A stretch of DNA of 64,000 nucleotides, taken from assembly GCA_030590485.1 (NCBI GenBank), contig JAUUYL010000002.1, positions 1-64,000 of the forward strand, read 5' to 3'. A program made the translations under genes and the position numbers. Positions 1 to 64,000 of this stretch are shown one piece after another. Each line of letters opens with the position of its first letter. The stretch's first letter is position 1. The stretch comes from Lentisphaerota bacterium (lineage in GTDB: Bacteria; Verrucomicrobiota; Kiritimatiellia; UBA8416; JAUUYL01). The notes under the pieces are model-generated. The model saw nothing but the letters and a program-made list of their open reading frames with translations, was not told where the DNA came from and ran no database searches.

Positions 1-125
1 GCTATTTCGTCTCCTTGGGTTTACCATCGCTTCATGTAAACGTGTAACGGAAACGCCGTGCTACGTGACCCGTATGGCCGGTGTTGTGGGAGGAGGGGAG
101 TCGCGAGGCTCCTCCCTATCCCGAT
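1..125 (+). mobile_element. Probable 3' end of a group II intron (domain V/VI-like), truncated by window edge
   Basis: aaacgccgtgctacgtgacccgtatggccggtgttgtggg resembles a bacterial group II intron domain V; it is followed by an 8-bp-arm hairpin GGGAGGAG...CTCCTCCC (88-116) and the end ctatcccgat, with an A about 8 nt from the putative 3' splice site. Confidence 0.55.
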
Positions 126-146
126 TGGAATCGAAGAAGGAGATAT

Positions 147-335
147 ATGATTTTCAAAGTAGAGCAAGATACATGTGTAGGATGCGGAGCATGTGAATCC
201 ACATGTCCGGAGGTGTTTGAAGTAATCGATGATAAATCTCAAGTCAAACTCAACCCAGTTCCGAAAGAGTTTCAGTCTCCTGCTTTGTCTGCAGAGGATG
301 GTTGCCCTGTCCTGGCAATATCACACCAAGAGTAA
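147..335 (+). CDS. Ferredoxin, 4Fe-4S
   Basis: MIFKVEQDTCVGCGACESTCPEVFEV...CPVLAI; CxxCxxC...C motif; SD aaggag before ATG 147. Confidence 0.9.
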   Translation: MIFKVEQDTCVGCGACESTCPEVFEVIDDKSQVKLNPVPKEFQSPALSAEDGCPVLAISHQE

Positions 336-341
336 ATAAAT

Positions 342-467
342 ATGGGTCTTATGAATAATCTGTGGGTAGACGGAATTGCCAACCGAATAGGATCTGGTCT
401 TTCGGTGGAGGTATAGAGTGCAATTGCTGCGTAGAATGGGTGGAATTATCTTGTAGCGAGATTATTG
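342..467 (+). repeat. Left copy of 126-bp inverted repeat (partner 23968-24093)
   Basis: Matches the reverse complement of 23968-24093 with 2 mismatches by eye. Confidence 0.95.
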
Positions 468-626
468 GGTCTTAATCCAAGCGTGCCTTTAAGCATTTTG
501 AAACCGGCCTCGGATTGGAGCCTTCTTTGGTATTCTTCTTGTGCTGCTCATCGGACGACGCATGAAGCATACCACAGTAAACAGCTTGTTTCTAATCGGC
601 TCTTTTGGGGCGTCTGCTGTGCTTGC

Positions 627-962
627 CTACGGCACGCGGCGAGAGCCCTTCCCTCTCAAAGCATGCCCGACTGCCTTCAAAGGATGCTTTAATATCATCC
701 GGGGGCCGGCATAACGCATGATTTCCTTGATGCGCTCCCGCTGTTCAGGCTGATAGCAGTGGACTTTACAATTAGAGCATTTAGGTTTATCCACGCCAAA
801 TGGGCATTTATCCAGACGCGTATCAGCATAATCAAGCAACTCCTGACAATCCACGCAGAGACCATCGGCAGTGCCATGCCGGCCTTTGCAGTAAATGTGA
901 ATCATAGCTGAGACAGTGTCCTTCTCCTCCTGAAGTTTCGTGGTGCCATCCTTGCCCATCAC
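627..962 (-). CDS. Nitrous oxide-stimulated promoter family protein
   Basis: MIHIYCKGRHG...LCVDCQELLDYADTRLDKCPFGVDKPKCSNCKVHCYQPEQRERIKEIMRYAGPRM is characteristic of this family. Confidence 0.85.
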   Translation of the reverse strand: MMGKDGTTKLQEEKDTVSAMIHIYCKGRHGTADGLCVDCQELLDYADTRLDKCPFGVDKPKCSNCKVHCYQPEQRERIKEIMRYAGPRMILKHPLKAVGHALRGKGSRRVP

Positions 963-2773
963 TCTGACCTGCAGGTGTTTTGCACTCCCACACCCGATTT
1001 ACGACTGGCAACCCTGGTAAAAATATATTCAGCACCAAGATTGCAGCGTTTTAAGGAAACAAATAACCGGTCCAGAACATTGTTACCTGGAAGACAAACC
1101 ATATCAAGGACATCAAGATCTGCTTTATCAAACAAATCCACAATATCGGCTTTCGTTGCTAAATGTATATTAGGCGTCTCATACCATTCATGCGGCAACG
1201 CATCTGACTTGGGCATACGCCCTTTAAAACCCAATGTCACTCTGTTACGCCAATTCCCGAAATTAGGGAACACAATAATACCTTCGCGTGCCACCCGGAC
1301 CATCTCTCCTAAAACAGATTTAGGATTCCGCACTTCCTGCAAGGTGCTACTCAGTATGGCATAATCATACGAATCATCAGCAATAATAGACAAGCCCTCA
1401 TCCAAATCCCCACGGAATACATCATGTCCTTTGTCTATTGTCCGAATAACATTATTGAGATCTATATCAACACCAAATCCAACAGTCTGCTTCGCAGTCA
1501 GAAGAAGGCTCAATAAATCACCTTCGCCACAGCCAAGATCCAGAATACGGGACTTGGGCTGAACCGCATCAACTATCATACGAAACTTTGTCTTTCCAAG
1601 AGCGCCGGGCTCATTAGTCACCGAAACCTTGTCAGAACCAACCCAAGGCAAGAACGCCTTAACTGTCTCAGAAAGATTCTGGATGTCGATTAAGAACGCA
1701 TCATGCCCATACGGTGCCTTCAACGTACAACATGAAACATGCTTCCCTGAACGCAACAAGGCTGCGGCAAGCTCCGTCGACTGCTCTGGAGGAAACAACC
1801 AATCCGAGCTGAGGCCTATGATGAGAAATTTCGCCCTTACATTCTCAAAAGCCGCTGCGAGACTCCCGAACTCTTTAATAAGATCAAATGAGCCCATCGC
1901 CTGCGTTATACACAGATATGAGTTTGCATCAAATCGCTCAATAAACTTCTCCGCTTGATACTTCAGGTAGCTTTCAACTTGAAAACACTGCCCGTCAGCA
2001 TCCACACCACCCTTTGTCTCTCTTCCAAATTTCTCCTGTAGACTCTCAGGTGACAGATAGGTGATATGCCCTATCTTCCTCGCATGTGAAAGTCCCCATT
2101 CGGGTCCCGCATCATTGTTATAATAATCTCCATCAGCCCAATTCGGGTCAGAGACAATCGCGTCCCGCGCTACAACATCAAATGCCAAAGCTTGCGCCGA
2201 CAGAGATGCGCCAGCCGCAATACAAATACACCTGTCCACCAAATCTTGATATTGAATTCCCCACTGGATCACCTGCATCCCACCAAAGGAACCGCCAATA
2301 ACAACAGCAAGCCTCTCTATACCCAACTGTTCAAGCAAAAGCTTTTGAACCCGAACTACGTCAGCAACCGTGATCTCCGGAAAAGAAGAACCATACTGCT
2401 TACCTGTTTCAGGATTAATCGAAGAGGGACCTGTCGTCCCGGTGCATCCGCCAAGAATATTAGCGCAAACAACAAAATAATAATCAGTATCTATACCCTT
2501 GCAAGGGCCAATCATTTCTTCCCACCAGCCAGGTTTAGCATCAGAAGGATCATTTCGGCCCGCAACATGCGCATCACCAGTAAGCGCATGACACACATAG
2601 ACAACATTATCACGATCAGGCGATAACACCCCATACGTCTCATACAAAACGGTAAGTTCATGCAGAACCCCGCCTTTACGCAACTTTAAACCCTCATCAG
2701 GCAATGGTATTTGAACCGTTTGCGCTTCTACGATACCTACGCTGTTATTGTTGTGCTTTTCTTCAGTCATCAT
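959..2773 (-). CDS. metX: Homoserine O-acetyltransferase (MetX) fused to MetW-like methyltransferase
   Basis: alpha/beta hydrolase MetX motifs (CHALTGDAHVAG, GGSFGGMQ, YGHDAFL) followed by ILDLGCGEGDLL...FPNFGNWRNR...LPHEWYETPNIHL of MetW. Confidence 0.9.
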   Translation of the reverse strand: MMTEEKHNNNSVGIVEAQTVQIPLPDEGLKLRKGGVLHELTVLYETYGVLSPDRDNVVYVCHALTGDAHVAGRNDPSDAKPGWWEEMIGPCKGIDTDYYFVVCANILGGCTGTTGPSSINPETGKQYGSSFPEITVADVVRVQKLLLEQLGIERLAVVIGGSFGGMQVIQWGIQYQDLVDRCICIAAGASLSAQALAFDVVARDAIVSDPNWADGDYYNNDAGPEWGLSHARKIGHITYLSPESLQEKFGRETKGGVDADGQCFQVESYLKYQAEKFIERFDANSYLCITQAMGSFDLIKEFGSLAAAFENVRAKFLIIGLSSDWLFPPEQSTELAAALLRSGKHVSCCTLKAPYGHDAFLIDIQNLSETVKAFLPWVGSDKVSVTNEPGALGKTKFRMIVDAVQPKSRILDLGCGEGDLLSLLLTAKQTVGFGVDIDLNNVIRTIDKGHDVFRGDLDEGLSIIADDSYDYAILSSTLQEVRNPKSVLGEMVRVAREGIIVFPNFGNWRNRVTLGFKGRMPKSDALPHEWYETPNIHLATKADIVDLFDKADLDVLDMVCLPGNNVLDRLFVSLKRCNLGAEYIFTRVASRKSGVGVQNTCRSE

Positions 2774-2855
2774 GCCCTCAAACTAAACCTGAGAAAAAGC
2801 ATAACAGGAGAGCCTCAATGGCACAATGTGGAAATTCAGGTGAGTTTCAAGGTTT

Positions 2856-3197
2856 TTAGGCCTCAGTCTTCTCTACCTTTTCCCTGATCATGATAAGCAA
2901 CATCTTAAAACGGGCTTCAGCCTGTACGTCATGCGGTATGTTAGCCGGCATGATGACCATTTGCCCCGTCTCAGCGTAGACATGCTCACCACCTATTGTC
3001 AGCATGGCTGTACCATCAAGAATGTATACCGTAGCATCATACGGCGCAGTATGTTCACTGAGCCCCTGCCCCGCATCAAATGCAAACAGAGTGAGAGTAC
3101 CCGCCTTCTTATCCAACAGAGTCTTACTCACAACAGACCCATCAGAATAATCAATCGCCCCAGCTAAATCTATAGTCTGACCAATGTAATCACTCAT
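2856..3197 (-). CDS. Cupin domain protein
   Basis: LFAFDAGQGLSEHTAPYDATVYILDGTAMLTIGGE cupin motif. Confidence 0.85.
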   Translation of the reverse strand: MSDYIGQTIDLAGAIDYSDGSVVSKTLLDKKAGTLTLFAFDAGQGLSEHTAPYDATVYILDGTAMLTIGGEHVYAETGQMVIMPANIPHDVQAEARFKMLLIMIREKVEKTEA

Positions 3198-3204
3198 ATC
3201 TACC

Positions 3205-4011
3205 TCACCCTACCACTTCGCCATTCAATCCAACAATGACTTCTTCGAATGCCAAGTCCGATCGCCCGCTTAACTCCATAGCCTCCTGAACAATCGCGAC
3301 AAGCCCACCACAACATGGTACTTCCATCCGCACCACTATGACTTTGGGAATACTGGCATCCTTAAGTATCTCGCCAAGCTTTTCAGCGTAACCTTCCGTC
3401 CTGTCCAGTTTCGGACATGCAACGACAACACCCCTGCCGCGAATAAATCGCCAGTGAACATCCGCAGAAGCTATCGGTGCACATGTGCTGAGAACCACGA
3501 GCTCTTTGTTCATGAAAAACGGAGCTCCCGGCCCAACGAGATGAAGCTGTACCGGCCACTGGTTCAATTCCGATTCGTTGACTTTACCCGGCAAGCCAGC
3601 CGAAGACGTAGCCTTCTGATCATCATTGGATTTCAGATTCTCCCTCATACGGCTTCCCGGGCAACCTCCACCCGTCGACTGATTCTCAGCTTCAGGCGCA
3701 TCCGGATGTTCGCCGCGATCATGAGCCTCATTGGCCTCATCCATGCGTCGGACAGCATCCTCACCCTGAGTCTGCATCAAGTGCTGCCTGGTTGCCTCGA
3801 CGTCGAATTCTACTGACTCACGCTCTTCGATCTTCAACGCACCAGTCGGGCAATCACCAATACAATCGCCAAACCCATCACAAAACAGCTCCTTAACTAT
3901 CTTAGCCTTCCCATCAACTATTTGAAGAGCACCCTCAGCACAAGACGTCACACAATTCCCGCAACCGTTACACAGATCTTCATCTATTGTGATTATTTTT
4001 CGCTTAGCCAT
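3205..4011 (-). CDS. 4Fe-4S ferredoxin-domain protein of hcp cluster
   Basis: CNGCGNCVTSCAEGAL and CDGFGDCIGDCPTGAL; ATG chosen at MAKRKIITIDEDLC. Confidence 0.85.
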   Translation of the reverse strand: MAKRKIITIDEDLCNGCGNCVTSCAEGALQIVDGKAKIVKELFCDGFGDCIGDCPTGALKIEERESVEFDVEATRQHLMQTQGEDAVRRMDEANEAHDRGEHPDAPEAENQSTGGGCPGSRMRENLKSNDDQKATSSAGLPGKVNESELNQWPVQLHLVGPGAPFFMNKELVVLSTCAPIASADVHWRFIRGRGVVVACPKLDRTEGYAEKLGEILKDASIPKVIVVRMEVPCCGGLVAIVQEAMELSGRSDLAFEEVIVGLNGEVVG

Positions 4012-4252
4012 CTCGCTCCTCCTCTCGTTCAGTGACATCCTGGTCGCCGCCCAAACATTGATCCGCAAACTTGCACCACTTGGCACAACCCATATCAATC
4101 GTGGGGTTCCGAACCTCCTGCCCGCATTTGCTGCACTTTCGTGCCGGCTCGTCCTTCCAGAACTCAAGCATCCTTCCGCAGGAAGAACATTTCACCTCAG
4201 AAACGTCTTCCGGCTTCCATTGACTTGGGTTCTGTCCCGGACAACGCGGCAT
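4004..4252 (-). CDS. Small zinc-ribbon-like Cys-rich protein
   Basis: CSSCGRML...CSKCGQE...CAKWCKFADQC; sits between hcp and the ferredoxin gene and overlaps the latter's start. Confidence 0.7.
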   Translation of the reverse strand: MPRCPGQNPSQWKPEDVSEVKCSSCGRMLEFWKDEPARKCSKCGQEVRNPTIDMGCAKWCKFADQCLGGDQDVTEREEERDG

Positions 4253-4261
4253 ATCTCTTCC

Positions 4262-5905
4262 CTATCCCAATATTTCCTTTAAGTCTTGCTCAGCCGTTGT
4301 GATCGGCGCAATACTGAACTTCTCAACAAGAACATTCAATACTGCAGGCGTAACAAACGCAGGTAGAGTCGGCCCCAGCTTGATGTTCTTGATTCCAAGA
4401 TGCAACAGAGTCAAAAGTATGCATACCGCTTTCTGCTCATACCATGATATGATCATGGACAACGGCAAGCCATTAACATCCGTTTCAAACGCATCGGCCA
4501 AAGCAACAGCTATCTGTACGGCTGAATACGCATCATTACATTGCCCTAAATCAAGCAAACGCGGAATACCGCCAATATCACCAAAATCGAGCTTGTTGAA
4601 ACGGTATTTACCACAAGCCAACGTCAATATCACACAATCATCAGGTACCGCCTGAGCAAACTCCGTGTAATAGTTACGCCCGCTCTTGGCGCCATCACAA
4701 CCGCCCACGAGAAAGAAGTGCTTGATCGCACCACTCTTTACCGCGTCTATCACCTTGTCCGCGACACCAAGAACCGCATTATGGCCAAAGCCAACAGTAA
4801 TGCTCTTGTCCGGACCATCCTCGGCAAAACCATCAGCCGCCAGCGCCGCCTCTATTACAGGCGCGAAATTACCGTCAGCAATATGGTCAACACCCGGCCA
4901 GGCAACCAAACCACAGGTGAAAATACGGCCTATGTATGTGTCCGCTGGACGCTGAATACAATTGGTGGTCATCAATATCGAACCAGGAAAAGCATCAAAC
5001 TCTTTCTTCTGGTCCTGCCATGCACCACCATAATTACCAACGAGATGACTGTACTTCTTCAACTCAGGATAACCATGGGCTGGCAGCATCTCACCATGAG
5101 TATATATATTAATACCCTTACCCTCTGTCTGCTTCAAAAGCTCTTCCAAATCCTTCAGGTCGTGACCTGAAATCAGAATGGCCTTGCCTTTGAGTGGCTC
5201 TATCCTAACCTGAGTCGGAACCGGGTGTCCATATGTTCCGGTATTAGCCGTATCCAAAAGCCCCATAACCGTCAGATTGACCTCACCACATTTAAGGTTC
5301 ATACCAAGAAGCTCATCAACCGTTGAATTTTCCTTTGTCAGAAAATCTAAAGCTTCATGGAAGAACGCAAACACAGCCTGATCTTCCTGCCCCAGAATCA
5401 ATGCATGGTCAGCATAGGAAGCCGTACCCTTTAATCCATAAGTCAAAAGCTCCTGCAAACCGACAATGTCATCGCCCAATTTCCCTTTACGACCATCAAT
5501 AGAAACTTCTTCACCTTCCTTAATCAGATCCGCCATGCTATCGGCAATCTTCCATTGCGCAGGTCCTGTCAATTCTTCTTCGATATTTCCAGCCTTTTGA
5601 ACGGCGTCCTTATACATAGCTGCAGCTTTTTCTTTCACTGTTGACGCTGCACGCAAGATTGACTCCAGACGCTCAACATCAAAATTTACATTCGTCACAG
5701 TCGTGAATAGAGCTTCAGTTACAAACACATCGACATCTCGGTCATGAACCCCCAACTGCCCTGCCCTGTGAGCGTACATTGAGATTCCTTTGGCCGCATG
5801 GATCAGCAGATCCTGAAGCGCCGCCACATCAGGCTCTTTCCCACATACACCTGTCTTCACACAACCTTCACCCTTAACAGTCTGTTCACATTGATAACAA
5901 AACAT
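4262..5905 (-). CDS. hcp: Hybrid cluster protein / hydroxylamine reductase
   Basis: MFCYQCEQTVKGEGCVKTGVCGK N-terminus; SGHDLKDLEELLKQTEGKGINIYTHGEMLPAHGYP; LACGKYRFN. Confidence 0.97.
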   Translation of the reverse strand: MFCYQCEQTVKGEGCVKTGVCGKEPDVAALQDLLIHAAKGISMYAHRAGQLGVHDRDVDVFVTEALFTTVTNVNFDVERLESILRAASTVKEKAAAMYKDAVQKAGNIEEELTGPAQWKIADSMADLIKEGEEVSIDGRKGKLGDDIVGLQELLTYGLKGTASYADHALILGQEDQAVFAFFHEALDFLTKENSTVDELLGMNLKCGEVNLTVMGLLDTANTGTYGHPVPTQVRIEPLKGKAILISGHDLKDLEELLKQTEGKGINIYTHGEMLPAHGYPELKKYSHLVGNYGGAWQDQKKEFDAFPGSILMTTNCIQRPADTYIGRIFTCGLVAWPGVDHIADGNFAPVIEAALAADGFAEDGPDKSITVGFGHNAVLGVADKVIDAVKSGAIKHFFLVGGCDGAKSGRNYYTEFAQAVPDDCVILTLACGKYRFNKLDFGDIGGIPRLLDLGQCNDAYSAVQIAVALADAFETDVNGLPLSMIISWYEQKAVCILLTLLHLGIKNIKLGPTLPAFVTPAVLNVLVEKFSIAPITTAEQDLKEILG

Positions 5906-5964
5906 TGTACCTATCTCCTTTTTACTTACTGCACGTTAGTTTTTCTGTTAGCGTTAAAGACACT

Positions 5965-6693
5965 ATGCACTCTTTTTTAAACAAAAACATTGATTTAAGT
6001 CAAGAAACCTTGAAAAACTTTAAATCACTTATGAGCACCCAAATTACAGAAATAATCCATAAAAACCCATTCTTTAACGGCCTATCGCAAGAACAATGCA
6101 AAGACCTCGCCAATATCACATCACAAAAATCGCTCACAAAGCGTGAAGTCCTCTTTTTCGAAGGTGCCCAAGGCTCGCTAATATACCTACTCGAGTCAGG
6201 TTGCATACAACTAAACAAGATGTCGCCCGGCGGCAACGAACTCGTCATCCGAACCATCAAGCCCGGCGAGGTGTTTGCAGAGGTCATTCTCTTTGAAAAA
6301 CAAAGCTATCCAGTAACAGCAACCTCCGTAACTCCTTCAACAGTTCTCGCTTTCGACAAAAGAGATATTCTACACCTCCTTGACAAAGCGGAGTTCCGCA
6401 ACAATTTCATCGCATCTCTCATGCAAAAACAACGATACCTAGCCGAACGCGTCCGCTACCTTACCTCTTATGATGTCGAACAACGGTTCTTCCTGTTCCT
6501 CAGGGAACATTACGGCGAACATCAACAAATCTCCGTATCAATGTCAAAAAAAGATCTCGCCGCCTCCATAGGCGCAACACCAGAAACTTTCAGCCGACTC
6601 ATCAAGCGTCTTAAAGACCAAGACATAATAGACTGGAAAGAAAACGCTCTAAACATAGACCCGCAAATCTGGAAAACACTCCCCGAGGATTAA
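5965..6693 (+). CDS. Crp/Fnr family transcriptional regulator, divergent from hcp
   Basis: cNMP-binding-like domain (ESGCIQLNKMSPGGNELVIRTIKPGEVFAE) plus HTH (MSKKDLAASIGATPETFSRLIKRLKD). Confidence 0.9.
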   Translation: MHSFLNKNIDLSQETLKNFKSLMSTQITEIIHKNPFFNGLSQEQCKDLANITSQKSLTKREVLFFEGAQGSLIYLLESGCIQLNKMSPGGNELVIRTIKPGEVFAEVILFEKQSYPVTATSVTPSTVLAFDKRDILHLLDKAEFRNNFIASLMQKQRYLAERVRYLTSYDVEQRFFLFLREHYGEHQQISVSMSKKDLAASIGATPETFSRLIKRLKDQDIIDWKENALNIDPQIWKTLPED

Positions 6694-6725
6694 TTAATAA
6701 CGTCTCCAATCGACCACCCCCGGCA

Positions 6726-6950
6726 CTAGACGCTCAGTGCTCCAGCTATTTCCAACAGATTTTCTGAAGTCGATTGTCCGGAAAATCCGCTATCCACTTT
6801 CCCGATCTCCCCCTTGAGCTTTACTACATCATCTTTCGCTGCACGCAACGCAGCCACCTCATCCGGCATAAGATCAACCTGCCCCGCACATTCCGCGAGA
6901 AGAGAACATATCCCCGTCTCTGGAGATAACTCTACGTGAACCTCGCTCAC
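6726..6950 (-). CDS. Hypothetical protein
   Basis: 74-aa ORF directly downstream of the superoxide reductase gene. Confidence 0.45.
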   Translation of the reverse strand: MSEVHVELSPETGICSLLAECAGQVDLMPDEVAALRAAKDDVVKLKGEIGKVDSGFSGQSTSENLLEIAGALSV

Positions 6951-6978
6951 CTTAACCCCTTACTGCGCTGCATACCCT

Positions 6979-7422
6979 TTAAAGCTCGGCCTGCCCCAAC
7001 CAGTTGCCATGCTTGTTGCAATTCTCAATGGCAGATATGGTTCCTGACTGCGCTTTCAAATGCAATCCTGCGGCAGGATGACAAACTTCCGGTGACAACC
7101 AGACTCTGGAAATAAATTTGTTATCGAGGTAGTAGTCTATATATTTGATATAGTGATTCGGCTCCATCACATGCTCAATCTCACCCACCTTGACATGCAC
7201 ATCATAACAACCACCACCCGGAATCAACCCACACTCCCTCACCACTACAACCTGAGGTATATGCTTCTTCTCCGCTTCTGTCAGATCAGCAGCATCCGCC
7301 GGCTTGTTGATGGCATCTGCATCCTCCGCAAAATCACCAGCACCTGCACCACACACCAAACAGGCATCAGGAAGATCATTAAACTCTATATGCCCACATT
7401 TACTACATACGTACAATTTCAT
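6979..7422 (-). CDS. Desulfoferrodoxin/superoxide reductase-like protein with N-terminal rubredoxin-like CxxC...CxxC domain
   Basis: MKLYVCSKCGHIEFNDLPDACLVCG; EPNHYIKYIDYYLDNKFISRVWLSPEVCHPAAGLHL...CNKHGNW. Confidence 0.9.
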   Translation of the reverse strand: MKLYVCSKCGHIEFNDLPDACLVCGAGAGDFAEDADAINKPADAADLTEAEKKHIPQVVVVRECGLIPGGGCYDVHVKVGEIEHVMEPNHYIKYIDYYLDNKFISRVWLSPEVCHPAAGLHLKAQSGTISAIENCNKHGNWLGQAEL

Positions 7423-7468
7423 GCTACACTCCATTTTTAACATTCCTAACTCAAACCTCACATTACAT

Positions 7469-7484
7469 TGCACTATACGTGCCA
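7469..7484 (-). promoter_or_regulatory. Sigma54-like promoter of superoxide reductase gene
   Basis: TGGCACGTATAGTGCA on minus strand vs consensus TGGCAC-N5-TTGCW, 47 bp upstream of ATG. Confidence 0.65.
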
Positions 7485-7571
7485 ATCAGCCCCGTCAGAG
7501 AATAATAAATGTAAGTTACTGCGTATAAGTACGTTAGGAGTAGAGATGCGCATTGCGTCTATATATGCCAG

Positions 7572-7587
7572 TGTCTCAGATGTCTCA
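7572..7587 (-). promoter_or_regulatory. Candidate upstream activator site, TGAGACATCTGAGACA
   Basis: Two TGAGACA units at 9-bp period, about 90 bp upstream of the -24 element; motif recurs at 15291 and 23396-23424. Confidence 0.5.
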
Positions 7588-7644
7588 TATCGTACGAATT
7601 AACTGTTAAATAGACATACGCAGGAGAATAGCGACAACAATATG

Positions 7645-8004
7645 CTACTTCTTCTGCCAATGATTGACCTTATCCAGAACATCTCTCACATAAGAACATT
7701 CGCACTTCTTACCGCATGGCGCCAGATTCTTATCTTCACCACAATAGCCGGGACAGCCTTCAACATTTTCTTTCGACATATCGTCAAACATCGGACCTTC
7801 ATGCATATCAAGAAACTCACCAGCAGGAATAGCAAGAGTTGAACCGCAACCCTCAACATCATGCGTAAAAAGAAAGAAACCCGCAACCAGATCACCATAA
7901 TTGACCTGATAGCCGTCGAGAATCATGTTGCCATCAGCTAACAATTCATTCCTGTCCTTCCAAATCTTATGACAACTCGTACATTCCTTAAATTCTTTGC
8001 TCAT
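7645..8004 (-). CDS. Hypothetical Cys-containing protein
   Basis: MSKEFKECTSCHKIW...CPGYCGEDKNLAPCGKKCECSYV; no family recognised. Confidence 0.6.
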   Translation of the reverse strand: MSKEFKECTSCHKIWKDRNELLADGNMILDGYQVNYGDLVAGFFLFTHDVEGCGSTLAIPAGEFLDMHEGPMFDDMSKENVEGCPGYCGEDKNLAPCGKKCECSYVRDVLDKVNHWQKK

Positions 8005-8076
8005 TCCTTGACTCCCTTATCTACGCTGAAACATATCAAAGCTTATTACATGCCTACATAACTGCTACTCACAAAT

Positions 8077-8094
8077 TTGTAACAGAAATTACAA
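8077..8094. promoter_or_regulatory. Dyad TTGTAAcagaaaTTACAA
   Basis: Perfect 6-bp arms, about 60 bp upstream of the sigma54-like promoter at 8154. Confidence 0.35.
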
Positions 8095-8153
8095 GGCATT
8101 TGCAAATAAACACCAAAGCTTTTTGTTTAGACAATATATAATACTGACAGATA

Positions 8154-8169
8154 TGGCATGATTATTGCA
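8154..8169 (+). promoter_or_regulatory. Sigma54-like promoter
   Basis: TGGCATGATTATTGCA, very close to TGGCAC-N5-TTGCW, 32 bp before ATG 8201. Confidence 0.7.
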
Positions 8170-8200
8170 TATTCTATTGAGGATAACAAAGGAGGTCATG

Positions 8201-8395
8201 ATGCCTTTCAGAGAAATGCCAGGAGTTACCGGCTTAGTGTATGTGCCCAACGATGATGGCAACGCAAAGAAGCACAACTGCCCCGATTGCTATAACTGCC
8301 AATGGTGTAGCGATGCCAAATGCGAATTATGCCTGGCGAACAAAAAGAACTCCTGCCGTAGGAAATGCAAAAAGAAGGGGGCGCGTAAGCAGTGA
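8201..8395 (+). CDS. Small Cys-rich basic protein
   Basis: MPFREMPG...CPDCYNCQWCSDAKCELCLANKKNSCRRKCKKK; SD ggagg at 8191. Confidence 0.7.
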   Translation: MPFREMPGVTGLVYVPNDDGNAKKHNCPDCYNCQWCSDAKCELCLANKKNSCRRKCKKKGARKQ

Positions 8396-8412
8396 ACTAC
8401 GGGGGCAAGGAA

Positions 8413-9075
8413 TCAGCAGTACCATACAGATACATCGCGTGTGCCACTTAGCACCATGCCTGCTACTACATCCTCGGGCTGCGTGCGCAACTTCTCAACA
8501 ACAGCACGTTTACTGCTCCCGGCGACAAATACAATCTTTTCGATTCCCAACAAAAAATCTCTGCTGACTGAAATCCTGTCCGGCCCTTCATCACGCTTAA
8601 CCGCTTGAGCCATACACCCCTTCCCCGCCTCAATATCCTCAATACTGAAAAGCGACGCCAGATGACCATCACCCCCCAACCCAAGAACCCCAAGATTAAT
8701 GACACCTTGCCCCATAAACCGCCTCAGATCTCTATCATAAATATCCGCGCATTCCTCAAGCGGCAACTCTGTTCGAGGCCTTACAACACGCGAATCATCA
8801 ATATCCAACGCCTCCACAAGATTCCTGATAAATCCATAATTGCTGTCTGGCGAGCGTATCGGAACATGCCGCTCATCAGACAATAAAACATGCAAGTCCG
8901 GGGAAAGATTCTTGATTCGTCCCGAAAGCGCATCATATATCCCCCTGACTGTGTTTCCTCCTGTCAACATCACCGCATGCGGCCCCGCATTCGTGTTTTC
9001 AAAATACTCGACCAGAAGAGAAACAACAGCTTCAGATAAAGCAGGTTCAGAATCGAACTCAAGGAATGTCAGCAT
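8413..9075 (-). CDS. pgl: 6-phosphogluconolactonase
   Basis: LTGGNTVRGIYDAL, LLSDERHVP, DSNYGFIR, LGLGGDGHLASLF; same gene run as zwf. Confidence 0.9.
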   Translation of the reverse strand: MLTFLEFDSEPALSEAVVSLLVEYFENTNAGPHAVMLTGGNTVRGIYDALSGRIKNLSPDLHVLLSDERHVPIRSPDSNYGFIRNLVEALDIDDSRVVRPRTELPLEECADIYDRDLRRFMGQGVINLGVLGLGGDGHLASLFSIEDIEAGKGCMAQAVKRDEGPDRISVSRDFLLGIEKIVFVAGSSKRAVVEKLRTQPEDVVAGMVLSGTRDVSVWYC

Positions 9076-9827
9076 GCATCATCTCCGAAATCCGTCATCC
9101 CGGCAAAAGATCGAAGTTTGTCAGCATGACGGTGCTCAGCCTTTGAGAGCATGAGGAATGTATTCTTAAGCGAAGGAAACATAGTAAGATACGCCAGCTC
9201 AGCATAAAAATCAGCCGTGGCAAGCTCATGCTCAATCGCATGCTCAAGAACAGGCTTGTCCGACGCAGAAATATTATGATGCAAGTTGTCTCTTTCTTCA
9301 GGGACATAATCGCCTGCAGATGGAAACAGATCATCCGGCTTCTGAGAATATTCCGTCAACTGCTTCAAATGATCACCTTCCTCTTTCGCCAACTGCGCAA
9401 GAAGTGTCTTGAATTCCTTGTCAACCGCCTTACCCGCCATGGTTCTATAGTCATCAAATGCCGCTTTCTCGAACTCCATGGCCATATTCAAGACAAAATG
9501 CCCCACTACCGGCGATGCTTTCACCTGAACTTCTTTCTCAGGAACAAATGCATGCCAAAGAATAATAGCGCCGAAGATGAGAAACATGATGCCGGCAGCA
9601 ATCTTCAATTGCTTCGGATCTATATATTTGGACATCATACTTCCAAGCAACACAGCAAGAAACGTCGACAACACCAACGCCGATGACGCCGCAGCGAACA
9701 CAGTCCATTTAGCCGATTCTGAAGTCGTCGCCCTCGCCATCGCAGCCAGCTGAGTCTTGTCCCCCAACTCTGCAAGAAAGATAAGAACAAATGTGCTTAA
9801 AAATATTTTCCAATTCATATAGTGCAC
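9069..9827 (-). CDS. GDT1/TMEM165 (UPF0016) half-repeat fused to rubrerythrin-like ferritin domain
   Basis: FLAELGDKTQLAAMARAT (UPF0016 signature) followed by ferritin-like helices with EEGDH and AEHRHADKL. Confidence 0.85.
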   Translation of the reverse strand: MHYMNWKIFLSTFVLIFLAELGDKTQLAAMARATTSESAKWTVFAAASSALVLSTFLAVLLGSMMSKYIDPKQLKIAAGIMFLIFGAIILWHAFVPEKEVQVKASPVVGHFVLNMAMEFEKAAFDDYRTMAGKAVDKEFKTLLAQLAKEEGDHLKQLTEYSQKPDDLFPSAGDYVPEERDNLHHNISASDKPVLEHAIEHELATADFYAELAYLTMFPSLKNTFLMLSKAEHRHADKLRSFAGMTDFGDDAC

Positions 9828-9832
9828 CCCTA

Positions 9833-11263
9833 TTACTCAGCTTCAGGCCCAGTGCTACCAAACGCATATGGCAACGGCACAATCTTCTGTTCGTCAATCT
9901 CATGAAGAACCGGCGTAAAAATGTCCCATGCAGCTTCGAGCTCTTCTTTTGTAACAAAAAGACTTCTATCTCCACGAATAACATCCAAAATCAAACTTTC
10001 ATACGCATCTGGTATAATCTCATCAAATGCATGCTTGTAGCGTAAATCCAAATCCTTTGAGGTGAAGTTCATGCCCATACCCGGAGTCTTATTTGTGAAA
10101 CGCAAATATATGGCTTCATCCGGCTGAATTCTTATAACCAGCTCGTTGGCTTCCGGGCATACGCCTGCATCACAGAAGATATTGTTTGCGACATGGCGAA
10201 ACTTAATTCTAATTCTCGTAACATGCTTATCCAGCCCCTTTCCTGCTGTAATACTGAAAGGAACACCAGCCCAACGGTCATTATTTATACTCAACTTTAC
10301 CTTTGCGAACGTAGGCGTAATCGAATCGTCCGGAACCGTATCATCGGACGTATACGCACCCACATCCTTGCTACCGCACTTGCCATCCTTGTACTGACCC
10401 AGAATAATATCATCTACTTGAACAGTCGCAATACTTCTCATCAACTTTACCTTTTTCTCCGCTATTGATGATGAACTGTATCGGTCAGGAGGACACATTG
10501 CCACGAGAGAAAGTACCTGGATAAGATGATTTTGCACAACATCACGAATGATCCCATATTTATCAAAATAACCACCCCGCCCATCAACTCCCGAGTTCTC
10601 TTTCCAGACAACTTCAACGCTCTCGATAAACTCCTTATTCCAAAGCGGCTCAAATATCAGATTAGCAAACCTCAAGACCAGCAGGTTCTGAATCAACTCC
10701 TTACCCAGATAATGATCCATGCGGAAAGTTTGATCTTCTGCAAATATCAGCGCCAATTCCCTGGTCAAAGTGTCCGACGATTGACGATCACGCCCGAACG
10801 GTTTCTCTATCACCACACGCGACCATGGGTTAACACCATCGCAAGCAACAAATCCGGCGTCACCTATGGCGTCAGCAACATCCATAAAGATCGAAGGAGG
10901 AATCGCAAAATAAAATACTCTGTTAACATCTCGAGAGGGTTCTGTATCCTGCATTACCTGATACAAATCCAGAAACGAGTCTGAAGAATCGTAACTGCCG
11001 GAGACATAATGACAACGAGCCACAAAATCCTTCTGGTTATCGGCGCATTCTTTAGCATCAGGCGTGTAGTGGCACGGCAAATCACTTGATATCTTCACGC
11101 GAAACTCATCATGCGTAAACTTCGACCGGGCAAACCCGAATACGTTGAAATCTCCAGGGAGCAGTCCCTGGCAGAAAAGCGAAAAGAGTGCCGGGTATAT
11201 CTTTTTTTGAGCCAAATCGCCCGATGCACCAACAATAATAATACTAACAGCTTCCGAGGCCAC
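9833..11263 (-). CDS. zwf: Glucose-6-phosphate 1-dehydrogenase
   Basis: IVGASGDLAQKKIYPALF, VVIEKPFGRD, FRMDHYLGKE. Confidence 0.97.
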   Translation of the reverse strand: MASEAVSIIIVGASGDLAQKKIYPALFSLFCQGLLPGDFNVFGFARSKFTHDEFRVKISSDLPCHYTPDAKECADNQKDFVARCHYVSGSYDSSDSFLDLYQVMQDTEPSRDVNRVFYFAIPPSIFMDVADAIGDAGFVACDGVNPWSRVVIEKPFGRDRQSSDTLTRELALIFAEDQTFRMDHYLGKELIQNLLVLRFANLIFEPLWNKEFIESVEVVWKENSGVDGRGGYFDKYGIIRDVVQNHLIQVLSLVAMCPPDRYSSSSIAEKKVKLMRSIATVQVDDIILGQYKDGKCGSKDVGAYTSDDTVPDDSITPTFAKVKLSINNDRWAGVPFSITAGKGLDKHVTRIRIKFRHVANNIFCDAGVCPEANELVIRIQPDEAIYLRFTNKTPGMGMNFTSKDLDLRYKHAFDEIIPDAYESLILDVIRGDRSLFVTKEELEAAWDIFTPVLHEIDEQKIVPLPYAFGSTGPEAE

Positions 11264-12780
11264 TATTCATCTTTCCTTTCGAGCACAAGGTATACCGGCA
11301 ACCCGACTACCTCGTAATAGTCCATCACCTCTTTGACACTTGAAGCCATACTGTCTGTAGCATCATACCGGAGTATTGAAAAGTTCTCTAATTCACCCAC
11401 CACTGCCTCATCAACAAAAGTGGTCTTTTCCATTTTCATGCAGTTCTTGCACCAATGCGCCCAAAAGTCGATCAGTATCGGTTTGCCACTCTCGTCACTT
11501 TGTTGTAACAGCTCCCCGAAATCACTGCTTTTTTCATTGTAAGATAAAAGCTGATATGTCAGATGCCCATAATAGAGCGCCATTCCCAGAATGAGCACAC
11601 CAAACCCATATTTGACATACTCCATCCATTTTCCGGGCTTAGGCAATACCCCCATCCCTGCACCCGCAAGAGGCCATGGTAGAGCCATGCCAACACCTAA
11701 CAGGAACGGTAACAGTAACCCCGCGTTATTACCACCGCTGTAAAGGTTTCTTGCCAACACCAACACAGACAATAGAACAGGCGCAACACAAGCACCGGCA
11801 AGCAATGCCGCAACGCCACCAATCACCGCAGCTGCCCAAAAACTACCTTTTCGCTGATTCGGTCCACCATGCTGAAACTTACTTAAATCAACATTTATCA
11901 CCCCAAACATTGCCATAGACATAAGAAGAAATAGAACTGTTATAGCCAGATTAAACCAAGGCGAGGCATTGAGCGCGCCAAACTGCGCGCTGGTCAAAAT
12001 CACTATTAAACCCAGCCCGCCATATACAATAGCCATGCCCGCACCATACGCCGCACCCAATGCAAAACCCCTGCCTTTTGATTGCGCAGCGGCACCAGCA
12101 CCTATGATTGCAAGATTGATTGGTATCATGGGCAAAACACAGGGCGTCAAGTTCAACAACAATCCACCAAGCAAAATGCCCAACAATGTTAATATCATTC
12201 CACGTGCAGGCTTACTGCCAGCAGCCTCCTCATCGCGAAGGAAAGCAAGAAATTTTTCAGGAGCAACATAACCAGAAGTGCGAGCTTTCACTTCGTATTG
12301 ATCTGCCAGATCAGCCCATGCCGGTCGCCCGGATGCATCCTGATCTACGCCATCATCAAGAATCACGCTCTTCCCCGGCAATAAACTAAACTTTTTGCTC
12401 TGAGGAAAGTAACATGTCTTGTCATCACAGCCCTGATAAGAAACGGTTACAGTGAGCAAACGAGACGCACCAAATGTCACTCCGTAGGAAAAACGCACAT
12501 CATGCTGATATATACCCACCGTCTTTTCTTGAAATGCATCGTATTTCTGCTTTGACTCAGAACCTGACTTTAATCCGATGACCGCGTCACCCACCACTTC
12601 AACAGACAACTGTTCCTCATACAAATAATGTCCGTCAGGAACAGTAAGAGTCACGACCAGAACAGGTACGCCACTATCTTGTGACAACTCAGCGGTCGCA
12701 GTAAAAGGATCTTCAAACTGCGCAAACAACCGTCCGCACAGCAACATCAGGAGCATACCTGAAATAAGAATTCGTTTCAT
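11263..12780 (-). CDS. dsbD: Thiol:disulfide interchange protein DsbD-like
   Basis: N-terminal DsbD domain (YQGCDDKTCYFPQSK), TM domain (LTPCVLPMIPI; GACVAPVLLSV), C-terminal thioredoxin DFWAHWCKNCMKME. Confidence 0.93.
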   Translation of the reverse strand: MKRILISGMLLMLLCGRLFAQFEDPFTATAELSQDSGVPVLVVTLTVPDGHYLYEEQLSVEVVGDAVIGLKSGSESKQKYDAFQEKTVGIYQHDVRFSYGVTFGASRLLTVTVSYQGCDDKTCYFPQSKKFSLLPGKSVILDDGVDQDASGRPAWADLADQYEVKARTSGYVAPEKFLAFLRDEEAAGSKPARGMILTLLGILLGGLLLNLTPCVLPMIPINLAIIGAGAAAQSKGRGFALGAAYGAGMAIVYGGLGLIVILTSAQFGALNASPWFNLAITVLFLLMSMAMFGVINVDLSKFQHGGPNQRKGSFWAAAVIGGVAALLAGACVAPVLLSVLVLARNLYSGGNNAGLLLPFLLGVGMALPWPLAGAGMGVLPKPGKWMEYVKYGFGVLILGMALYYGHLTYQLLSYNEKSSDFGELLQQSDESGKPILIDFWAHWCKNCMKMEKTTFVDEAVVGELENFSILRYDATDSMASSVKEVMDYYEVVGLPVYLVLERKDE

Positions 12781-12838
12781 GCCTTCCGCCTTTCGCTCTT
12801 CAGCCGCTTGGATCAAATACTATACAAATCGTCTAGAC

Positions 12839-13312
12839 TCAATCTTCAGCAAAGATATGCTCGTCGTACTCGGTCTCAAATTTAAGCTTGTGCTTATCTT
12901 CATCTTCAGCAAGAGCAAGAAACGTACTGCGCACATCTTCATGTTGACTTATCTCAGCAAGGTCACGATACATATCGCCCGCCATCTGTTCTTTCTTCAT
13001 GGCCAACGTGAGAATATCCTGATAGTTCATATCTGAAGACGACTCAACGTCAATAAGATATTTCGAAATATGCAAATCCAACACCTTCTCCTGCGGCATC
13101 ATTATCTTGCCACTTTCCTTTATATCTCGGAGTTTTGCTGCGTGCCCTCGTTCCTGGTCAGCAAACGTGAGTAGCTCCCGACTAATGGCATCATCTGTCA
13201 CCTTCGCTGCCAGTGACTGATAAAACTCCACTGCGCTATTCTCACCCTGAATCGCAAAATCCAGAACGTCCGCCACACTATCACCTTTACCACCAATAAT
13301 TTCTTCTGTCAT
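12839..13312 (-). CDS. Rubrerythrin-like ferritin-family protein
   Basis: AIQGENSAVEFYQSLA...DQERGHAAKL...EDEDKHKLKFETEYDEHIF. Confidence 0.85.
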   Translation of the reverse strand: MTEEIIGGKGDSVADVLDFAIQGENSAVEFYQSLAAKVTDDAISRELLTFADQERGHAAKLRDIKESGKIMMPQEKVLDLHISKYLIDVESSSDMNYQDILTLAMKKEQMAGDMYRDLAEISQHEDVRSTFLALAEDEDKHKLKFETEYDEHIFAED

Positions 13313-13340
13313 GCCAAGCCTCCAGTTCCATCTTCAGAAA

Positions 13341-13499
13341 TCAATTAACTTCAGAAAAACTATCTTTATCTACTCCGCATTCAGGACAGACCCAATCGCC
13401 CGACACATCGGCAAATGCCGTACCGGCGGCAACACCATTATCCGGATCCCCTACCTCTGGATCATAAATATAACCACACACATCACAAATGTACTTCAT
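13341..13499 (-). CDS. Rubredoxin (absent from supplied ORF track)
   Basis: Translated by hand: [52 protein letters not shown]; both CxxCG knuckles present. Confidence 0.97.
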
Positions 13500-13500
13500 T

Positions 13501-13998
13501 TTACAACTCCTCTTTTATCTTCTTTTTCTCCTTAAGAATCCAGTGGATATGCTTTGTCTCTTCCAGCATTAACGCATCTATTTTATCTCTTCCGAAATCA
13601 GCTGACACAAGTTCACGCATTGCAACAAAAAAGCTTATCGTATCCTTTTCCGCCTGGAGCGCAATATCGAGAATATCATCAAGCGTTTCCTCCCCCTTCA
13701 GCAATTCAGTCAAACCTGTACCCGTCAGATCAAAGACATGACTGTCAGCCATGGCTTCCAAATACTGAGCTGCCTCGTTGTCGTGATCAAATGCCGCCAC
13801 CTCTGATTCCCGGGCTGCAAATTCTTTCCGCATTCCTTCGAATAGAGCCAGATGCGCATCTTCCTGCTCAGCTATAAGAAGAAGCAAGTCCTTCCCCTCT
13901 TCACATATCTCAGCGGCTCTTCTATAGAACAATCCACCGTTTCGCTCGATCTGAGCAGCCATCTGCAGAACCTCGTCAGCATGAAATACAGCACTCAT
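13501..13998 (-). CDS. Ferritin-like/rubrerythrin-family protein
   Basis: [19 protein letters not shown]...[13 protein letters not shown]...[17 protein letters not shown] at MSAVFHADE. Confidence 0.8.
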
Positions 13999-14021
13999 AA
14001 TCCCAGCCTCCTTTTGCTCAT

Positions 14022-14405
14022 TTAGCTCTTCCATAAACCGTGTTTATTACAGTAAGCACGTGCACTCACCGAATCAACATTTACACCTTCAAATGTTGCT
14101 TCAGGTTCATCCCCAGGACTTAAATCCACTCTATATACTGCTGATCCCACTAAAAGCTCTATCCACTCAATATAATGATCATCAGCCATAGGATGAGGCA
14201 CCGATCCAACCGTTACCGTCACAGTTGACCCGTCTTTCGCAACAACCGGAACATGTTTCTCTGTCGCAGCATCAGTCGAATTCGCTTCGTACATCTTCAT
14301 TGCCTGATCACAACACGCCAACGTTCCACCCGCCGCATGTAACACTTCAACAACATTCCCACATGCTTCACATTTATATACCTGAAGTTTCTCCGTCATA
14401 TTCAT
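14022..14405 (-). CDS. Desulfoferrodoxin (superoxide reductase)
   Basis: LQVYKCEACGNVVEVLHAAGGTLACCDQAMK; KHVPVV...HPMADDHYIEWIEL...AYCNKHGLWKS. Confidence 0.95.
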   Translation of the reverse strand: MNMTEKLQVYKCEACGNVVEVLHAAGGTLACCDQAMKMYEANSTDAATEKHVPVVAKDGSTVTVTVGSVPHPMADDHYIEWIELLVGSAVYRVDLSPGDEPEATFEGVNVDSVSARAYCNKHGLWKS

Positions 14406-14483
14406 CTCCTTAAATCATTCCACCAAACTGCAGAGCCCATCAGCAAAATCGCCATAACAACCATAGAACCATCAACCATTCAT

Positions 14484-14501
14484 TCGAAAATACATTTTCG
14501 A
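14484..14501. promoter_or_regulatory. Perfect palindrome TCGAAAATACATTTTCGA
   Basis: 8+2+8 inverted repeat between rbr stop and desulfoferrodoxin start; no U-tract on minus strand. Confidence 0.4.
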
Positions 14502-14511
14502 CTGACCTATT

Positions 14512-15084
14512 CTACCAGTTCTCTGCGAGTACTTCAAAATAAGCCTGAGGATGAGCGCAGGCCTTGCAAAGCTCCGGTGCCTCAGGCCCCTCGTGCAGAT
14601 AACCGCAGTTCTTACAACGCCATACCACGACCTCATCCTTCTTGAAAACTTTACCTTCTTCAATGTTCTTGATCAAAGCAAGATAACGCTTCTCATGCTG
14701 CTTCTCCGCCACCGCGATAGACTCAAAAACCTCCGCAATATTATCAAAACCCTCTTCGCGAGCCACTACCGCGAATGACGGATACATATCCGTCCATTCA
14801 TAGTTTTCTCCAGCAGCACTACCCTTCAGGTTGTCTACGGTCTCGCCAATGATACCAAAAGGGAATGCCCCTGTTATCTCCGCCTCACCGCCATCCATCA
14901 ATTTGAAAAGCCTCTTGGCATGCTCTTTTTCCTGATCCGCCGTCTCAAGAAAAATATTTGCCATCTGCACATACCCATCTTTTTTGGCCTTACTCGCGAA
15001 ATATGTATACCTGTTACGAGCCTGTGACTCCCCCGCAAATGCCGCCATCAGATTTGTTGCCGTCTTACTTCCTTTTAACTCCAT
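14512..15084 (-). CDS. rbr: Rubrerythrin
   Basis: [61 protein letters not shown]-terminal rubredoxin-like [10 protein letters not shown]...[11 protein letters not shown]. Confidence 0.97.
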
Positions 15085-15156
15085 CTTTACATCCTCCCGT
15101 TATTTAGATTATAGCCTCGCGCAGTACGAGCATACTTCCCATACCTGTATAGGCCT

Positions 15157-15172
15157 AGCTGATTCTGTGCCA
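15157..15172 (-). promoter_or_regulatory. Sigma54-like promoter of rubrerythrin
   Basis: TGGCACAGAATCAGCT; intact -24 TGGCAC and -12 GC at correct spacing, 73 bp upstream of ATG. Confidence 0.5.
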
Positions 15173-15290
15173 GATTCAACAAAAACAGCATGTTTATTCG
15201 TATCTAGCTGGCATTCATAATGTTATAAATTAGCAACAATCTCCAATTCTCGGATATAGTCTCAATAACTGCTTCCATCTCCTGAACTTT

Positions 15291-15306
15291 TGACACAACT
15301 GAGACA
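15291..15306 (-). promoter_or_regulatory. Candidate upstream activator site TGACACAACTGAGACA (as read on + strand)
   Basis: Two units at 9-bp period, the same layout as TGAGACATCTGAGACA upstream of the superoxide reductase gene. Confidence 0.45.
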
Positions 15307-15310
15307 CCGC

Positions 15311-16942
15311 CTACATGAGCTCAGCAGCAGCTTTCCTAATATCCGTTATACGCCTTGGACTCACACTGACAGAGGTGATCCCCATGTCTATCAACTTTCT
15401 GATATGTTGCGGGTCACCAGCGAGCTCGCCACAAACAGACAACGGCTTGCCAGCTTCCTGCGCCGCATCTGCCATCTGATTCATAAGCTTCCAAAAAACT
15501 GCTCTGTCAGGATTATAGTCATAAGATACAAGCTCATTGTCACGATCGACTGCAAAAAGGTATTGCGTCAAATCGTTTGTACCAATACTGGCAAAGTCAA
15601 TGAGCTCATACAATTCGCGCGCCATAAGACAGGCTGACGGGACTTCGAACATTATGCCGTGCAGAATCTCTCCATAATTGAAATCTTTGATCGCATTCAA
15701 GAAGACACTCTTAATCTCCACAAACTGATCCGCATCAATAATCATCGGATACATGATCTTTATTCTGCCGCCTTTAACCTCTGATATTCTAGCCAAAGCA
15801 CGAGCCTGAGTTTCAAGAACGTCTCTTCTGCCCAACAACAACCTTGCACCACGCCAGCCAAGTGCCGGGTTCTCTTCACTCGGAATCTGCATAAATGGCA
15901 TCGCCTTGTCAGACCCAATATCAAAAAGCCTGAAAACTACACCCTTACCCGCCATTGCCTTAGCTATTTTGTCGTAACGATCAAAAAGTTCATCCTCAGA
16001 AAAAAACCTGCCTGCAGCCATCACTTCAAATTCTGTTCTGTAAAGACCAACCCCCTCGGCATTCATCCTGATGCATTCATCCAGATCAGCCGGCAAGCTT
16101 ACGTTTGCCATTACCTCAAAACCTTTAACAGGATCAACAGCCACAGGCTCGACCCTTGGCGCCTCCGTTTCCGCATCCATAAAATCCGCAATACTCTCAT
16201 CGGTCGGATGAATTATAACCACGCCTGAAGAACCATCTATCAACAGATTCGTACCACAACCGATCAGACCCCGAACCCCTTGCAGTCCGCTCACTGCCGG
16301 TATACCAAGCGCTCTAGCAAGGATTGCTGCATGCGAATTGACTCCACCATGCTCAGTAACAAAACCTATGGTCAGATCAGGATCAATATCAACAGTAAGT
16401 GTCGGAGTTAACTCATCCGCAACAATTATCCGGTTCTTGCCGTGCTGACAATGTTTCTTGTCACATTGCAGTGATGGCTGCATGTTGCCCATTACATCCA
16501 GTAGCCTGCGCTTTATCTCACCAAAATCAGTCGCCCTAGCACTGATATATTCATCATCAATAGCCTGTAAGCGCGCCTCATAAGAATCCAAGACATGCGT
16601 AATCGCATAATCAGCATTAACGTTCTCTTCTGTTATATGCGTAACAACTTCTTTTCTAAGCTGCGAGTCTTCAAGAATCATCTTCTGCGCAGTGAAAATC
16701 TCAGCTTCCGCTTTTCCTATTCTCTCTTCGACTCGGTCATGAATCACAACAAGGCGTTCCCCGGCAATCTCTATTGCCCTGTCTACCCTTGCTATCTCCC
16801 TCTCAATCCCCTCGCCTTCCACCTTGTACATGGACAGATTGCTATGCCTATTCTCATTAAAAAGGCATACCTTCCCAACAGCTCGTCCCTTACTCAGAGC
16901 AAGACCTTCAATTCGGGTTTCTTTCTGTTTCGTCTTCTCCAT
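15311..16942 (-). CDS. ptsI: Phosphoenolpyruvate-protein phosphotransferase (PTS enzyme I)
   Basis: GGVNSHAAILARALGIPAV, EGVGLYRTEFEVM, GWRGARLLL, SIGTNDLTQYLFAVDRDN, SVCGELAGDP. Confidence 0.95.
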   Translation of the reverse strand: MEKTKQKETRIEGLALSKGRAVGKVCLFNENRHSNLSMYKVEGEGIEREIARVDRAIEIAGERLVVIHDRVEERIGKAEAEIFTAQKMILEDSQLRKEVVTHITEENVNADYAITHVLDSYEARLQAIDDEYISARATDFGEIKRRLLDVMGNMQPSLQCDKKHCQHGKNRIIVADELTPTLTVDIDPDLTIGFVTEHGGVNSHAAILARALGIPAVSGLQGVRGLIGCGTNLLIDGSSGVVIIHPTDESIADFMDAETEAPRVEPVAVDPVKGFEVMANVSLPADLDECIRMNAEGVGLYRTEFEVMAAGRFFSEDELFDRYDKIAKAMAGKGVVFRLFDIGSDKAMPFMQIPSEENPALGWRGARLLLGRRDVLETQARALARISEVKGGRIKIMYPMIIDADQFVEIKSVFLNAIKDFNYGEILHGIMFEVPSACLMARELYELIDFASIGTNDLTQYLFAVDRDNELVSYDYNPDRAVFWKLMNQMADAAQEAGKPLSVCGELAGDPQHIRKLIDMGITSVSVSPRRITDIRKAAAELM

Positions 16943-16944
16943 CT

Positions 16945-18129
16945 TTATTCAGACGCCATCGCTTTCTCAGCGAGCATCCTTCCTGCCTCATAACATTCTT
17001 CCAACACCTCTTCTGTCGGCACAAACTGACACTCTATAGCCTCACGAAGTATCTCCACCTTCATGTCCGTCAAATATCCCTCAACATCCCGCGCACCACC
17101 CTTTGACCACCCGTATGACCCAAAGGCGAATCCCTTCTTCCTGGCAGGCCCTAGCCCTTTGAGATACGTAAGCGCCGCAGCCATGGCGGGCATAAGCGTC
17201 TTATTTAAAGTGGGAGAACCCACCGCAACCACCGCAGCATCAAGAATCTCAGCCGCAATAACGGTCATGTGATCATTACTGACGTCTATCAGTCTCGCCT
17301 CAATATTCTGCTCCATCGCCCCAGCCAGTATCGCCTTTGCCATCTTCTCTGTACTCTTCCACATGGTATCATAAATCACAAGCACCTTACGGGCCTGCTT
17401 CTGCGTCACCCAGTCCTGATAGGCAGACATAATAACATCTATATTCTCGCGCCAGATAATACCATGACTCGGAGCTATTATCTCAATATCCATCTTAGAG
17501 GCCTTGTCCAGCACCCGCGCTATAGGCCCTCCGAAAAGCATGACTATATTCGCATAGTATGTCTTTGCCTCATGCATGATAATGTCCAGCGTGTCTTCAT
17601 CGTCAAATCTATGGGAAGAAGCATAATGCTGACCGAACGCGTCCATGGAAAAAAGAAGTTTCTCTTCAGGGATATAGGTGAACATCGACTCCGGCCAGTG
17701 AACCATCGGCGTCTCCATAAAAGTCAGCGTACGCTTCCCAAGGGAAATACTATCTCCATCCTTAACAATCTTCCACTTCCAGTCCTTAGTATCGTAATGC
17801 ATGTTCAACGCCTTCTGGCATTTGGCATCGCAAACCAGCTCCGCAGACCGACATACACTCATAACCGAAGGAAGCCCCCCCGAATGATCAGGTTCCGCGT
17901 GATTGCAAACTACATAGTCGACCTTGGACAAATCTGTCAGTTCGGAAACATTCGACATAAGACGTTCGACAAACTGAGCTTTGACGGTATCTATCAACGC
18001 CGTTTTGTCGTCTCGCACAAGATACGCGTTATATGTTGAACCCCGCTCAGTTCGGTATCCATGAAAATCCCTTACACCCCAATCAATATACCCCACCCAG
18101 TCAATATTATCACAAAGCTCTGTATTCAT
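16945..18129 (-). CDS. FprA-family A-type flavoprotein (flavodiiron; O2/NO reductase type)
   Basis: MBL-fold CNHAEPDHSGGLP; MVHWPESMFTY; flavodoxin-like LVIYDTMWKSTEKMA. Confidence 0.95.
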   Translation of the reverse strand: MNTELCDNIDWVGYIDWGVRDFHGYRTERGSTYNAYLVRDDKTALIDTVKAQFVERLMSNVSELTDLSKVDYVVCNHAEPDHSGGLPSVMSVCRSAELVCDAKCQKALNMHYDTKDWKWKIVKDGDSISLGKRTLTFMETPMVHWPESMFTYIPEEKLLFSMDAFGQHYASSHRFDDEDTLDIIMHEAKTYYANIVMLFGGPIARVLDKASKMDIEIIAPSHGIIWRENIDVIMSAYQDWVTQKQARKVLVIYDTMWKSTEKMAKAILAGAMEQNIEARLIDVSNDHMTVIAAEILDAAVVAVGSPTLNKTLMPAMAAALTYLKGLGPARKKGFAFGSYGWSKGGARDVEGYLTDMKVEILREAIECQFVPTEEVLEECYEAGRMLAEKAMASE

Positions 18130-18147
18130 TAAGATACCCCTTACATG

Positions 18148-20322
18148 TCATTCCAAGAAACGCACAAGTTTAGCAAGTTCTGCAGGGATTTTAACAGGTT
18201 TTTTACAAGAATAATTCTCACAAATATAAACTGTCGCCACCCCTTCCTGCGTTTTCTTGTCCTGTAACAGAGGTATCTTACCCTCAAGCGCATCAGAATC
18301 CCCGGCAGCCCTGTCAATCAGAGCCACTATCCTGTTGGGCATAAACTCCGCATGAATGACTTTCAGCATCCCACTCAAGGCTTTCCCGTCTCTTTTCGCC
18401 GCTATAGCAATCTCTACAGGTGAAGACATGTAGAAATCAAGAGCACGAAGCAGATAACCAATCCCTCGCGGCTGACGACCAGATCGAGGCACAACCGCCT
18501 TAAGCACCTCCTCCGCCATATCATAGTAATCGCTGTTATCAGTCAACCGCGACAACCTGAGCAGAACAAGCGTCGCCATCGAGTTCCCCGATGGTGTCGA
18601 GCCGTCAAAGAATGGCTTTGTTCTCCTCAGTAAATGCTTATGACTGTCTGCTGTGAAGAAAAAACCCGGCCCGACAGAATCCTTGAACAACTCGATCATT
18701 TGCTCCGTCAACCGCTCACTCTCATCAAGCCATCTAATATCAAATGTGGTTTCATAGAGATCAATAAACGCATTTGCCACGGCGGCATAATCATCCAGAT
18801 ACCCCGGAAGCTTGCCTTTTCCTTTGCTATAGACATGCAAAAGCGCGCCATCCTTAATCATGTCTTCCACAATAAACTTTGCCGCATTCTTTGCGACAGC
18901 AAGATACCGTTCGTCCCCCAGAACCTGATACCCCTTGGCAAAGCTGGAAATCATCAAGCCGTTCCATGCCGTAAGCACTTTGTAATCCTGCCCCGGATGA
19001 ACTCGCTTTGTCCTGACAGCAATTAATTTTTTCTTTAACCCGTCAAGCCTTTGCTCAACCTTCTCGGCTGTCTTATTCTCACCCCTGGCAAAATCCTCCG
19101 TCTCGCGAGGAACAAAGAGTATGTTCTCGCCCTCAAAATTTCCTCCCTCAGTAACCCCGTAGTAATCGCAGAAAAAAGCACCGCCCTCCTGCCCGAGAAT
19201 CTCCATTATCTCACTTCGTGACCATACATAGTATTTCCCCTCAACACCTTCGCTATCGGCATCCTGCGCCGAATGAAAACCTCCAAATTCATCTGTCATT
19301 TCGTTTATAACAAAATCCAACGTCTCCGATGCTACCTTCTTATAAATAGGCTTCTTTGTGAGCTGAAACGCCTCCAGATATACCCAGCTGAGTAGAGCAT
19401 TATCATAAAGCATCTTCTCGAAGTGAGGAACCAGCCAGGTCCGATCCACCGAATATCGATGAAAACCCCCGCCCAACTGATCATACATCCCGCCATAAGC
19501 CATCTTATCTAATGTCAAAGTAGCCATATCAAGCAACTTCTCACTGCCAGAATGCCTGTATTGCCTCATAAGCAAGGCTATAGCACCACTTGGCGGAAAC
19601 TTCGGAGCATTCCCAAACCCTCCCCATTTCTGGTCAAACGCGTAAACTAGCGACTCTGCAGCTTCAGCAAGAACATCAGAATCGATATCACCGTCAACCC
19701 AAGTCGGTTTCCGTAGCAACGCCTCGGTCATACCTTTTGCAGCCTTGGCAACATCTTCATTATTCTCTTTCCATGACGAAGCAATGTTCAAAAGAATCTT
19801 TTTAAATCCCGGTCGGCCAAACTTGTCGTCAGGCGGGAAATATGTTCCACCGAAAAACGGCTTTAAATCAGGCGTCAGAAAAACCGACAAAGGCCAGCCT
19901 CCACTACCAGTCATCATCTGAACCGCACTCATATAGATCTCATCAACACCGGGATGCTCTTCACGATCCACCTTTACACAGACAAACTCCCTATTCATTA
20001 TCTCAGCTATGTCTTCGTTCTCGAACGATTCCCGCTCCATCACATGGCACCAGTGACAGGCGGAATAGCCAATCGAAAGAAAGATAGGCTTCCGTTCCTT
20101 GCGAGCCTTCTCAAACGCTTCATCACCCCAAGGATACCAATCCACCGGATTATGGGCATGCTGAAGCAAATACGGGCTTGTTTCATTGATGAGCTTATTC
20201 ACATGCCTCTCCTTCACAGTGTTAACAGGACCAACAATATCTTTCCCAGCATCTTCCGCCCGACACCCGACCAGCATCATCACAAAAAATATTCCTGCCA
20301 TTACCAAGCAGCCTGCCTTCAT
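18148..20322 (-). CDS. Thioredoxin domain-containing protein, DUF255/YyaL family
   Basis: [25 protein letters not shown]-type N-terminus, [19 protein letters not shown]. Confidence 0.93.
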
Positions 20323-20404
20323 GGCACCCCTTCTTTCTTCTCAAAGAAAAAGGCGAAGCGGCTTAGCCAGCTTCACCTTTTAAACTTTGTCTATCGTCAC
20401 GCAG

Positions 20405-20641
20405 TCATGACTTGCAACATCCAGGTGAACCCTTAGCAAGGCCGCATTTGCCGCATTGGGGTGCATCTTTCACGCAACACTTTGAAGAACCCTTGACCTG
20501 CCCGCATCCGCCACAGAGTTTTGGAGATGATTCCGCCGCAGGTGCCGCACCAGCACCGCAAGTCCTGAAGGGACAACAGCCGCCCATCATAATCAACCCA
20601 ACTACCATCATCCCAGCTAATAACACTATGCTCCTTTTCAT
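20405..20641 (-). CDS. Small Cys-rich lipoprotein-like protein
   Basis: Signal peptide with GGCC lipobox-like end, then repeated CGGCGQVKGSSKCC / CGKCGLAKGSPGCC. Confidence 0.65.
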   Translation of the reverse strand: MKRSIVLLAGMMVVGLIMMGGCCPFRTCGAGAAPAAESSPKLCGGCGQVKGSSKCCVKDAPQCGKCGLAKGSPGCCKS

Positions 20642-20695
20642 CGTACAGTCCTCCCGATTTTGCTGTTCGTATCTTACCGCTTCTATCCTTCAAAG

Positions 20696-21163
20696 TTATT
20701 TTTTAAGCAACTTCTTCAGGTGCTTGACATACTCTTCCGCGCCACCAGCCCGATAACCAGTCCGAGCAATCAGCTTACCTTTGGAATCGATTAATATCAC
20801 CGTAGGGAAACCCTTGACCCTGTACTTCTCCGACAGTTTCTGATTCTGTTTCTTTACCTTATCAGATTGTTTTTTCCTGTTCGGGAAATCTGCAAGAAAC
20901 AAAACAAGATTCTCATCCGCATATTTCTTGAACTCAGGCTTGCTGAAGATTTCTTTATCCAGCCTGATACACCATCCGCACCAGTCGGAACCCGAAAAGT
21001 CGATTAAGATAGGTCGTCCGCCCTTAGCTGCGACCTTCTGTGCCGCATCAAAATCCGTAAACCATTCAACCTTCGATTCTCCAGCCGCAACAGCTTCACC
21101 CTCCTTGACATTGCAACCAGCCAGCAATACCGCCACTATCATTAAATATAAATAATTCTTCAT
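20696..21163 (-). CDS. Thioredoxin-family lipoprotein
   Basis: Signal/lipobox LLAGC; ILIDFSGSDWCGWCIRLDKEIF; VKGFPTVILIDSKGK. Confidence 0.9.
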   Translation of the reverse strand: MKNYLYLMIVAVLLAGCNVKEGEAVAAGESKVEWFTDFDAAQKVAAKGGRPILIDFSGSDWCGWCIRLDKEIFSKPEFKKYADENLVLFLADFPNRKKQSDKVKKQNQKLSEKYRVKGFPTVILIDSKGKLIARTGYRAGGAEEYVKHLKKLLKK

Positions 21164-21220
21164 AATAATCCACCTCACATTCTCCATACCCAATAATCCA
21201 TCTCTAATCATCCAATCTCC

Positions 21221-21242
21221 GCGCGAGCCTCCACGCTCGCGC
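21221..21242. repeat. GC-rich hairpin, REP-like
   Basis: GCGCGAGC-CTCCAC-GCTCGCGC, perfect 8-bp arms, no flanking U-tract. Confidence 0.5.
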
Positions 21243-21445
21243 TATTCCCAGACTCCCCTTTTCGCATGTTCGTTTTTTTCACGCTCTGCCTGGGTTCTTA
21301 TCTTGTAAGCACAATCTCTTACCACACTATAAAGAAGAACACATCCATCATCCCGACTATTCGCCTCGCCTTCATCCGCAAGTATCGTCAACTTCAATGC
21401 AGCGTCCAAAGCCTTCTTAATATGGCTATTGCAATTCTTATCCAT
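21242..21445 (-). CDS. Hypothetical 67-aa protein
   Basis: MDKNCNSHIKKALDAALKLTILADEGEANSRDDGCVLLYSVVRDCAYKIRTQAE; good SD (agggagg region); sigma54-like element upstream. Confidence 0.65.
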   Translation of the reverse strand: MDKNCNSHIKKALDAALKLTILADEGEANSRDDGCVLLYSVVRDCAYKIRTQAEREKNEHAKRGVWE

Positions 21446-21468
21446 TTCCTTCCCTCCTACAACATTAA

Positions 21469-21484
21469 AGCTAGATTTGTACCA
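21469..21484 (-). promoter_or_regulatory. Weaker sigma54-like promoter
   Basis: TGGTACAAATCTAGCT, two mismatches to TGGCAC-N5-TTGCW; TGAGACA-like pair cgGGACATTGAGACA at 21593-21607 lies upstream. Confidence 0.35.
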
Positions 21485-21633
21485 ACAGTAGATGGAAATT
21501 TAAGATATCCAGAAGAATGCTGTAAACATTGGCCTTTTAGATGATCTACATATGGCAGCAACTGAGGATGTATCACTGGCAGGTGCGAAATGCGGGACAT
21601 TGAGACATGCTAAACAAGAGAAACACTAGAGAA

Positions 21634-23373
21634 CTAAATATCGCCGACATCGTCAAGAAAGCGGTAGAGCGTGGCTCGTGAGACACCGAGGTATTTCGAT
21701 GCTTCCACTCGGTTATCGTTGGTCTCCTTGAGTGCCGCGCGAACGGATGCTATATCCAGCTTCTTCCTGCGCCGCTTCTTTATCTCTCCAGCACCAGGAA
21801 TACGCAGTCCTTTTCTCGGCGGCAGATGAATCGGCTGGATTTGATTGCCCCTGCATTTCACAAGAGCAAATTGAATCCAGTTCTGAAGCTCTCGGACATT
21901 ACCCGGCCAGTCGTAGGTCATCATCAAATCTAAAGTCTCAGGCGCAAGCTCTATCCCCTCTTTTCCTACATTCTGCAGTTCCCTGTTCAAAACATAATCC
22001 ACAAGCAATGGAATGTCATTGCGCCTATCACGCAATGGCGGGAGGTCTACAGGTACAACGTTCAATCTGTAGTAAAGATCTTCCCTGAACCGTCCGGCTT
22101 CAATCTCATCCATGAGATGTTTATTGGTCGCGCTAATCACCCGCACATCTACCTTCTGAGTCTTTTCGCTACCAACACGCTCAAAAGCACCATCCTGCAA
22201 TACACGCAAGAGCCGCACCTGCATTGCGGGCGGAATATCTCCTATCTCATCAAGAAATATGGTCCCGCCATCAGCTAGTTCAAAACGACCCTTCTTATCC
22301 CGAATAGCACCTGTAAATGCGCCCTTCACATGTCCAAATAATTCGCTCTCCAACAAAGCCTCAGGCAATGCACCACAATTGACCGGCACAAAAAGCCCTT
22401 TTGATCTCTGCCCCTCATTGTGAATAGCCGCCGCAACAAGCTCCTTGCCCGTTCCACTCTCCCCCTGAATAAGGACTGGTACGCTGGAGTCTGCAAGATC
22501 TCCTATCAATTCAAAAATCTCCAGCATCTCATGGTCTCGCCCTATAATACCCGCGAAACTATTGATCTTGCGCACCTGCTTGGCAAGCCTCCGCTCGCGC
22601 GTTACGTCCCGGAACGAAACAAGAACACCTATCTCACCCCTAGCAGCATCCGCCATTTTCTTGATTACCATCTCAATCGCTCGCGACTCGCCGCTCTTTG
22701 TTGTTATATTGATTTCCTGCTTAGAAACATCACCTATAGGCGTACTATTATCACAGAAATGGCAGTCATTTCCGCAGAAGTTTCCGGGGAACACATCATG
22801 GCAATCGTGATTAATAACATCCTCACGACTATAGCCTGTAATCTCCTCAGCCGCTTTATTGAAAAAGAAAATGCGACGGTTCATATCATGCGCAATAATT
22901 CCGTCATGGATGTTGGCTAATATTGTGTCAGAACAACACTTAGCCTCCGCGAAAGCCTGCAAATAACCGCACTCAAAGAAATCATCAACCAACTGCTTGA
23001 TCTTGTCTCTGCCCTGACGAAATGCTTCTAGGATCTCCTCTTCGCTTCCTTCCGCTGCATCAGGATCAGGAAGACCCCAATTCACCACTTCAGGATGGCC
23101 GGGGAGAACCGGACAACTCTCAGCCGCGTTGCCGCAAAGCGTAACAACGACATCAAAATCAAGTGCCGACAGACTATCAAGATCTTTCGAGGCCTGCTTC
23201 GATATATCCACCCCGACTTCCGCCATTACCTTAATTGCGGTCGGATGAATATGAGACGCCTCCGTCCCTGCACTGGCAATCTCAACTCCAGCCTCTTTTC
23301 TGGCAAGGACAAACCCCTCCGCCATTTGGCTGCGACATGAATTCCGGGTACATAAAAACAAAACCTTATTCAT
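21634..23373 (-). CDS. Sigma54-dependent activator with N-terminal low-MW-PTP/ArsC-like domain, PAS, AAA+ and Fis HTH
   Basis: [21 protein letters not shown]...[25 protein letters not shown] (ArsC/LMW-PTP); [82 protein letters not shown]. Confidence 0.95.
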
Positions 23374-23395
23374 GTGTTAGCTTATACAATGCTAA

Positions 23396-23424
23396 TGTCT
23401 CATTTAAAAGCATAAAGTGAGACA
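23396..23424. promoter_or_regulatory. Inverted repeat TGTCTCA-N15-TGAGACA upstream of ArsC-PAS-EBP gene
   Basis: Perfect 7-bp arms; same heptamer as at 7572-7587 and 15300-15306. Confidence 0.5.
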
Positions 23425-23485
23425 CATTGCATCCGAAATACATTTCCAGTTATTGGGGTCAACCCTTAAGATAGAAGACAAGGTG

Positions 23486-23990
23486 TTAACCTTCAGCTCC
23501 ACGCAATTTATCAAGTCTTCCCTCCACCTTCTTGAGAATTTTCCTTAGCCTTCTGTCATTTGGCAACCTTTCTGATAGCTTTTTCATCTACTGACTAACC
23601 GCTGCTCCAGTACCTATATTCAACAACTGCACAACTTCACGTTGAGTCAGATCCGAATAGCGGGATAGGTGCATGGCGGCAACAGCACGCAGATAACTCC
23701 CCCTGCGGCGTTGCCGGAATTCCTCGACCACCTCTACTTAAAATATCTCTGCAAGGATATCTAACACCTTCCCTGGCTCAAGAGACTCGGTTATTCATCT
23801 AAAGGATATATCTTCAGGAGCATTACTTTTCTCTATCAGTTTCTGATACAGCTCATCTATCTTTGCCCTGAAACCATCACTCCCTATACTCCGTGGCGAT
23901 TCCTTGAGGGCTTCTTTAAATTCTGCATCTGGAGGAAAGCAGGTCGTTTAAGCGGTCTCAACTGCCTCAATAATCTCGCTACAAGATAAT
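23486..23990 (-). pseudogene. Degenerate C-terminal part of a REP-associated (IS200-like) transposase
   Basis: One minus-strand frame reads ...EVVEEFRQRRRGSYLRAVAAMHLSRYSDLTQREVVQLLNIGTGAAVSQ*MKKLSERLPNDRRLRKILKKVEGRLDKLRGAEG* with TAA, TGA, TAA and TAG interruptions. Confidence 0.5.
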
Positions 23991-24093
23991 TCCGCCCATT
24001 CTACGCAGCAATTGCACTCTATACCTCCACCGAAAGACCAGATCCTATTCGGTTGGCAATTCCATCTACCCACAGATTATTCATAAGACCCAT
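23968..24093 (-). repeat. Right copy of 126-bp inverted repeat (partner 342-467)
   Basis: Reverse complement of 342-467 with 2 mismatches. Confidence 0.95.
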
Positions 24094-24128
24094 AAATCTT
24101 AGATAAGGCCTTTTCGAAAACGGCTACT

Positions 24129-24332
24129 CTATTTATCTTGAACACCAAGCTTCTTGAGTATGATGCCCATTGGACAAAATCCGGAGAACCCAAACTGAAA
24201 AAGATTCAAACCGACGAATGCCGTAAAGAAATACCAGTATGGATGCACCCATGTACCTAACGCCAAACTACCAAGAATAAATATGCCCGCAACCACATGA
24301 ATCCAATCTGCAACAACCATCTTACGTTTCAT
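24129..24332 (-). CDS. DUF2892-type small membrane protein
   Basis: DWIHVVAGIFILGSLALG...FVGLNLFQFGFSGFCPMGIILKKLGV. Confidence 0.85.
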   Translation of the reverse strand: MKRKMVVADWIHVVAGIFILGSLALGTWVHPYWYFFTAFVGLNLFQFGFSGFCPMGIILKKLGVQDK

Positions 24333-24347
24333 AACAAACCTCTTTCC

Positions 24348-25664
24348 TTAGAAACTATACCGAACCCCACCATATACATTATTATTTCTCTTAAACTGCC
24401 CGAAGAAAGTGTAATCATCTTCACCGAAGAAAACATTTCCCCCCGCTGTGACAAGCCAGGCATCATTCACCTTATACTTAACAACAGGCCTTACATACCC
24501 ATCGCTGTCCGTAGGCGAATAATAAGTAAACAGCGATATCACCATATTCTGACTCATTGCCTGTTTCGTTAAACGCAATGTAACAACCTGCCTGTCTTCA
24601 TCTTTCGCATTCTGCCCTTCAAGCAGAACCGACTTGTAGCTGGTGTAATCCTGCATCTGCTCAACATAATACTGCACTCCCATAGAAAGCTCCTTCAACA
24701 GCTCCCGCTCGTAGCCGACCAAAGCCCTGATCTCATCATTCGGAATATACAAATCAGTCCCATCAAAATCGTCTTTAGAATCATAATAACCACATTCAAA
24801 ATTAACTAACCCCTTACCAAGGCCACCGCGAATACTTGCCCCGTAAACCGCCAACTCAGGAAAGATTGGCTTCATTGCCGCAGGATCCATCCCCTCAGGA
24901 TTCTTCCAATACCCGTCATACAGATACACTGCAAGTTCATAGCCAGCAATATTGCCATAAGCGCGAACTGCAACCTCATCATCCTCAAACCAGTCATCGG
25001 GCTTAACAGGATCAACAATCGCATCTCTGCCCGCCCTTTCTCCAAGCCCGGGATTCCAATATGATATTCTGTGCCCACTTATATAGCGGTCCGAATCAAA
25101 ACGCGGCGTATAAGCGACATCTATGCTTACAGCCCCAGGGAAAAGACTTATAAAAAATGCGTCTGACGGCGCTTTTAAATATTCAACATCACGCCCACTG
25201 AAGAACGACTGCCAGTCTTTAGGAAACAAATCATTGATAAAAAGAAGGTCGCCTGTCCCCCATGTGAGAATCTGACGCCCGATCTTGACATCCATAAAGT
25301 CGACTGGCGATATAAGGACATTTGCTTCTCTCAAATCAATAAACCCAGTACCCTCTTCAATATCAAGGTCGTCTTCTAGTGCCACTTCATCATGCAAAAA
25401 GTCAGCACGAACCTGTATCGTTGACAAATCACCCATCCTCTGAAGATCAAGTTGAAGCCTCGCCTCGCCCAAGCTCGCATCTTTCTCGTTCAGGTCTTCC
25501 TGAGTCCTCATGCCGCCCCTAACATCAACGAAGCCATGCACATCAATATCCAGCCGGCTCAAGAGTCCTTCATCCTGAGCAGACATAGAAGATGTACAGC
25601 CCAGCAATATCACCAGCGAAACACCAACAACCATCAACCAACAACCATTAACCATTCCCCTCAT
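24348..25664 (-). CDS. Outer-membrane beta-barrel/porin-like protein (DUF1302-like)
   Basis: Signal peptide, alternating beta-strand pattern, ends GGVRYSF; operonic with LolA-like and MMPL genes. Confidence 0.65.
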   Translation of the reverse strand: MRGMVNGCWLMVVGVSLVILLGCTSSMSAQDEGLLSRLDIDVHGFVDVRGGMRTQEDLNEKDASLGEARLQLDLQRMGDLSTIQVRADFLHDEVALEDDLDIEEGTGFIDLREANVLISPVDFMDVKIGRQILTWGTGDLLFINDLFPKDWQSFFSGRDVEYLKAPSDAFFISLFPGAVSIDVAYTPRFDSDRYISGHRISYWNPGLGERAGRDAIVDPVKPDDWFEDDEVAVRAYGNIAGYELAVYLYDGYWKNPEGMDPAAMKPIFPELAVYGASIRGGLGKGLVNFECGYYDSKDDFDGTDLYIPNDEIRALVGYERELLKELSMGVQYYVEQMQDYTSYKSVLLEGQNAKDEDRQVVTLRLTKQAMSQNMVISLFTYYSPTDSDGYVRPVVKYKVNDAWLVTAGGNVFFGEDDYTFFGQFKRNNNVYGGVRYSF

Positions 25665-26443
25665 CGCACTTCCTTTGGAGGACGTCTCAAGAAACGCTCG
25701 GTAAAGATACGTTCACTAAGCCCGATATCATACTTTACATTACTAAACACATTGACCGTACTTGTCCCGGATTTTAAATCGCTGGCAACTGCCTCCATAA
25801 CCGTAGGATACCCCTGGATCACTTCGACTTTCACAGCTTCAACACGGCGATAAAGCTTGTCGTTCTTATCGTAATACTCAGCCTTTTGAGGAATAAAAGT
25901 TTTCTTGTCTACCCAGACATTGTAATAAGAAAACTCAACCGTATCCGAGTCTTTAGGCACGCTCTTAATCTTGTAGTGCGTATCAGAAGACGCCAGAAGC
26001 TCATGCTTGTCGAGATCAATACCGCGACCCGACACATCCTCGTACAGAAAGTCTGACCCCACAAAGCTGGTACGCTTGTCCCCGGGAGCAATACGCTTGT
26101 TTAAGTTCAGCGCCGGAAGCCACAACCACCTGCCGTCAGCCTTGCCAACATGCTTCCAGACCAGAAATGCCATCTTACGCACATCTGCCGGAGCCTTGAA
26201 ATAAACATAAAAGTTCTGATCTCCGCCATCTCCATCCCGCCGCAAGATAGTAAATTCGCGAGTTCTAGCAGAACCCTTGCTATCACTAATAGTCATCTTA
26301 ACATCAGCTTTGCCGTCTTTGCCGGCATAGTACGACGCTTCATTAGCTTTCTTGACAATCTCTTCTACCGAAAGCTCCTGCGCAAAAACACCACTACATA
26401 TGCCCAACACCACAACCATCATTGATATCATTGTTTTCTTCAT
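25661..26443 (-). CDS. Outer membrane lipoprotein-sorting protein (LolA-like)
   Basis: DVKMTISDSKGSARTREFTILRRDG...FKAPADVRKMAFLVWKH...RWLWLPALNLNKRIAPGDKRTSFVGSDFLYEDV. Confidence 0.85.
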   Translation of the reverse strand: MKKTMISMMVVVLGICSGVFAQELSVEEIVKKANEASYYAGKDGKADVKMTISDSKGSARTREFTILRRDGDGGDQNFYVYFKAPADVRKMAFLVWKHVGKADGRWLWLPALNLNKRIAPGDKRTSFVGSDFLYEDVSGRGIDLDKHELLASSDTHYKIKSVPKDSDTVEFSYYNVWVDKKTFIPQKAEYYDKNDKLYRRVEAVKVEVIQGYPTVMEAVASDLKSGTSTVNVFSNVKYDIGLSERIFTERFLRRPPKEVR

Positions 26444-26474
26444 TGCTTCTCTCCTCATTACCCTGCATCCCACT

Positions 26475-29468
26475 TCAACTATCATTCTTAAATGCCCATG
26501 CTTTCAACATCGTTAACATTGCCGGCAATATAAAAAGTGTTGCCAACCAGGACACCGCCATTATTGCGGCTAGAAAGAATCCTACAGTCTTGTAAGGAAC
26601 CAGCGGCGCAACAAGAAGCGGTGTAAACCCAACCGAAATAGTAACAGCATTCCTGCTGATGGCTTTAGCAGGCTCTTTGAACATCTCGGTACAAGCATCT
26701 TTCCATGAACCCAATTTCTTTTGTTCTTCACGGACTCGCTCAAGAAAATGAATAGCAAAGTCAACACTGAGCCCCAACGTCAACGCAGAAAGAATCGCAA
26801 CAGGCATATCGTAATCCTTTCCGACAAGACCTATAAGTCCATAGATAAATGAGATTGTCACCGTCAGAGGAATCATGGCAAGAAATCCGTATAACGGCGA
26901 ACGAAACAGAACCATCATCATCACAAGCACTACAACAAAACTACTTATAAGTGACGAGAGCATACCGCGAACCATCTTGTCCTGCCATACAACATTCAAA
27001 TACGTCAAACCAGCCCAACCCATGTTCACTGCTACCGGCGACTCTTCCCTGCTTGCAAACGATTCGACTCCTGCGACCACAGCCTCCATATCAACATTGT
27101 CACCGCTCTTGAGCTGAACCCATATATTTACTTCCTGATAATCTTTCGTTATCAGATGGAACAAACTGTCTTTCTTCTTCATTCCTTCAAGCTGAGTGAA
27201 CACCTGCCCTATAGCAGCCGAACTGTCAGGAACATTCCAGCTGGCCCTGTTGCGTGTAGCATATGCCAGCTTCTCCTCTTCTGACGCATCGGCAGGCGGC
27301 TCAACATAATTCAATTCATAGGAGGCTTTCTCCAATGCATCCACAGCTGAAGATGTTTTCCCTACCACTGCAGAGTCCTTAAGATGCTCCTGCAGCCGCT
27401 TAACATACTCTAACATCTCAGGTTGCTTGAACAGAGGGGCAGTAAGCTCAGTTTCCATCTCAAAGACAAACTCCCGAAACGAAAGATCCGCATATTCCTC
27501 ACTAATAGCAAGCGCCTTATCCATAAGCTCATCGCCAGTCAGCCCCTTAAAATCAGCCAAGCGCTGAAGCAATACGGCCTTACCCTCGTCCTTAACACCC
27601 GCGAGCTTGTGCACACTTGCTTCCAGCGAAACATAGGTCAACCCTTCGGGATCAAGATAATTTATCTCATCCGCTAGGGTATTCCACGACACGGTTGCCT
27701 CTCCATCTATCTTCTCCGCTTCGTTGGCAAGCTCTACAAAACACTTTTTCATATCACTGCTGTTCACATTCCTGTACAGCTGTGCGAGTTCCCCAAGTTT
27801 TATGAGAAAAGCGTCTGTCGCCTCCGGCAAGACCGCCCTGAACCGTTTCTCCGCTTCAGCACTTATTACCTTAGCCTTCTCTTCACAATTGTGAGCATCA
27901 GGTCTTTTGGCAGAAAGCGTCAGGTACGCGGTATAAGTACCCCCGAAGTGATTATTAAGAACAACATCGGCGACTCTTATGGGATGAGTCTTCGTGAACC
28001 ACTTAACGGGGTTGTCGTTGACTTGAATACGGGTGATTCCATATATCGATACCATAAGCACAACAACCGTTACACCAAGCGTAAGCTTCCATCTGTGATA
28101 ACTGAAAGAACCCAACCGAGCCAAAACAACACTGAACAATCCATGGGTGCTGACATCATCAGAACGTTTCCGACCTATAGCTTTAAGGGATTTATGAGGA
28201 ACTGCAATCATGATGTATGCAGGTATAAGCGTCATGGTAAGTATCCAGGCCAACGCAACTCCGAATGCCACATGAAGACCAAATACGCGAACAGGAGGAA
28301 TCGGAGTCATCCCCAACGACGCAAACCCCGCTATAGTCGTAAGACTTGTATAAAGCATGGGCCTGAACAAATGCCCCACAACATGCCGCAACGTCTTGGC
28401 CTTGTCATTAAACCGGTGATAAAGATCAAAGAACTCGCTGAGAATATGAACAGAATCAGCAACAGCTATAGGCATCAGGAATATCGCTATCATGGAACTC
28501 ATGATATGCACATCAAAACCCAATCCGATCAGAAGACCCATAGTGGCAATTACGCTTATTACGGCCACTATCATCGGCGCTATGATAAGCGACAAACGTC
28601 TAAAGAAAACCAGAAGCAAAAGAAATATAACCAGTCCAGCAAGGGGCGCCGATGTCGCCATCTGAACAAGCATCTCAACCCCGAATGTATCCTGAGCAAC
28701 TGGCTGCCCTGTGATGAACACCTGATCATCACTACCCCATCCCTTGGTCAACTCCCCGACAAGTGCCGCAGCATTATAACTGTACGTCTTGCTCTTAATA
28801 GGAATATAAACACATATGGCTTTTTCATCCTCGGATACCAAAGTCCCATTGTATAGAGGATTATCCATCGCATCATCACGCAGAACAAGCGCTTCTTCTC
28901 GCGTTGCAGGAGGAGCCTCCATCAAATATTCAAGCTTCAAAGAACCCAATTCTGACTGTTTGATACTATCCACCACACTGGGACTGATAATTTCACGCTT
29001 GATAATGGCACTATTACCTTCGTCGTCAAACAATCTGTTCGGATCATGCTTGAATGCCGTATTAAGAGAGCGACTCCAGGAACTTTCAGGGGTAAGATCT
29101 ATCGTGAGTTCGCTCTTGTCTCCTGTGCGAGGTGTCAACGTAACGACCGGCTTGCCGTCAGGCCCCTGCTTCAAACTCAGCAACTCATAAGTAAGCTCAT
29201 GGATCCGTTGCAATGTCTCCACGTTAAACACGCCATCAGGATGTTTCTCGTTTACGATGCCGACAATAACAAAATCATACAGACTGTACTTCTCTTTGAC
29301 TTGATTGTGAAAAACACGAACATACTCATCTTGAGACAGCATATTCTCAGGATCATTATCGAATTTGACCTTGGGGAACTGAATCGCGAATACCGTAGTC
29401 AAGACTACAATTACAAGCATCACAATCCACGGATGTTTAATACTAAAATTAGTCATAGCAAGCTTCAT
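26475..29468 (-). CDS. MMPL/RND-family exporter
   Basis: Two MMPL TM blocks, e.g. IFLMPIAVADSVHILSEFFD and ALTLGLSVDFAIHFLERVRE. Confidence 0.9.
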   Translation of the reverse strand: MKLAMTNFSIKHPWIVMLVIVVLTTVFAIQFPKVKFDNDPENMLSQDEYVRVFHNQVKEKYSLYDFVIVGIVNEKHPDGVFNVETLQRIHELTYELLSLKQGPDGKPVVTLTPRTGDKSELTIDLTPESSWSRSLNTAFKHDPNRLFDDEGNSAIIKREIISPSVVDSIKQSELGSLKLEYLMEAPPATREEALVLRDDAMDNPLYNGTLVSEDEKAICVYIPIKSKTYSYNAAALVGELTKGWGSDDQVFITGQPVAQDTFGVEMLVQMATSAPLAGLVIFLLLLVFFRRLSLIIAPMIVAVISVIATMGLLIGLGFDVHIMSSMIAIFLMPIAVADSVHILSEFFDLYHRFNDKAKTLRHVVGHLFRPMLYTSLTTIAGFASLGMTPIPPVRVFGLHVAFGVALAWILTMTLIPAYIMIAVPHKSLKAIGRKRSDDVSTHGLFSVVLARLGSFSYHRWKLTLGVTVVVLMVSIYGITRIQVNDNPVKWFTKTHPIRVADVVLNNHFGGTYTAYLTLSAKRPDAHNCEEKAKVISAEAEKRFRAVLPEATDAFLIKLGELAQLYRNVNSSDMKKCFVELANEAEKIDGEATVSWNTLADEINYLDPEGLTYVSLEASVHKLAGVKDEGKAVLLQRLADFKGLTGDELMDKALAISEEYADLSFREFVFEMETELTAPLFKQPEMLEYVKRLQEHLKDSAVVGKTSSAVDALEKASYELNYVEPPADASEEEKLAYATRNRASWNVPDSSAAIGQVFTQLEGMKKKDSLFHLITKDYQEVNIWVQLKSGDNVDMEAVVAGVESFASREESPVAVNMGWAGLTYLNVVWQDKMVRGMLSSLISSFVVVLVMMMVLFRSPLYGFLAMIPLTVTISFIYGLIGLVGKDYDMPVAILSALTLGLSVDFAIHFLERVREEQKKLGSWKDACTEMFKEPAKAISRNAVTISVGFTPLLVAPLVPYKTVGFFLAAIMAVSWLATLFILPAMLTMLKAWAFKNDS

Positions 29469-29505
29469 AATCTACCCTTCCAATCACCACGCATTACAAC
29501 AAACT

Positions 29506-30252
29506 TCACAGGTCCCCGCAGACAGGACATGAATCGTTCTTCTTGAGCTTCAATTTCTTAAATTCCATATTGCGGGCATTATATTGAAGCATATACCCTG
29601 CAAGTATTGTTCCAAATCCGGCAAGAATCTTAATTCCCTCACAAACAGCGATATTACCAGCAATAGCAGCCACTGCGCCAAACACGGGGAATTCACGCTT
29701 CCACCCCTCGGGGAACTCAGGATAGATACATGCGAAACACGGTGTCTCACCAGGAATGATTATTGTTACACGACCCTCCATGCTGTACATCGCCGCATCA
29801 ACAAGCGGCTTACCCTGCTCGACACAGGCCTTGTTCATCGCATAGCGTTCCTGAAAGAGCGGAGCACAGTCAAAGACAACGTCCACTTTCCCAACCAGAT
29901 CAGCTGCATTCTCTTCGGTAACGTTCTCTGGTATTGCCTCGACCTCAAGTGCAGGATTTAATTCAAGCAAACGACGCTTGGCGCATTCTACACGTGGCTT
30001 ATCGAGCTGATCATGTGTCATTAGAATCTGACGATTAAGATCGCTGTTCTTGATATTGCCGCCATGCGCCAGAACAATCTTCCCAATTCCAGCTGCCGCC
30101 AACGCATATGCGACCGGACTACCCAAACCGCCAACTCTACTCACGAGCGCTGCAGAGTTTTTCAGCTTCTCCTGACCCTCTTCGCCAAAATCCGGCTCCC
30201 ATATCTGCCACTCGTACGTTGCCTTCTCTTCCTGCGTCAGTTTATTGCTCAC
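29506..30252 (-). CDS. ThiF/MoeB/HesA-family adenylyltransferase (E1-like)
   Basis: VSRVGGLGSPVAYALAAAGIGKIVLAHGGNIKNSDLNRQIL; CFACIYPE; terminal CPVCGDL; GTG start with SD caggagg. Confidence 0.88.
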   Translation of the reverse strand: MSNKLTQEEKATYEWQIWEPDFGEEGQEKLKNSAALVSRVGGLGSPVAYALAAAGIGKIVLAHGGNIKNSDLNRQILMTHDQLDKPRVECAKRRLLELNPALEVEAIPENVTEENAADLVGKVDVVFDCAPLFQERYAMNKACVEQGKPLVDAAMYSMEGRVTIIIPGETPCFACIYPEFPEGWKREFPVFGAVAAIAGNIAVCEGIKILAGFGTILAGYMLQYNARNMEFKKLKLKKNDSCPVCGDL

Positions 30253-30253
30253 A

Positions 30254-30526
30254 TCAACCTCCTGATAACGCTGGGTAAAGCGACAGCTCATCATTATCAC
30301 TCAGGGTCTGATTAGGATCAGTAATCTCATCGTTTACCGACAGAAGAATACTCTTTCGCAAAACGCCCTCATCCGAAAGAACCAGTGTAGAAAAAGCCTC
30401 TCCGTATTTCTCAGACAATATTTTCAGAACAGCATTCGCCGTAACATTGTCCTCAGCGTCCAATTGCTCATCGCCCTTCCCTGCAAGCTGTCGGGACTGA
30501 CCGTAATATGATATTTTTATATTCAT
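30254..30526 (-). CDS. MoaD/ThiS-family sulfur-carrier protein
   Basis: MNIKISYYGQSRQLAGKGDEQL...LSDNDELSLYPALSGG with C-terminal GG. Confidence 0.88.
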   Translation of the reverse strand: MNIKISYYGQSRQLAGKGDEQLDAEDNVTANAVLKILSEKYGEAFSTLVLSDEGVLRKSILLSVNDEITDPNQTLSDNDELSLYPALSGG

Positions 30527-30537
30527 ACCCCACCCTT

Positions 30538-30918
30538 TTACGTAGTGAAAAACATCTTGATGCCTACCGCAACAACAAAAACACCAAATGCACGACGGAG
30601 CACCACCGCCGGAAGCGATGCTGCAATCCAACTGCCAAAATATGCACCCACAACAGCCAACGGAATCATGACTGCTATAACACCCAAATTCACCCGAATT
30701 TCAGGATTAACATAATAGCGTACAGCACCCATCAGCGCCATGGGCACCATAACCGCCAGACAAGTACCCTGCGCCACCTTTTGCGACATCCCCATAAAAA
30801 TTACGAGAGCCGGAATCAGGAGTATTCCACTCCCTACCCCCAACGCTCCACTCGCCGTTCCTCCCAAGAGGCTGATCAAAAGCAACAAAGGCCAACTGTT
30901 ACGTACCAATTCATTCAT
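30538..30918 (-). CDS. TauE/SafE-family sulfite exporter, half-size
   Basis: LLISLLGGTASGALGVGSGILLIPALVIFMGMSQKVAQGTCLAVMVPMALMGA; only about 126 aa. Confidence 0.88.
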   Translation of the reverse strand: MNELVRNSWPLLLLISLLGGTASGALGVGSGILLIPALVIFMGMSQKVAQGTCLAVMVPMALMGAVRYYVNPEIRVNLGVIAVMIPLAVVGAYFGSWIAASLPAVVLRRAFGVFVVAVGIKMFFTT

Positions 30919-31079
30919 AGCAATCCTCCATGCATGATAATATGCGTTATAACTGATTAAATATATTTGAAATTCACTTCAGTGTAAAGCTTAGGGTGGT
31001 GTGGATCGAGAATCGGTTCGGTGATCGCAGGGAGATTAAGATGATGATAGGCTCAACGGCGCGCAAGGGACTGCACGCC

Positions 31080-31943
31080 CTACCTTAACCATTCAGTGCA
31101 GGATATCTCAGGATGCAGAATCCTGACAATCTCTCGAAGCATATCAACAAAAATAACCGGCGTGGGACTGCATACCTTATATGAATCAAGAACATGTATA
31201 TTGCCATTTGCCACTGCGGTAATAGTCGAATAATTCATCCATACCTTCTTTTCCACATCTCCGACAATCCCCATCGTCGTAATGATGATGACGTCAGGAT
31301 TCTCACTGACGACTTTTTCTCTGCTGTATATTCCGGAGCTCTCCTGGCTGGCAATATTCTCTCCGCCTGCATACTCAATATAGTCATTCACAAAAGAATC
31401 CTTCGTAACCGTAAAAAGCGGCTTAGAACCTATCTGGACAAATACTCTTTTTGGGGAAACGTCGGCAGTCAACTTTCTAATGTCAGCCACATCCGCATTC
31501 ACCTGGGCAACAATCTGTTCAGCTCGTTCCTGAGCGCCGACAATCTGACCCAACTCAACAAACTCATCACACATCTCAGCAAAACTCTTTGGATTCAGAC
31601 ACCGAACAACGCGAATGCCGAGTGTCTCCAGCTTCTTCACCTGCTCCGGACGCGTCAGATTAGCCGCTATAACCAGATCCGGCTTAAGAGTGACAATCGC
31701 CTCAATATTTGCCTGGATAACATTCCCTATCTTTACTTTGTTTTTCGCATCCTCCGGCAAATTGCAATAAACCGTATTGGCGACAAGCCGTTTATCCACA
31801 CCAAGCAAGTAAAGTTTTTGTGTGATTGCAGGCGCAAGCGAAACGATTCTCTGCGGTGTGGAATATTCCCTCGGAACATCTTTCACCGGCTTACATGACC
31901 CGACAAAAACAACCATCAATATCGCAATACATTTCCGCATCAC
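31080..31943 (-). CDS. btuF: Cobalamin-type ABC transporter substrate-binding protein
   Basis: PQRIVSLAPAITQKLYLLGVDKRLVANTVYC; in btu locus. Confidence 0.85.
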   Translation of the reverse strand: MMRKCIAILMVVFVGSCKPVKDVPREYSTPQRIVSLAPAITQKLYLLGVDKRLVANTVYCNLPEDAKNKVKIGNVIQANIEAIVTLKPDLVIAANLTRPEQVKKLETLGIRVVRCLNPKSFAEMCDEFVELGQIVGAQERAEQIVAQVNADVADIRKLTADVSPKRVFVQIGSKPLFTVTKDSFVNDYIEYAGGENIASQESSGIYSREKVVSENPDVIIITTMGIVGDVEKKVWMNYSTITAVANGNIHVLDSYKVCSPTPVIFVDMLREIVRILHPEISCTEWLR

Positions 31944-32758
31944 TCGCCTTCCTTTGCACGCGCGATCTCGTCCGCAGTCACCAGAAGAACAAATGGCTTG
32001 TTAGAGAGCGGGTTTTTCTCAACAACTACAGGCGTCTTATAAACTTCTTCGATAACCTCATAAGTCAACACCTCATGCGGCGTACCTGCTGTATGAATTC
32101 TACCATTATCCAATAATGCCAAGCGGCTACAGTATTCACTGGCAAGATTCAGATCATGCAGCACCATGAGCACCGTCAACCCAAGCGCACTATTGAGATG
32201 TTTAATCAGATCCATCACTTTAACCTGATGAGTGATATCCAAATGCGCTGTGGGTTCATCAAGAAATACCATTCCTGGCTCTTGCGTAAGAGCCCTGGCA
32301 ATCTGCGCCAGCTGCCTCTCTCCGCCGCTAATCTCACTCATCGGCGCATCTTTCAGATGCGTTGTATCCGTCAGCTCCATATACTTGCGCGCAATCTCCT
32401 CATCTTTTGATGATTCGACAAACTGAAAATCGCTGTAGTAAGGAAACCTACCCAGCAAGATATACTCATACACCGACACATTCGCCGACTCTACGCCCTG
32501 CGACACAACTGCAATCTCCCTGGCCAGATCCTTTCGAGAAACATCCCATATCGACCGATCATTAATCATGACTTCACCCGCCCATGGCTTTAATATCCGG
32601 GTAGCCACCTTCAGCAGCGTCGTCTTACCAGAACCGTTTGGACCGATAATGCCAACAAGATCTCCTTTCGCCACAGCAAGATCTATGTCTATCAGAACAG
32701 GATCTTTTCGATACCCCACAGTGACAGTCTTTATATCGAGCACAGCATTACTCACCAC
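31940..32758 (-). CDS. btuD: ABC transporter ATP-binding protein (cobalamin/Fe3+-siderophore type)
   Basis: Walker A GPNGSGKTTLLK, ISGGERQLAQIARAL, VFLDEPTAHLDI. Confidence 0.9.
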   Translation of the reverse strand: MVSNAVLDIKTVTVGYRKDPVLIDIDLAVAKGDLVGIIGPNGSGKTTLLKVATRILKPWAGEVMINDRSIWDVSRKDLAREIAVVSQGVESANVSVYEYILLGRFPYYSDFQFVESSKDEEIARKYMELTDTTHLKDAPMSEISGGERQLAQIARALTQEPGMVFLDEPTAHLDITHQVKVMDLIKHLNSALGLTVLMVLHDLNLASEYCSRLALLDNGRIHTAGTPHEVLTYEVIEEVYKTPVVVEKNPLSNKPFVLLVTADEIARAKEGE

Positions 32759-33759
32759 ATCACCTTTTTCCGGCTTAACGCGTAAATAAAGACAGACCCG
32801 CCTATGATTCCTGTAATTACACCTACAGGCAGCTCGAGAGGCGCAATAATCGTACGGGCAATTGTATCACAGAAAATCAGAAAGGATGCCCCTGCTAGAA
32901 ATGACCCAATAAACAATATACGATGATCAGACCCGGTGAACATTCTGACAAAATGAGGAACAACCAACCCCACAAAACCAATAATGCCAGCAACAGATAC
33001 GCATATACCGGTCAACACCGAAGCCACCAGAAAAAAGAATTTTTTCGTCCTGTCAACATTAACACCCAGATGCATTGCCTCCTCTTCACCAAGCGCGAGC
33101 GCATTGAGGTTCATACTGAAGAAATACGCAGCCACAAGCCCTGCCATAGAAAAAGCAACGGTCATCTTAATAAGAAACTCGTTAGGTTCCTCCAGCGAGC
33201 CCATCACCCAGAAGACTATACCGTGAATATCCTCACTGCGAGACACCGACATGATAAGCATCACTATTGAAGATGAAATAAAGCTAATCATGACTCCGAT
33301 GAGAAGCATCCCCTGAATCCTTAAGCCCTCTTTTCTGGAGCTAATCCCGTAAACTATTAAAATAGTCAAAGCCGCACCAATAAAACCCGAAATAGGGTAC
33401 GCGATAACGCCTACTATCGCGTACAGCTTAAGAACAATCGTCATACATACCCCAAGGGAAGCACCCCCGGAGATCCCCAGCGTATATGGCTCCACCAGCG
33501 GATTACGGAATATCCCCTGTAAAATAGCACCCGCAAGACTAAGCGCACCACCAACCGCAAATGCCAAAATAATCCGCGGTAAGCGAATATCCATCAGAAT
33601 AGTGTGATTCGCCGTTTGCTCTCCACTCAATAAAGTCTTGAGGATATCACTGACAGAAATATGAGTAGACCCAGTTCCAAGGGCAACAACACCCGCAATG
33701 ACGAGTATCGCCAGAAGCGAAAGAACTATTGTTGCCCATCTAATTGTTTTATTGTTCAT
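32752..33759 (-). CDS. btuC: FecCD-family ABC permease (cobalamin)
   Basis: RLPRIILAFAVGGALSLAGAILQGIFRNPLVEPYTLGISGGASLG. Confidence 0.93.
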   Translation of the reverse strand: MNNKTIRWATIVLSLLAILVIAGVVALGTGSTHISVSDILKTLLSGEQTANHTILMDIRLPRIILAFAVGGALSLAGAILQGIFRNPLVEPYTLGISGGASLGVCMTIVLKLYAIVGVIAYPISGFIGAALTILIVYGISSRKEGLRIQGMLLIGVMISFISSSIVMLIMSVSRSEDIHGIVFWVMGSLEEPNEFLIKMTVAFSMAGLVAAYFFSMNLNALALGEEEAMHLGVNVDRTKKFFFLVASVLTGICVSVAGIIGFVGLVVPHFVRMFTGSDHRILFIGSFLAGASFLIFCDTIARTIIAPLELPVGVITGIIGGSVFIYALSRKKVMW

Positions 33760-33765
33760 ATAGAA

Positions 33766-35634
33766 TTATAGCTTTACTTTCACTCCGCCATAAATACCCA
33801 ACCCCGCTGTGCCATAACCATAGACCTCTTCGTATTCTTCGTCCAACAGATTCTCCACACGGGCGAACACCTGAAAACTATCCGTACAATCATACGACCC
33901 CGAGATATCGACTAGAAAATAATCCGGCATGGTAATGTCCGTACTTGTCACAAAATCTCTATCGAGCCTTTCGCCGACATAAACAACACCCAAATTCGCG
34001 GTTAATTTCTTATCTCTATAGCTTGCGCCAAAGGAAGCCCTGTCCACAGGAATACGCTTAAGTGCTTTGCCCGTATCCTTATCCTCCGTGTCCGTGTAGG
34101 TATAGCTGAGATTCAGCATCACTTTGTCAGAAGCACGCAAAGAGGCAAGCACCTCAACACCCTCAGACTCTGCCTCAGATATATTCCCGTACTTAAATGT
34201 CACAAAATCATAGGAAATCATATCTTCGTACTGACTATTAAAATACACTACATCGACAACCAGTATATCTGAAAAGACATTCTGACTGAGTCCTATATCA
34301 TACGTATCGCTTTTCATAGGTTGCAGATCTTCACTTCCATAAATGGAATAGAGCTGAAATAAAGATGGCGCCTTAAACCCGGTTCCATATGTCGCCTTGA
34401 AGCGTGTTCCCGTTTCTTCTAATTCATACACTGGCGCAAACCGGTATGTGACCTCATCGCCAAACTGGTCATGATCATCCACCCTCACATTGGCCGCAAC
34501 CGTCACCTTTTCCTGCCAAGTGTATACATCCTGAGCAAAGACACCTATGTTTTCGGATGTCTTCTTGTCAAAATTACTACTATACGGCCCCACTCGACTG
34601 GATTCACCCTGCTCTTCTTCGTATTCAGCACCCATAGAGACAATGTGTGAATCGGCCATATACAGATTATTCTGCCAGTCAAACTTCAACAGCTCGGAAT
34701 CAAATATCGTCTGATCGCCCGGCTGATTATAAACTCTGTCATGACTCGAATATGATACACCGAATTTTTGCTCCCACATCGAATCCAACAGCCAAACAAC
34801 AGCTTCAGAACGAACAAATAACAATTCAGTTTCCTGCGTATCGTCCAGATTATCTTTCAGAGCACCACTTCCCGCATCCAACTCTGACTCGGACTCTACA
34901 TACCTCAGAATCAGACTGAGATCAAAAGTGTCTGAGGGTGTCCAGCCTATCCTGCCGGAAAATGTGCTATTCCAATATCCATCCTTTTCTGTATTTCCAT
35001 CTTTCTCGTTCGCAACCGAAATGCCCTCAGTATCAACTCGACTTACTAAGAATGAATAGTTGATATCGCCTGAACTGCCGTGCAATCCTATGGATTCACT
35101 ATAAGTCTCGAACGAGCCCACTTCCGCTTTCACGGTAACAGTTGCCGGACCTTCGCCTTTTTTTGTGATGATATTGATCACGCCCCCAATAGCATCCGAA
35201 CCGTAAAGCGCACTTTGTGCACCACGCAGAACCTCTATTCTCTCCACATTGCCCACACCTATGCTCGACAAATCCGCCGCCCTGCCGGCCGACACCGGAT
35301 CATTGAGATCCACTCCATCAATCAACACAAGCACATGCTCAGACTTGGCGCCGCGTAAATATACACTGACCGACTTTCCCGTCCCGCCGTTGCGCGATAC
35401 GTGAACGCCCGGTATGCTTCTCAAAACGTCTGGAACTGTCTTACCCTGGGAAGCCTCAATATCAGCCGCTGTTATCACCGTAACCGAGCTGGCAATCTTA
35501 TCAATTCCTGCCTCCACTCTGGTGGCGGTAACAACTACTTCGTCTTTTTTATCTTCCGCCCCCATCATCTTATCGGCACTCGCCAGCATCAAAACACTCA
35601 CCAGCACGATTCTGCATACAGTTTTATTCCCCAT
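33766..35634 (-). CDS. btuB: TonB-dependent cobalamin receptor
   Basis: VVTATRVEAGIDKIASSVTVIT plug; VDLNDP; TonB-dependent barrel; cobalamin riboswitch upstream. Confidence 0.92.
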   Translation of the reverse strand: MGNKTVCRIVLVSVLMLASADKMMGAEDKKDEVVVTATRVEAGIDKIASSVTVITAADIEASQGKTVPDVLRSIPGVHVSRNGGTGKSVSVYLRGAKSEHVLVLIDGVDLNDPVSAGRAADLSSIGVGNVERIEVLRGAQSALYGSDAIGGVINIITKKGEGPATVTVKAEVGSFETYSESIGLHGSSGDINYSFLVSRVDTEGISVANEKDGNTEKDGYWNSTFSGRIGWTPSDTFDLSLILRYVESESELDAGSGALKDNLDDTQETELLFVRSEAVVWLLDSMWEQKFGVSYSSHDRVYNQPGDQTIFDSELLKFDWQNNLYMADSHIVSMGAEYEEEQGESSRVGPYSSNFDKKTSENIGVFAQDVYTWQEKVTVAANVRVDDHDQFGDEVTYRFAPVYELEETGTRFKATYGTGFKAPSLFQLYSIYGSEDLQPMKSDTYDIGLSQNVFSDILVVDVVYFNSQYEDMISYDFVTFKYGNISEAESEGVEVLASLRASDKVMLNLSYTYTDTEDKDTGKALKRIPVDRASFGASYRDKKLTANLGVVYVGERLDRDFVTSTDITMPDYFLVDISGSYDCTDSFQVFARVENLLDEEYEEVYGYGTAGLGIYGGVKVKL

Positions 35635-35663
35635 CTTCTTATCCTCCTTGCTATATTTTAAAC

Positions 35664-35699
35664 AAAAAAAATCCCCGAACCATTTCTGGTTCGAGGATT
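35664..35699 (-). terminator. Rho-independent terminator in btuB leader (riboswitch expression platform)
   Basis: Minus strand AATCCTCGAACCA-GAAA-TGGTTCGGGGATT then T-run; 13-bp stem with one G-U and a GAAA loop. Confidence 0.85.
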
Positions 35700-35765
35700 C
35701 CCTGATTTCTATCCTTCAAACTTTTCTCGTACTTCTTTTCCATCGAAGATCATGACGAGCGCACA

Positions 35766-35932
35766 CAGGCAGGTCTTCTGACTTCCGGATCACCCTACTA
35801 ATCACGCCTTCCCGTTCATGCAAACAGTGGCTACTGTGATGTTCGTCCCGGTTACAGCGGCGGGTCCGTGTCCATTAAGGAACTTCCCTCTTCGTTTCCT
35901 GCGAATTCAATCTCACAAGAAAAACCTGCGTA
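35766..35932 (-). ncRNA. Cobalamin riboswitch
   Basis: Minus strand carries GGACCCGCCGCTGTAACCGGGAC, ...CCACTG..., GGGAAGGCG and GGAAGTCAGAAGACCTGCC (B12-box elements). Confidence 0.93.
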
Positions 35933-35962
35933 CGAGTAAATATTCAATTATGTTTTTACAGT

Positions 35963-35974
35963 AGTGCATGCACT
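35963..35974. promoter_or_regulatory. Perfect 12-bp palindrome AGTGCATGCACT
   Basis: In the divergent intergenic region between the riboswitch and the gene at 36125. Confidence 0.25.
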
Positions 35975-36124
35975 CAGCTCCTGTCAAAACAATTACACTA
36001 AAATATACGCGGCAAGACATAAAGTTCTTGTGACAAGGCACTTACGTATTACATGGCCATTTCCACAGGAAACATTGCAGTTAAGGTATTGACCCTGGGA
36101 AATATCTGCAATATAGTCCGCAAG

Positions 36125-36832
36125 ATGAACGACCAGATTGCCATATTAGCCATTACCGCAGCCACAATAGGTTTCTTTCATACCATTCTGGGGCCTGATC
36201 ACTATCTCCCGTTCATAGTCATGAGCAAGGCTGGCGAATGGTCCGCAAGAAAAACAGCACTTATCACCATTCTTTGCGGCATCGGACATGTCCTCAGCTC
36301 CGTAGTGCTCGGTCTTGTCGGCGTAGCCTTCGGCATTGCTGTCATGAAACTCGAGGCACTTGAAGCCTTCAGAGGCAATATCGCCGCATGGTTACTCATA
36401 GGATTCGGATTCGCCTATTTCGCATGGGGTCTTAACCGAGCGATAAAGAACCGCCCGCATACTCACGCACACGAGCACGATGACCACGCTCACGAACATG
36501 AGCATTCACATAAACATGCTCACGTCCATGTTCATAAACAAAAAAACAAAAATCTGACACCCTGGATCCTTTTTACTATATTCGTGTTCGGCCCATGTGA
36601 ACCTCTTATCCCGATTTTGATGTACCCAGCCGCAAAAAGCAGCTTTACGGGGATACTCCTGGTGTCTGGTGTTTTCAGTATCGTCACCATAGCAACAATG
36701 CTTACTGTTGTCATGCTGGCCTCTTGGGGAATCAGCTTTGCACCATTCGGCAAAATAGAGCGCTATACTCATGCCATCGCAGGCGCGACAATATGCATGA
36801 GCGGTATGGCTATACAATTCCTGGGACTGTAA
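36125..36832 (+). CDS. RcnA/UreH-like metal transporter with His-rich loop
   Basis: FHTILGPDHYLPFIVMSKAGEWS; loop HTHAHEHDDHAHEHEHSHKHAHVHVH; FGPCEPLIPILMYPA. Confidence 0.8.
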   Translation: MNDQIAILAITAATIGFFHTILGPDHYLPFIVMSKAGEWSARKTALITILCGIGHVLSSVVLGLVGVAFGIAVMKLEALEAFRGNIAAWLLIGFGFAYFAWGLNRAIKNRPHTHAHEHDDHAHEHEHSHKHAHVHVHKQKNKNLTPWILFTIFVFGPCEPLIPILMYPAAKSSFTGILLVSGVFSIVTIATMLTVVMLASWGISFAPFGKIERYTHAIAGATICMSGMAIQFLGL

Positions 36833-36898
36833 AGCCGATGCCAACACAATGATTAGACATATATCTCTTTGGAAACAAAACTCACAACAGGAGCACAA

Positions 36899-37492
36899 AT
36901 GAACGTATCTTTATTATCTGTTACAAACGGCCCTGAGCAGCTTATCGAAAGAGCCGCCCGTACATGCTATCAAAGTAGCGACATGGCAATTCCAGAGAAG
37001 ACTTCCGATTTTATCCAGAAACTTATCGGCATGGGACACGAAACCCCACTTGAACACGCCTATGCTTCCTTTATGATAACCGGCTATTCCCGAAGCATGA
37101 CCCACCAACTGGTCCGACATCGCCTGATGGCTGTATCTCAGAAGAGCCAACGTTATGTCAAAGAAAATGATTTTGATTATGTGACACCGCCCGAACTGTC
37201 TGATGACAACACCGAGGAATTTGCTTCCGATATGAAGATCATACAGGGCATGTACAAGAAGTGGCTGGATAAAGGCCTCAAAAAGGAAGACGCCCGTTTC
37301 GTTCTGCCAAACGCCTGCGCCACAGAAATCATGATCTCAGCAAACTTTCGCGAATTCAGACACATATTCAACATCAGATGCACCCGTCATGCTCAATGGG
37401 AGATAAGAAATGTTTGCATGAAGATGCTGAAAGAACTTAACCAAGTCGCACCAGGCGTCTTTAACGACTTGGCAGATAAATTTCTGAGCTAA
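36899..37492 (+). CDS. thyX: FAD-dependent thymidylate synthase
   Basis: ETPLEHAYASFMITGYSRSMTHQLVRHRLMAVSQKSQRYV. Confidence 0.97.
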   Translation: MNVSLLSVTNGPEQLIERAARTCYQSSDMAIPEKTSDFIQKLIGMGHETPLEHAYASFMITGYSRSMTHQLVRHRLMAVSQKSQRYVKENDFDYVTPPELSDDNTEEFASDMKIIQGMYKKWLDKGLKKEDARFVLPNACATEIMISANFREFRHIFNIRCTRHAQWEIRNVCMKMLKELNQVAPGVFNDLADKFLS

Positions 37493-37508
37493 AACAAAGG
37501 TACACGAA

Positions 37509-38396
37509 ATGATTTCATTACTCGACAGAATCAAAAATGGAGAAGTTCTTGTTTGCGACGGCGCAATGGGAACCTTGCTTCAAGATAAAGGCCTCAAACC
37601 AGGCGAATGCCCTGAGTTGTGGTGCGTAGATCACCCTGAGAAAACCAAGGAGATACATCAGCAATACCGTGATGCAGGCAGCAATATAGTCGAAACAAAC
37701 TCTTTCGGCGGAACAAGCTATAAACTTAAACATTTTGGACTAGGCGACCGAGTCTCGGAAATCAATACAGCCGCCTCCACCATTGCCCGCGAAATTGCAA
37801 AGGACGACCAGTATGTCCTGGCAAGTGCAGGCCCAACCGGTCAATTCATGACCCCGCTCGGCACAGAAACCGAAGAGGATTTCTACAATGCGTTCAAAGA
37901 GCAGTGCATAGCACTGGAAGCGGGTGGCGCCGACGCGATCATCTTTGAGACAATGACCGCACTTGAAGAACTGACCGTGGCGATCAAAGCCGCAAAGGAA
38001 AACACTAAGCTCATCACAGTAGCCAGCTTTACTTTTGATCCACAACAAAATGGCGGTTACGCCACCATGATGGGCATCAATCCAACCACATTTGCCGAAG
38101 CTGCCGTATCTGCCGGCGCCGACATCATCGGCTCAAACTGCGGGCTTGGTCCAGACCATATGATTAAAATTGTCAAACAGTTGAAAGAGGACGCACCCAA
38201 CACCCCTATCATAGCAATGCCTAACGCCGGTATGCCGGTTATAGAGAACGGCGAAACAATATTCAAGGAAACGCCCGAGCAAATGGCCCAAAAGATATCT
38301 GATATAATTGATGCCGGAGCAAATATCATTGGCGGGTGTTGCGGCACTACCCCCGCTCATATAGCAGCAATTAAAAGTATATTGGAAGAACGCTAG
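37509..38396 (+). CDS. Homocysteine S-methyltransferase family protein (MetH N-terminal-domain type)
   Basis: LVCDGAMGTLLQDKGLKPGECPELW; ETNSFGG; IGGCCGTTPAHI. Confidence 0.93.
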   Translation: MISLLDRIKNGEVLVCDGAMGTLLQDKGLKPGECPELWCVDHPEKTKEIHQQYRDAGSNIVETNSFGGTSYKLKHFGLGDRVSEINTAASTIAREIAKDDQYVLASAGPTGQFMTPLGTETEEDFYNAFKEQCIALEAGGADAIIFETMTALEELTVAIKAAKENTKLITVASFTFDPQQNGGYATMMGINPTTFAEAAVSAGADIIGSNCGLGPDHMIKIVKQLKEDAPNTPIIAMPNAGMPVIENGETIFKETPEQMAQKISDIIDAGANIIGGCCGTTPAHIAAIKSILEER

Positions 38397-38418
38397 CCCA
38401 CCCGGCTGCACCAGCAAA

Positions 38419-39462
38419 TTAATACGCCACAGTCTCTAACTCATGACTGGAGGTGCCTATTCCGGCTTCTTCTGCCAATGATAGCATGCTTTCGGCGATG
38501 CGTGTATTATCTTCCGTCAAAACTCCTGATTCACACGCCATTTTGAGTCCGGCAGCATCAATAGCGACAGGATCACGAGAAAACAGAAGACCAATACACT
38601 CGTCATCTTCCACCGAACTCACGCGACTGACATAAACAATTCTTTTGCCAACTACATCGATGGTGGAGGCGGCATGACTGATCATTCTTTCCTGAAAATG
38701 ATCAGGTGTTGCATCCCACTTGTAGGTCACACCCCCGAATTTCGCAACTTCAACACATTGCCCGCAATTAATACACCTCCCAGAGTCAATCTCCACATGA
38801 TTGTCGCCCATACGTATTGCATTGGTAGGGCATGCACGCAAACACTTTCGACAAGTATGACATTTTTCAATATTTACACCAGGAATAGACATAGCATACT
38901 GACCAATCTTCCCTCTCTTCGAGGCCAACCCATTACCCAAACCAAAAAGTGCCCCACTCATACCGCACAATGGATCTGAATGAAGCTGAGAGACAAGAAC
39001 CATCCCTTTGACAAAAGGAAGCTCTCCGCTAAGATATACATTCGGTTTCATCTCGTGACAATCCTGCCTGCTAATCTCATGCTCTCCATTCATCCCGTCC
39101 AGCATCACGAGAGGAAAAGATTCCAGATCTTTAGATTCAAAATGTGATGCCATAGAATTCATATGCTCAACAGCATTGGCCTTGGGTTCAAAATGACGAA
39201 TAGAGGTGTCACATATAAATGGAACCGAACCTCGGCTGCGTAGCATACCCGCTATGGCACACACCAAGTCGACAGTCATACTGGCTGTGTCACGAGAAAT
39301 CTTCACGCCGACATTCTCATTGGCGGAAAAGACACGCAGCAGATGAAAAGCCCTGTGATTCAACACATTCTCGGCAGATGAAAATAGCTTTTCACGCCTG
39401 TCCCGATCTGATAGCGGAGCAAATATTACTTTTGCATTCCTCTTTTTTTGCGCCTTCAACAC
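38419..39462 (-). CDS. DUF362 domain protein with 4Fe-4S ferredoxin domain
   Basis: CHTCRKCLRACPTNAIRM...CINCGQCVEV; overall DUF362 layout. Confidence 0.88.
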   Translation of the reverse strand: MLKAQKKRNAKVIFAPLSDRDRREKLFSSAENVLNHRAFHLLRVFSANENVGVKISRDTASMTVDLVCAIAGMLRSRGSVPFICDTSIRHFEPKANAVEHMNSMASHFESKDLESFPLVMLDGMNGEHEISRQDCHEMKPNVYLSGELPFVKGMVLVSQLHSDPLCGMSGALFGLGNGLASKRGKIGQYAMSIPGVNIEKCHTCRKCLRACPTNAIRMGDNHVEIDSGRCINCGQCVEVAKFGGVTYKWDATPDHFQERMISHAASTIDVVGKRIVYVSRVSSVEDDECIGLLFSRDPVAIDAAGLKMACESGVLTEDNTRIAESMLSLAEEAGIGTSSHELETVAY

Positions 39463-39511
39463 TTCTTAAACGCTCCCCTCAAAATCAACCAAACACTGCT
39501 CTATCACAACC

Positions 39512-40564
39512 TCAACAGGCCCTTATCTTTTCCGCAGCCGACAGGATCATGCTTTCGGTATCTTCCCAGCCCATACACTCATCCGTAATTGACATGCCAG
39601 ACACCATCTGCGATTTATCATCATGTATTGACTGCTTGCCAGCCATAAGATTACTTTCGACCATCATGCCGACAATTGGGCTGCCACCTTCAAGAATGTG
39701 GCTTACGCAAGTCTCAAATGCGATCAACTGAGAACTTGCGTCCCCTAAGGAATTCCCATGACTGCAATCCACAACCATATTTAAAGGCAACCCTTCTTCG
39801 ATAAGTCTTTTCTCGCACTTAGCAATACTTTCGAATCCATAATTAACACCATTACCACCACGCAAGACAATATGCCCATACAAATTCCCTTTGGTATGAA
39901 ACACAGCGCTGTGCCCGTATTCTGTAATGCCCAGAAAACGATGCGGCTGACGCGCGGCCTTCACTGCATTAATTGCTATATCAACATCGCCACTAGTACT
40001 ATTTTTAAACCCTACGGGAGTAGAAAGACCACTCGCCATCTGACGATGCGTTTGAGATTCTGCCGTCCTGGCTCCAACAGATGTCCATGATATCAAATCA
40101 CCCAGATACTGTGGCGTTATAGGGTCAACTGCTTCTGTAGCAGCAGGAAGCCCCATTTTCGCGAGTTCTATCAGGAACTGACGGGCCTGCTTCAACCCTT
40201 CATCAATCCGAAATGAACCATCAAGATCCGGATCATTTATAAAGCCTTTCCAACCGGTAACGGTGCGCGGCTTCTCAAAATAACTTCTCACGACCACCAT
40301 CATGACATCAGATACTTCATTAGACAAATTCTTAAGCTTCTCAGCGTAAAGCAAGGCATCATCTATATTATGTATAGAGCAGGGGCCCACAATCACCATG
40401 ACCCTGGAATCCTTCTTGTCTAATATATTGTGAATTTCATCGCGTGCTCCAAAAACAAATTTTTCGGCATCAGCGCTCACCTTCACCATTTGCTTTAAGG
40501 CTGCCGGAACTGGCAACAATATTTCCGATTCAATATTAATATTATTAATTCTGTCCGCTTGCAT
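39512..40564 (-). CDS. 3-deoxy-7-phosphoheptulonate synthase (type I)
   Basis: VIVGPCSIHNIDDAL, RSYFEKPRTVTGWKGFINDPDLDGSF, LRGGNG, MVDCSHGNS. Confidence 0.97.
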   Translation of the reverse strand: MQADRINNINIESEILLPVPAALKQMVKVSADAEKFVFGARDEIHNILDKKDSRVMVIVGPCSIHNIDDALLYAEKLKNLSNEVSDVMMVVVRSYFEKPRTVTGWKGFINDPDLDGSFRIDEGLKQARQFLIELAKMGLPAATEAVDPITPQYLGDLISWTSVGARTAESQTHRQMASGLSTPVGFKNSTSGDVDIAINAVKAARQPHRFLGITEYGHSAVFHTKGNLYGHIVLRGGNGVNYGFESIAKCEKRLIEEGLPLNMVVDCSHGNSLGDASSQLIAFETCVSHILEGGSPIVGMMVESNLMAGKQSIHDDKSQMVSGMSITDECMGWEDTESMILSAAEKIRAC

Positions 40565-40622
40565 CTATCTGCCCCTTTTCATTTCTATCGTTTTGCACTC
40601 ATGCATATATCACTTCAACATA

Positions 40623-41780
40623 TCAAATAGCAAATGAAGCCTGCTTGATATCGGCAATCAAATCTTCTGCCGGCTCAATACCAACAGAGAGACGTACCGT
40701 GTTAAGATTAACGCCAAATCCCGTGCGCCTTTCTTTCGGCATATATAACATTGTCGTCAAATACGGTATACATATTAGAGATTCAGTGGAACCAAGACTA
40801 ACTGCGTGATAAATACGCTTAAGTGCACTAATAAAGTTCTTGGCATCATCCTGCGTCTCACCCACGTCAAATGCCATCACTCCTCCAAATCCATTCTTCA
40901 TCTGTCGCATAGCTATGCCATGCCCAGGGTCATCATCTAATCCCGGATAACGAACATTGGTCATATTGCTATTCCCCCTTAGATATTCGCTGACAGCCAT
41001 TGCGTTGCACGCCATCTTCTCTGCACGAAGATTAAACGTTTTCAGTCCCCGCTCCAATAATGATGCTGAATAAGCATCAAGCGTAGTGCCTATTGCCTGA
41101 CGCGTAAACCAAAGCTCATCATAATGTTCTTTACTGCCTACAATTGCACCTGCCATCAAATCGTTGTGACCACCAAGCGCTTTCGTTGCACTGTGCACAA
41201 CAAGATCAGCACCCAGCTCAAGAGGCTTCTGATGAAACGGTGTCGCAAACGTATTATCGACAACAAGCATCGCCCCTGCCTTATCAGCCGCAGCCTTGGC
41301 CTTCCTGATATCAATCACCTTGCAAAGGGGATTGGTAGGCGTCTCCATGAAGATCATCTTTGTCTCGGGAATCACATACTGGTCTAGGTTCAAACTCTCA
41401 GACGCATCAACCCATGTAACAGTCACACCCATCCGCTCAAGAATAAGAGACACCTTATAGTGAGCACCATACACATCATGGAACACAACAAGATTGTCTC
41501 CCGCACTCAGATAAGTCAAATATACCATTGCGCAGGCCGCCATCCCGGTACTGCATATAACACAATCCGGCGCCTCTTCCATTTCAGCTATCTGCTCTTC
41601 GACAACACGGACCGTAGGATTATCATCGCGATGGTATGTATACCCGTCAATCTCACCATCCGTAATCTTGCCAAGAACATCAAAATCAAGATACTCATAA
41701 TTTACGGCATTGACAATCGGAGTGACCATAGGCTTATTGCCATATGGTGTCAGCGGATCATCTGAAGATTTCTTAACCAT
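40623..41780 (-). CDS. Cys/Met metabolism PLP-dependent enzyme (cystathionine gamma-synthase type)
   Basis: METPTNPLCKVIDI, VDNTFATPFHQKPLELGADLVVHSATKALGGHNDLMAG. Confidence 0.92.
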   Translation of the reverse strand: MVKKSSDDPLTPYGNKPMVTPIVNAVNYEYLDFDVLGKITDGEIDGYTYHRDDNPTVRVVEEQIAEMEEAPDCVICSTGMAACAMVYLTYLSAGDNLVVFHDVYGAHYKVSLILERMGVTVTWVDASESLNLDQYVIPETKMIFMETPTNPLCKVIDIRKAKAAADKAGAMLVVDNTFATPFHQKPLELGADLVVHSATKALGGHNDLMAGAIVGSKEHYDELWFTRQAIGTTLDAYSASLLERGLKTFNLRAEKMACNAMAVSEYLRGNSNMTNVRYPGLDDDPGHGIAMRQMKNGFGGVMAFDVGETQDDAKNFISALKRIYHAVSLGSTESLICIPYLTTMLYMPKERRTGFGVNLNTVRLSVGIEPAEDLIADIKQASFAI

Positions 41781-41892
41781 ATCAACTTACCTTGTTTATA
41801 ATTATGCCTGCAGAAGATAATCCGCAATGGCCCTGTACATCGTTGAATTCGTTGACGGATAAAGAAAACTCACTACCCTGTCGAATATCGTT

Positions 41893-42069
41893 CTACTCCT
41901 CACAAGAAAACCCTTCGAGATCCGCCAAGCCAGATTCATACTCTTTCGATAACTCTGCCCTGCCCTCTGCCTCGGGCTTGAACCTTCCTTGTATCGGAAC
42001 ATCTGTATGGTCAAAGTAAGGAGTGCGAATAATGCCTATCGGTTCCATCTCGATTTTATTATTCATCAT
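41893..42069 (-). pseudogene. Frameshifted, truncated TrmO/TsaA-like gene
   Basis: MNNKIEMEPIGIIRTPYFDHTDVPIQGRFKPEAEG in one frame, then ELSKEYESGLADLEGFS in the next, then stop. Confidence 0.65.
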
Positions 42070-42727
42070 TATCCCCTAGATGTATTTCCATTCCAGCTGC
42101 AACCAAACGCGCTTGCTCCGGATACATGTCCAAAATTTGTGCAGACTGCTTCGTGCAGTGACAAGGAATAATCACCGGTATATCCGCCAAAAGCTCAAGC
42201 TTGTCAAACCCATGAAACCCGCCAACAACGGCATATATATCACCTGCGGTCCGAACTGCATCCATTATCTTGTCCAATCCAGGATGGGCACATCCTGTTA
42301 TAAGAACCAAACCTTTGTTAGTTCGCACCGCCAACGAGACCTCCTTCTTATCCTCCCCAAGTGTAGCTGTGACAAACTTGCTTTTGTCAATCGAGGTCTC
42401 ACAACCAGCTTCAACAGTTGTTACACCAGAATTCAGCCCTTCGATAGTTTTCTTAAGCTCACACGATACTCCCGCGGGCAAATACACATCAATAGCCCCG
42501 CACTGTTTCAAGACACCTATACCCCCCACATGATCCCAATCCTCATGCGAAAGAATAATCTGTTTGATCTGGCTTGGCTCCACACCAAACTTCCGCATGT
42601 TCGACATAAGACCTTCCTCACTCTCCCCCGTATCAAACATGGTTTCATCATCCACCAGCACAGAGAAACCCCACCCCGATACATAACCGTCTATCGCTGT
42701 GTTATCATATAAAATCTTGATGTTCAT
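42059..42727 (-). CDS. MBL-fold metallohydrolase
   Basis: ILSHEDWDHVGGIGVL; LVLITGCAHPGLDKIM; VVGGFHGF. Confidence 0.88.
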   Translation of the reverse strand: MNIKILYDNTAIDGYVSGWGFSVLVDDETMFDTGESEEGLMSNMRKFGVEPSQIKQIILSHEDWDHVGGIGVLKQCGAIDVYLPAGVSCELKKTIEGLNSGVTTVEAGCETSIDKSKFVTATLGEDKKEVSLAVRTNKGLVLITGCAHPGLDKIMDAVRTAGDIYAVVGGFHGFDKLELLADIPVIIPCHCTKQSAQILDMYPEQARLVAAGMEIHLGDNDE

Positions 42728-42840
42728 TTGCAACCTTTCGCTACCCCGTGCCATCGGGCATATTGCACAAAGAAACACAAGAACTCGTGTTGCACCGCTA
42801 ACTTTAGCCGTTCGAGCCCACTTCGCGTTGCCCTCTGATG

Positions 42841-44178
42841 CTATTTCATCTGCGCAATAGCCAACTCTGCAGCATTCACCATAGGATACACGATTGGAGA
42901 AGCCGTAAGAGCCGGATGCGTACCAGTCTGAAACATTACCAAATCCTCAGCTGTCATCTTCTTTTGAATACAGGCTGAAAGCGTGTTAATCACCTCACCA
43001 ACCGCCACATCACCCATAACCTGACCGCCGATAATGACACCAGAAGATCTCTCAAACAAAAGCTTTGTTTTTGTTCCCCGCGCTCCTGGCATCCCGCCAG
43101 GGTGCCGATTCGAACTATCAACGGTGGATGCTACAATATCATACCCGGCCTGTCTGGCCATTGCCTCCGTAAGTCCTGCAGTTCCCATTGCAAGATCTCC
43201 AACCGCAGTCGACCATACACCCACAGTCCCTACACTCTCCCTCTTAATCCCGAACAAATTAGCCCCGGCAATACGAGCTTCAAATGTTGCAATAGATGCT
43301 AACTTCAATGCCGACGGTCTACCGTTGAAAAACGATACCTTCGTCGCGCAATCACCACAGGCGAAAATACTGTCATCAGATGTCTTCATATTGCGATCCA
43401 CCGCAACAGCACCATCGGCGCTGAGCTCCAACTCGGCCTGCCTGGCAAGATCAGAATTAGCCTTTGCACCAATACCCAATATCACAACATCCGCAGGGAT
43501 AGACTTCCCGCCTTCCAGCACAACTGTATCAACCGTTCCCTCTCCTGCTATTGAGACAACCTTTGCGCCCGACATAATATTAATACCGCGTGAGATAAGA
43601 TGATTCTCCATCTCAATACAAAACTCGTCATCATACGCAAGACTCAAACAATGAGGTGCTATTTCCACAATTGTTACATTCTGAACACCGCTCTTTTTGA
43701 TCTCGTCCGCAAACTCTATCCCAATAAAACCCCCTCCGATAATCACCACATCCTTTGCGTCTTTGAGACTCTCCTGAATAGAGGACAAATAATTCACATC
43801 CTTTACAACAGGAAAAACACCATCCATATCCAACCCGGGAATAGGGGGCGCAACAGGCTCAGACCCGCACGCCAATACCAAACGATCATACTGAACATCT
43901 TCACCGCTCGTCTTAAGAATCTTGTTCTCCTTATCCAAACTCAACACTTCAGCCACAAGAAGCTCAATGTCATTCTTTTCAAGTACACCATCAGGAATCA
44001 AATTCTTGTCCGGGCTTCCTACCGTCCCGAAAATATATGGAATTCCGCAAGGAATAAGCACTCGCTCTTCCTTACGTATCAAGCATATTGTCTTATCCTG
44101 ATAATGCCGTCTCGCCGTTATTGCCGCCGGTATCCCGGCCGCACTACCCCCTACTATTACTATATCTACTTTTTTCAT
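42841..44178 (-). CDS. FAD-dependent pyridine nucleotide-disulfide oxidoreductase (CoA-disulfide reductase/NADH oxidase-like)
   Basis: IVGGSAAGIPAAITARR; VIIGGGFIGIEFADEIKK; IFACGDCATKVSFF. Confidence 0.88.
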   Translation of the reverse strand: MKKVDIVIVGGSAAGIPAAITARRHYQDKTICLIRKEERVLIPCGIPYIFGTVGSPDKNLIPDGVLEKNDIELLVAEVLSLDKENKILKTSGEDVQYDRLVLACGSEPVAPPIPGLDMDGVFPVVKDVNYLSSIQESLKDAKDVVIIGGGFIGIEFADEIKKSGVQNVTIVEIAPHCLSLAYDDEFCIEMENHLISRGINIMSGAKVVSIAGEGTVDTVVLEGGKSIPADVVILGIGAKANSDLARQAELELSADGAVAVDRNMKTSDDSIFACGDCATKVSFFNGRPSALKLASIATFEARIAGANLFGIKRESVGTVGVWSTAVGDLAMGTAGLTEAMARQAGYDIVASTVDSSNRHPGGMPGARGTKTKLLFERSSGVIIGGQVMGDVAVGEVINTLSACIQKKMTAEDLVMFQTGTHPALTASPIVYPMVNAAELAIAQMK

Positions 44179-44189
44179 TTGCCTTCTCC

Positions 44190-44425
44190 TTAGTGATCAC
44201 ATGCATTCTGTCCTGATTCCAAAGTCCCACCTAAATACGCGCTCACAATATCCTCCGGCGCATCCACTGGCGCGCCAACTCCCGCCCCCAATCCAACGAA
44301 TGCCAACCCCCTGTATCATCCTCCTGCACACGTTCAAAAGCAGCATCTGGATCTAAAACTAAAAGACTAACTCCCAAAAAACATGGCAAAACTCTACCCT
44401 GACTGATTGTCAATCCGATATTTAT
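44190..44425 (-). pseudogene. Decayed NifX/NafY-like (dinitrogenase Fe-Mo cofactor domain) gene with internal deletion/frameshift
   Basis: N-terminal frame (ATA)NIGLTISQGRVLPCFLGVSLLVLDPDAAFERVQEDDTGGWHSLDWGRELARQ; C-terminal other frame APVDAPEDIVSAYLGGTLESGQNACDH*. Confidence 0.5.
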
Positions 44426-44438
44426 ACATCAAACACAT

Positions 44439-44454
44439 AGCATTACCCGTGCCA
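44439..44454 (-). promoter_or_regulatory. Sigma54-like promoter
   Basis: TGGCACGGGTAATGCT vs TGGCAC-N5-TTGCW. Confidence 0.65.
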
Positions 44455-44533
44455 CATATAGATATAAAGTTGCAACTAGTTGACAATGTTCATGTTATAT
44501 AGAATCAGAACACAAAAAAACAAGAACTCTTTG

Positions 44534-44576
44534 TTGCATTATGCAAGACCTCAAGGAGGCATCTCGCATAATGCAC
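44534..44576. promoter_or_regulatory. Paired dyad UAS: TTGCATTATGCAA and TCGCATAATGCAC, 30 bp centre to centre
   Basis: Two near-identical palindromes about 80-120 bp upstream of the sigma54-like promoter and beside an EBP gene. Confidence 0.6.
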
Positions 44577-44766
44577 GAGCAGTAAAGACGTCTCCTATAT
44601 TTTCGCAAATGAGATACAAAGACAGCCCAGAGCCTACGACGTTGATCAATAAAATATTATCGTTAATCGCCCGAATTCAGAATTCTCTTTCGAGATTCCG
44701 CTGTTATGATGAATCGTTAATTGCTAGCTTACACGTGGTCACCCACATAAAAAGAAAGATTATCGC

Positions 44767-46194
44767 GTGAATGATAACAGAAAGAAAACCAATCCAATGA
44801 CAGCATCTCATCCAGCTGTCGACGCCGAACTTCTGATCGACACTATACCCAACGGTCTAATCGTACTCGATTCCGGCTGCCGGATCCGGCGATGGAACAA
44901 AGCTATGGTGGATATAACCGGCTATTCGGAGCAAGATATCATCGGGAAGCCGTGTTCAATTCTTGAATTTTGTGACCCAGAGACAAAAGAACGACTCAAC
45001 TCAGAACAACAATGCCTGTCGGATGGTCAGCCTGACAAAGCACGCCTGAAAGAAATAGAATGCACGCTTCAGACTAAGTCCGGCGATACTGTGCCCGTCC
45101 GTAAAATTGGTCGAGTCATACAGAATGGCGAAGGAGAATCCATAGGAATCCTCGAGATACTTACTGATTTGAGGCCTATACGCGAACTGGAACAAAAGAT
45201 TCTTGCAATACAATCACAAAATGCTCAAGGCGGTCTCGAACGCCTGGTAGGGGAAAGCCATGCGATGCACGAAGTATACAACCGCATTTGTCTTGCAGGC
45301 AATTCCGATGTCACCGTACTCATCGAAGGCGAGACAGGAACAGGTAAAGAATTGGTAGCCGAAGCTATTCATTTGCAAGGCGATAGAAAAAATAAACCTC
45401 TAATAAAAGTCAATTGCTCAGCACTTACCGAAAGCCTTTTGGAAAGCGAATTATTCGGACATGTTAAAGGGGCGTTTACCGGCGCGATCAAAGACAAAGT
45501 CGGGCGCATCGAACTGGCTGAGGGCGGAACACTGTTTCTGGACGAGATAGGAGATATCAGCCCCCTGATTCAGCTGAAGCTACTACGGGTTCTGCAGGAT
45601 CATGAATACGAGCGCGTGGGCGAATCCACACCACGCAAGGCTAATGTGCGGTTCATTGCGGCGACCCATAGAGACCTAAAACAACGCATCACAGAGGGAA
45701 TGTTTCGAGAGGATTTCTACTACCGCATCCGGGTCTTCTCGATCGCAGTACCTCCGATTCGTAATCATAAAGAAGACATCCCGCTTCTCTGCAACAGCTT
45801 CATGCAAAGACTGAATACCAGCACAGGCAAACACATTACACATCTATCTCACGCCACCAACCATTGCCTCATGGACTACTGTTGGCCGGGAAACGTCAGA
45901 GAGTTGGAAAATGCAATCGAACACGCATTCGTTACATGTGGTGGCAATTGCATCGAAGCAGATGATCTGCCTCTCGAAATCCGCTCGCCACAGCAAAGAG
46001 CAGCTGAGTGTCAGCAATCAGGCAAAGTGATGCCACCAGCACCCTTAACACCATTAACCCAGGAAAACTTGATCAACACGTTACAAGCATGCAATTGGAA
46101 CCAATCCGAATCAGCACGCCAGCTGAACATCGACCGCACCACTGTATGGCGCAAAATGAAGCAGTGGAAGATTCAACCTCCCACACACAAATAA
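44767..46194 (+). CDS. PAS-domain sigma54-dependent transcriptional activator
   Basis: [64 protein letters not shown]; Fis HTH. Confidence 0.96.
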
Positions 46195-46207
46195 AGCGCA
46201 TGCATCT

Positions 46208-46555
46208 TTATTTACCATCAAATTCTCGATCCAGAATCTCCCTGACTTGCTCGGAAGTCTGTATACTGGTTGTAGCCACTACCGCTTTGCCGCCCCGGAA
46301 ATAAACAGTAAAGGGCAGACCCCTGAATTCAGCACATTCAGGAAGATTCTTTATGTAAGAGGCCGCAGGCCCATCGAAATCCTGATCAAAAAAAGATACA
46401 TTTGAATATTCATCACGCAAGTCTCGCATTGCAGCGTAGACAGGCAGACACATAGGCCCCATTCTACCACAACAAATCATTACATTTTTATGCGTATCCA
46501 ATGCGTCTTTAAGTTCTTGCTCTGCTTCGAGATGTTTTAGAGTTGTATTTAACAT
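46208..46555 (-). CDS. Thioredoxin-fold protein with non-canonical CCGRMGPMC motif
   Basis: VMICCGRMGPMCLPVYAAMRDL...LPFTVYFRGGKAV; directly downstream of trxB. Confidence 0.75.
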   Translation of the reverse strand: MLNTTLKHLEAEQELKDALDTHKNVMICCGRMGPMCLPVYAAMRDLRDEYSNVSFFDQDFDGPAASYIKNLPECAEFRGLPFTVYFRGGKAVVATTSIQTSEQVREILDREFDGK

Positions 46556-46566
46556 GTTTTGCTCCC

Positions 46567-47487
46567 TTATTTAACGTTCATTTCTAAATATTTCTGTGCG
46601 TCCAAAGCCGCCATGCACCCAGTGCCTGCAGCAATAACAGCCTGCTTATAGTGCGGATCAGCCACATCACCACACGCAAAGACACCTGCGGCTGATGTGC
46701 GAGTTGAACCGGGCTCAATTCGCACAAAACCCAGCGAATCACAATCAATTAAATCCCGAAACAATTCCGTCTTGGGATCATGCCCGATAGCAACGAATAT
46801 GCCATCACAATCCATATGTTCCGTATCATTAGTGTCCGGTTTTCTGAGCGTCACACCGGTTACTAGATCCTCTCCTATAATTTCATCTATAACCCTCGGT
46901 ATCATCCATTTAATTTTTGGATTACCCCTCGCTTTCTCAACCTCTACAGGCGCAGCTCGTAAGTAATCACGACGATGTACGATTGTAACTGACTTAGCAA
47001 ACCTAGTCAGAAATATTGCATCCTCCATGGCCGTATTACCACCTCCCACAACAATTACATCAAGATTCCGATAAAACGCACCATCGCATGTAGCGCAACC
47101 GGAGATACCCTTGCCGTAATATTTTGCTTCAGAGGCAATAGGCAATCTTCGCGCCATCGCGCCAGTCGCAACAACAATCGCTCGCGTTTCGATCGGCTCA
47201 TCCCCGCATGTCAAAACATAACCGCCAGCCAACGCCTTTACAGACGTAACAACACCACTTACAAACCTGGCGCCAAATCGCTCCGCCTGCTTTCTAAACA
47301 ACCCCATCAATTCCATTCCCGATACAGCATCAGGAAAACCCGGATAGTTCTCAACCTCACAGGAAACGATCAATTGTCCGCCAGGCGCATTTCCTTCAAC
47401 AACAAGTGGCCTCAAATCTGCCCGGGCCGCATAAATTGCCGCCGTAAGTCCAGCCGGACCCGTCCCCATAATAACAACATTGTCCAT
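46567..47487 (-). CDS. trxB: Thioredoxin reductase
   Basis: VIMGTGPAGLTAAIYAARADL; CATCDGAFYRN; GVFACGDVADPHYKQAVIAAGTGCMAA. Confidence 0.95.
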   Translation of the reverse strand: MDNVVIMGTGPAGLTAAIYAARADLRPLVVEGNAPGGQLIVSCEVENYPGFPDAVSGMELMGLFRKQAERFGARFVSGVVTSVKALAGGYVLTCGDEPIETRAIVVATGAMARRLPIASEAKYYGKGISGCATCDGAFYRNLDVIVVGGGNTAMEDAIFLTRFAKSVTIVHRRDYLRAAPVEVEKARGNPKIKWMIPRVIDEIIGEDLVTGVTLRKPDTNDTEHMDCDGIFVAIGHDPKTELFRDLIDCDSLGFVRIEPGSTRTSAAGVFACGDVADPHYKQAVIAAGTGCMAALDAQKYLEMNVK

Positions 47488-47515
47488 ATCAACACCTCAT
47501 CCTTTACCTACCATA

Positions 47516-48226
47516 TCAAGATGATTTCTTCACAGCAGCTGTTTTACTCATCCAGGAAGCTAAACGACCCCTGAGATTCTTTATGGGATACCCTCTGATA
47601 AGCCATAAGCGGCGTAACCTTTGCATCTTATGAAACATCAAAATGCGTTCTCTTCCCATCGTACCTGGATTCCGCAAATTCCAATGCTTGTAAACTCCAG
47701 AAATATCAATTTTCCGAAAAAGACGTCTTATGATTCCCGGAAAATGATCCACAATAAGCGCAGTTTGGAAGTCAATTAAAGATGGCTTGCCGTCGTCTCT
47801 AACAAGAATATTTCGCCTGACCCGCAAATCGAGGTGCACAACTCCTGCGGCATGCATGTCCTGAACCAATTGTTCCAATGCAGGACAAAAAGACGCATCA
47901 ACTGGTTTTCCCGATTTCGCCATATCACTTAGCGTCATGCCAAGAACATATCGGTATCGCAATCCAAACTTGCCATATTCTCTGACATCATCAGGTGTAT
48001 TGCCGACATCATGCAAGCGACGCAAGATACGCAACTCATTCCAAAGTATGCATTTTGCAACAGAATATTTAAACAAGAACGGCGAATGACTATAATCTTT
48101 TACTACCCACTGAACACCATCCTGCTCCTCAATACTAACTCTGGCATTAGCCCATCGACGATCATCATTGGCAAGAAAACAAACGTGCCTGCTATTCGAA
48201 GAACACTTCTCATCGTTGATTGACAT
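47516..48226 (-). CDS. Lipopolysaccharide-kinase-like (Kdo/WaaP family) protein
   Basis: VVHLDLRVRRNILVRDDGKPSLIDFQTAL kinase catalytic loop and DF motif. Confidence 0.75.
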   Translation of the reverse strand: MSINDEKCSSNSRHVCFLANDDRRWANARVSIEEQDGVQWVVKDYSHSPFLFKYSVAKCILWNELRILRRLHDVGNTPDDVREYGKFGLRYRYVLGMTLSDMAKSGKPVDASFCPALEQLVQDMHAAGVVHLDLRVRRNILVRDDGKPSLIDFQTALIVDHFPGIIRRLFRKIDISGVYKHWNLRNPGTMGRERILMFHKMQRLRRLWLIRGYPIKNLRGRLASWMSKTAAVKKSS

Positions 48227-48238
48227 ATGCCAAACCTT

Positions 48239-48817
48239 CTATCTTATCCGAAACCAAATAAATGCCGCGACTAATCCTGTCAAAACCCCCGCAAGATTCG
48301 TCCATCCATGATTCTGCACGAACAAACGCCACTCCCAGACCCAAAGCGTTCCGCCATCCATACCTCTAAGCGAAGGCAAGAAACGGTTTACCTTTTTGCA
48401 ATAATCCTGATACGACGCACCGAATATCTCAGTCAGAACTTTTTCCTCACGCTTAACGCGGTTGTTCATGTAGAAGAAGTAAAGAACAGTCATCACGGGA
48501 ATAGTGAACCAGATATGCAACAGCAGAAGAAATCCCAAGACAACAAAAAAACGACCAAGATACATGGGATTCCGAACATGCTTGTACAAACCATTAAATG
48601 CCAATTCGCCCTGTTTGTCTAATGATGCAAAACACCAGAGCTGAATAAATTCTCCAAATAAAGCGACAGCGAATGCCGGCCAATACCATCCCGGCTCCGC
48701 AAAAAAGAGAAGCAAGGCAAACAGCGTAAGAACAATTAAAACTCTGTATGCTGTCAAAACCCCCCGTAGAAACGGATTACTAAACACACTATTCACTTTT
48801 TCAACGACTTTTTGCAT
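48239..48817 (-). CDS. Isoprenylcysteine carboxyl methyltransferase/PEMT-like membrane protein
   Basis: GLYKHVRNPMYLGRFFVVLGF...REEKVLTEIFGASYQDYCKKVNRFLP. Confidence 0.88.
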   Translation of the reverse strand: MQKVVEKVNSVFSNPFLRGVLTAYRVLIVLTLFALLLFFAEPGWYWPAFAVALFGEFIQLWCFASLDKQGELAFNGLYKHVRNPMYLGRFFVVLGFLLLLHIWFTIPVMTVLYFFYMNNRVKREEKVLTEIFGASYQDYCKKVNRFLPSLRGMDGGTLWVWEWRLFVQNHGWTNLAGVLTGLVAAFIWFRIR

Positions 48818-48848
48818 ATTAGACTCTCATTGTTCTCTGCTATCAAAA

Positions 48849-49361
48849 TTAATCATTGATGATGCGTTTCAGCATCATTCTCTCATTCTTCGCCACTGAT
48901 GACCCCATGATCTTTGCGAGATTCCCGCCAAATATTTTACCGATAAAGCCCATGTTCATCCCGGAAATATACACATTCCCATCTTCACCTTTATAAACGC
49001 CCCAGGCACAAGGCATCAACGTCGCGAATTCCGGATTTGTCATAAGAATATCTTTGGCATGCGTTGCGTGGCAATATTCTACAATCCTGACTTGGTCACT
49101 CATCTCGATATCATATTTAGCCATAGCCTTGTTCATGTTACGAATCGCAGGGCATTGCCAGCCATTAGCTTCTATAGCGGCTTTGAGTTGCGTGCTGGTC
49201 TCCTCTACGCTGTCATATCGACTTTGATGCGTGACCAGCATCACACCCGGCATCACCTGCCAGACAATAACACCTGTGACTATAATTCCCGCCGCCAGCC
49301 CCAACACAAACGATACAACTCTTTTTTTGCCACCCTGTTCCTGCTCAACTACGTTCTTCAT
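48849..49361 (-). CDS. DUF302 domain protein
   Basis: SVEETSTQLKAAIEANGWQCPAIRNMNKAMAKYDIEMSDQVRIVEYCHATHAKDIL. Confidence 0.85.
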   Translation of the reverse strand: MKNVVEQEQGGKKRVVSFVLGLAAGIIVTGVIVWQVMPGVMLVTHQSRYDSVEETSTQLKAAIEANGWQCPAIRNMNKAMAKYDIEMSDQVRIVEYCHATHAKDILMTNPEFATLMPCAWGVYKGEDGNVYISGMNMGFIGKIFGGNLAKIMGSSVAKNERMMLKRIIND

Positions 49362-49450
49362 ATTTACTCTTCCCCCATCTTTCCGGCTTCTTCAGCCCTT
49401 TGTTAACCATGTTCATTTCACAGGAACTTACATTTCCCTTTTATTATTAA

Positions 49451-49807
49451 TTAGAATGTTAAAACTTTATCACTGCCCACGACCCACCTCGCAAGATCAG
49501 GCATTGTGGAACTTTCTACGCCATCAAAATACGGGGCGTTCTTATGAATTCCACATCTCACCATACATGTTCCGCACGCCTTAACAACAACACCTTTAGC
49601 AATAAGATCTTTAAGTATTGTCGTCAGATCCTGATCATACTCTGCAGGTGGCTTGCAAATATCTCTAGCCATATCCACAGAATCATTCATCAAGAAAATT
49701 CTAACTTCCTGCTCTTCATCAAGCAGCTTATCGGCAAGCCGCAACCCATTCCATGTAACATCCGTACCGTCGTACGACTGTCGGTTAAATATGATTAATG
49801 TCTTCAT
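49451..49807 (-). CDS. DsrE-family sulfur-relay-like protein
   Basis: GLRLADKLLDEEQEVRIFLMNDSVDMA...IAKGVVVKACGTCMVRCGI. Confidence 0.88.
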   Translation of the reverse strand: MKTLIIFNRQSYDGTDVTWNGLRLADKLLDEEQEVRIFLMNDSVDMARDICKPPAEYDQDLTTILKDLIAKGVVVKACGTCMVRCGIHKNAPYFDGVESSTMPDLARWVVGSDKVLTF

Positions 49808-49850
49808 TTACACTCTTATGCCTTTCTTTTGTGCCTATATCTCCTTTAAC

Positions 49851-50267
49851 CTAATCTGCCAGCACGACATCAAACTCTGGCGGCGTGACGACATGCTTCA
49901 CTACCGTGCAGATATTGGCCATTCTTAAAACAGCTTTTCTGTGCTTCTCGGGGAAATCCTCGGGAAGCGTAATCTCGATTCGCATCGGGCTGAATAATTT
50001 GTTCTCGGGATTCTGTTCCGCCCGAAGCTGCACACCCAATCCTTCCGCATTCAGTTTTCGCTCATTACAATATTCCAAGACATAAATCCCAACACATGTT
50101 GCAATCGAAACAAAAAAAAGATCAAACGGCTCTGGCGCAGATCCGGCTCCACCATTCTTAACAGATTGGTCTGTCTTGACAGTTCGCCCGCCATAGCGAG
50201 CGTCAACTTTTTTGCCGCCTGGAAATGTTACAGATATATCTTTCATTTGAATCAACCTTACTCGCAT
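49851..50267 (-). CDS. OsmC-family protein
   Basis: MKDISVTFPGGKKVDARYGG...APEPFDLFFVSIATCVGIYVLEYC. Confidence 0.88.
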   Translation of the reverse strand: MRVRLIQMKDISVTFPGGKKVDARYGGRTVKTDQSVKNGGAGSAPEPFDLFFVSIATCVGIYVLEYCNERKLNAEGLGVQLRAEQNPENKLFSPMRIEITLPEDFPEKHRKAVLRMANICTVVKHVVTPPEFDVVLAD

Positions 50268-51649
50268 TCTCCTGCTTCAGCGTTCTGCGCAGGTTCTTCT
50301 TGGATGTCTAAGGTCTCCAAGGCGTTTTCGCATGCCTCTACAATCGCACTGCGTGAAGGAAGAGAACTTTGCCAGGGTTGAGCGCTGTAACTAAGTTTTG
50401 ACAGTTCTTTCAATGACATGGATTGCTGAATTGCCAATGTGATAATGTCAATTTTGTCTGTCGTAGACAATTTGCTCAACACCTGGGCGCCTATTATTTG
50501 TTGAGTCTTTCTGCTGGCTACAATTTTTACCTTTAGTGTTTCCGCGCCGGGCATCATCGGGAAAAGCGTAGTAGTTTCGCCATACCCGCATACCGTATCG
50601 ATACCACGGCTGACAGCAACAGTTTCCGTTAAACCTGTCGAGGCAATACGCCAATCTTCTACGCAAGTTGCAGCTCCGTTGTAAAAACCTTTAAGCTCAC
50701 CACCTTTGCCAGCAAGAACAGATGCTGCTATTTTCGCCATCGGTACAGCATTCGTAGCCAATTTCCCTCCGATCTCCACCTTGTCAATCGCAGAATAGAA
50801 GCTGCAGCAATCTCCGGCGGCATAGACATCTGGTATATTTGTCATCATCTGTGAGTCAACCACTATACCGTCACGAGTCATCGTTAGATCCGAATCCAGA
50901 AACAGATCAACATCCGGCTTCATTCCAACTGCAAGACAAACAAAATCTTTCCCAGGATCAAGATCAATTGCATCTCCATTTGACAATCGAACCTGGCGCA
51001 CGCTGGAACCAACAGTCTCAAGCGCTTCAACTTGTGTGTTGAATGCTAAGTGAGCACCTTTTCCCTCCAAGGCCGCATGCAGAGGAACACTCATATCCTT
51101 ATCAATCATGTTTGGTAACGCATGTGATGCCATATCAATCAACCATGTCTCAATACCGCGAACCTGATAGGCTTGCGCTTGTTCAACTCCAATTGCTCCA
51201 GCGCCAATGACAATAGCCCGCTTGGCGCCATTTTCTATTCTATCAATAATGCCAGTTATATCCTGCCCAGTTTTAACGGTGAAAACATTGCTCGACTCAG
51301 CGCCAGATATCGGTGGACGTACTGGAGAAGCTCCAGTAGCAATGAACAAGGTTTCGTAAAGATAAGTTTCGCCAACATCATCCACAACCTGCTTATTCTC
51401 GAAATCAACGGAGATAACATTATGTCGAATAAGGTCAACCCCGACATCTGTAACTAACTCATCACGCTTTTGCACTTTCGAGGCATCAATCAGCCCCTCA
51501 ATAACATAAGGAATAGCGCAACATACCATTGAATGCGGCTCTGGCCGGAACATCGTAATGCTAACATCCGGTTTCAACTTTTTCAACTTACGCGCAAAGG
51601 TAATCCCTGCAGGCCCTCCGCCTATTATAACAACATCTCGTTTCTCCAT
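50258..51649 (-). CDS. FAD-dependent pyridine nucleotide-disulfide oxidoreductase (CoADR/NOX-like)
   Basis: VVIIGGGPAGITFARKLKKLKP; VIGAGAIGVEQAQAY; VYAAGDCCSFYSAID. Confidence 0.9.
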   Translation of the reverse strand: MEKRDVVIIGGGPAGITFARKLKKLKPDVSITMFRPEPHSMVCCAIPYVIEGLIDASKVQKRDELVTDVGVDLIRHNVISVDFENKQVVDDVGETYLYETLFIATGASPVRPPISGAESSNVFTVKTGQDITGIIDRIENGAKRAIVIGAGAIGVEQAQAYQVRGIETWLIDMASHALPNMIDKDMSVPLHAALEGKGAHLAFNTQVEALETVGSSVRQVRLSNGDAIDLDPGKDFVCLAVGMKPDVDLFLDSDLTMTRDGIVVDSQMMTNIPDVYAAGDCCSFYSAIDKVEIGGKLATNAVPMAKIAASVLAGKGGELKGFYNGAATCVEDWRIASTGLTETVAVSRGIDTVCGYGETTTLFPMMPGAETLKVKIVASRKTQQIIGAQVLSKLSTTDKIDIITLAIQQSMSLKELSKLSYSAQPWQSSLPSRSAIVEACENALETLDIQEEPAQNAEAGECE

Positions 51650-51680
51650 AATTCTTCTCCATTACTTTTCGCATTTACAT

Positions 51681-52292
51681 TCACAGGCGGGCATCAGACT
51701 CATCCTTATTAGCGTGACATCGCTCTGCTATCATAGAATCCAACACGTCTTCATAATCGCCTTGTTGCCGTAACCCAACCAATCGCTCGACCTCCTCGCC
51801 GCCATCAAAGAACAGCACGGCAGGAATACCCATAATATTATTTGGGCGTGCCAGTTCGCGAGCAACATCCATGTTGACCTTGCATATCACTGCACGATTG
51901 CCATATTTCTTAGCCAACTTATCGATAGTTGGGGCCAAACGACGACATGGACCGCAGTAGTCTGAATAGAAATCGGCCAAACACGGCACTTGCGCCTTTA
52001 CAACATAGCGTTCAAACTCCGCTACACTATTAACATGCATAACAACGCCTTCTTGCGTCATATTCCCCAGTGACCCGGCTCCCTCTTCTGTGGCAATACT
52101 TTCCTTTGCCTGGGATTGTAAAGACCCCGCATAAGAAAAGGCAAAGAGCAACCCCAGTATACCACCAAAGATAGCGCCCCGGATAGGATTGGCAGTCAAA
52201 GGACATGCGCCCGAAGAACACTTACCGAAATAGCCCATAATGCCACCTACCGCAACGCCCAATACAACACCTAAAATAAGTCGTGTAGTCAT
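51681..52292 (-). CDS. Membrane-anchored thioredoxin with N-terminal DUF6132-like segment
   Basis: GYFGKCSSGACPLTANPIRGAIFGGILGLL then ADFYSDYCGPCRRLAPTIDKLAKKYG. Confidence 0.88.
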   Translation of the reverse strand: MTTRLILGVVLGVAVGGIMGYFGKCSSGACPLTANPIRGAIFGGILGLLFAFSYAGSLQSQAKESIATEEGAGSLGNMTQEGVVMHVNSVAEFERYVVKAQVPCLADFYSDYCGPCRRLAPTIDKLAKKYGNRAVICKVNMDVARELARPNNIMGIPAVLFFDGGEEVERLVGLRQQGDYEDVLDSMIAERCHANKDESDARL

Positions 52293-52345
52293 AATATATT
52301 CACCTCCAGAGATTAGATTCTATTGCCTCAATTAACATTTCTTCC

Positions 52346-55300
52346 TTATGAAATCGGTTTACCTTGGGTTCGATATACTAAGCTGTACGCGGCTGGCAAA
52401 AAGAGCAGGGTTAGCAACAGTGAGTAGAGCAGGCCACCGATCACTGCAATGGCCATAGTCACGAGCATGTCGCCACCTTCGCCGAGATTCATAGCTAAAG
52501 GGGTTAACCCCAGAACGGTAGTTAGCTGCGTCATGAGAATCGGGCGAACCCGCAAAGGAGCCGCTTTACGGATGGCATCGATGGCCGAACGTCCCTTGCG
52601 CCGAAATTCTTCTGCCGATGTGAGTAACACAACCCCTTGCGAAGTAATACCTCCCATCATTACCAACACACCAATTTGGACGGTTACTCCAACGGACTCA
52701 CCGAATAAAGCCAGCGCAATAAATACGCCTGTTAAAGTCAGCGGGACATTTAGCATAATCAGAAATGGCAACACGAAGGATTCAAACTGAATAGCCAGAA
52801 TCACGTATGCAAATAATGCCGCGAAACCAAGAATTAGTCCCATCACTTGCCGGCTCTCTGCCATAAACCGAGCCTGGCTACCCATAGAGACCTCTACGCC
52901 AGAGGGTGGCTTCAGGTCAGTGGCAACTTGTTCCGCGCGGGTAAGTGCTTCTCCGACACTGACCCCAGCAGCATCGGCACGCACGATAACACGCATGATT
53001 TGGTCTTCCCTCGAGATTTCTACGGGACCAACGGCACGCACAACCGTGGCAATATCACGGAGATAAACTGGTTCTCCTTTGCGCGTGTCAATAATCAGAT
53101 TTTGCAAATCCTGTTTGTTTTTGATTGATATTTCGGGAACCATGACCCGGATCGGATAATATTCTGATCCCTCGCGATAGTGCGTTCCGACCAATCCCTG
53201 AACCAGTGAACGCATCACCGAGGCCACTTGATCAACCGAAATATCCATAGCGGAAGCACGAGCACGATCGATATGAATCCGATATTCAGGCTTGGTCATG
53301 TCCATGGAAATGTTTACGCCGGACAGCCCTGCGGTTTGTCGCAGTTTAGCGGCCAACTGTTCAGAAAACTCATAGAGTTGAACGACATCACTCCCTTTGA
53401 TATTTACCTCAACATCCTGTTCGCCCACTTTGCGTATGCCTTTGATAGGTCTGGCTTTTACCGGCAGCTTGGCTCCAGGTTCTTCCGCCTGAATTTTCTT
53501 TATTATGGGTCGAATTTTGGAAATAAACTCCATGGTAGTAACATTTCTCTGGCTACGCGGCTTGAGCTGAATGTTTAAATTACCTTCGTTCCCGACTTCC
53601 AATGTATAGAGGCCAAAGACGCGTCCGCCCGCCAGTCTAAATAGACTGTCGATTTCAGGGAGTCCCTCCATCTTGTTTTCCACTCGCGTCAGAATGCGAT
53701 TCACCTCGGCAACCGAGGTGCCACTTGGCATTTTTAGTTTAACCATGACGCGGCCATCATCCAGCTTCGGCAAGAACTCTGATCCTGATCGGCTCGCAAT
53801 CCACAATCCTGCAAGAAAGATCAGCACAAATGTTAGAATGACACGCCATTTTGCGCGCAAACAAACATTAAGAAGGCGATTATAACCAATCAGAAAAGAC
53901 TCGATGATATGATTAAATGTTCGAGCCAGTTTTGACGGGCGGGCATTACTTTCGCTACGAAGCAATCGATCCGTTAAAAGCGGCGTCAGCGTAATAGCGA
54001 CTAAGAGAGAAATCACTACGACTCCCGCGACCACCAAGACGAGTTCCTTGAATAAAATTGCCGCCATACCTGGAACAAATACAAACGGCAAAAAGATAGC
54101 TAAAAATGTCAGAGTTGCAGTCACTACAGCCGAGCCGACCTCGGTCGTACCACGTTCAGCATAATTTTCAACTCCCTCCGCCTTGAGACGTGTAATGTTT
54201 TCCAGCACGACAATCGAGTTGTCCAGAATGACACCCAGCGCAACAACCAGACCACCAAGAGAAAAGACATTAATTGAAAAGCCAGCACCTTTCATTAGCG
54301 CAAAGTTGGTTAACAAAGTAACGGGTAAAGCCACCATCATGACTACCACTTGCCGCCAGCGGCCCAGAAAAAGATAAACGACAAAAATAACGAGTATTGA
54401 GGCTATTAATGCCGAATTTTTTACGCTGTTAATTGCCCCCATAACATAGGTGCTTTCGTCTTCGACGTACCCAAACTCAATCCCTTTCGGCAGATCACCG
54501 CTTGTCTTAAGTTCTTGAAGGCGGGCTTTAACTCCATCGGCAACCTCAACCGCATTCGCGGCGTATTGTTTAAGAATTTTGAACTCAATGCAAGACGTGC
54601 CATTAAAATGCGTTTGAATACGCATCTCCTCGTGTGAATCTTCCACACGAGCAACGTCCCGGACATAAATATCCCCGCCGGTTGCCCCTCTGGCAATAAC
54701 GACATTTCTGATTTCATCAAGATTCTCAAACTCGCCCATGGTGCGTGCAATTATTTCGAGCGGTTCAACGGTCACGCGACCTGCAAATGTTTCATTGTTT
54801 TGTTCGTGCAACGCTTTGGCTACGAGCCCCGGCGAAAGTTTATATGCTTGCAGGCGTTCCGGATCCAAATGAACACGAATCTCACGTTTCATGCCTCCAA
54901 CAATTTCTGCTCCGGCAGTACCTGGCACCGTTGCCAGTCGATCCATCAGCCAGGTGTCGGCCCATTCATGAAGCTGAACAGGATCATGCTGATCTGACGT
55001 AATCATAACTTCGATTACAGGTAATTGAGACGGATCGGCTTTGATGACGACTGGGGGATCCATATCGCGCGGCAATTTTTTCGCCACCCGCCCCATTGCA
55101 GCCACAACATCCTGAAAGGCGACATCGACATTCACACCGTACGAAAAGTTAATTAGCAGCGTGTACATACCCTCAATGCTCGATGACTCGATATAATCAA
55201 GCCCGTCAACGGTTGATATGACTTCTTCTAGCGGATCGGCAATATTGGTTTCAATGTCATCCGCAGTTGCCCCACGCCACCAGACATGAACTTTCACCAT

Positions 55301-55429
55301 CGGATAGGAGATGTCGGGGAGATAGTTGATTTCCATTCGTGAAAGGCTGAATAAGCCTGTTGCAAATAATGCAACCACAAGCACGGTGACCGCTACCGGA
55401 CGTTTTAATGCTTCAAGCGTGATTTTCAT
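52346..55429 (-). CDS. Efflux RND transporter permease (AcrB/HAE1 type)
   Basis: RPVAVTVLVVALFATGLFSLSRMEINYLPDISYPMVKVHVWWRGATADDIE. Confidence 0.95.
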   Translation of the reverse strand: MKITLEALKRPVAVTVLVVALFATGLFSLSRMEINYLPDISYPMVKVHVWWRGATADDIETNIADPLEEVISTVDGLDYIESSSIEGMYTLLINFSYGVNVDVAFQDVVAAMGRVAKKLPRDMDPPVVIKADPSQLPVIEVMITSDQHDPVQLHEWADTWLMDRLATVPGTAGAEIVGGMKREIRVHLDPERLQAYKLSPGLVAKALHEQNNETFAGRVTVEPLEIIARTMGEFENLDEIRNVVIARGATGGDIYVRDVARVEDSHEEMRIQTHFNGTSCIEFKILKQYAANAVEVADGVKARLQELKTSGDLPKGIEFGYVEDESTYVMGAINSVKNSALIASILVIFVVYLFLGRWRQVVVMMVALPVTLLTNFALMKGAGFSINVFSLGGLVVALGVILDNSIVVLENITRLKAEGVENYAERGTTEVGSAVVTATLTFLAIFLPFVFVPGMAAILFKELVLVVAGVVVISLLVAITLTPLLTDRLLRSESNARPSKLARTFNHIIESFLIGYNRLLNVCLRAKWRVILTFVLIFLAGLWIASRSGSEFLPKLDDGRVMVKLKMPSGTSVAEVNRILTRVENKMEGLPEIDSLFRLAGGRVFGLYTLEVGNEGNLNIQLKPRSQRNVTTMEFISKIRPIIKKIQAEEPGAKLPVKARPIKGIRKVGEQDVEVNIKGSDVVQLYEFSEQLAAKLRQTAGLSGVNISMDMTKPEYRIHIDRARASAMDISVDQVASVMRSLVQGLVGTHYREGSEYYPIRVMVPEISIKNKQDLQNLIIDTRKGEPVYLRDIATVVRAVGPVEISREDQIMRVIVRADAAGVSVGEALTRAEQVATDLKPPSGVEVSMGSQARFMAESRQVMGLILGFAALFAYVILAIQFESFVLPFLIMLNVPLTLTGVFIALALFGESVGVTVQIGVLVMMGGITSQGVVLLTSAEEFRRKGRSAIDAIRKAAPLRVRPILMTQLTTVLGLTPLAMNLGEGGDMLVTMAIAVIGGLLYSLLLTLLFLPAAYSLVYRTQGKPIS

Positions 55430-56727
55430 TATAGCGCACCTTTCACTTCGGTTGATTCAAGTGGTGCCACATTGATCTTTGCCCCTTTTTTGAGGTTAAG
55501 ATTTCCTTCTACAATAACCAGTTCACCCGGCTGAACACCTTTAAGTATTTGCACCAAATCACCTTGCTCAAGGCCGAGCGTCACTCGTCTTTTAATGGCC
55601 GTGCCTTCTTGGGCAACAAACAAAATATGATCGCCGCGCGGTGTGGCTACAATCGCTTTAGACGGCACGACAATCGCTTTTTTAATGATTCTCCCAGTCA
55701 AGGATACGCGGGCGAACATGCGCGGGATTAACGCCACGGGGTCAGTAACCCGCAACTCAACCAGACGGGTTCGCGAGGCGTTTTCCAGTCGCGGGTAAAT
55801 TCGTTCGATCTCTGCGTTGAAAGTCTTTCCAGGATAGGCATCCAGCTGTACTTTAGCGACGGTGCCTTTGTGCAGATCCGCCGAACAATTCTCCGGCAAT
55901 CCGACACGAATCACTAAACTCTTGGGGTCGATTATTTTCAAGAGAGGCTGGCGCGGAACAGCCATGTCCCCAGGGCGCACATAAACCTCTGTAATAATTC
56001 CTGCGAATGGAGCGGTGATCAGGCATTCGTTCAGCTTTGCCTGTGCAATATCTCGGCGCGCAATGGCTTCAGAGACTGATGCTTGAGCGATGGCAAGCTC
56101 GGTGCGCGTCGGCCCAGCTTTCAGCATCTTGAGATGTTCTTTTGCTGATTCGAACTGAGTTTTGCATTTGGTGTAATCCACGCGTGCTTTTTCTTTGGCT
56201 TCAACAGGTAATGTTCCGCTTTCGACTAATGAACTGATACGGTTGAGATCTTCTTTTGCAAAATCAGTGCATTCGATAAAATGAAGCATCGATTCGTTGG
56301 CCTGGGCAATCTCTTCGGGGCGGGCACCAGCTTTAAGGTCATCACGTTTTGCTTTCGTGACGGCGAGAACCGCTTCGGCAACGGCCAATTCCTGCTTATA
56401 TAGCGGTCGTGTGATTTCGATAAGTTTTTGTCCTGGCTGGTCGATTAAATCACCTTCTCGCCATGGGCAAAATGAAATGGGGCCTTCTGCGGTTGATTCG
56501 AGCTCAACTGTGTTCATGGCCAGCACATCGCCAGTTGTCAATAGCGATTCTTCGAGACGTATTTCGATGGCTTTTTTGGCAACAACCCGGCTGACAGGTG
56601 GTGTTTTCTTTTGTTGCGCTTGGCCGCACCCACTAAATCCTGCCATTAGCGCAACCGCGATTGCTCCGGTTACAAGGGTGTTTTTTATCCGTCTTCCTGT
56701 TCTGCTGTCCTGTGAATTTGAGTTCAT
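55429..56727 (-). CDS. Efflux RND periplasmic adaptor subunit
   Basis: Lipobox FSGCG; coiled-coil hairpin; LITAPFAGIITEVYVRPGDMAVP. Confidence 0.95.
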   Translation of the reverse strand: MNSNSQDSRTGRRIKNTLVTGAIAVALMAGFSGCGQAQQKKTPPVSRVVAKKAIEIRLEESLLTTGDVLAMNTVELESTAEGPISFCPWREGDLIDQPGQKLIEITRPLYKQELAVAEAVLAVTKAKRDDLKAGARPEEIAQANESMLHFIECTDFAKEDLNRISSLVESGTLPVEAKEKARVDYTKCKTQFESAKEHLKMLKAGPTRTELAIAQASVSEAIARRDIAQAKLNECLITAPFAGIITEVYVRPGDMAVPRQPLLKIIDPKSLVIRVGLPENCSADLHKGTVAKVQLDAYPGKTFNAEIERIYPRLENASRTRLVELRVTDPVALIPRMFARVSLTGRIIKKAIVVPSKAIVATPRGDHILFVAQEGTAIKRRVTLGLEQGDLVQILKGVQPGELVIVEGNLNLKKGAKINVAPLESTEVKGAL

Positions 56728-56729
56728 TA

Positions 56730-57632
56730 TTATTTTTCCTTAATATTTAGAGTCTCAATTAGTTTCTTAAATGGCTTGCGAATGAGAAATACAGGTGATG
56801 AGGCATGACGAGCCGTGTGGTGGCTAATACTCCCCATAAATAATTCGCTGATATATCCGCGGCCATGTGTTCCCATTATGATAAGGCTTGCATCTTTATC
56901 CTGCTTGAGGATTTCTTCGATGGGCGCACCGTGAGAAAGTTTGAGAGAAATGGAGGCCTCGCTAACTTTTTCAAGTCGAGCCTTCAAAACCTCGAGTCGC
57001 CGCCGATCAATAATATCGAACTCATGTATTTTGTGGTGATGGTGTTTTTGCAGTTTGTTTATATCTTGCGTATGAAGAAGAGTAATCTGCTTCGCGCCTT
57101 TAGCCGCGATTTCAAGCAGATATTGAAAAGCATATTCCGAATGGTCGGAAAAATCGGTCGGACATAGTATGTGTCGCATGAAATCACAAGGCTCTCCAGC
57201 GCAAATGGCGCCGCCCGTCTCTTTGTTGTAATCAATTCGTATGATGAGTAGCGGTTGAGATACTCTATGCAGGATTTCCGCAGCGGTACCGCCAAGAAAA
57301 AGCTCGCTGGAAAAATTATGCCCACGAGATCCTATAATAATGAGTGAACATTCTTCTTGCTCTGCCAAATTCGGAATCTCAAGCGCGGGCAATCCCGGTT
57401 CAACGACAAGTTTTACCGAAAACCCTTTCTTGCTAAGGGATTCCCGGAATGGTTCAAGCGAGGCTTCAATGTGTGTTTTAGTTTCCTCAGGGAAGGCAAC
57501 TTGCTCCGGAACCATAAAGTATTGCGCAATCAGAGCCTGTTCGGTGCCGAGCTGGTGCAATTCAGCGACACAGGAAATGATCACCTTCGCTACAGGCGAT
57601 GAATCGGTGGCGATTAATACTTTTTTAAACAT
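56730..57632 (-). CDS. Universal stress protein, tandem domains
   Basis: VLIATDSSPVAKVI; LIIIGSRGHN; LIIMGTHGRGYISELFMGSISHHTARHASSPVFLIR. Confidence 0.93.
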   Translation of the reverse strand: MFKKVLIATDSSPVAKVIISCVAELHQLGTEQALIAQYFMVPEQVAFPEETKTHIEASLEPFRESLSKKGFSVKLVVEPGLPALEIPNLAEQEECSLIIIGSRGHNFSSELFLGGTAAEILHRVSQPLLIIRIDYNKETGGAICAGEPCDFMRHILCPTDFSDHSEYAFQYLLEIAAKGAKQITLLHTQDINKLQKHHHHKIHEFDIIDRRRLEVLKARLEKVSEASISLKLSHGAPIEEILKQDKDASLIIMGTHGRGYISELFMGSISHHTARHASSPVFLIRKPFKKLIETLNIKEK

Positions 57633-57647
57633 AGGGTTACTCCCGTT

Positions 57648-58997
57648 TTACAAATTATTTCCCGTAGCTAACTGGTATTGCGCTTGTGCGGTTTTGTAAT
57701 CCGCTAATGAACGGTAATAATTCATTTGAGCGTTCAGAAATGCGGATTGTGCGTCTAACACATCAGTGACCGAACCCTTGCCGTATGTATATCTTTCACG
57801 CTCAATTCGAAGGCTTTCCTTAGCCTGCTCAATGCTTTTTTCAGTTGCGTGAACCCGTTCATATGACGAGTTTATATTCAAATAAGCGATTTCTACATCC
57901 AGTTGAACTTGGAGTTCGATTTGGCGTAACTTTTCCAGCGCGACGGAGTGAACGGCTTTCTCTTCTCTGATTTTTGCACTTATATATCCGCCGGAAAATA
58001 TTGGAAGATTCACTTCAAGCATCACGCTACCTGTCTCATTGTTCAGCTCGGGTTCGTGCGCATCCCATTCGTTTCCAATTGCACCTTTCAGAGCGACTGA
58101 AGGGCTGCGCAAACCATATACGGCCTTCACTTTTCTTGCTTTTGATTGCAGAACAGCTTTCACCTCCAGATAATCGGAGCGGACCGCTAGCGCCCTCTTT
58201 AATCCCTGCTCCATGTTGGGAACCGTTTCTTTGATGAATTCAAGCTGACCAGTGACCTTTGGGTTCTCGCCGACAACATAAGGCGCACCCATCAGGTTAT
58301 TTAATAAACGGTTTTGAATTGCGAGAACATTCTTTTCCTGCGTCAAGCGTTGCTTCAAATCGCTTAATCTAACTTCTGTTCGCAGCAGATCTACTCGCGC
58401 TGCTTTTTTGGCATGGATCAACTCAATAATTCGCTTATGGTGTCCCTCTAATGCTTCTTGCGAGAATTCGAAAGCTTCGAGGGTGTGACGCTGCGCCAAG
58501 ATGCTGTAAAAAATGCTGGTCACATCAAAGACCAGCTCTTCTCGGCTTCGTGTGAAACGGTATTCTGCAGCATCATGCAATAATGCTGCCGCACGAGATT
58601 CGTTGATCAACCGACCGCCAGTGAAAAGCTGCATTTGGACTATGACTTCGCTCGCAAGAGGTTGGTCGGTAAATTGAAGGGTATCTCCTGCCCCCGGCCG
58701 ACGAGGTGTAATTAATCGGTCATCACGATATTGTGTAATAGAACCGTTTAGATTCATCTGAGGAAGACGTGAACTCACTGCCAAATTGTGACGAGCATCC
58801 GCGGCACCGACCTCAAAATAACGGGCAGAGAGTCCAGGGTTATTTACCAATGCGATTTCAATTACGTTATGAAGCGTTAACGTGCTTGGAGGTTGCTCGA
58901 GGGCGGCAGACCTACTTACGCCGACAAGAAGATAGCTAATCACCAGAAAAGAGATCGCGCAATGCCTTTGAAATCGTGCATAACTGTAAGGTTTCAT
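57648..58997 (-). CDS. TolC-family outer membrane efflux protein
   Basis: LTLHNVIEIALVNNPGL...YTYGKGSVTDVLDAQSAFLNAQMNYYRSLADYKTAQAQYQLATG. Confidence 0.93.
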   Translation of the reverse strand: MKPYSYARFQRHCAISFLVISYLLVGVSRSAALEQPPSTLTLHNVIEIALVNNPGLSARYFEVGAADARHNLAVSSRLPQMNLNGSITQYRDDRLITPRRPGAGDTLQFTDQPLASEVIVQMQLFTGGRLINESRAAALLHDAAEYRFTRSREELVFDVTSIFYSILAQRHTLEAFEFSQEALEGHHKRIIELIHAKKAARVDLLRTEVRLSDLKQRLTQEKNVLAIQNRLLNNLMGAPYVVGENPKVTGQLEFIKETVPNMEQGLKRALAVRSDYLEVKAVLQSKARKVKAVYGLRSPSVALKGAIGNEWDAHEPELNNETGSVMLEVNLPIFSGGYISAKIREEKAVHSVALEKLRQIELQVQLDVEIAYLNINSSYERVHATEKSIEQAKESLRIERERYTYGKGSVTDVLDAQSAFLNAQMNYYRSLADYKTAQAQYQLATGNNL

Positions 58998-59010
58998 GAC
59001 AAATTCCTTC

Positions 59011-59331
59011 CTAAAGATTACACTCAATCGCCGCACTTAATATGTCTTCCTGCTGGACGCCGACAAACTGCTCCACCACCTCGCCATCCTTAAATATGAT
59101 TATAGTCGGTATTGAACGCACACCATACTCTGCCGCTACAGGTTGAGCTTCATCAACATTGACTTTTGCCACCTTCGCTCGATCTTCAATCTTCTCAGCC
59201 ACCTGCTCCACAATAGGACCCTGCATCATGCACGGCCCACACCAAGGTGCCCAAAAGTCAACCAGCGTCACGCCAGAACCAATCGTCTCCGCAAAATCCG
59301 CATCCGTTAGATTCAACACTTTATCAGTCAT
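59011..59331 (-). CDS. trxA: Thioredoxin
   Basis: VTLVDFWAPWCGPCMMQGPIVEQVAEKI...YGVRSIPTIIIFKDGEVVEQFVG. Confidence 0.96.
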   Translation of the reverse strand: MTDKVLNLTDADFAETIGSGVTLVDFWAPWCGPCMMQGPIVEQVAEKIEDRAKVAKVNVDEAQPVAAEYGVRSIPTIIIFKDGEVVEQFVGVQQEDILSAAIECNL

Positions 59332-59400
59332 CATTCAGCCTCCTTCTTTATTACGACCTACAATATTCTTTAAATCCTCTTTCATCTCTGCCAATGCTAA

Positions 59401-59416
59401 CGCAAGCTTTATGCCA
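59401..59416 (-). promoter_or_regulatory. Sigma54-like promoter of trxA cluster
   Basis: TGGCATAAAGCTTGCG, 70 bp upstream of the trxA ATG. Confidence 0.6.
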
Positions 59417-59551
59417 ACTGCCAAAACCATTGACAATATTGGGATCAGCAAAACTATAAAACATAGAAATATGCCTGATATGACAGACTTAAAAAATATT
59501 CAGATTTAATAACAGTCCGAGGAAACCGTCATAACCCAATCCCAGAATCGG

Positions 59552-59598
59552 TGTTGCATGCAACATGACCTGATGTTGCGTGCAATGCACGCGCAACA
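59552..59598. promoter_or_regulatory. UAS cluster: TGTTGCATGCAACA perfect palindrome plus TGTTGCGTGCAATGCACGCGCAACA
   Basis: Repeated TTGC(A/G)TGCAA dyads about 140-180 bp upstream of the sigma54-like promoter and beside an EBP gene. Confidence 0.6.
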
Positions 59599-59708
59599 GT
59601 TATGCAACGATTATGATTCCTGACAAATTAAGGAGGATTCGGTGTTTGGGGCACGCAATAAAAACAATGATGACAAGGCAATATTTAAACGGGAACCACA
59701 GACAAAGC

Positions 59709-61088
59709 CTACTTGATTCCGTAACGCTTCATTTTGCGATAGAGTGTGCTGGGATTAATGCCAAGCTGTTTGGCTGCCGCCGTTCTGTTGGCAACGTTGT
59801 CTTCAAGCGCATCACGAATAGCTCTCTTTCCAATCTCATCAAGCGAAAGAGAGCCTTTGCCAGACTCATGCAGTACCCCATATGCAAGCTCTTTAGGCAT
59901 ATGATGGAGGTGTATAACAGATTCTTTACAGAGAACAAACGCATGCTGAAGCAGATTTTCCAATTCTCGAATATTTCCCGGGAAATCATGCCTCATGATT
60001 GCACCCATCACAGAATCATCAATAGCTTCTATGCTCTTTCCTGTCTCCGCATTTAAACGATTCCTGAAATGTTCAACAAGAAGAGGCATATCACAACGCC
60101 GCTCCCGCAGAGGTGGCAACTCAAGCCGTAAAACATTCAACCTATAGTAAAGATCCTCTCTGAATGACCCGTCATACACCTTCTCAAGAAGACGCTGATT
60201 CGTCGCTGCAACTATTCTAACATCACTCCGCACAGCCTCTGTCCCACCAAGAGGTTCATATGTCTTCTCCTGAAGAACCCTCAACAAACGAACCTGCAAA
60301 GCAGGGGAAATATCACCTATCTCATCAAGAAATAACGTTCCGCCTTTTGCCAGATCAAAACGGCCTGGCTTATCGCGCTTGGCATCCGTAAAAGCCCCTT
60401 TCTTGTACCCAAAGAGCTCCGACTCCAGCAATGCGTCAGGAAGAGCGCCACAATTCACTGCAACAAACGGCTTGTCTTTTCTTTGCCCAAGATTATGTAT
60501 TGCCCTGGCAAAAAGCTCCTTGCCTGTGCCACTTTCACCCTCAATCAGAACACTTACGTTGGAACCCGCTATATCCGGCAAAATAGCAAACAACTCATGC
60601 ATCTTGGAATTCCGACTCACAATGTCCTGAAACGTATAAGACTTCTTGATCTCTTTGCGCAATTCCTCTTCCGCGCTCAAATCACGAAACGACTCCACGC
60701 CGCCAATGATACGCCCATCCACATCACACAAACACGCCGCACTGATACTGACAAGCAAAGAACGCCCCGACCTATCCAAAATCTCAACTGGCTTATTGAT
60801 AACCTGCTTGCCTCTTTTCCTGACATGCTCAAGAGTACATGCAGAACCACAATGAGCCGTCTTAAACACATCATAACAAAATTGACCTACCGCCTCCTGC
60901 TCAGAAAAACCAGTTATCCGCTCTGCCGCTTGATTAAAAAATGTTATACGCTTATCACAATCAACCGTAAACACACCATCGGCAACACAGTTCAGTATCG
61001 TCTCCAACTGCTCCCTCCGAATCTGACCCAAACGGTTTTTTAATTGTTTCTTAACAGCCATAACCATAAACACTATTGCAATTTGCAC
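59709..61088 (-). CDS. PAS-domain sigma54-dependent transcriptional activator
   Basis: [58 protein letters not shown] (variant of GAFTGA); [13 protein letters not shown]; Fis HTH. Confidence 0.96.
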   Translation of the reverse strand: MQIAIVFMVMAVKKQLKNRLGQIRREQLETILNCVADGVFTVDCDKRITFFNQAAERITGFSEQEAVGQFCYDVFKTAHCGSACTLEHVRKRGKQVINKPVEILDRSGRSLLVSISAACLCDVDGRIIGGVESFRDLSAEEELRKEIKKSYTFQDIVSRNSKMHELFAILPDIAGSNVSVLIEGESGTGKELFARAIHNLGQRKDKPFVAVNCGALPDALLESELFGYKKGAFTDAKRDKPGRFDLAKGGTLFLDEIGDISPALQVRLLRVLQEKTYEPLGGTEAVRSDVRIVAATNQRLLEKVYDGSFREDLYYRLNVLRLELPPLRERRCDMPLLVEHFRNRLNAETGKSIEAIDDSVMGAIMRHDFPGNIRELENLLQHAFVLCKESVIHLHHMPKELAYGVLHESGKGSLSLDEIGKRAIRDALEDNVANRTAAAKQLGINPSTLYRKMKRYGIK

Positions 61089-61233
61089 GATATGTCAAAT
61101 TGCAAGATACTTTTGAAGAGAAAGCCCTTGCCATAATTTTTTAAGTACATAGTATCTAAAGTTCAAAGAATATAGCGAGACGCCGAATGGACCAAGTGTA
61201 AAATAGAGCAAATGATTAGGTAACATCAGACAA

Positions 61234-63108
61234 TCAGGCAAATTCAATCCGAAAACTGCAAACACCGTCAGCCGGCCTGCTGGTGACCTTAAACTCACTC
61301 CTGTTGAACACAGCCTGCATAGGCTTATTATCAAGCAACACTTCTGCCGTAAATCCACTTATGCCATTACGCTTGGCAATAACAGCCAGATGCTTGAAAA
61401 GGAATGTTCCTATACCATGATTCTGCCAGCCGTCCTTAACAGTAAACGCGACTTCAGCCATGTTTGTGGTCTTATCAAGATAGTACCTTCCGACAGCAAT
61501 AATATCATCACCATGCGGCTCCGGAACCGTACCGATAATCGCTATATCCGAACGATGATCTATAAAGACAAAATCCTTGATCTGCCTCCGCGGCACATGC
61601 TTCACATGAGACATGAAACGATAATACCTGGTTTCCTCCGAGAGCTGGTTGAAAAGATCTTTCAACCCCGACTCATCAGTAGGATGCATTGGTCTAAAAT
61701 TCACCTGCGTTCCGTCATGAAGAACATGCGCTGTCTTGAAATCGGGAGGACCAATCACCATCTTACCTACAACTTCATTGTAATCCGGACTGAGTAGCTT
61801 GGCTTCGACAGCATCCTTGGCCAACTGCGCCCTGAAATCAGGATGAGCTATACTAATCAAGGCAATTGCCCTCTCTTGCACACTCTTGCCGTGCAAATAT
61901 GCCACACCATATTCAGTCACTACATAATGCACATCACCACGCGTAGTAACAACACCAGCACCCGGAGTCAATTGAGTGCTAATCCTGGAGACAGTTCCTT
62001 TCTTAGCGGTCGATGGCAAAGCAATAATAGCCTTACCACCCTTTGAAGCCGCAGCGCCACGATTAAAGTCTACCTGACCTCCTATACCCGAATAAAAACT
62101 TGCCCCCAGCGAGTCAGCACAAACCTGACCTGTCAGATCCACTTCCAGAGCCACATTGATAGCGACCTGCTTGTGCTGACGACTTATCACATAAGGATCA
62201 TTAACATACTCTGTAGGATTAAAAGAAAAGAGCGGGTTGTTATCCACATAATCATAAAGCTTCTTTGTTCCCATACAAAAACTGGCCACGATCTTACCAG
62301 AATCCCGAGTCTTCAACTTGCCCGTAACAGCACCTGCCTCTATCAGATCAATGATCGAATCTGTGAACATCTCCGTATGAATTCCTAGATCTTTCTTTTC
62401 CTTCAAATACTCCATTACGGCCTGAGGAATGGCACCAATTCCAAATTCCACAGTAGACTCATCCTCTATAAGAGCAGCAATATATTCGCCTATCTGCCTG
62501 ATGTCATCAGTCGGCTCAAATGGAAGCACCTCGATCAACGGCATGTCTATTGGCACCAGAATATCAATATCATAAACATCAATAAAACTGTTACCCAGCG
62601 TCTTTGGCATCTGAGGATTGACTTGAGCAATTACCAGACTTGCGTTTTCCGCAGCACTTTTGACTATATCTATTGAAACACCAAGACTACACAGCCCACG
62701 CTCATCGGGAGGCGAAACATGAATCAACGCAACGTCCAATGGAAGTTGCCCGGAAGAAAACAAGCCCGGTATGTCCGACAGAAATATCGGCGTATAGTCA
62801 CCAAATCCCTGCTGAATTATATCGCGAACATTCTTTGAAATGAAAAAGCTGTTTACACGAAAATTCTCTACCAATTCTCGAGCCGCATATGGAGCATCGC
62901 CCTGAGTAAGCAAGTGGACGATCTCTGTGTCGGAAAGCTCACTTTTCTTGGCTACCAATGCTTTGATCAGCTCTTCAGGCTGAGCGCAACCAGTAGCTAC
63001 AAACACCCTCTGACCGGCAACTATGTTCTTTACGGCTTCCTGAGGCGTCGCGATCATATCCTGATACTTACTCTGCCACTCCGCATCATATGTCAGTTTT
63101 TTACTCAT
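61234..63108 (-). CDS. Acetyl-CoA hydrolase/transferase-family protein fused to C-terminal GNAT domain
   Basis: CoA-transferase motifs (GIGAIPQAVMEYL; VNRGA-like VDFNRGAAASKGGKAIIALPST; HYVVTEYGVAYLHGKSVQERA) then GNAT VAFTVKDGWQNHGIGTFLFKHLAVIAKRNG. Confidence 0.93.
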   Translation of the reverse strand: MSKKLTYDAEWQSKYQDMIATPQEAVKNIVAGQRVFVATGCAQPEELIKALVAKKSELSDTEIVHLLTQGDAPYAARELVENFRVNSFFISKNVRDIIQQGFGDYTPIFLSDIPGLFSSGQLPLDVALIHVSPPDERGLCSLGVSIDIVKSAAENASLVIAQVNPQMPKTLGNSFIDVYDIDILVPIDMPLIEVLPFEPTDDIRQIGEYIAALIEDESTVEFGIGAIPQAVMEYLKEKKDLGIHTEMFTDSIIDLIEAGAVTGKLKTRDSGKIVASFCMGTKKLYDYVDNNPLFSFNPTEYVNDPYVISRQHKQVAINVALEVDLTGQVCADSLGASFYSGIGGQVDFNRGAAASKGGKAIIALPSTAKKGTVSRISTQLTPGAGVVTTRGDVHYVVTEYGVAYLHGKSVQERAIALISIAHPDFRAQLAKDAVEAKLLSPDYNEVVGKMVIGPPDFKTAHVLHDGTQVNFRPMHPTDESGLKDLFNQLSEETRYYRFMSHVKHVPRRQIKDFVFIDHRSDIAIIGTVPEPHGDDIIAVGRYYLDKTTNMAEVAFTVKDGWQNHGIGTFLFKHLAVIAKRNGISGFTAEVLLDNKPMQAVFNRSEFKVTSRPADGVCSFRIEFA

Positions 63109-64000
63109 GATAAATCCCCCGAAAGTGTAAAGCGCGCATCCGCAGCTACCGAATCTTCACCAGGCTGGCCCACAATAAAAGGATTAATGTCCATTTCCTG
63201 AATCTCCGGGAAATCAGTAACCAGCTGACTGATCCGCTGGAGCGCAGTTGCCAGCGCCTTTATATCAACGCGGCCTTGCCCTCTTGCACCCTCGAGAAGA
63301 GCATACGACTTCGTGCTCTCCAGCATTTGCATCGCCTCGACCTCCGTAATTGGTGCAATGTGAAAAGTCACATCCTTCATGATCTCGACAAATATACCGC
63401 CCAGTCCGAACATTAACATCGGCCCAAACTGCGGATCACGCGTCATGCCAAGAATGACTTCCCTACCCCTCTTACACATCTTTTCTAGATAAACACCCTC
63501 ATCCAGATTGGCACCAGGCACATTTTCGCTTATACGCATCATCATCAGATCAAAAGCATCACGCACTGCATTTGCAGAATCAAGGTTCAGCTTCACCCCG
63601 CCCATATCGGATTTATGAATAATATCAGGTGACGAGATCTTCATTGCCAACGGATACCCTATTCTCTTGGCAACATCAACTGCCTCGTCAGCGGTACAGG
63701 CCAAATGTCCCTCAGGAACATTAAAACCATAAGCTCTTAAGATATCCTTTGCTGGCGCCTCAGCAACCTGCAAACGCTTAGTCCGTACCTGCCGCTTGAT
63801 TATCCTCTTGGCGCGACGCCTGTTAACCAGAAATCGAGTCAGGACTCTTGGCGGTCTTTTCAACCAGGCCGCATAATCCACCATTGCCTTCAAGGCAGCG
63901 ACCGCCCTTTCCGGCGAAGGATAATCAGGCAGATTCAGCGACATTAATACATCACGCCCCTTTGAAACATCAAGGCCGCCCATAAATGACACCACTATAG
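63105..64000 (-). CDS. ADP-forming acyl/acetyl-CoA synthetase, C-terminal ATP-grasp part (truncated at window edge)
   Basis: AKDILRAYGFNVPEGHLACTADEAVDVAKRIGYPLAMKISSPDIIHKSDMGGVKLNL; frame still open at the edge. Confidence 0.9.
   Translation of the reverse strand, partial: IVVSFMGGLDVSKGRDVLMSLNLPDYPSPERAVAALKAMVDYAAWLKRPPRVLTRFLVNRRRAKRIIKRQVRTKRLQVAEAPAKDILRAYGFNVPEGHLACTADEAVDVAKRIGYPLAMKISSPDIIHKSDMGGVKLNLDSANAVRDAFDLMMMRISENVPGANLDEGVYLEKMCKRGREVILGMTRDPQFGPMLMFGLGGIFVEIMKDVTFHIAPITEVEAMQMLESTKSYALLEGARGQGRVDIKALATALQRISQLVTDFPEIQEMDINPFIVGQPGEDSVAADARFTLSGDLS

Follow-up and report, generated by a model that had tools for sequence, protein, structure and literature searches.

The locus described here raises the question of what is encoded by a gene in which one half of a GDT1/UPF0016 cation transporter is joined to a ferritin-like domain, and whether these two parts work together in the handling of metal. 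It lies in a 64,000-nucleotide stretch of DNA which was analysed as a whole and is hereafter called the window.

Results

Gene boundaries and the GDT1 half

The fusion gene occupies positions 9069..9818 on the minus strand (open reading frame list, homolog starts) and encodes 249 amino acids, with an ATG start and its stop codon at 9069-9071. The preliminary description had extended it from 9069 to 9827, and while this minus-strand open reading frame is present, the start is more likely to be the ATG at 9818 than the GTG at 9827, because the GTG overlaps a ribosome-binding-like sequence read from the DNA (AGGGG, 9827..9831, minus strand) placed 8 bases upstream of the ATG, and the residue equivalent to this ATG is the start of nearly all homologs.

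The N-terminal part of the protein (amino acids 7-83; 9570..9800, minus strand) matches PF01169 with an E-value of 3.7e-22 and 78.9 bits against a gathering cut-off of 27, and was also found by the search of its own genome. The E-x-G-D-(K/R)-(S/T) motif of GDT1/UPF0016 proteins is present as the cation-binding motif ELGDKT (amino acids 17-22; 9753..9770, minus strand), and among the 42 fusion sequences over which motif and ligand conservation was scored it is identical in all 41 that cover it, E17, G19, D20, K21, T22 and Q23 (ELGDKTQ) being invariant, which suggests that the transporter is under selection. By motif and profile the protein is assigned to the GDT1 family. The LAELGDKTQLA segment had been described as half of the usual GDT1 pair; it is indeed a GDT1 repeat, but a lone repeat is, according to PMC4067407, the ordinary prokaryotic "singleton" form of the family and not a damaged half. 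The same source states that single halves require a second half, and according to PMC10148156 and PMC8236900 the characterised GDT1 proteins exchange Mn2+/Ca2+ against H+.

A structure model based on 56 sequences (mean pLDDT 81, pTM 0.61), which superseded an 11-sequence model that was poor in the membrane part, consists of three membrane helices and a four-helix bundle. The membrane helices (3-30, broken at 20-22 in the motif, 36-63 and 68-91) match the three transmembrane helices of a GDT1 half, with modest confidence (block pLDDT 56-93).

The ferritin-like domain

The C-terminal part (amino acids 103-243; 9090..9512, minus strand) is modelled as four helices (103-130, 134-158, 190-211 and 215-243) with pLDDT mostly 80-98, and the linker joining it to the transporter half varies in length and sequence. 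Its ferritin-like nature, claimed in the preliminary description, is borne out by PF02915 (Rubrerythrin), which matches in two stretches, the best at amino acids 190-239 (8.1e-10, 39.7 bits against a cut-off of 22.8), and by a full set of predicted ligands. The arrangement of Glu, ExxH, Glu and ExxH on four helices is matched by Glu117 in helix 1 (9468..9470; kept in 41/42 fusions), Glu147-x-x-His150 in helix 2 (9369..9380; 39/42 and 41/42), Glu198 in helix 3 (9225..9227; 41/42) and Glu228-x-x-His231 in helix 4 (9126..9137; 42/42 and 40/42), all on the minus strand and all predicted to bind a di-metal centre. Both the motif site and the ligand site are therefore under constraint (41/41 for the former, 39-42 of 42 for the six residues of the latter). 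Departures from the ligand pattern occur in L041, L043 and L079, the last a divergent sequence; in the first two (L041:8001-8735 and L043:8001-8789) the ferritin-like domain is retained although at least two predicted metal ligands are lost, so that metal binding may be dispensable in some members of the group.

Foldseek groups the bundle with bacterioferritin-related, Dps-like, rubrerythrin and COG1633-type chains, the best E-value being 0.002, and since none falls below 0.001 these matches are taken as backing for the general fold only. Sequence profiles gave a clearer picture, the best matches in the PDB being to the Pyrococcus protein 2fzf (5.2e-15) and Thermotoga TM1526 (1vjx; 7.8e-10). 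Profile-profile mapping of the ligands onto rubrerythrin was weak, residue equivalence being limited to the missing ExxE: the fusions do not conserve the additional glutamate that peroxidatic rubrerythrins have in helix 3. Pfam and NCBIfam searches found neither a rubredoxin-like FeS4 domain nor a match to NF045767 in the fusion protein, and no NCBIfam family reached its cut-off. Judged by the lack of both a rubredoxin domain and a conserved ExxE, the protein is not a peroxidatic rubrerythrin.

Distribution of the join

The genome to which the window belongs (2.6 Mb, 91% complete) contains exactly one GDT1 match, the fusion gene itself. In the order, 13/31 genomes have a GDT1 match, one apiece, of which 12 are fusions (including that of G010, broken at a contig end) and the remaining one, in G015, a plain singleton of 91 residues. 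Ten other members of the order share the join over its full length, at 38-51% identity. At class level it was counted from the search table in 37/346 genomes, these being Kiritimatiellae-type MAGs. A single-sequence scan of genome and viral contigs gave no match, and an alignment-based scan of genome contigs found further carriers among Verrucomicrobia/Kiritimatiellae, Planctomycetota, Spirochaetota, Chitinispirillum (Fibrobacterota) and Victivallales (Lentisphaerota), so that the search for UPF0016 and ferritin-like architectures proposed beforehand did recover the same join in the class and in several phyla. The alignment-based scan of viral contigs yielded a plain GDT1 singleton only and no fusion. 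A ferritin-like domain is lacking in most of the GDT1 singletons recovered.

In three Spirochaetota the two parts are adjacent separate genes: a GDT1 singleton at 1377-1658, 1251-1532 and 4382-4663 is followed by a ferritin-like gene at 1665-2180, 1552-2115 and 4668-5120 in L042, L044 and L056, respectively, the second gene passing the Rubrerythrin cut-off in all three. These split loci point to the GDT1 and ferritin-like parts being functional partners, and as no signal peptide was seen by eye in the three stand-alone ferritin-like proteins, these are probably cytosolic. They also show how a lost stop codon could mimic a fusion, and hence bear on the notion that the join is an assembly artefact or a chance read-through of two genes; however, the full-length join recurs in tens of genomes that were assembled independently of one another, the motifs being kept on both sides. 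Its conservation across genomes of the order, the class and other phyla excludes chance, and we give an artefactual origin practically no credence.

In the GDT1 tree, which is rough as it rests on 95 columns only, 40/41 fusions fall into one group (support 96/78), which also takes in all three split loci and five plain singletons, although two of these five are not independent singletons, L013 being the front piece of the cut G010 fusion and the other the partner gene of L079. The L043 fusion stands outside this group on a long branch and its join may be of separate origin. The simplest reading of the tree would be one joining event, with the split states arising earlier or later. As a separate observation, the GDT1 half encoded by a Planctomycetota gene (L047:3569-4102) is extended at its C-terminus by a different segment, which contains cysteines (CKTC...CKDC) and for which no ferritin-like family gave a match.

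Genomic neighbourhood and other metal genes

The fusion gene is closely flanked on the minus strand by a glucose-6-phosphate dehydrogenase gene (9833..11263; PF02781 2.2e-103, PF00479 6.4e-55), which ends 14 bases before its ATG, and by a 6-phosphogluconolactonase-like gene (8413..9075; PF01182 6.3e-31, pgl TIGR01198 9.9e-27, the latter below cut-off), which overlaps its end by 7 bases. Upstream on the same strand are found DsbD and, at 12839..15084 (Pfam, NCBIfam), two stand-alone ferritin-like genes (12839-13312 and 13501-14034), a desulfoferrodoxin gene and a rubrerythrin with a rubredoxin domain (14512-15084; Pfam), and the run also holds a prismane/Hcp-type protein. A further desulfoferrodoxin (superoxide-reductase-type) domain is encoded at 6979-7485, with a rubredoxin-like N-terminus just under the Pfam cut-off, and three small proteins near the stress genes (7645-8004, 8165-8395 and 6726-6950), two of them cysteine-rich, have no significant Pfam or NCBIfam match.

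These surroundings fit an oxidative or metal stress context, and the gene run of this kind noted in the preliminary description is present in the window, but its members are not shared by the other fusion loci, where inspection of predicted open reading frames by eye found no conserved stress operon. The neighbourhood therefore lends weak support to any function. In two other loci (L030 and L031) a separate ferritin-like gene lies less than 3 kb from the fusion.

Searches of the own genome gave no VIT1, MntP or TerC match and one CDF-type cation efflux gene. Two genomes of the same order carry ferritin-like plus VIT1 (MbfA-like) fusion open reading frames of about 316 amino acids (L139:603-1550 and L140:563-1513), and ferritin-VIT1 and GDT1-ferritin fusions thus coexist in this order. 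Mutual exclusion of the fusion and VIT1 was considered and rejected: there is no overlap in the order, but by hand tally VIT1 is present in 7/37 fusion genomes of the class versus 68/309 others.

Partner, oligomeric state and membrane topology

The fusion is the sole GDT1 in 12/12 fusion genomes of the order, and outside it in 9/10 fusion genomes and 3/3 split-gene genomes checked, the exception being L079; for the own genome, the absence of a second GDT1 applies to an assembly that is 91% complete. As the fusion is nearly always the lone GDT1 of its genome, it probably works as a homo-oligomer.

Orientation was assessed by the charge test of PMC4067407, in which R and K are counted per side, odd minus even loops. 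The mean difference was 0.00 for the fusions (sd 1.19, n=41) and 0.59 for GDT1 singletons, while the control, cyanobacterial GDT1 pairs of opposite bias, gave +3.50 (first gene) and -0.79 (second gene). By the positive-inside rule the fusions would thus have no preferred orientation and look like dual-topology proteins, in which case half of the ferritin-like domains could sit outside the cytosol. This is a puzzle, since if both chains of an antiparallel pair bear a soluble domain, such domains would come to lie on either side of the membrane.

In one Spirochaetota locus (L079:7986-9000) a divergent GDT1-ferritin-like fusion gene overlaps another GDT1 gene, a plain one whose product is predicted to be oriented the opposite way. 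The ferritin-bearing chain has charges of 1 versus 3 (predicted C-in), and the plain one 6 versus 1. This pair is a candidate natural heterodimer, which is predicted to escape the two-sided arrangement through its two oppositely oriented genes.

Discussion

The explanation that we favour, at about even odds (a probability of roughly 0.5), is that the fusion is a homo-oligomeric GDT1 exporter of Mn2+ and/or Fe2+ against H+, whose ferritin-like domain binds and may sense metal, and either delivers it to the transporter or gates the latter. Export of Fe or Mn and metal sensing by the domain, as suggested in the preliminary description, are thus part of this proposal. Each chain would supply one three-helix half, two chains together forming the antiparallel arrangement of halves which in other GDT1 proteins is contained in a single chain, and every chain would carry at its C-terminus the four-helix domain with the predicted four-Glu, two-His site. 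When cellular Mn2+ and/or Fe2+ rises, it would be expelled by the transporter, while the domain, facing the cytosol, would bind Fe2+ (or Mn2+) and feed it to the transporter or gate the transporter, as the MbfA domain does for a VIT1-type exporter. Observed are the conserved architecture with its ligand positions, the lack of a second GDT1 and the split genes, and what we infer is the identity of the metal, the direction of transport, the cytosolic placement and the coupling of the two parts. In its favour we count that both Pfam cut-offs are passed, the constraint on both sites, the lone GDT1, the split genes, the L079 charges, the Mn2+/Ca2+ exchange of characterised GDT1 proteins, the properties of the MbfA domain and the lack of VIT1, MntP or TerC; against it, the charge difference of 0.00, the unconserved neighbourhoods, the CDF gene, the incomplete assembly of the own genome and the ligand loss in L041 and L043, and, as far as Fe2+ is concerned, that GDT1 proteins are known for Mn2+/Ca2+ and not for Fe2+.

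Several other explanations were weighed. The ferritin-like domain might, tethered to the membrane, scavenge peroxide or reduce O2 as a di-iron enzyme, with GDT1 mainly anchoring it or balancing local Mn2+/Fe2+, both parts serving the same stress without mechanical coupling. The rubrerythrin-like fold and the run in the window with rubrerythrin, desulfoferrodoxin, the prismane/Hcp-type protein, glucose-6-phosphate dehydrogenase and DsbD agree with this, yet a rubredoxin domain to supply electrons, such as the rubrerythrin at 14512-15084 has, is absent, the peroxidatic glutamate and the neighbourhood are not conserved, and the invariant GDT1 motif implies selection on the transporter; we consider it unlikely. 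That the di-metal domain handles Mn rather than Fe, the transport being of Ca2+ or Mn2+ only and the domain loading or buffering Mn in a manganese homeostasis device, accords with the substrates of characterised GDT1 proteins (PMC8236900 and PMC10148156) and with the ability of rubrerythrin-type folds to hold Mn, di-Mn structures being among the Foldseek matches. Four Glu and two His are, however, the usual di-iron set, even if sequence cannot discriminate between metals, and this alternative seems to us very doubtful.

Two further explanations concern assembly. The domain could be mostly an oligomerisation or topology module which joins GDT1 halves by dimerising, its metal binding being secondary; the need of single halves for a second one (PMC4067407), the lack of a separate GDT1 partner, the dimerisation of the MbfA domain (PMC4902296) and the retention of the domain in L041 and L043 despite ligand loss would all suit such a role. 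Against this, all six ligands are kept in most members, most GDT1 singletons found here manage without such a domain, and an antiparallel pair would put its domains on opposite sides of the membrane, precluding dimerisation within one pair, which makes this explanation quite unlikely. Similarly doubtful is a dual-topology antiparallel homodimer in which, of the two di-metal domains, one would be cytosolic and one outside, metal being sensed or handled on both sides; the balanced charges would allow it.

Should the favoured exporter reading be true, a ferritin-like di-metal domain would have become joined to a second, unrelated family of divalent-metal exporters, as happened with VIT1 in MbfA, and the GDT1 family, to which TMEM165 belongs in humans, would be connected with iron, or with metal sensing built into the transporter. 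A transporter half apparently free to insert either way and nevertheless bearing a soluble domain would also be a clean system in which to study the assembly of single-half GDT1 proteins. The join itself appears unstudied: no description of a UPF0016/GDT1 plus ferritin/rubrerythrin architecture was found in the open-access literature, to which this search extended, and the two main papers on the family are silent on it, so that the architecture is not, in this literature, an already characterised one.

Among known systems, the fusion has in common with GDT1/UPF0016 singletons (PF01169; PMC4067407) one three-helix half, the E-x-G-D-K-T motif and balanced loop charges, but these are proteins of about 100 residues without a soluble domain, to which it adds a ferritin-like domain of 140 residues. 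TMEM165, yeast Gdt1 and the cyanobacterial pairs have the same transporter unit and motif, but consist of two halves in fixed opposite orientation and bear no ferritin-like domain, whereas COG1633-type rubrerythrin-like proteins (Pyrococcus 2fzf, Thermotoga 1vjx) show the same helix and ligand pattern in soluble, stand-alone form. The closeness to MbfA (ferritin-like plus VIT1 iron exporter, NF045676) put forward in the preliminary description stands, in that a ferritin-like di-metal domain is borne by a divalent-metal exporter, with GDT1 in place of VIT1. In MbfA this domain is cytoplasmic and required for iron export (PMC7762939). The order of the domains is reversed, the ferritin-like one being C-terminal in the fusion, and the MbfA model scores 18.8 bits on the fusion protein against a cut-off of 450; the best reading, by analogy, is of a protein that would work like MbfA but is not one.
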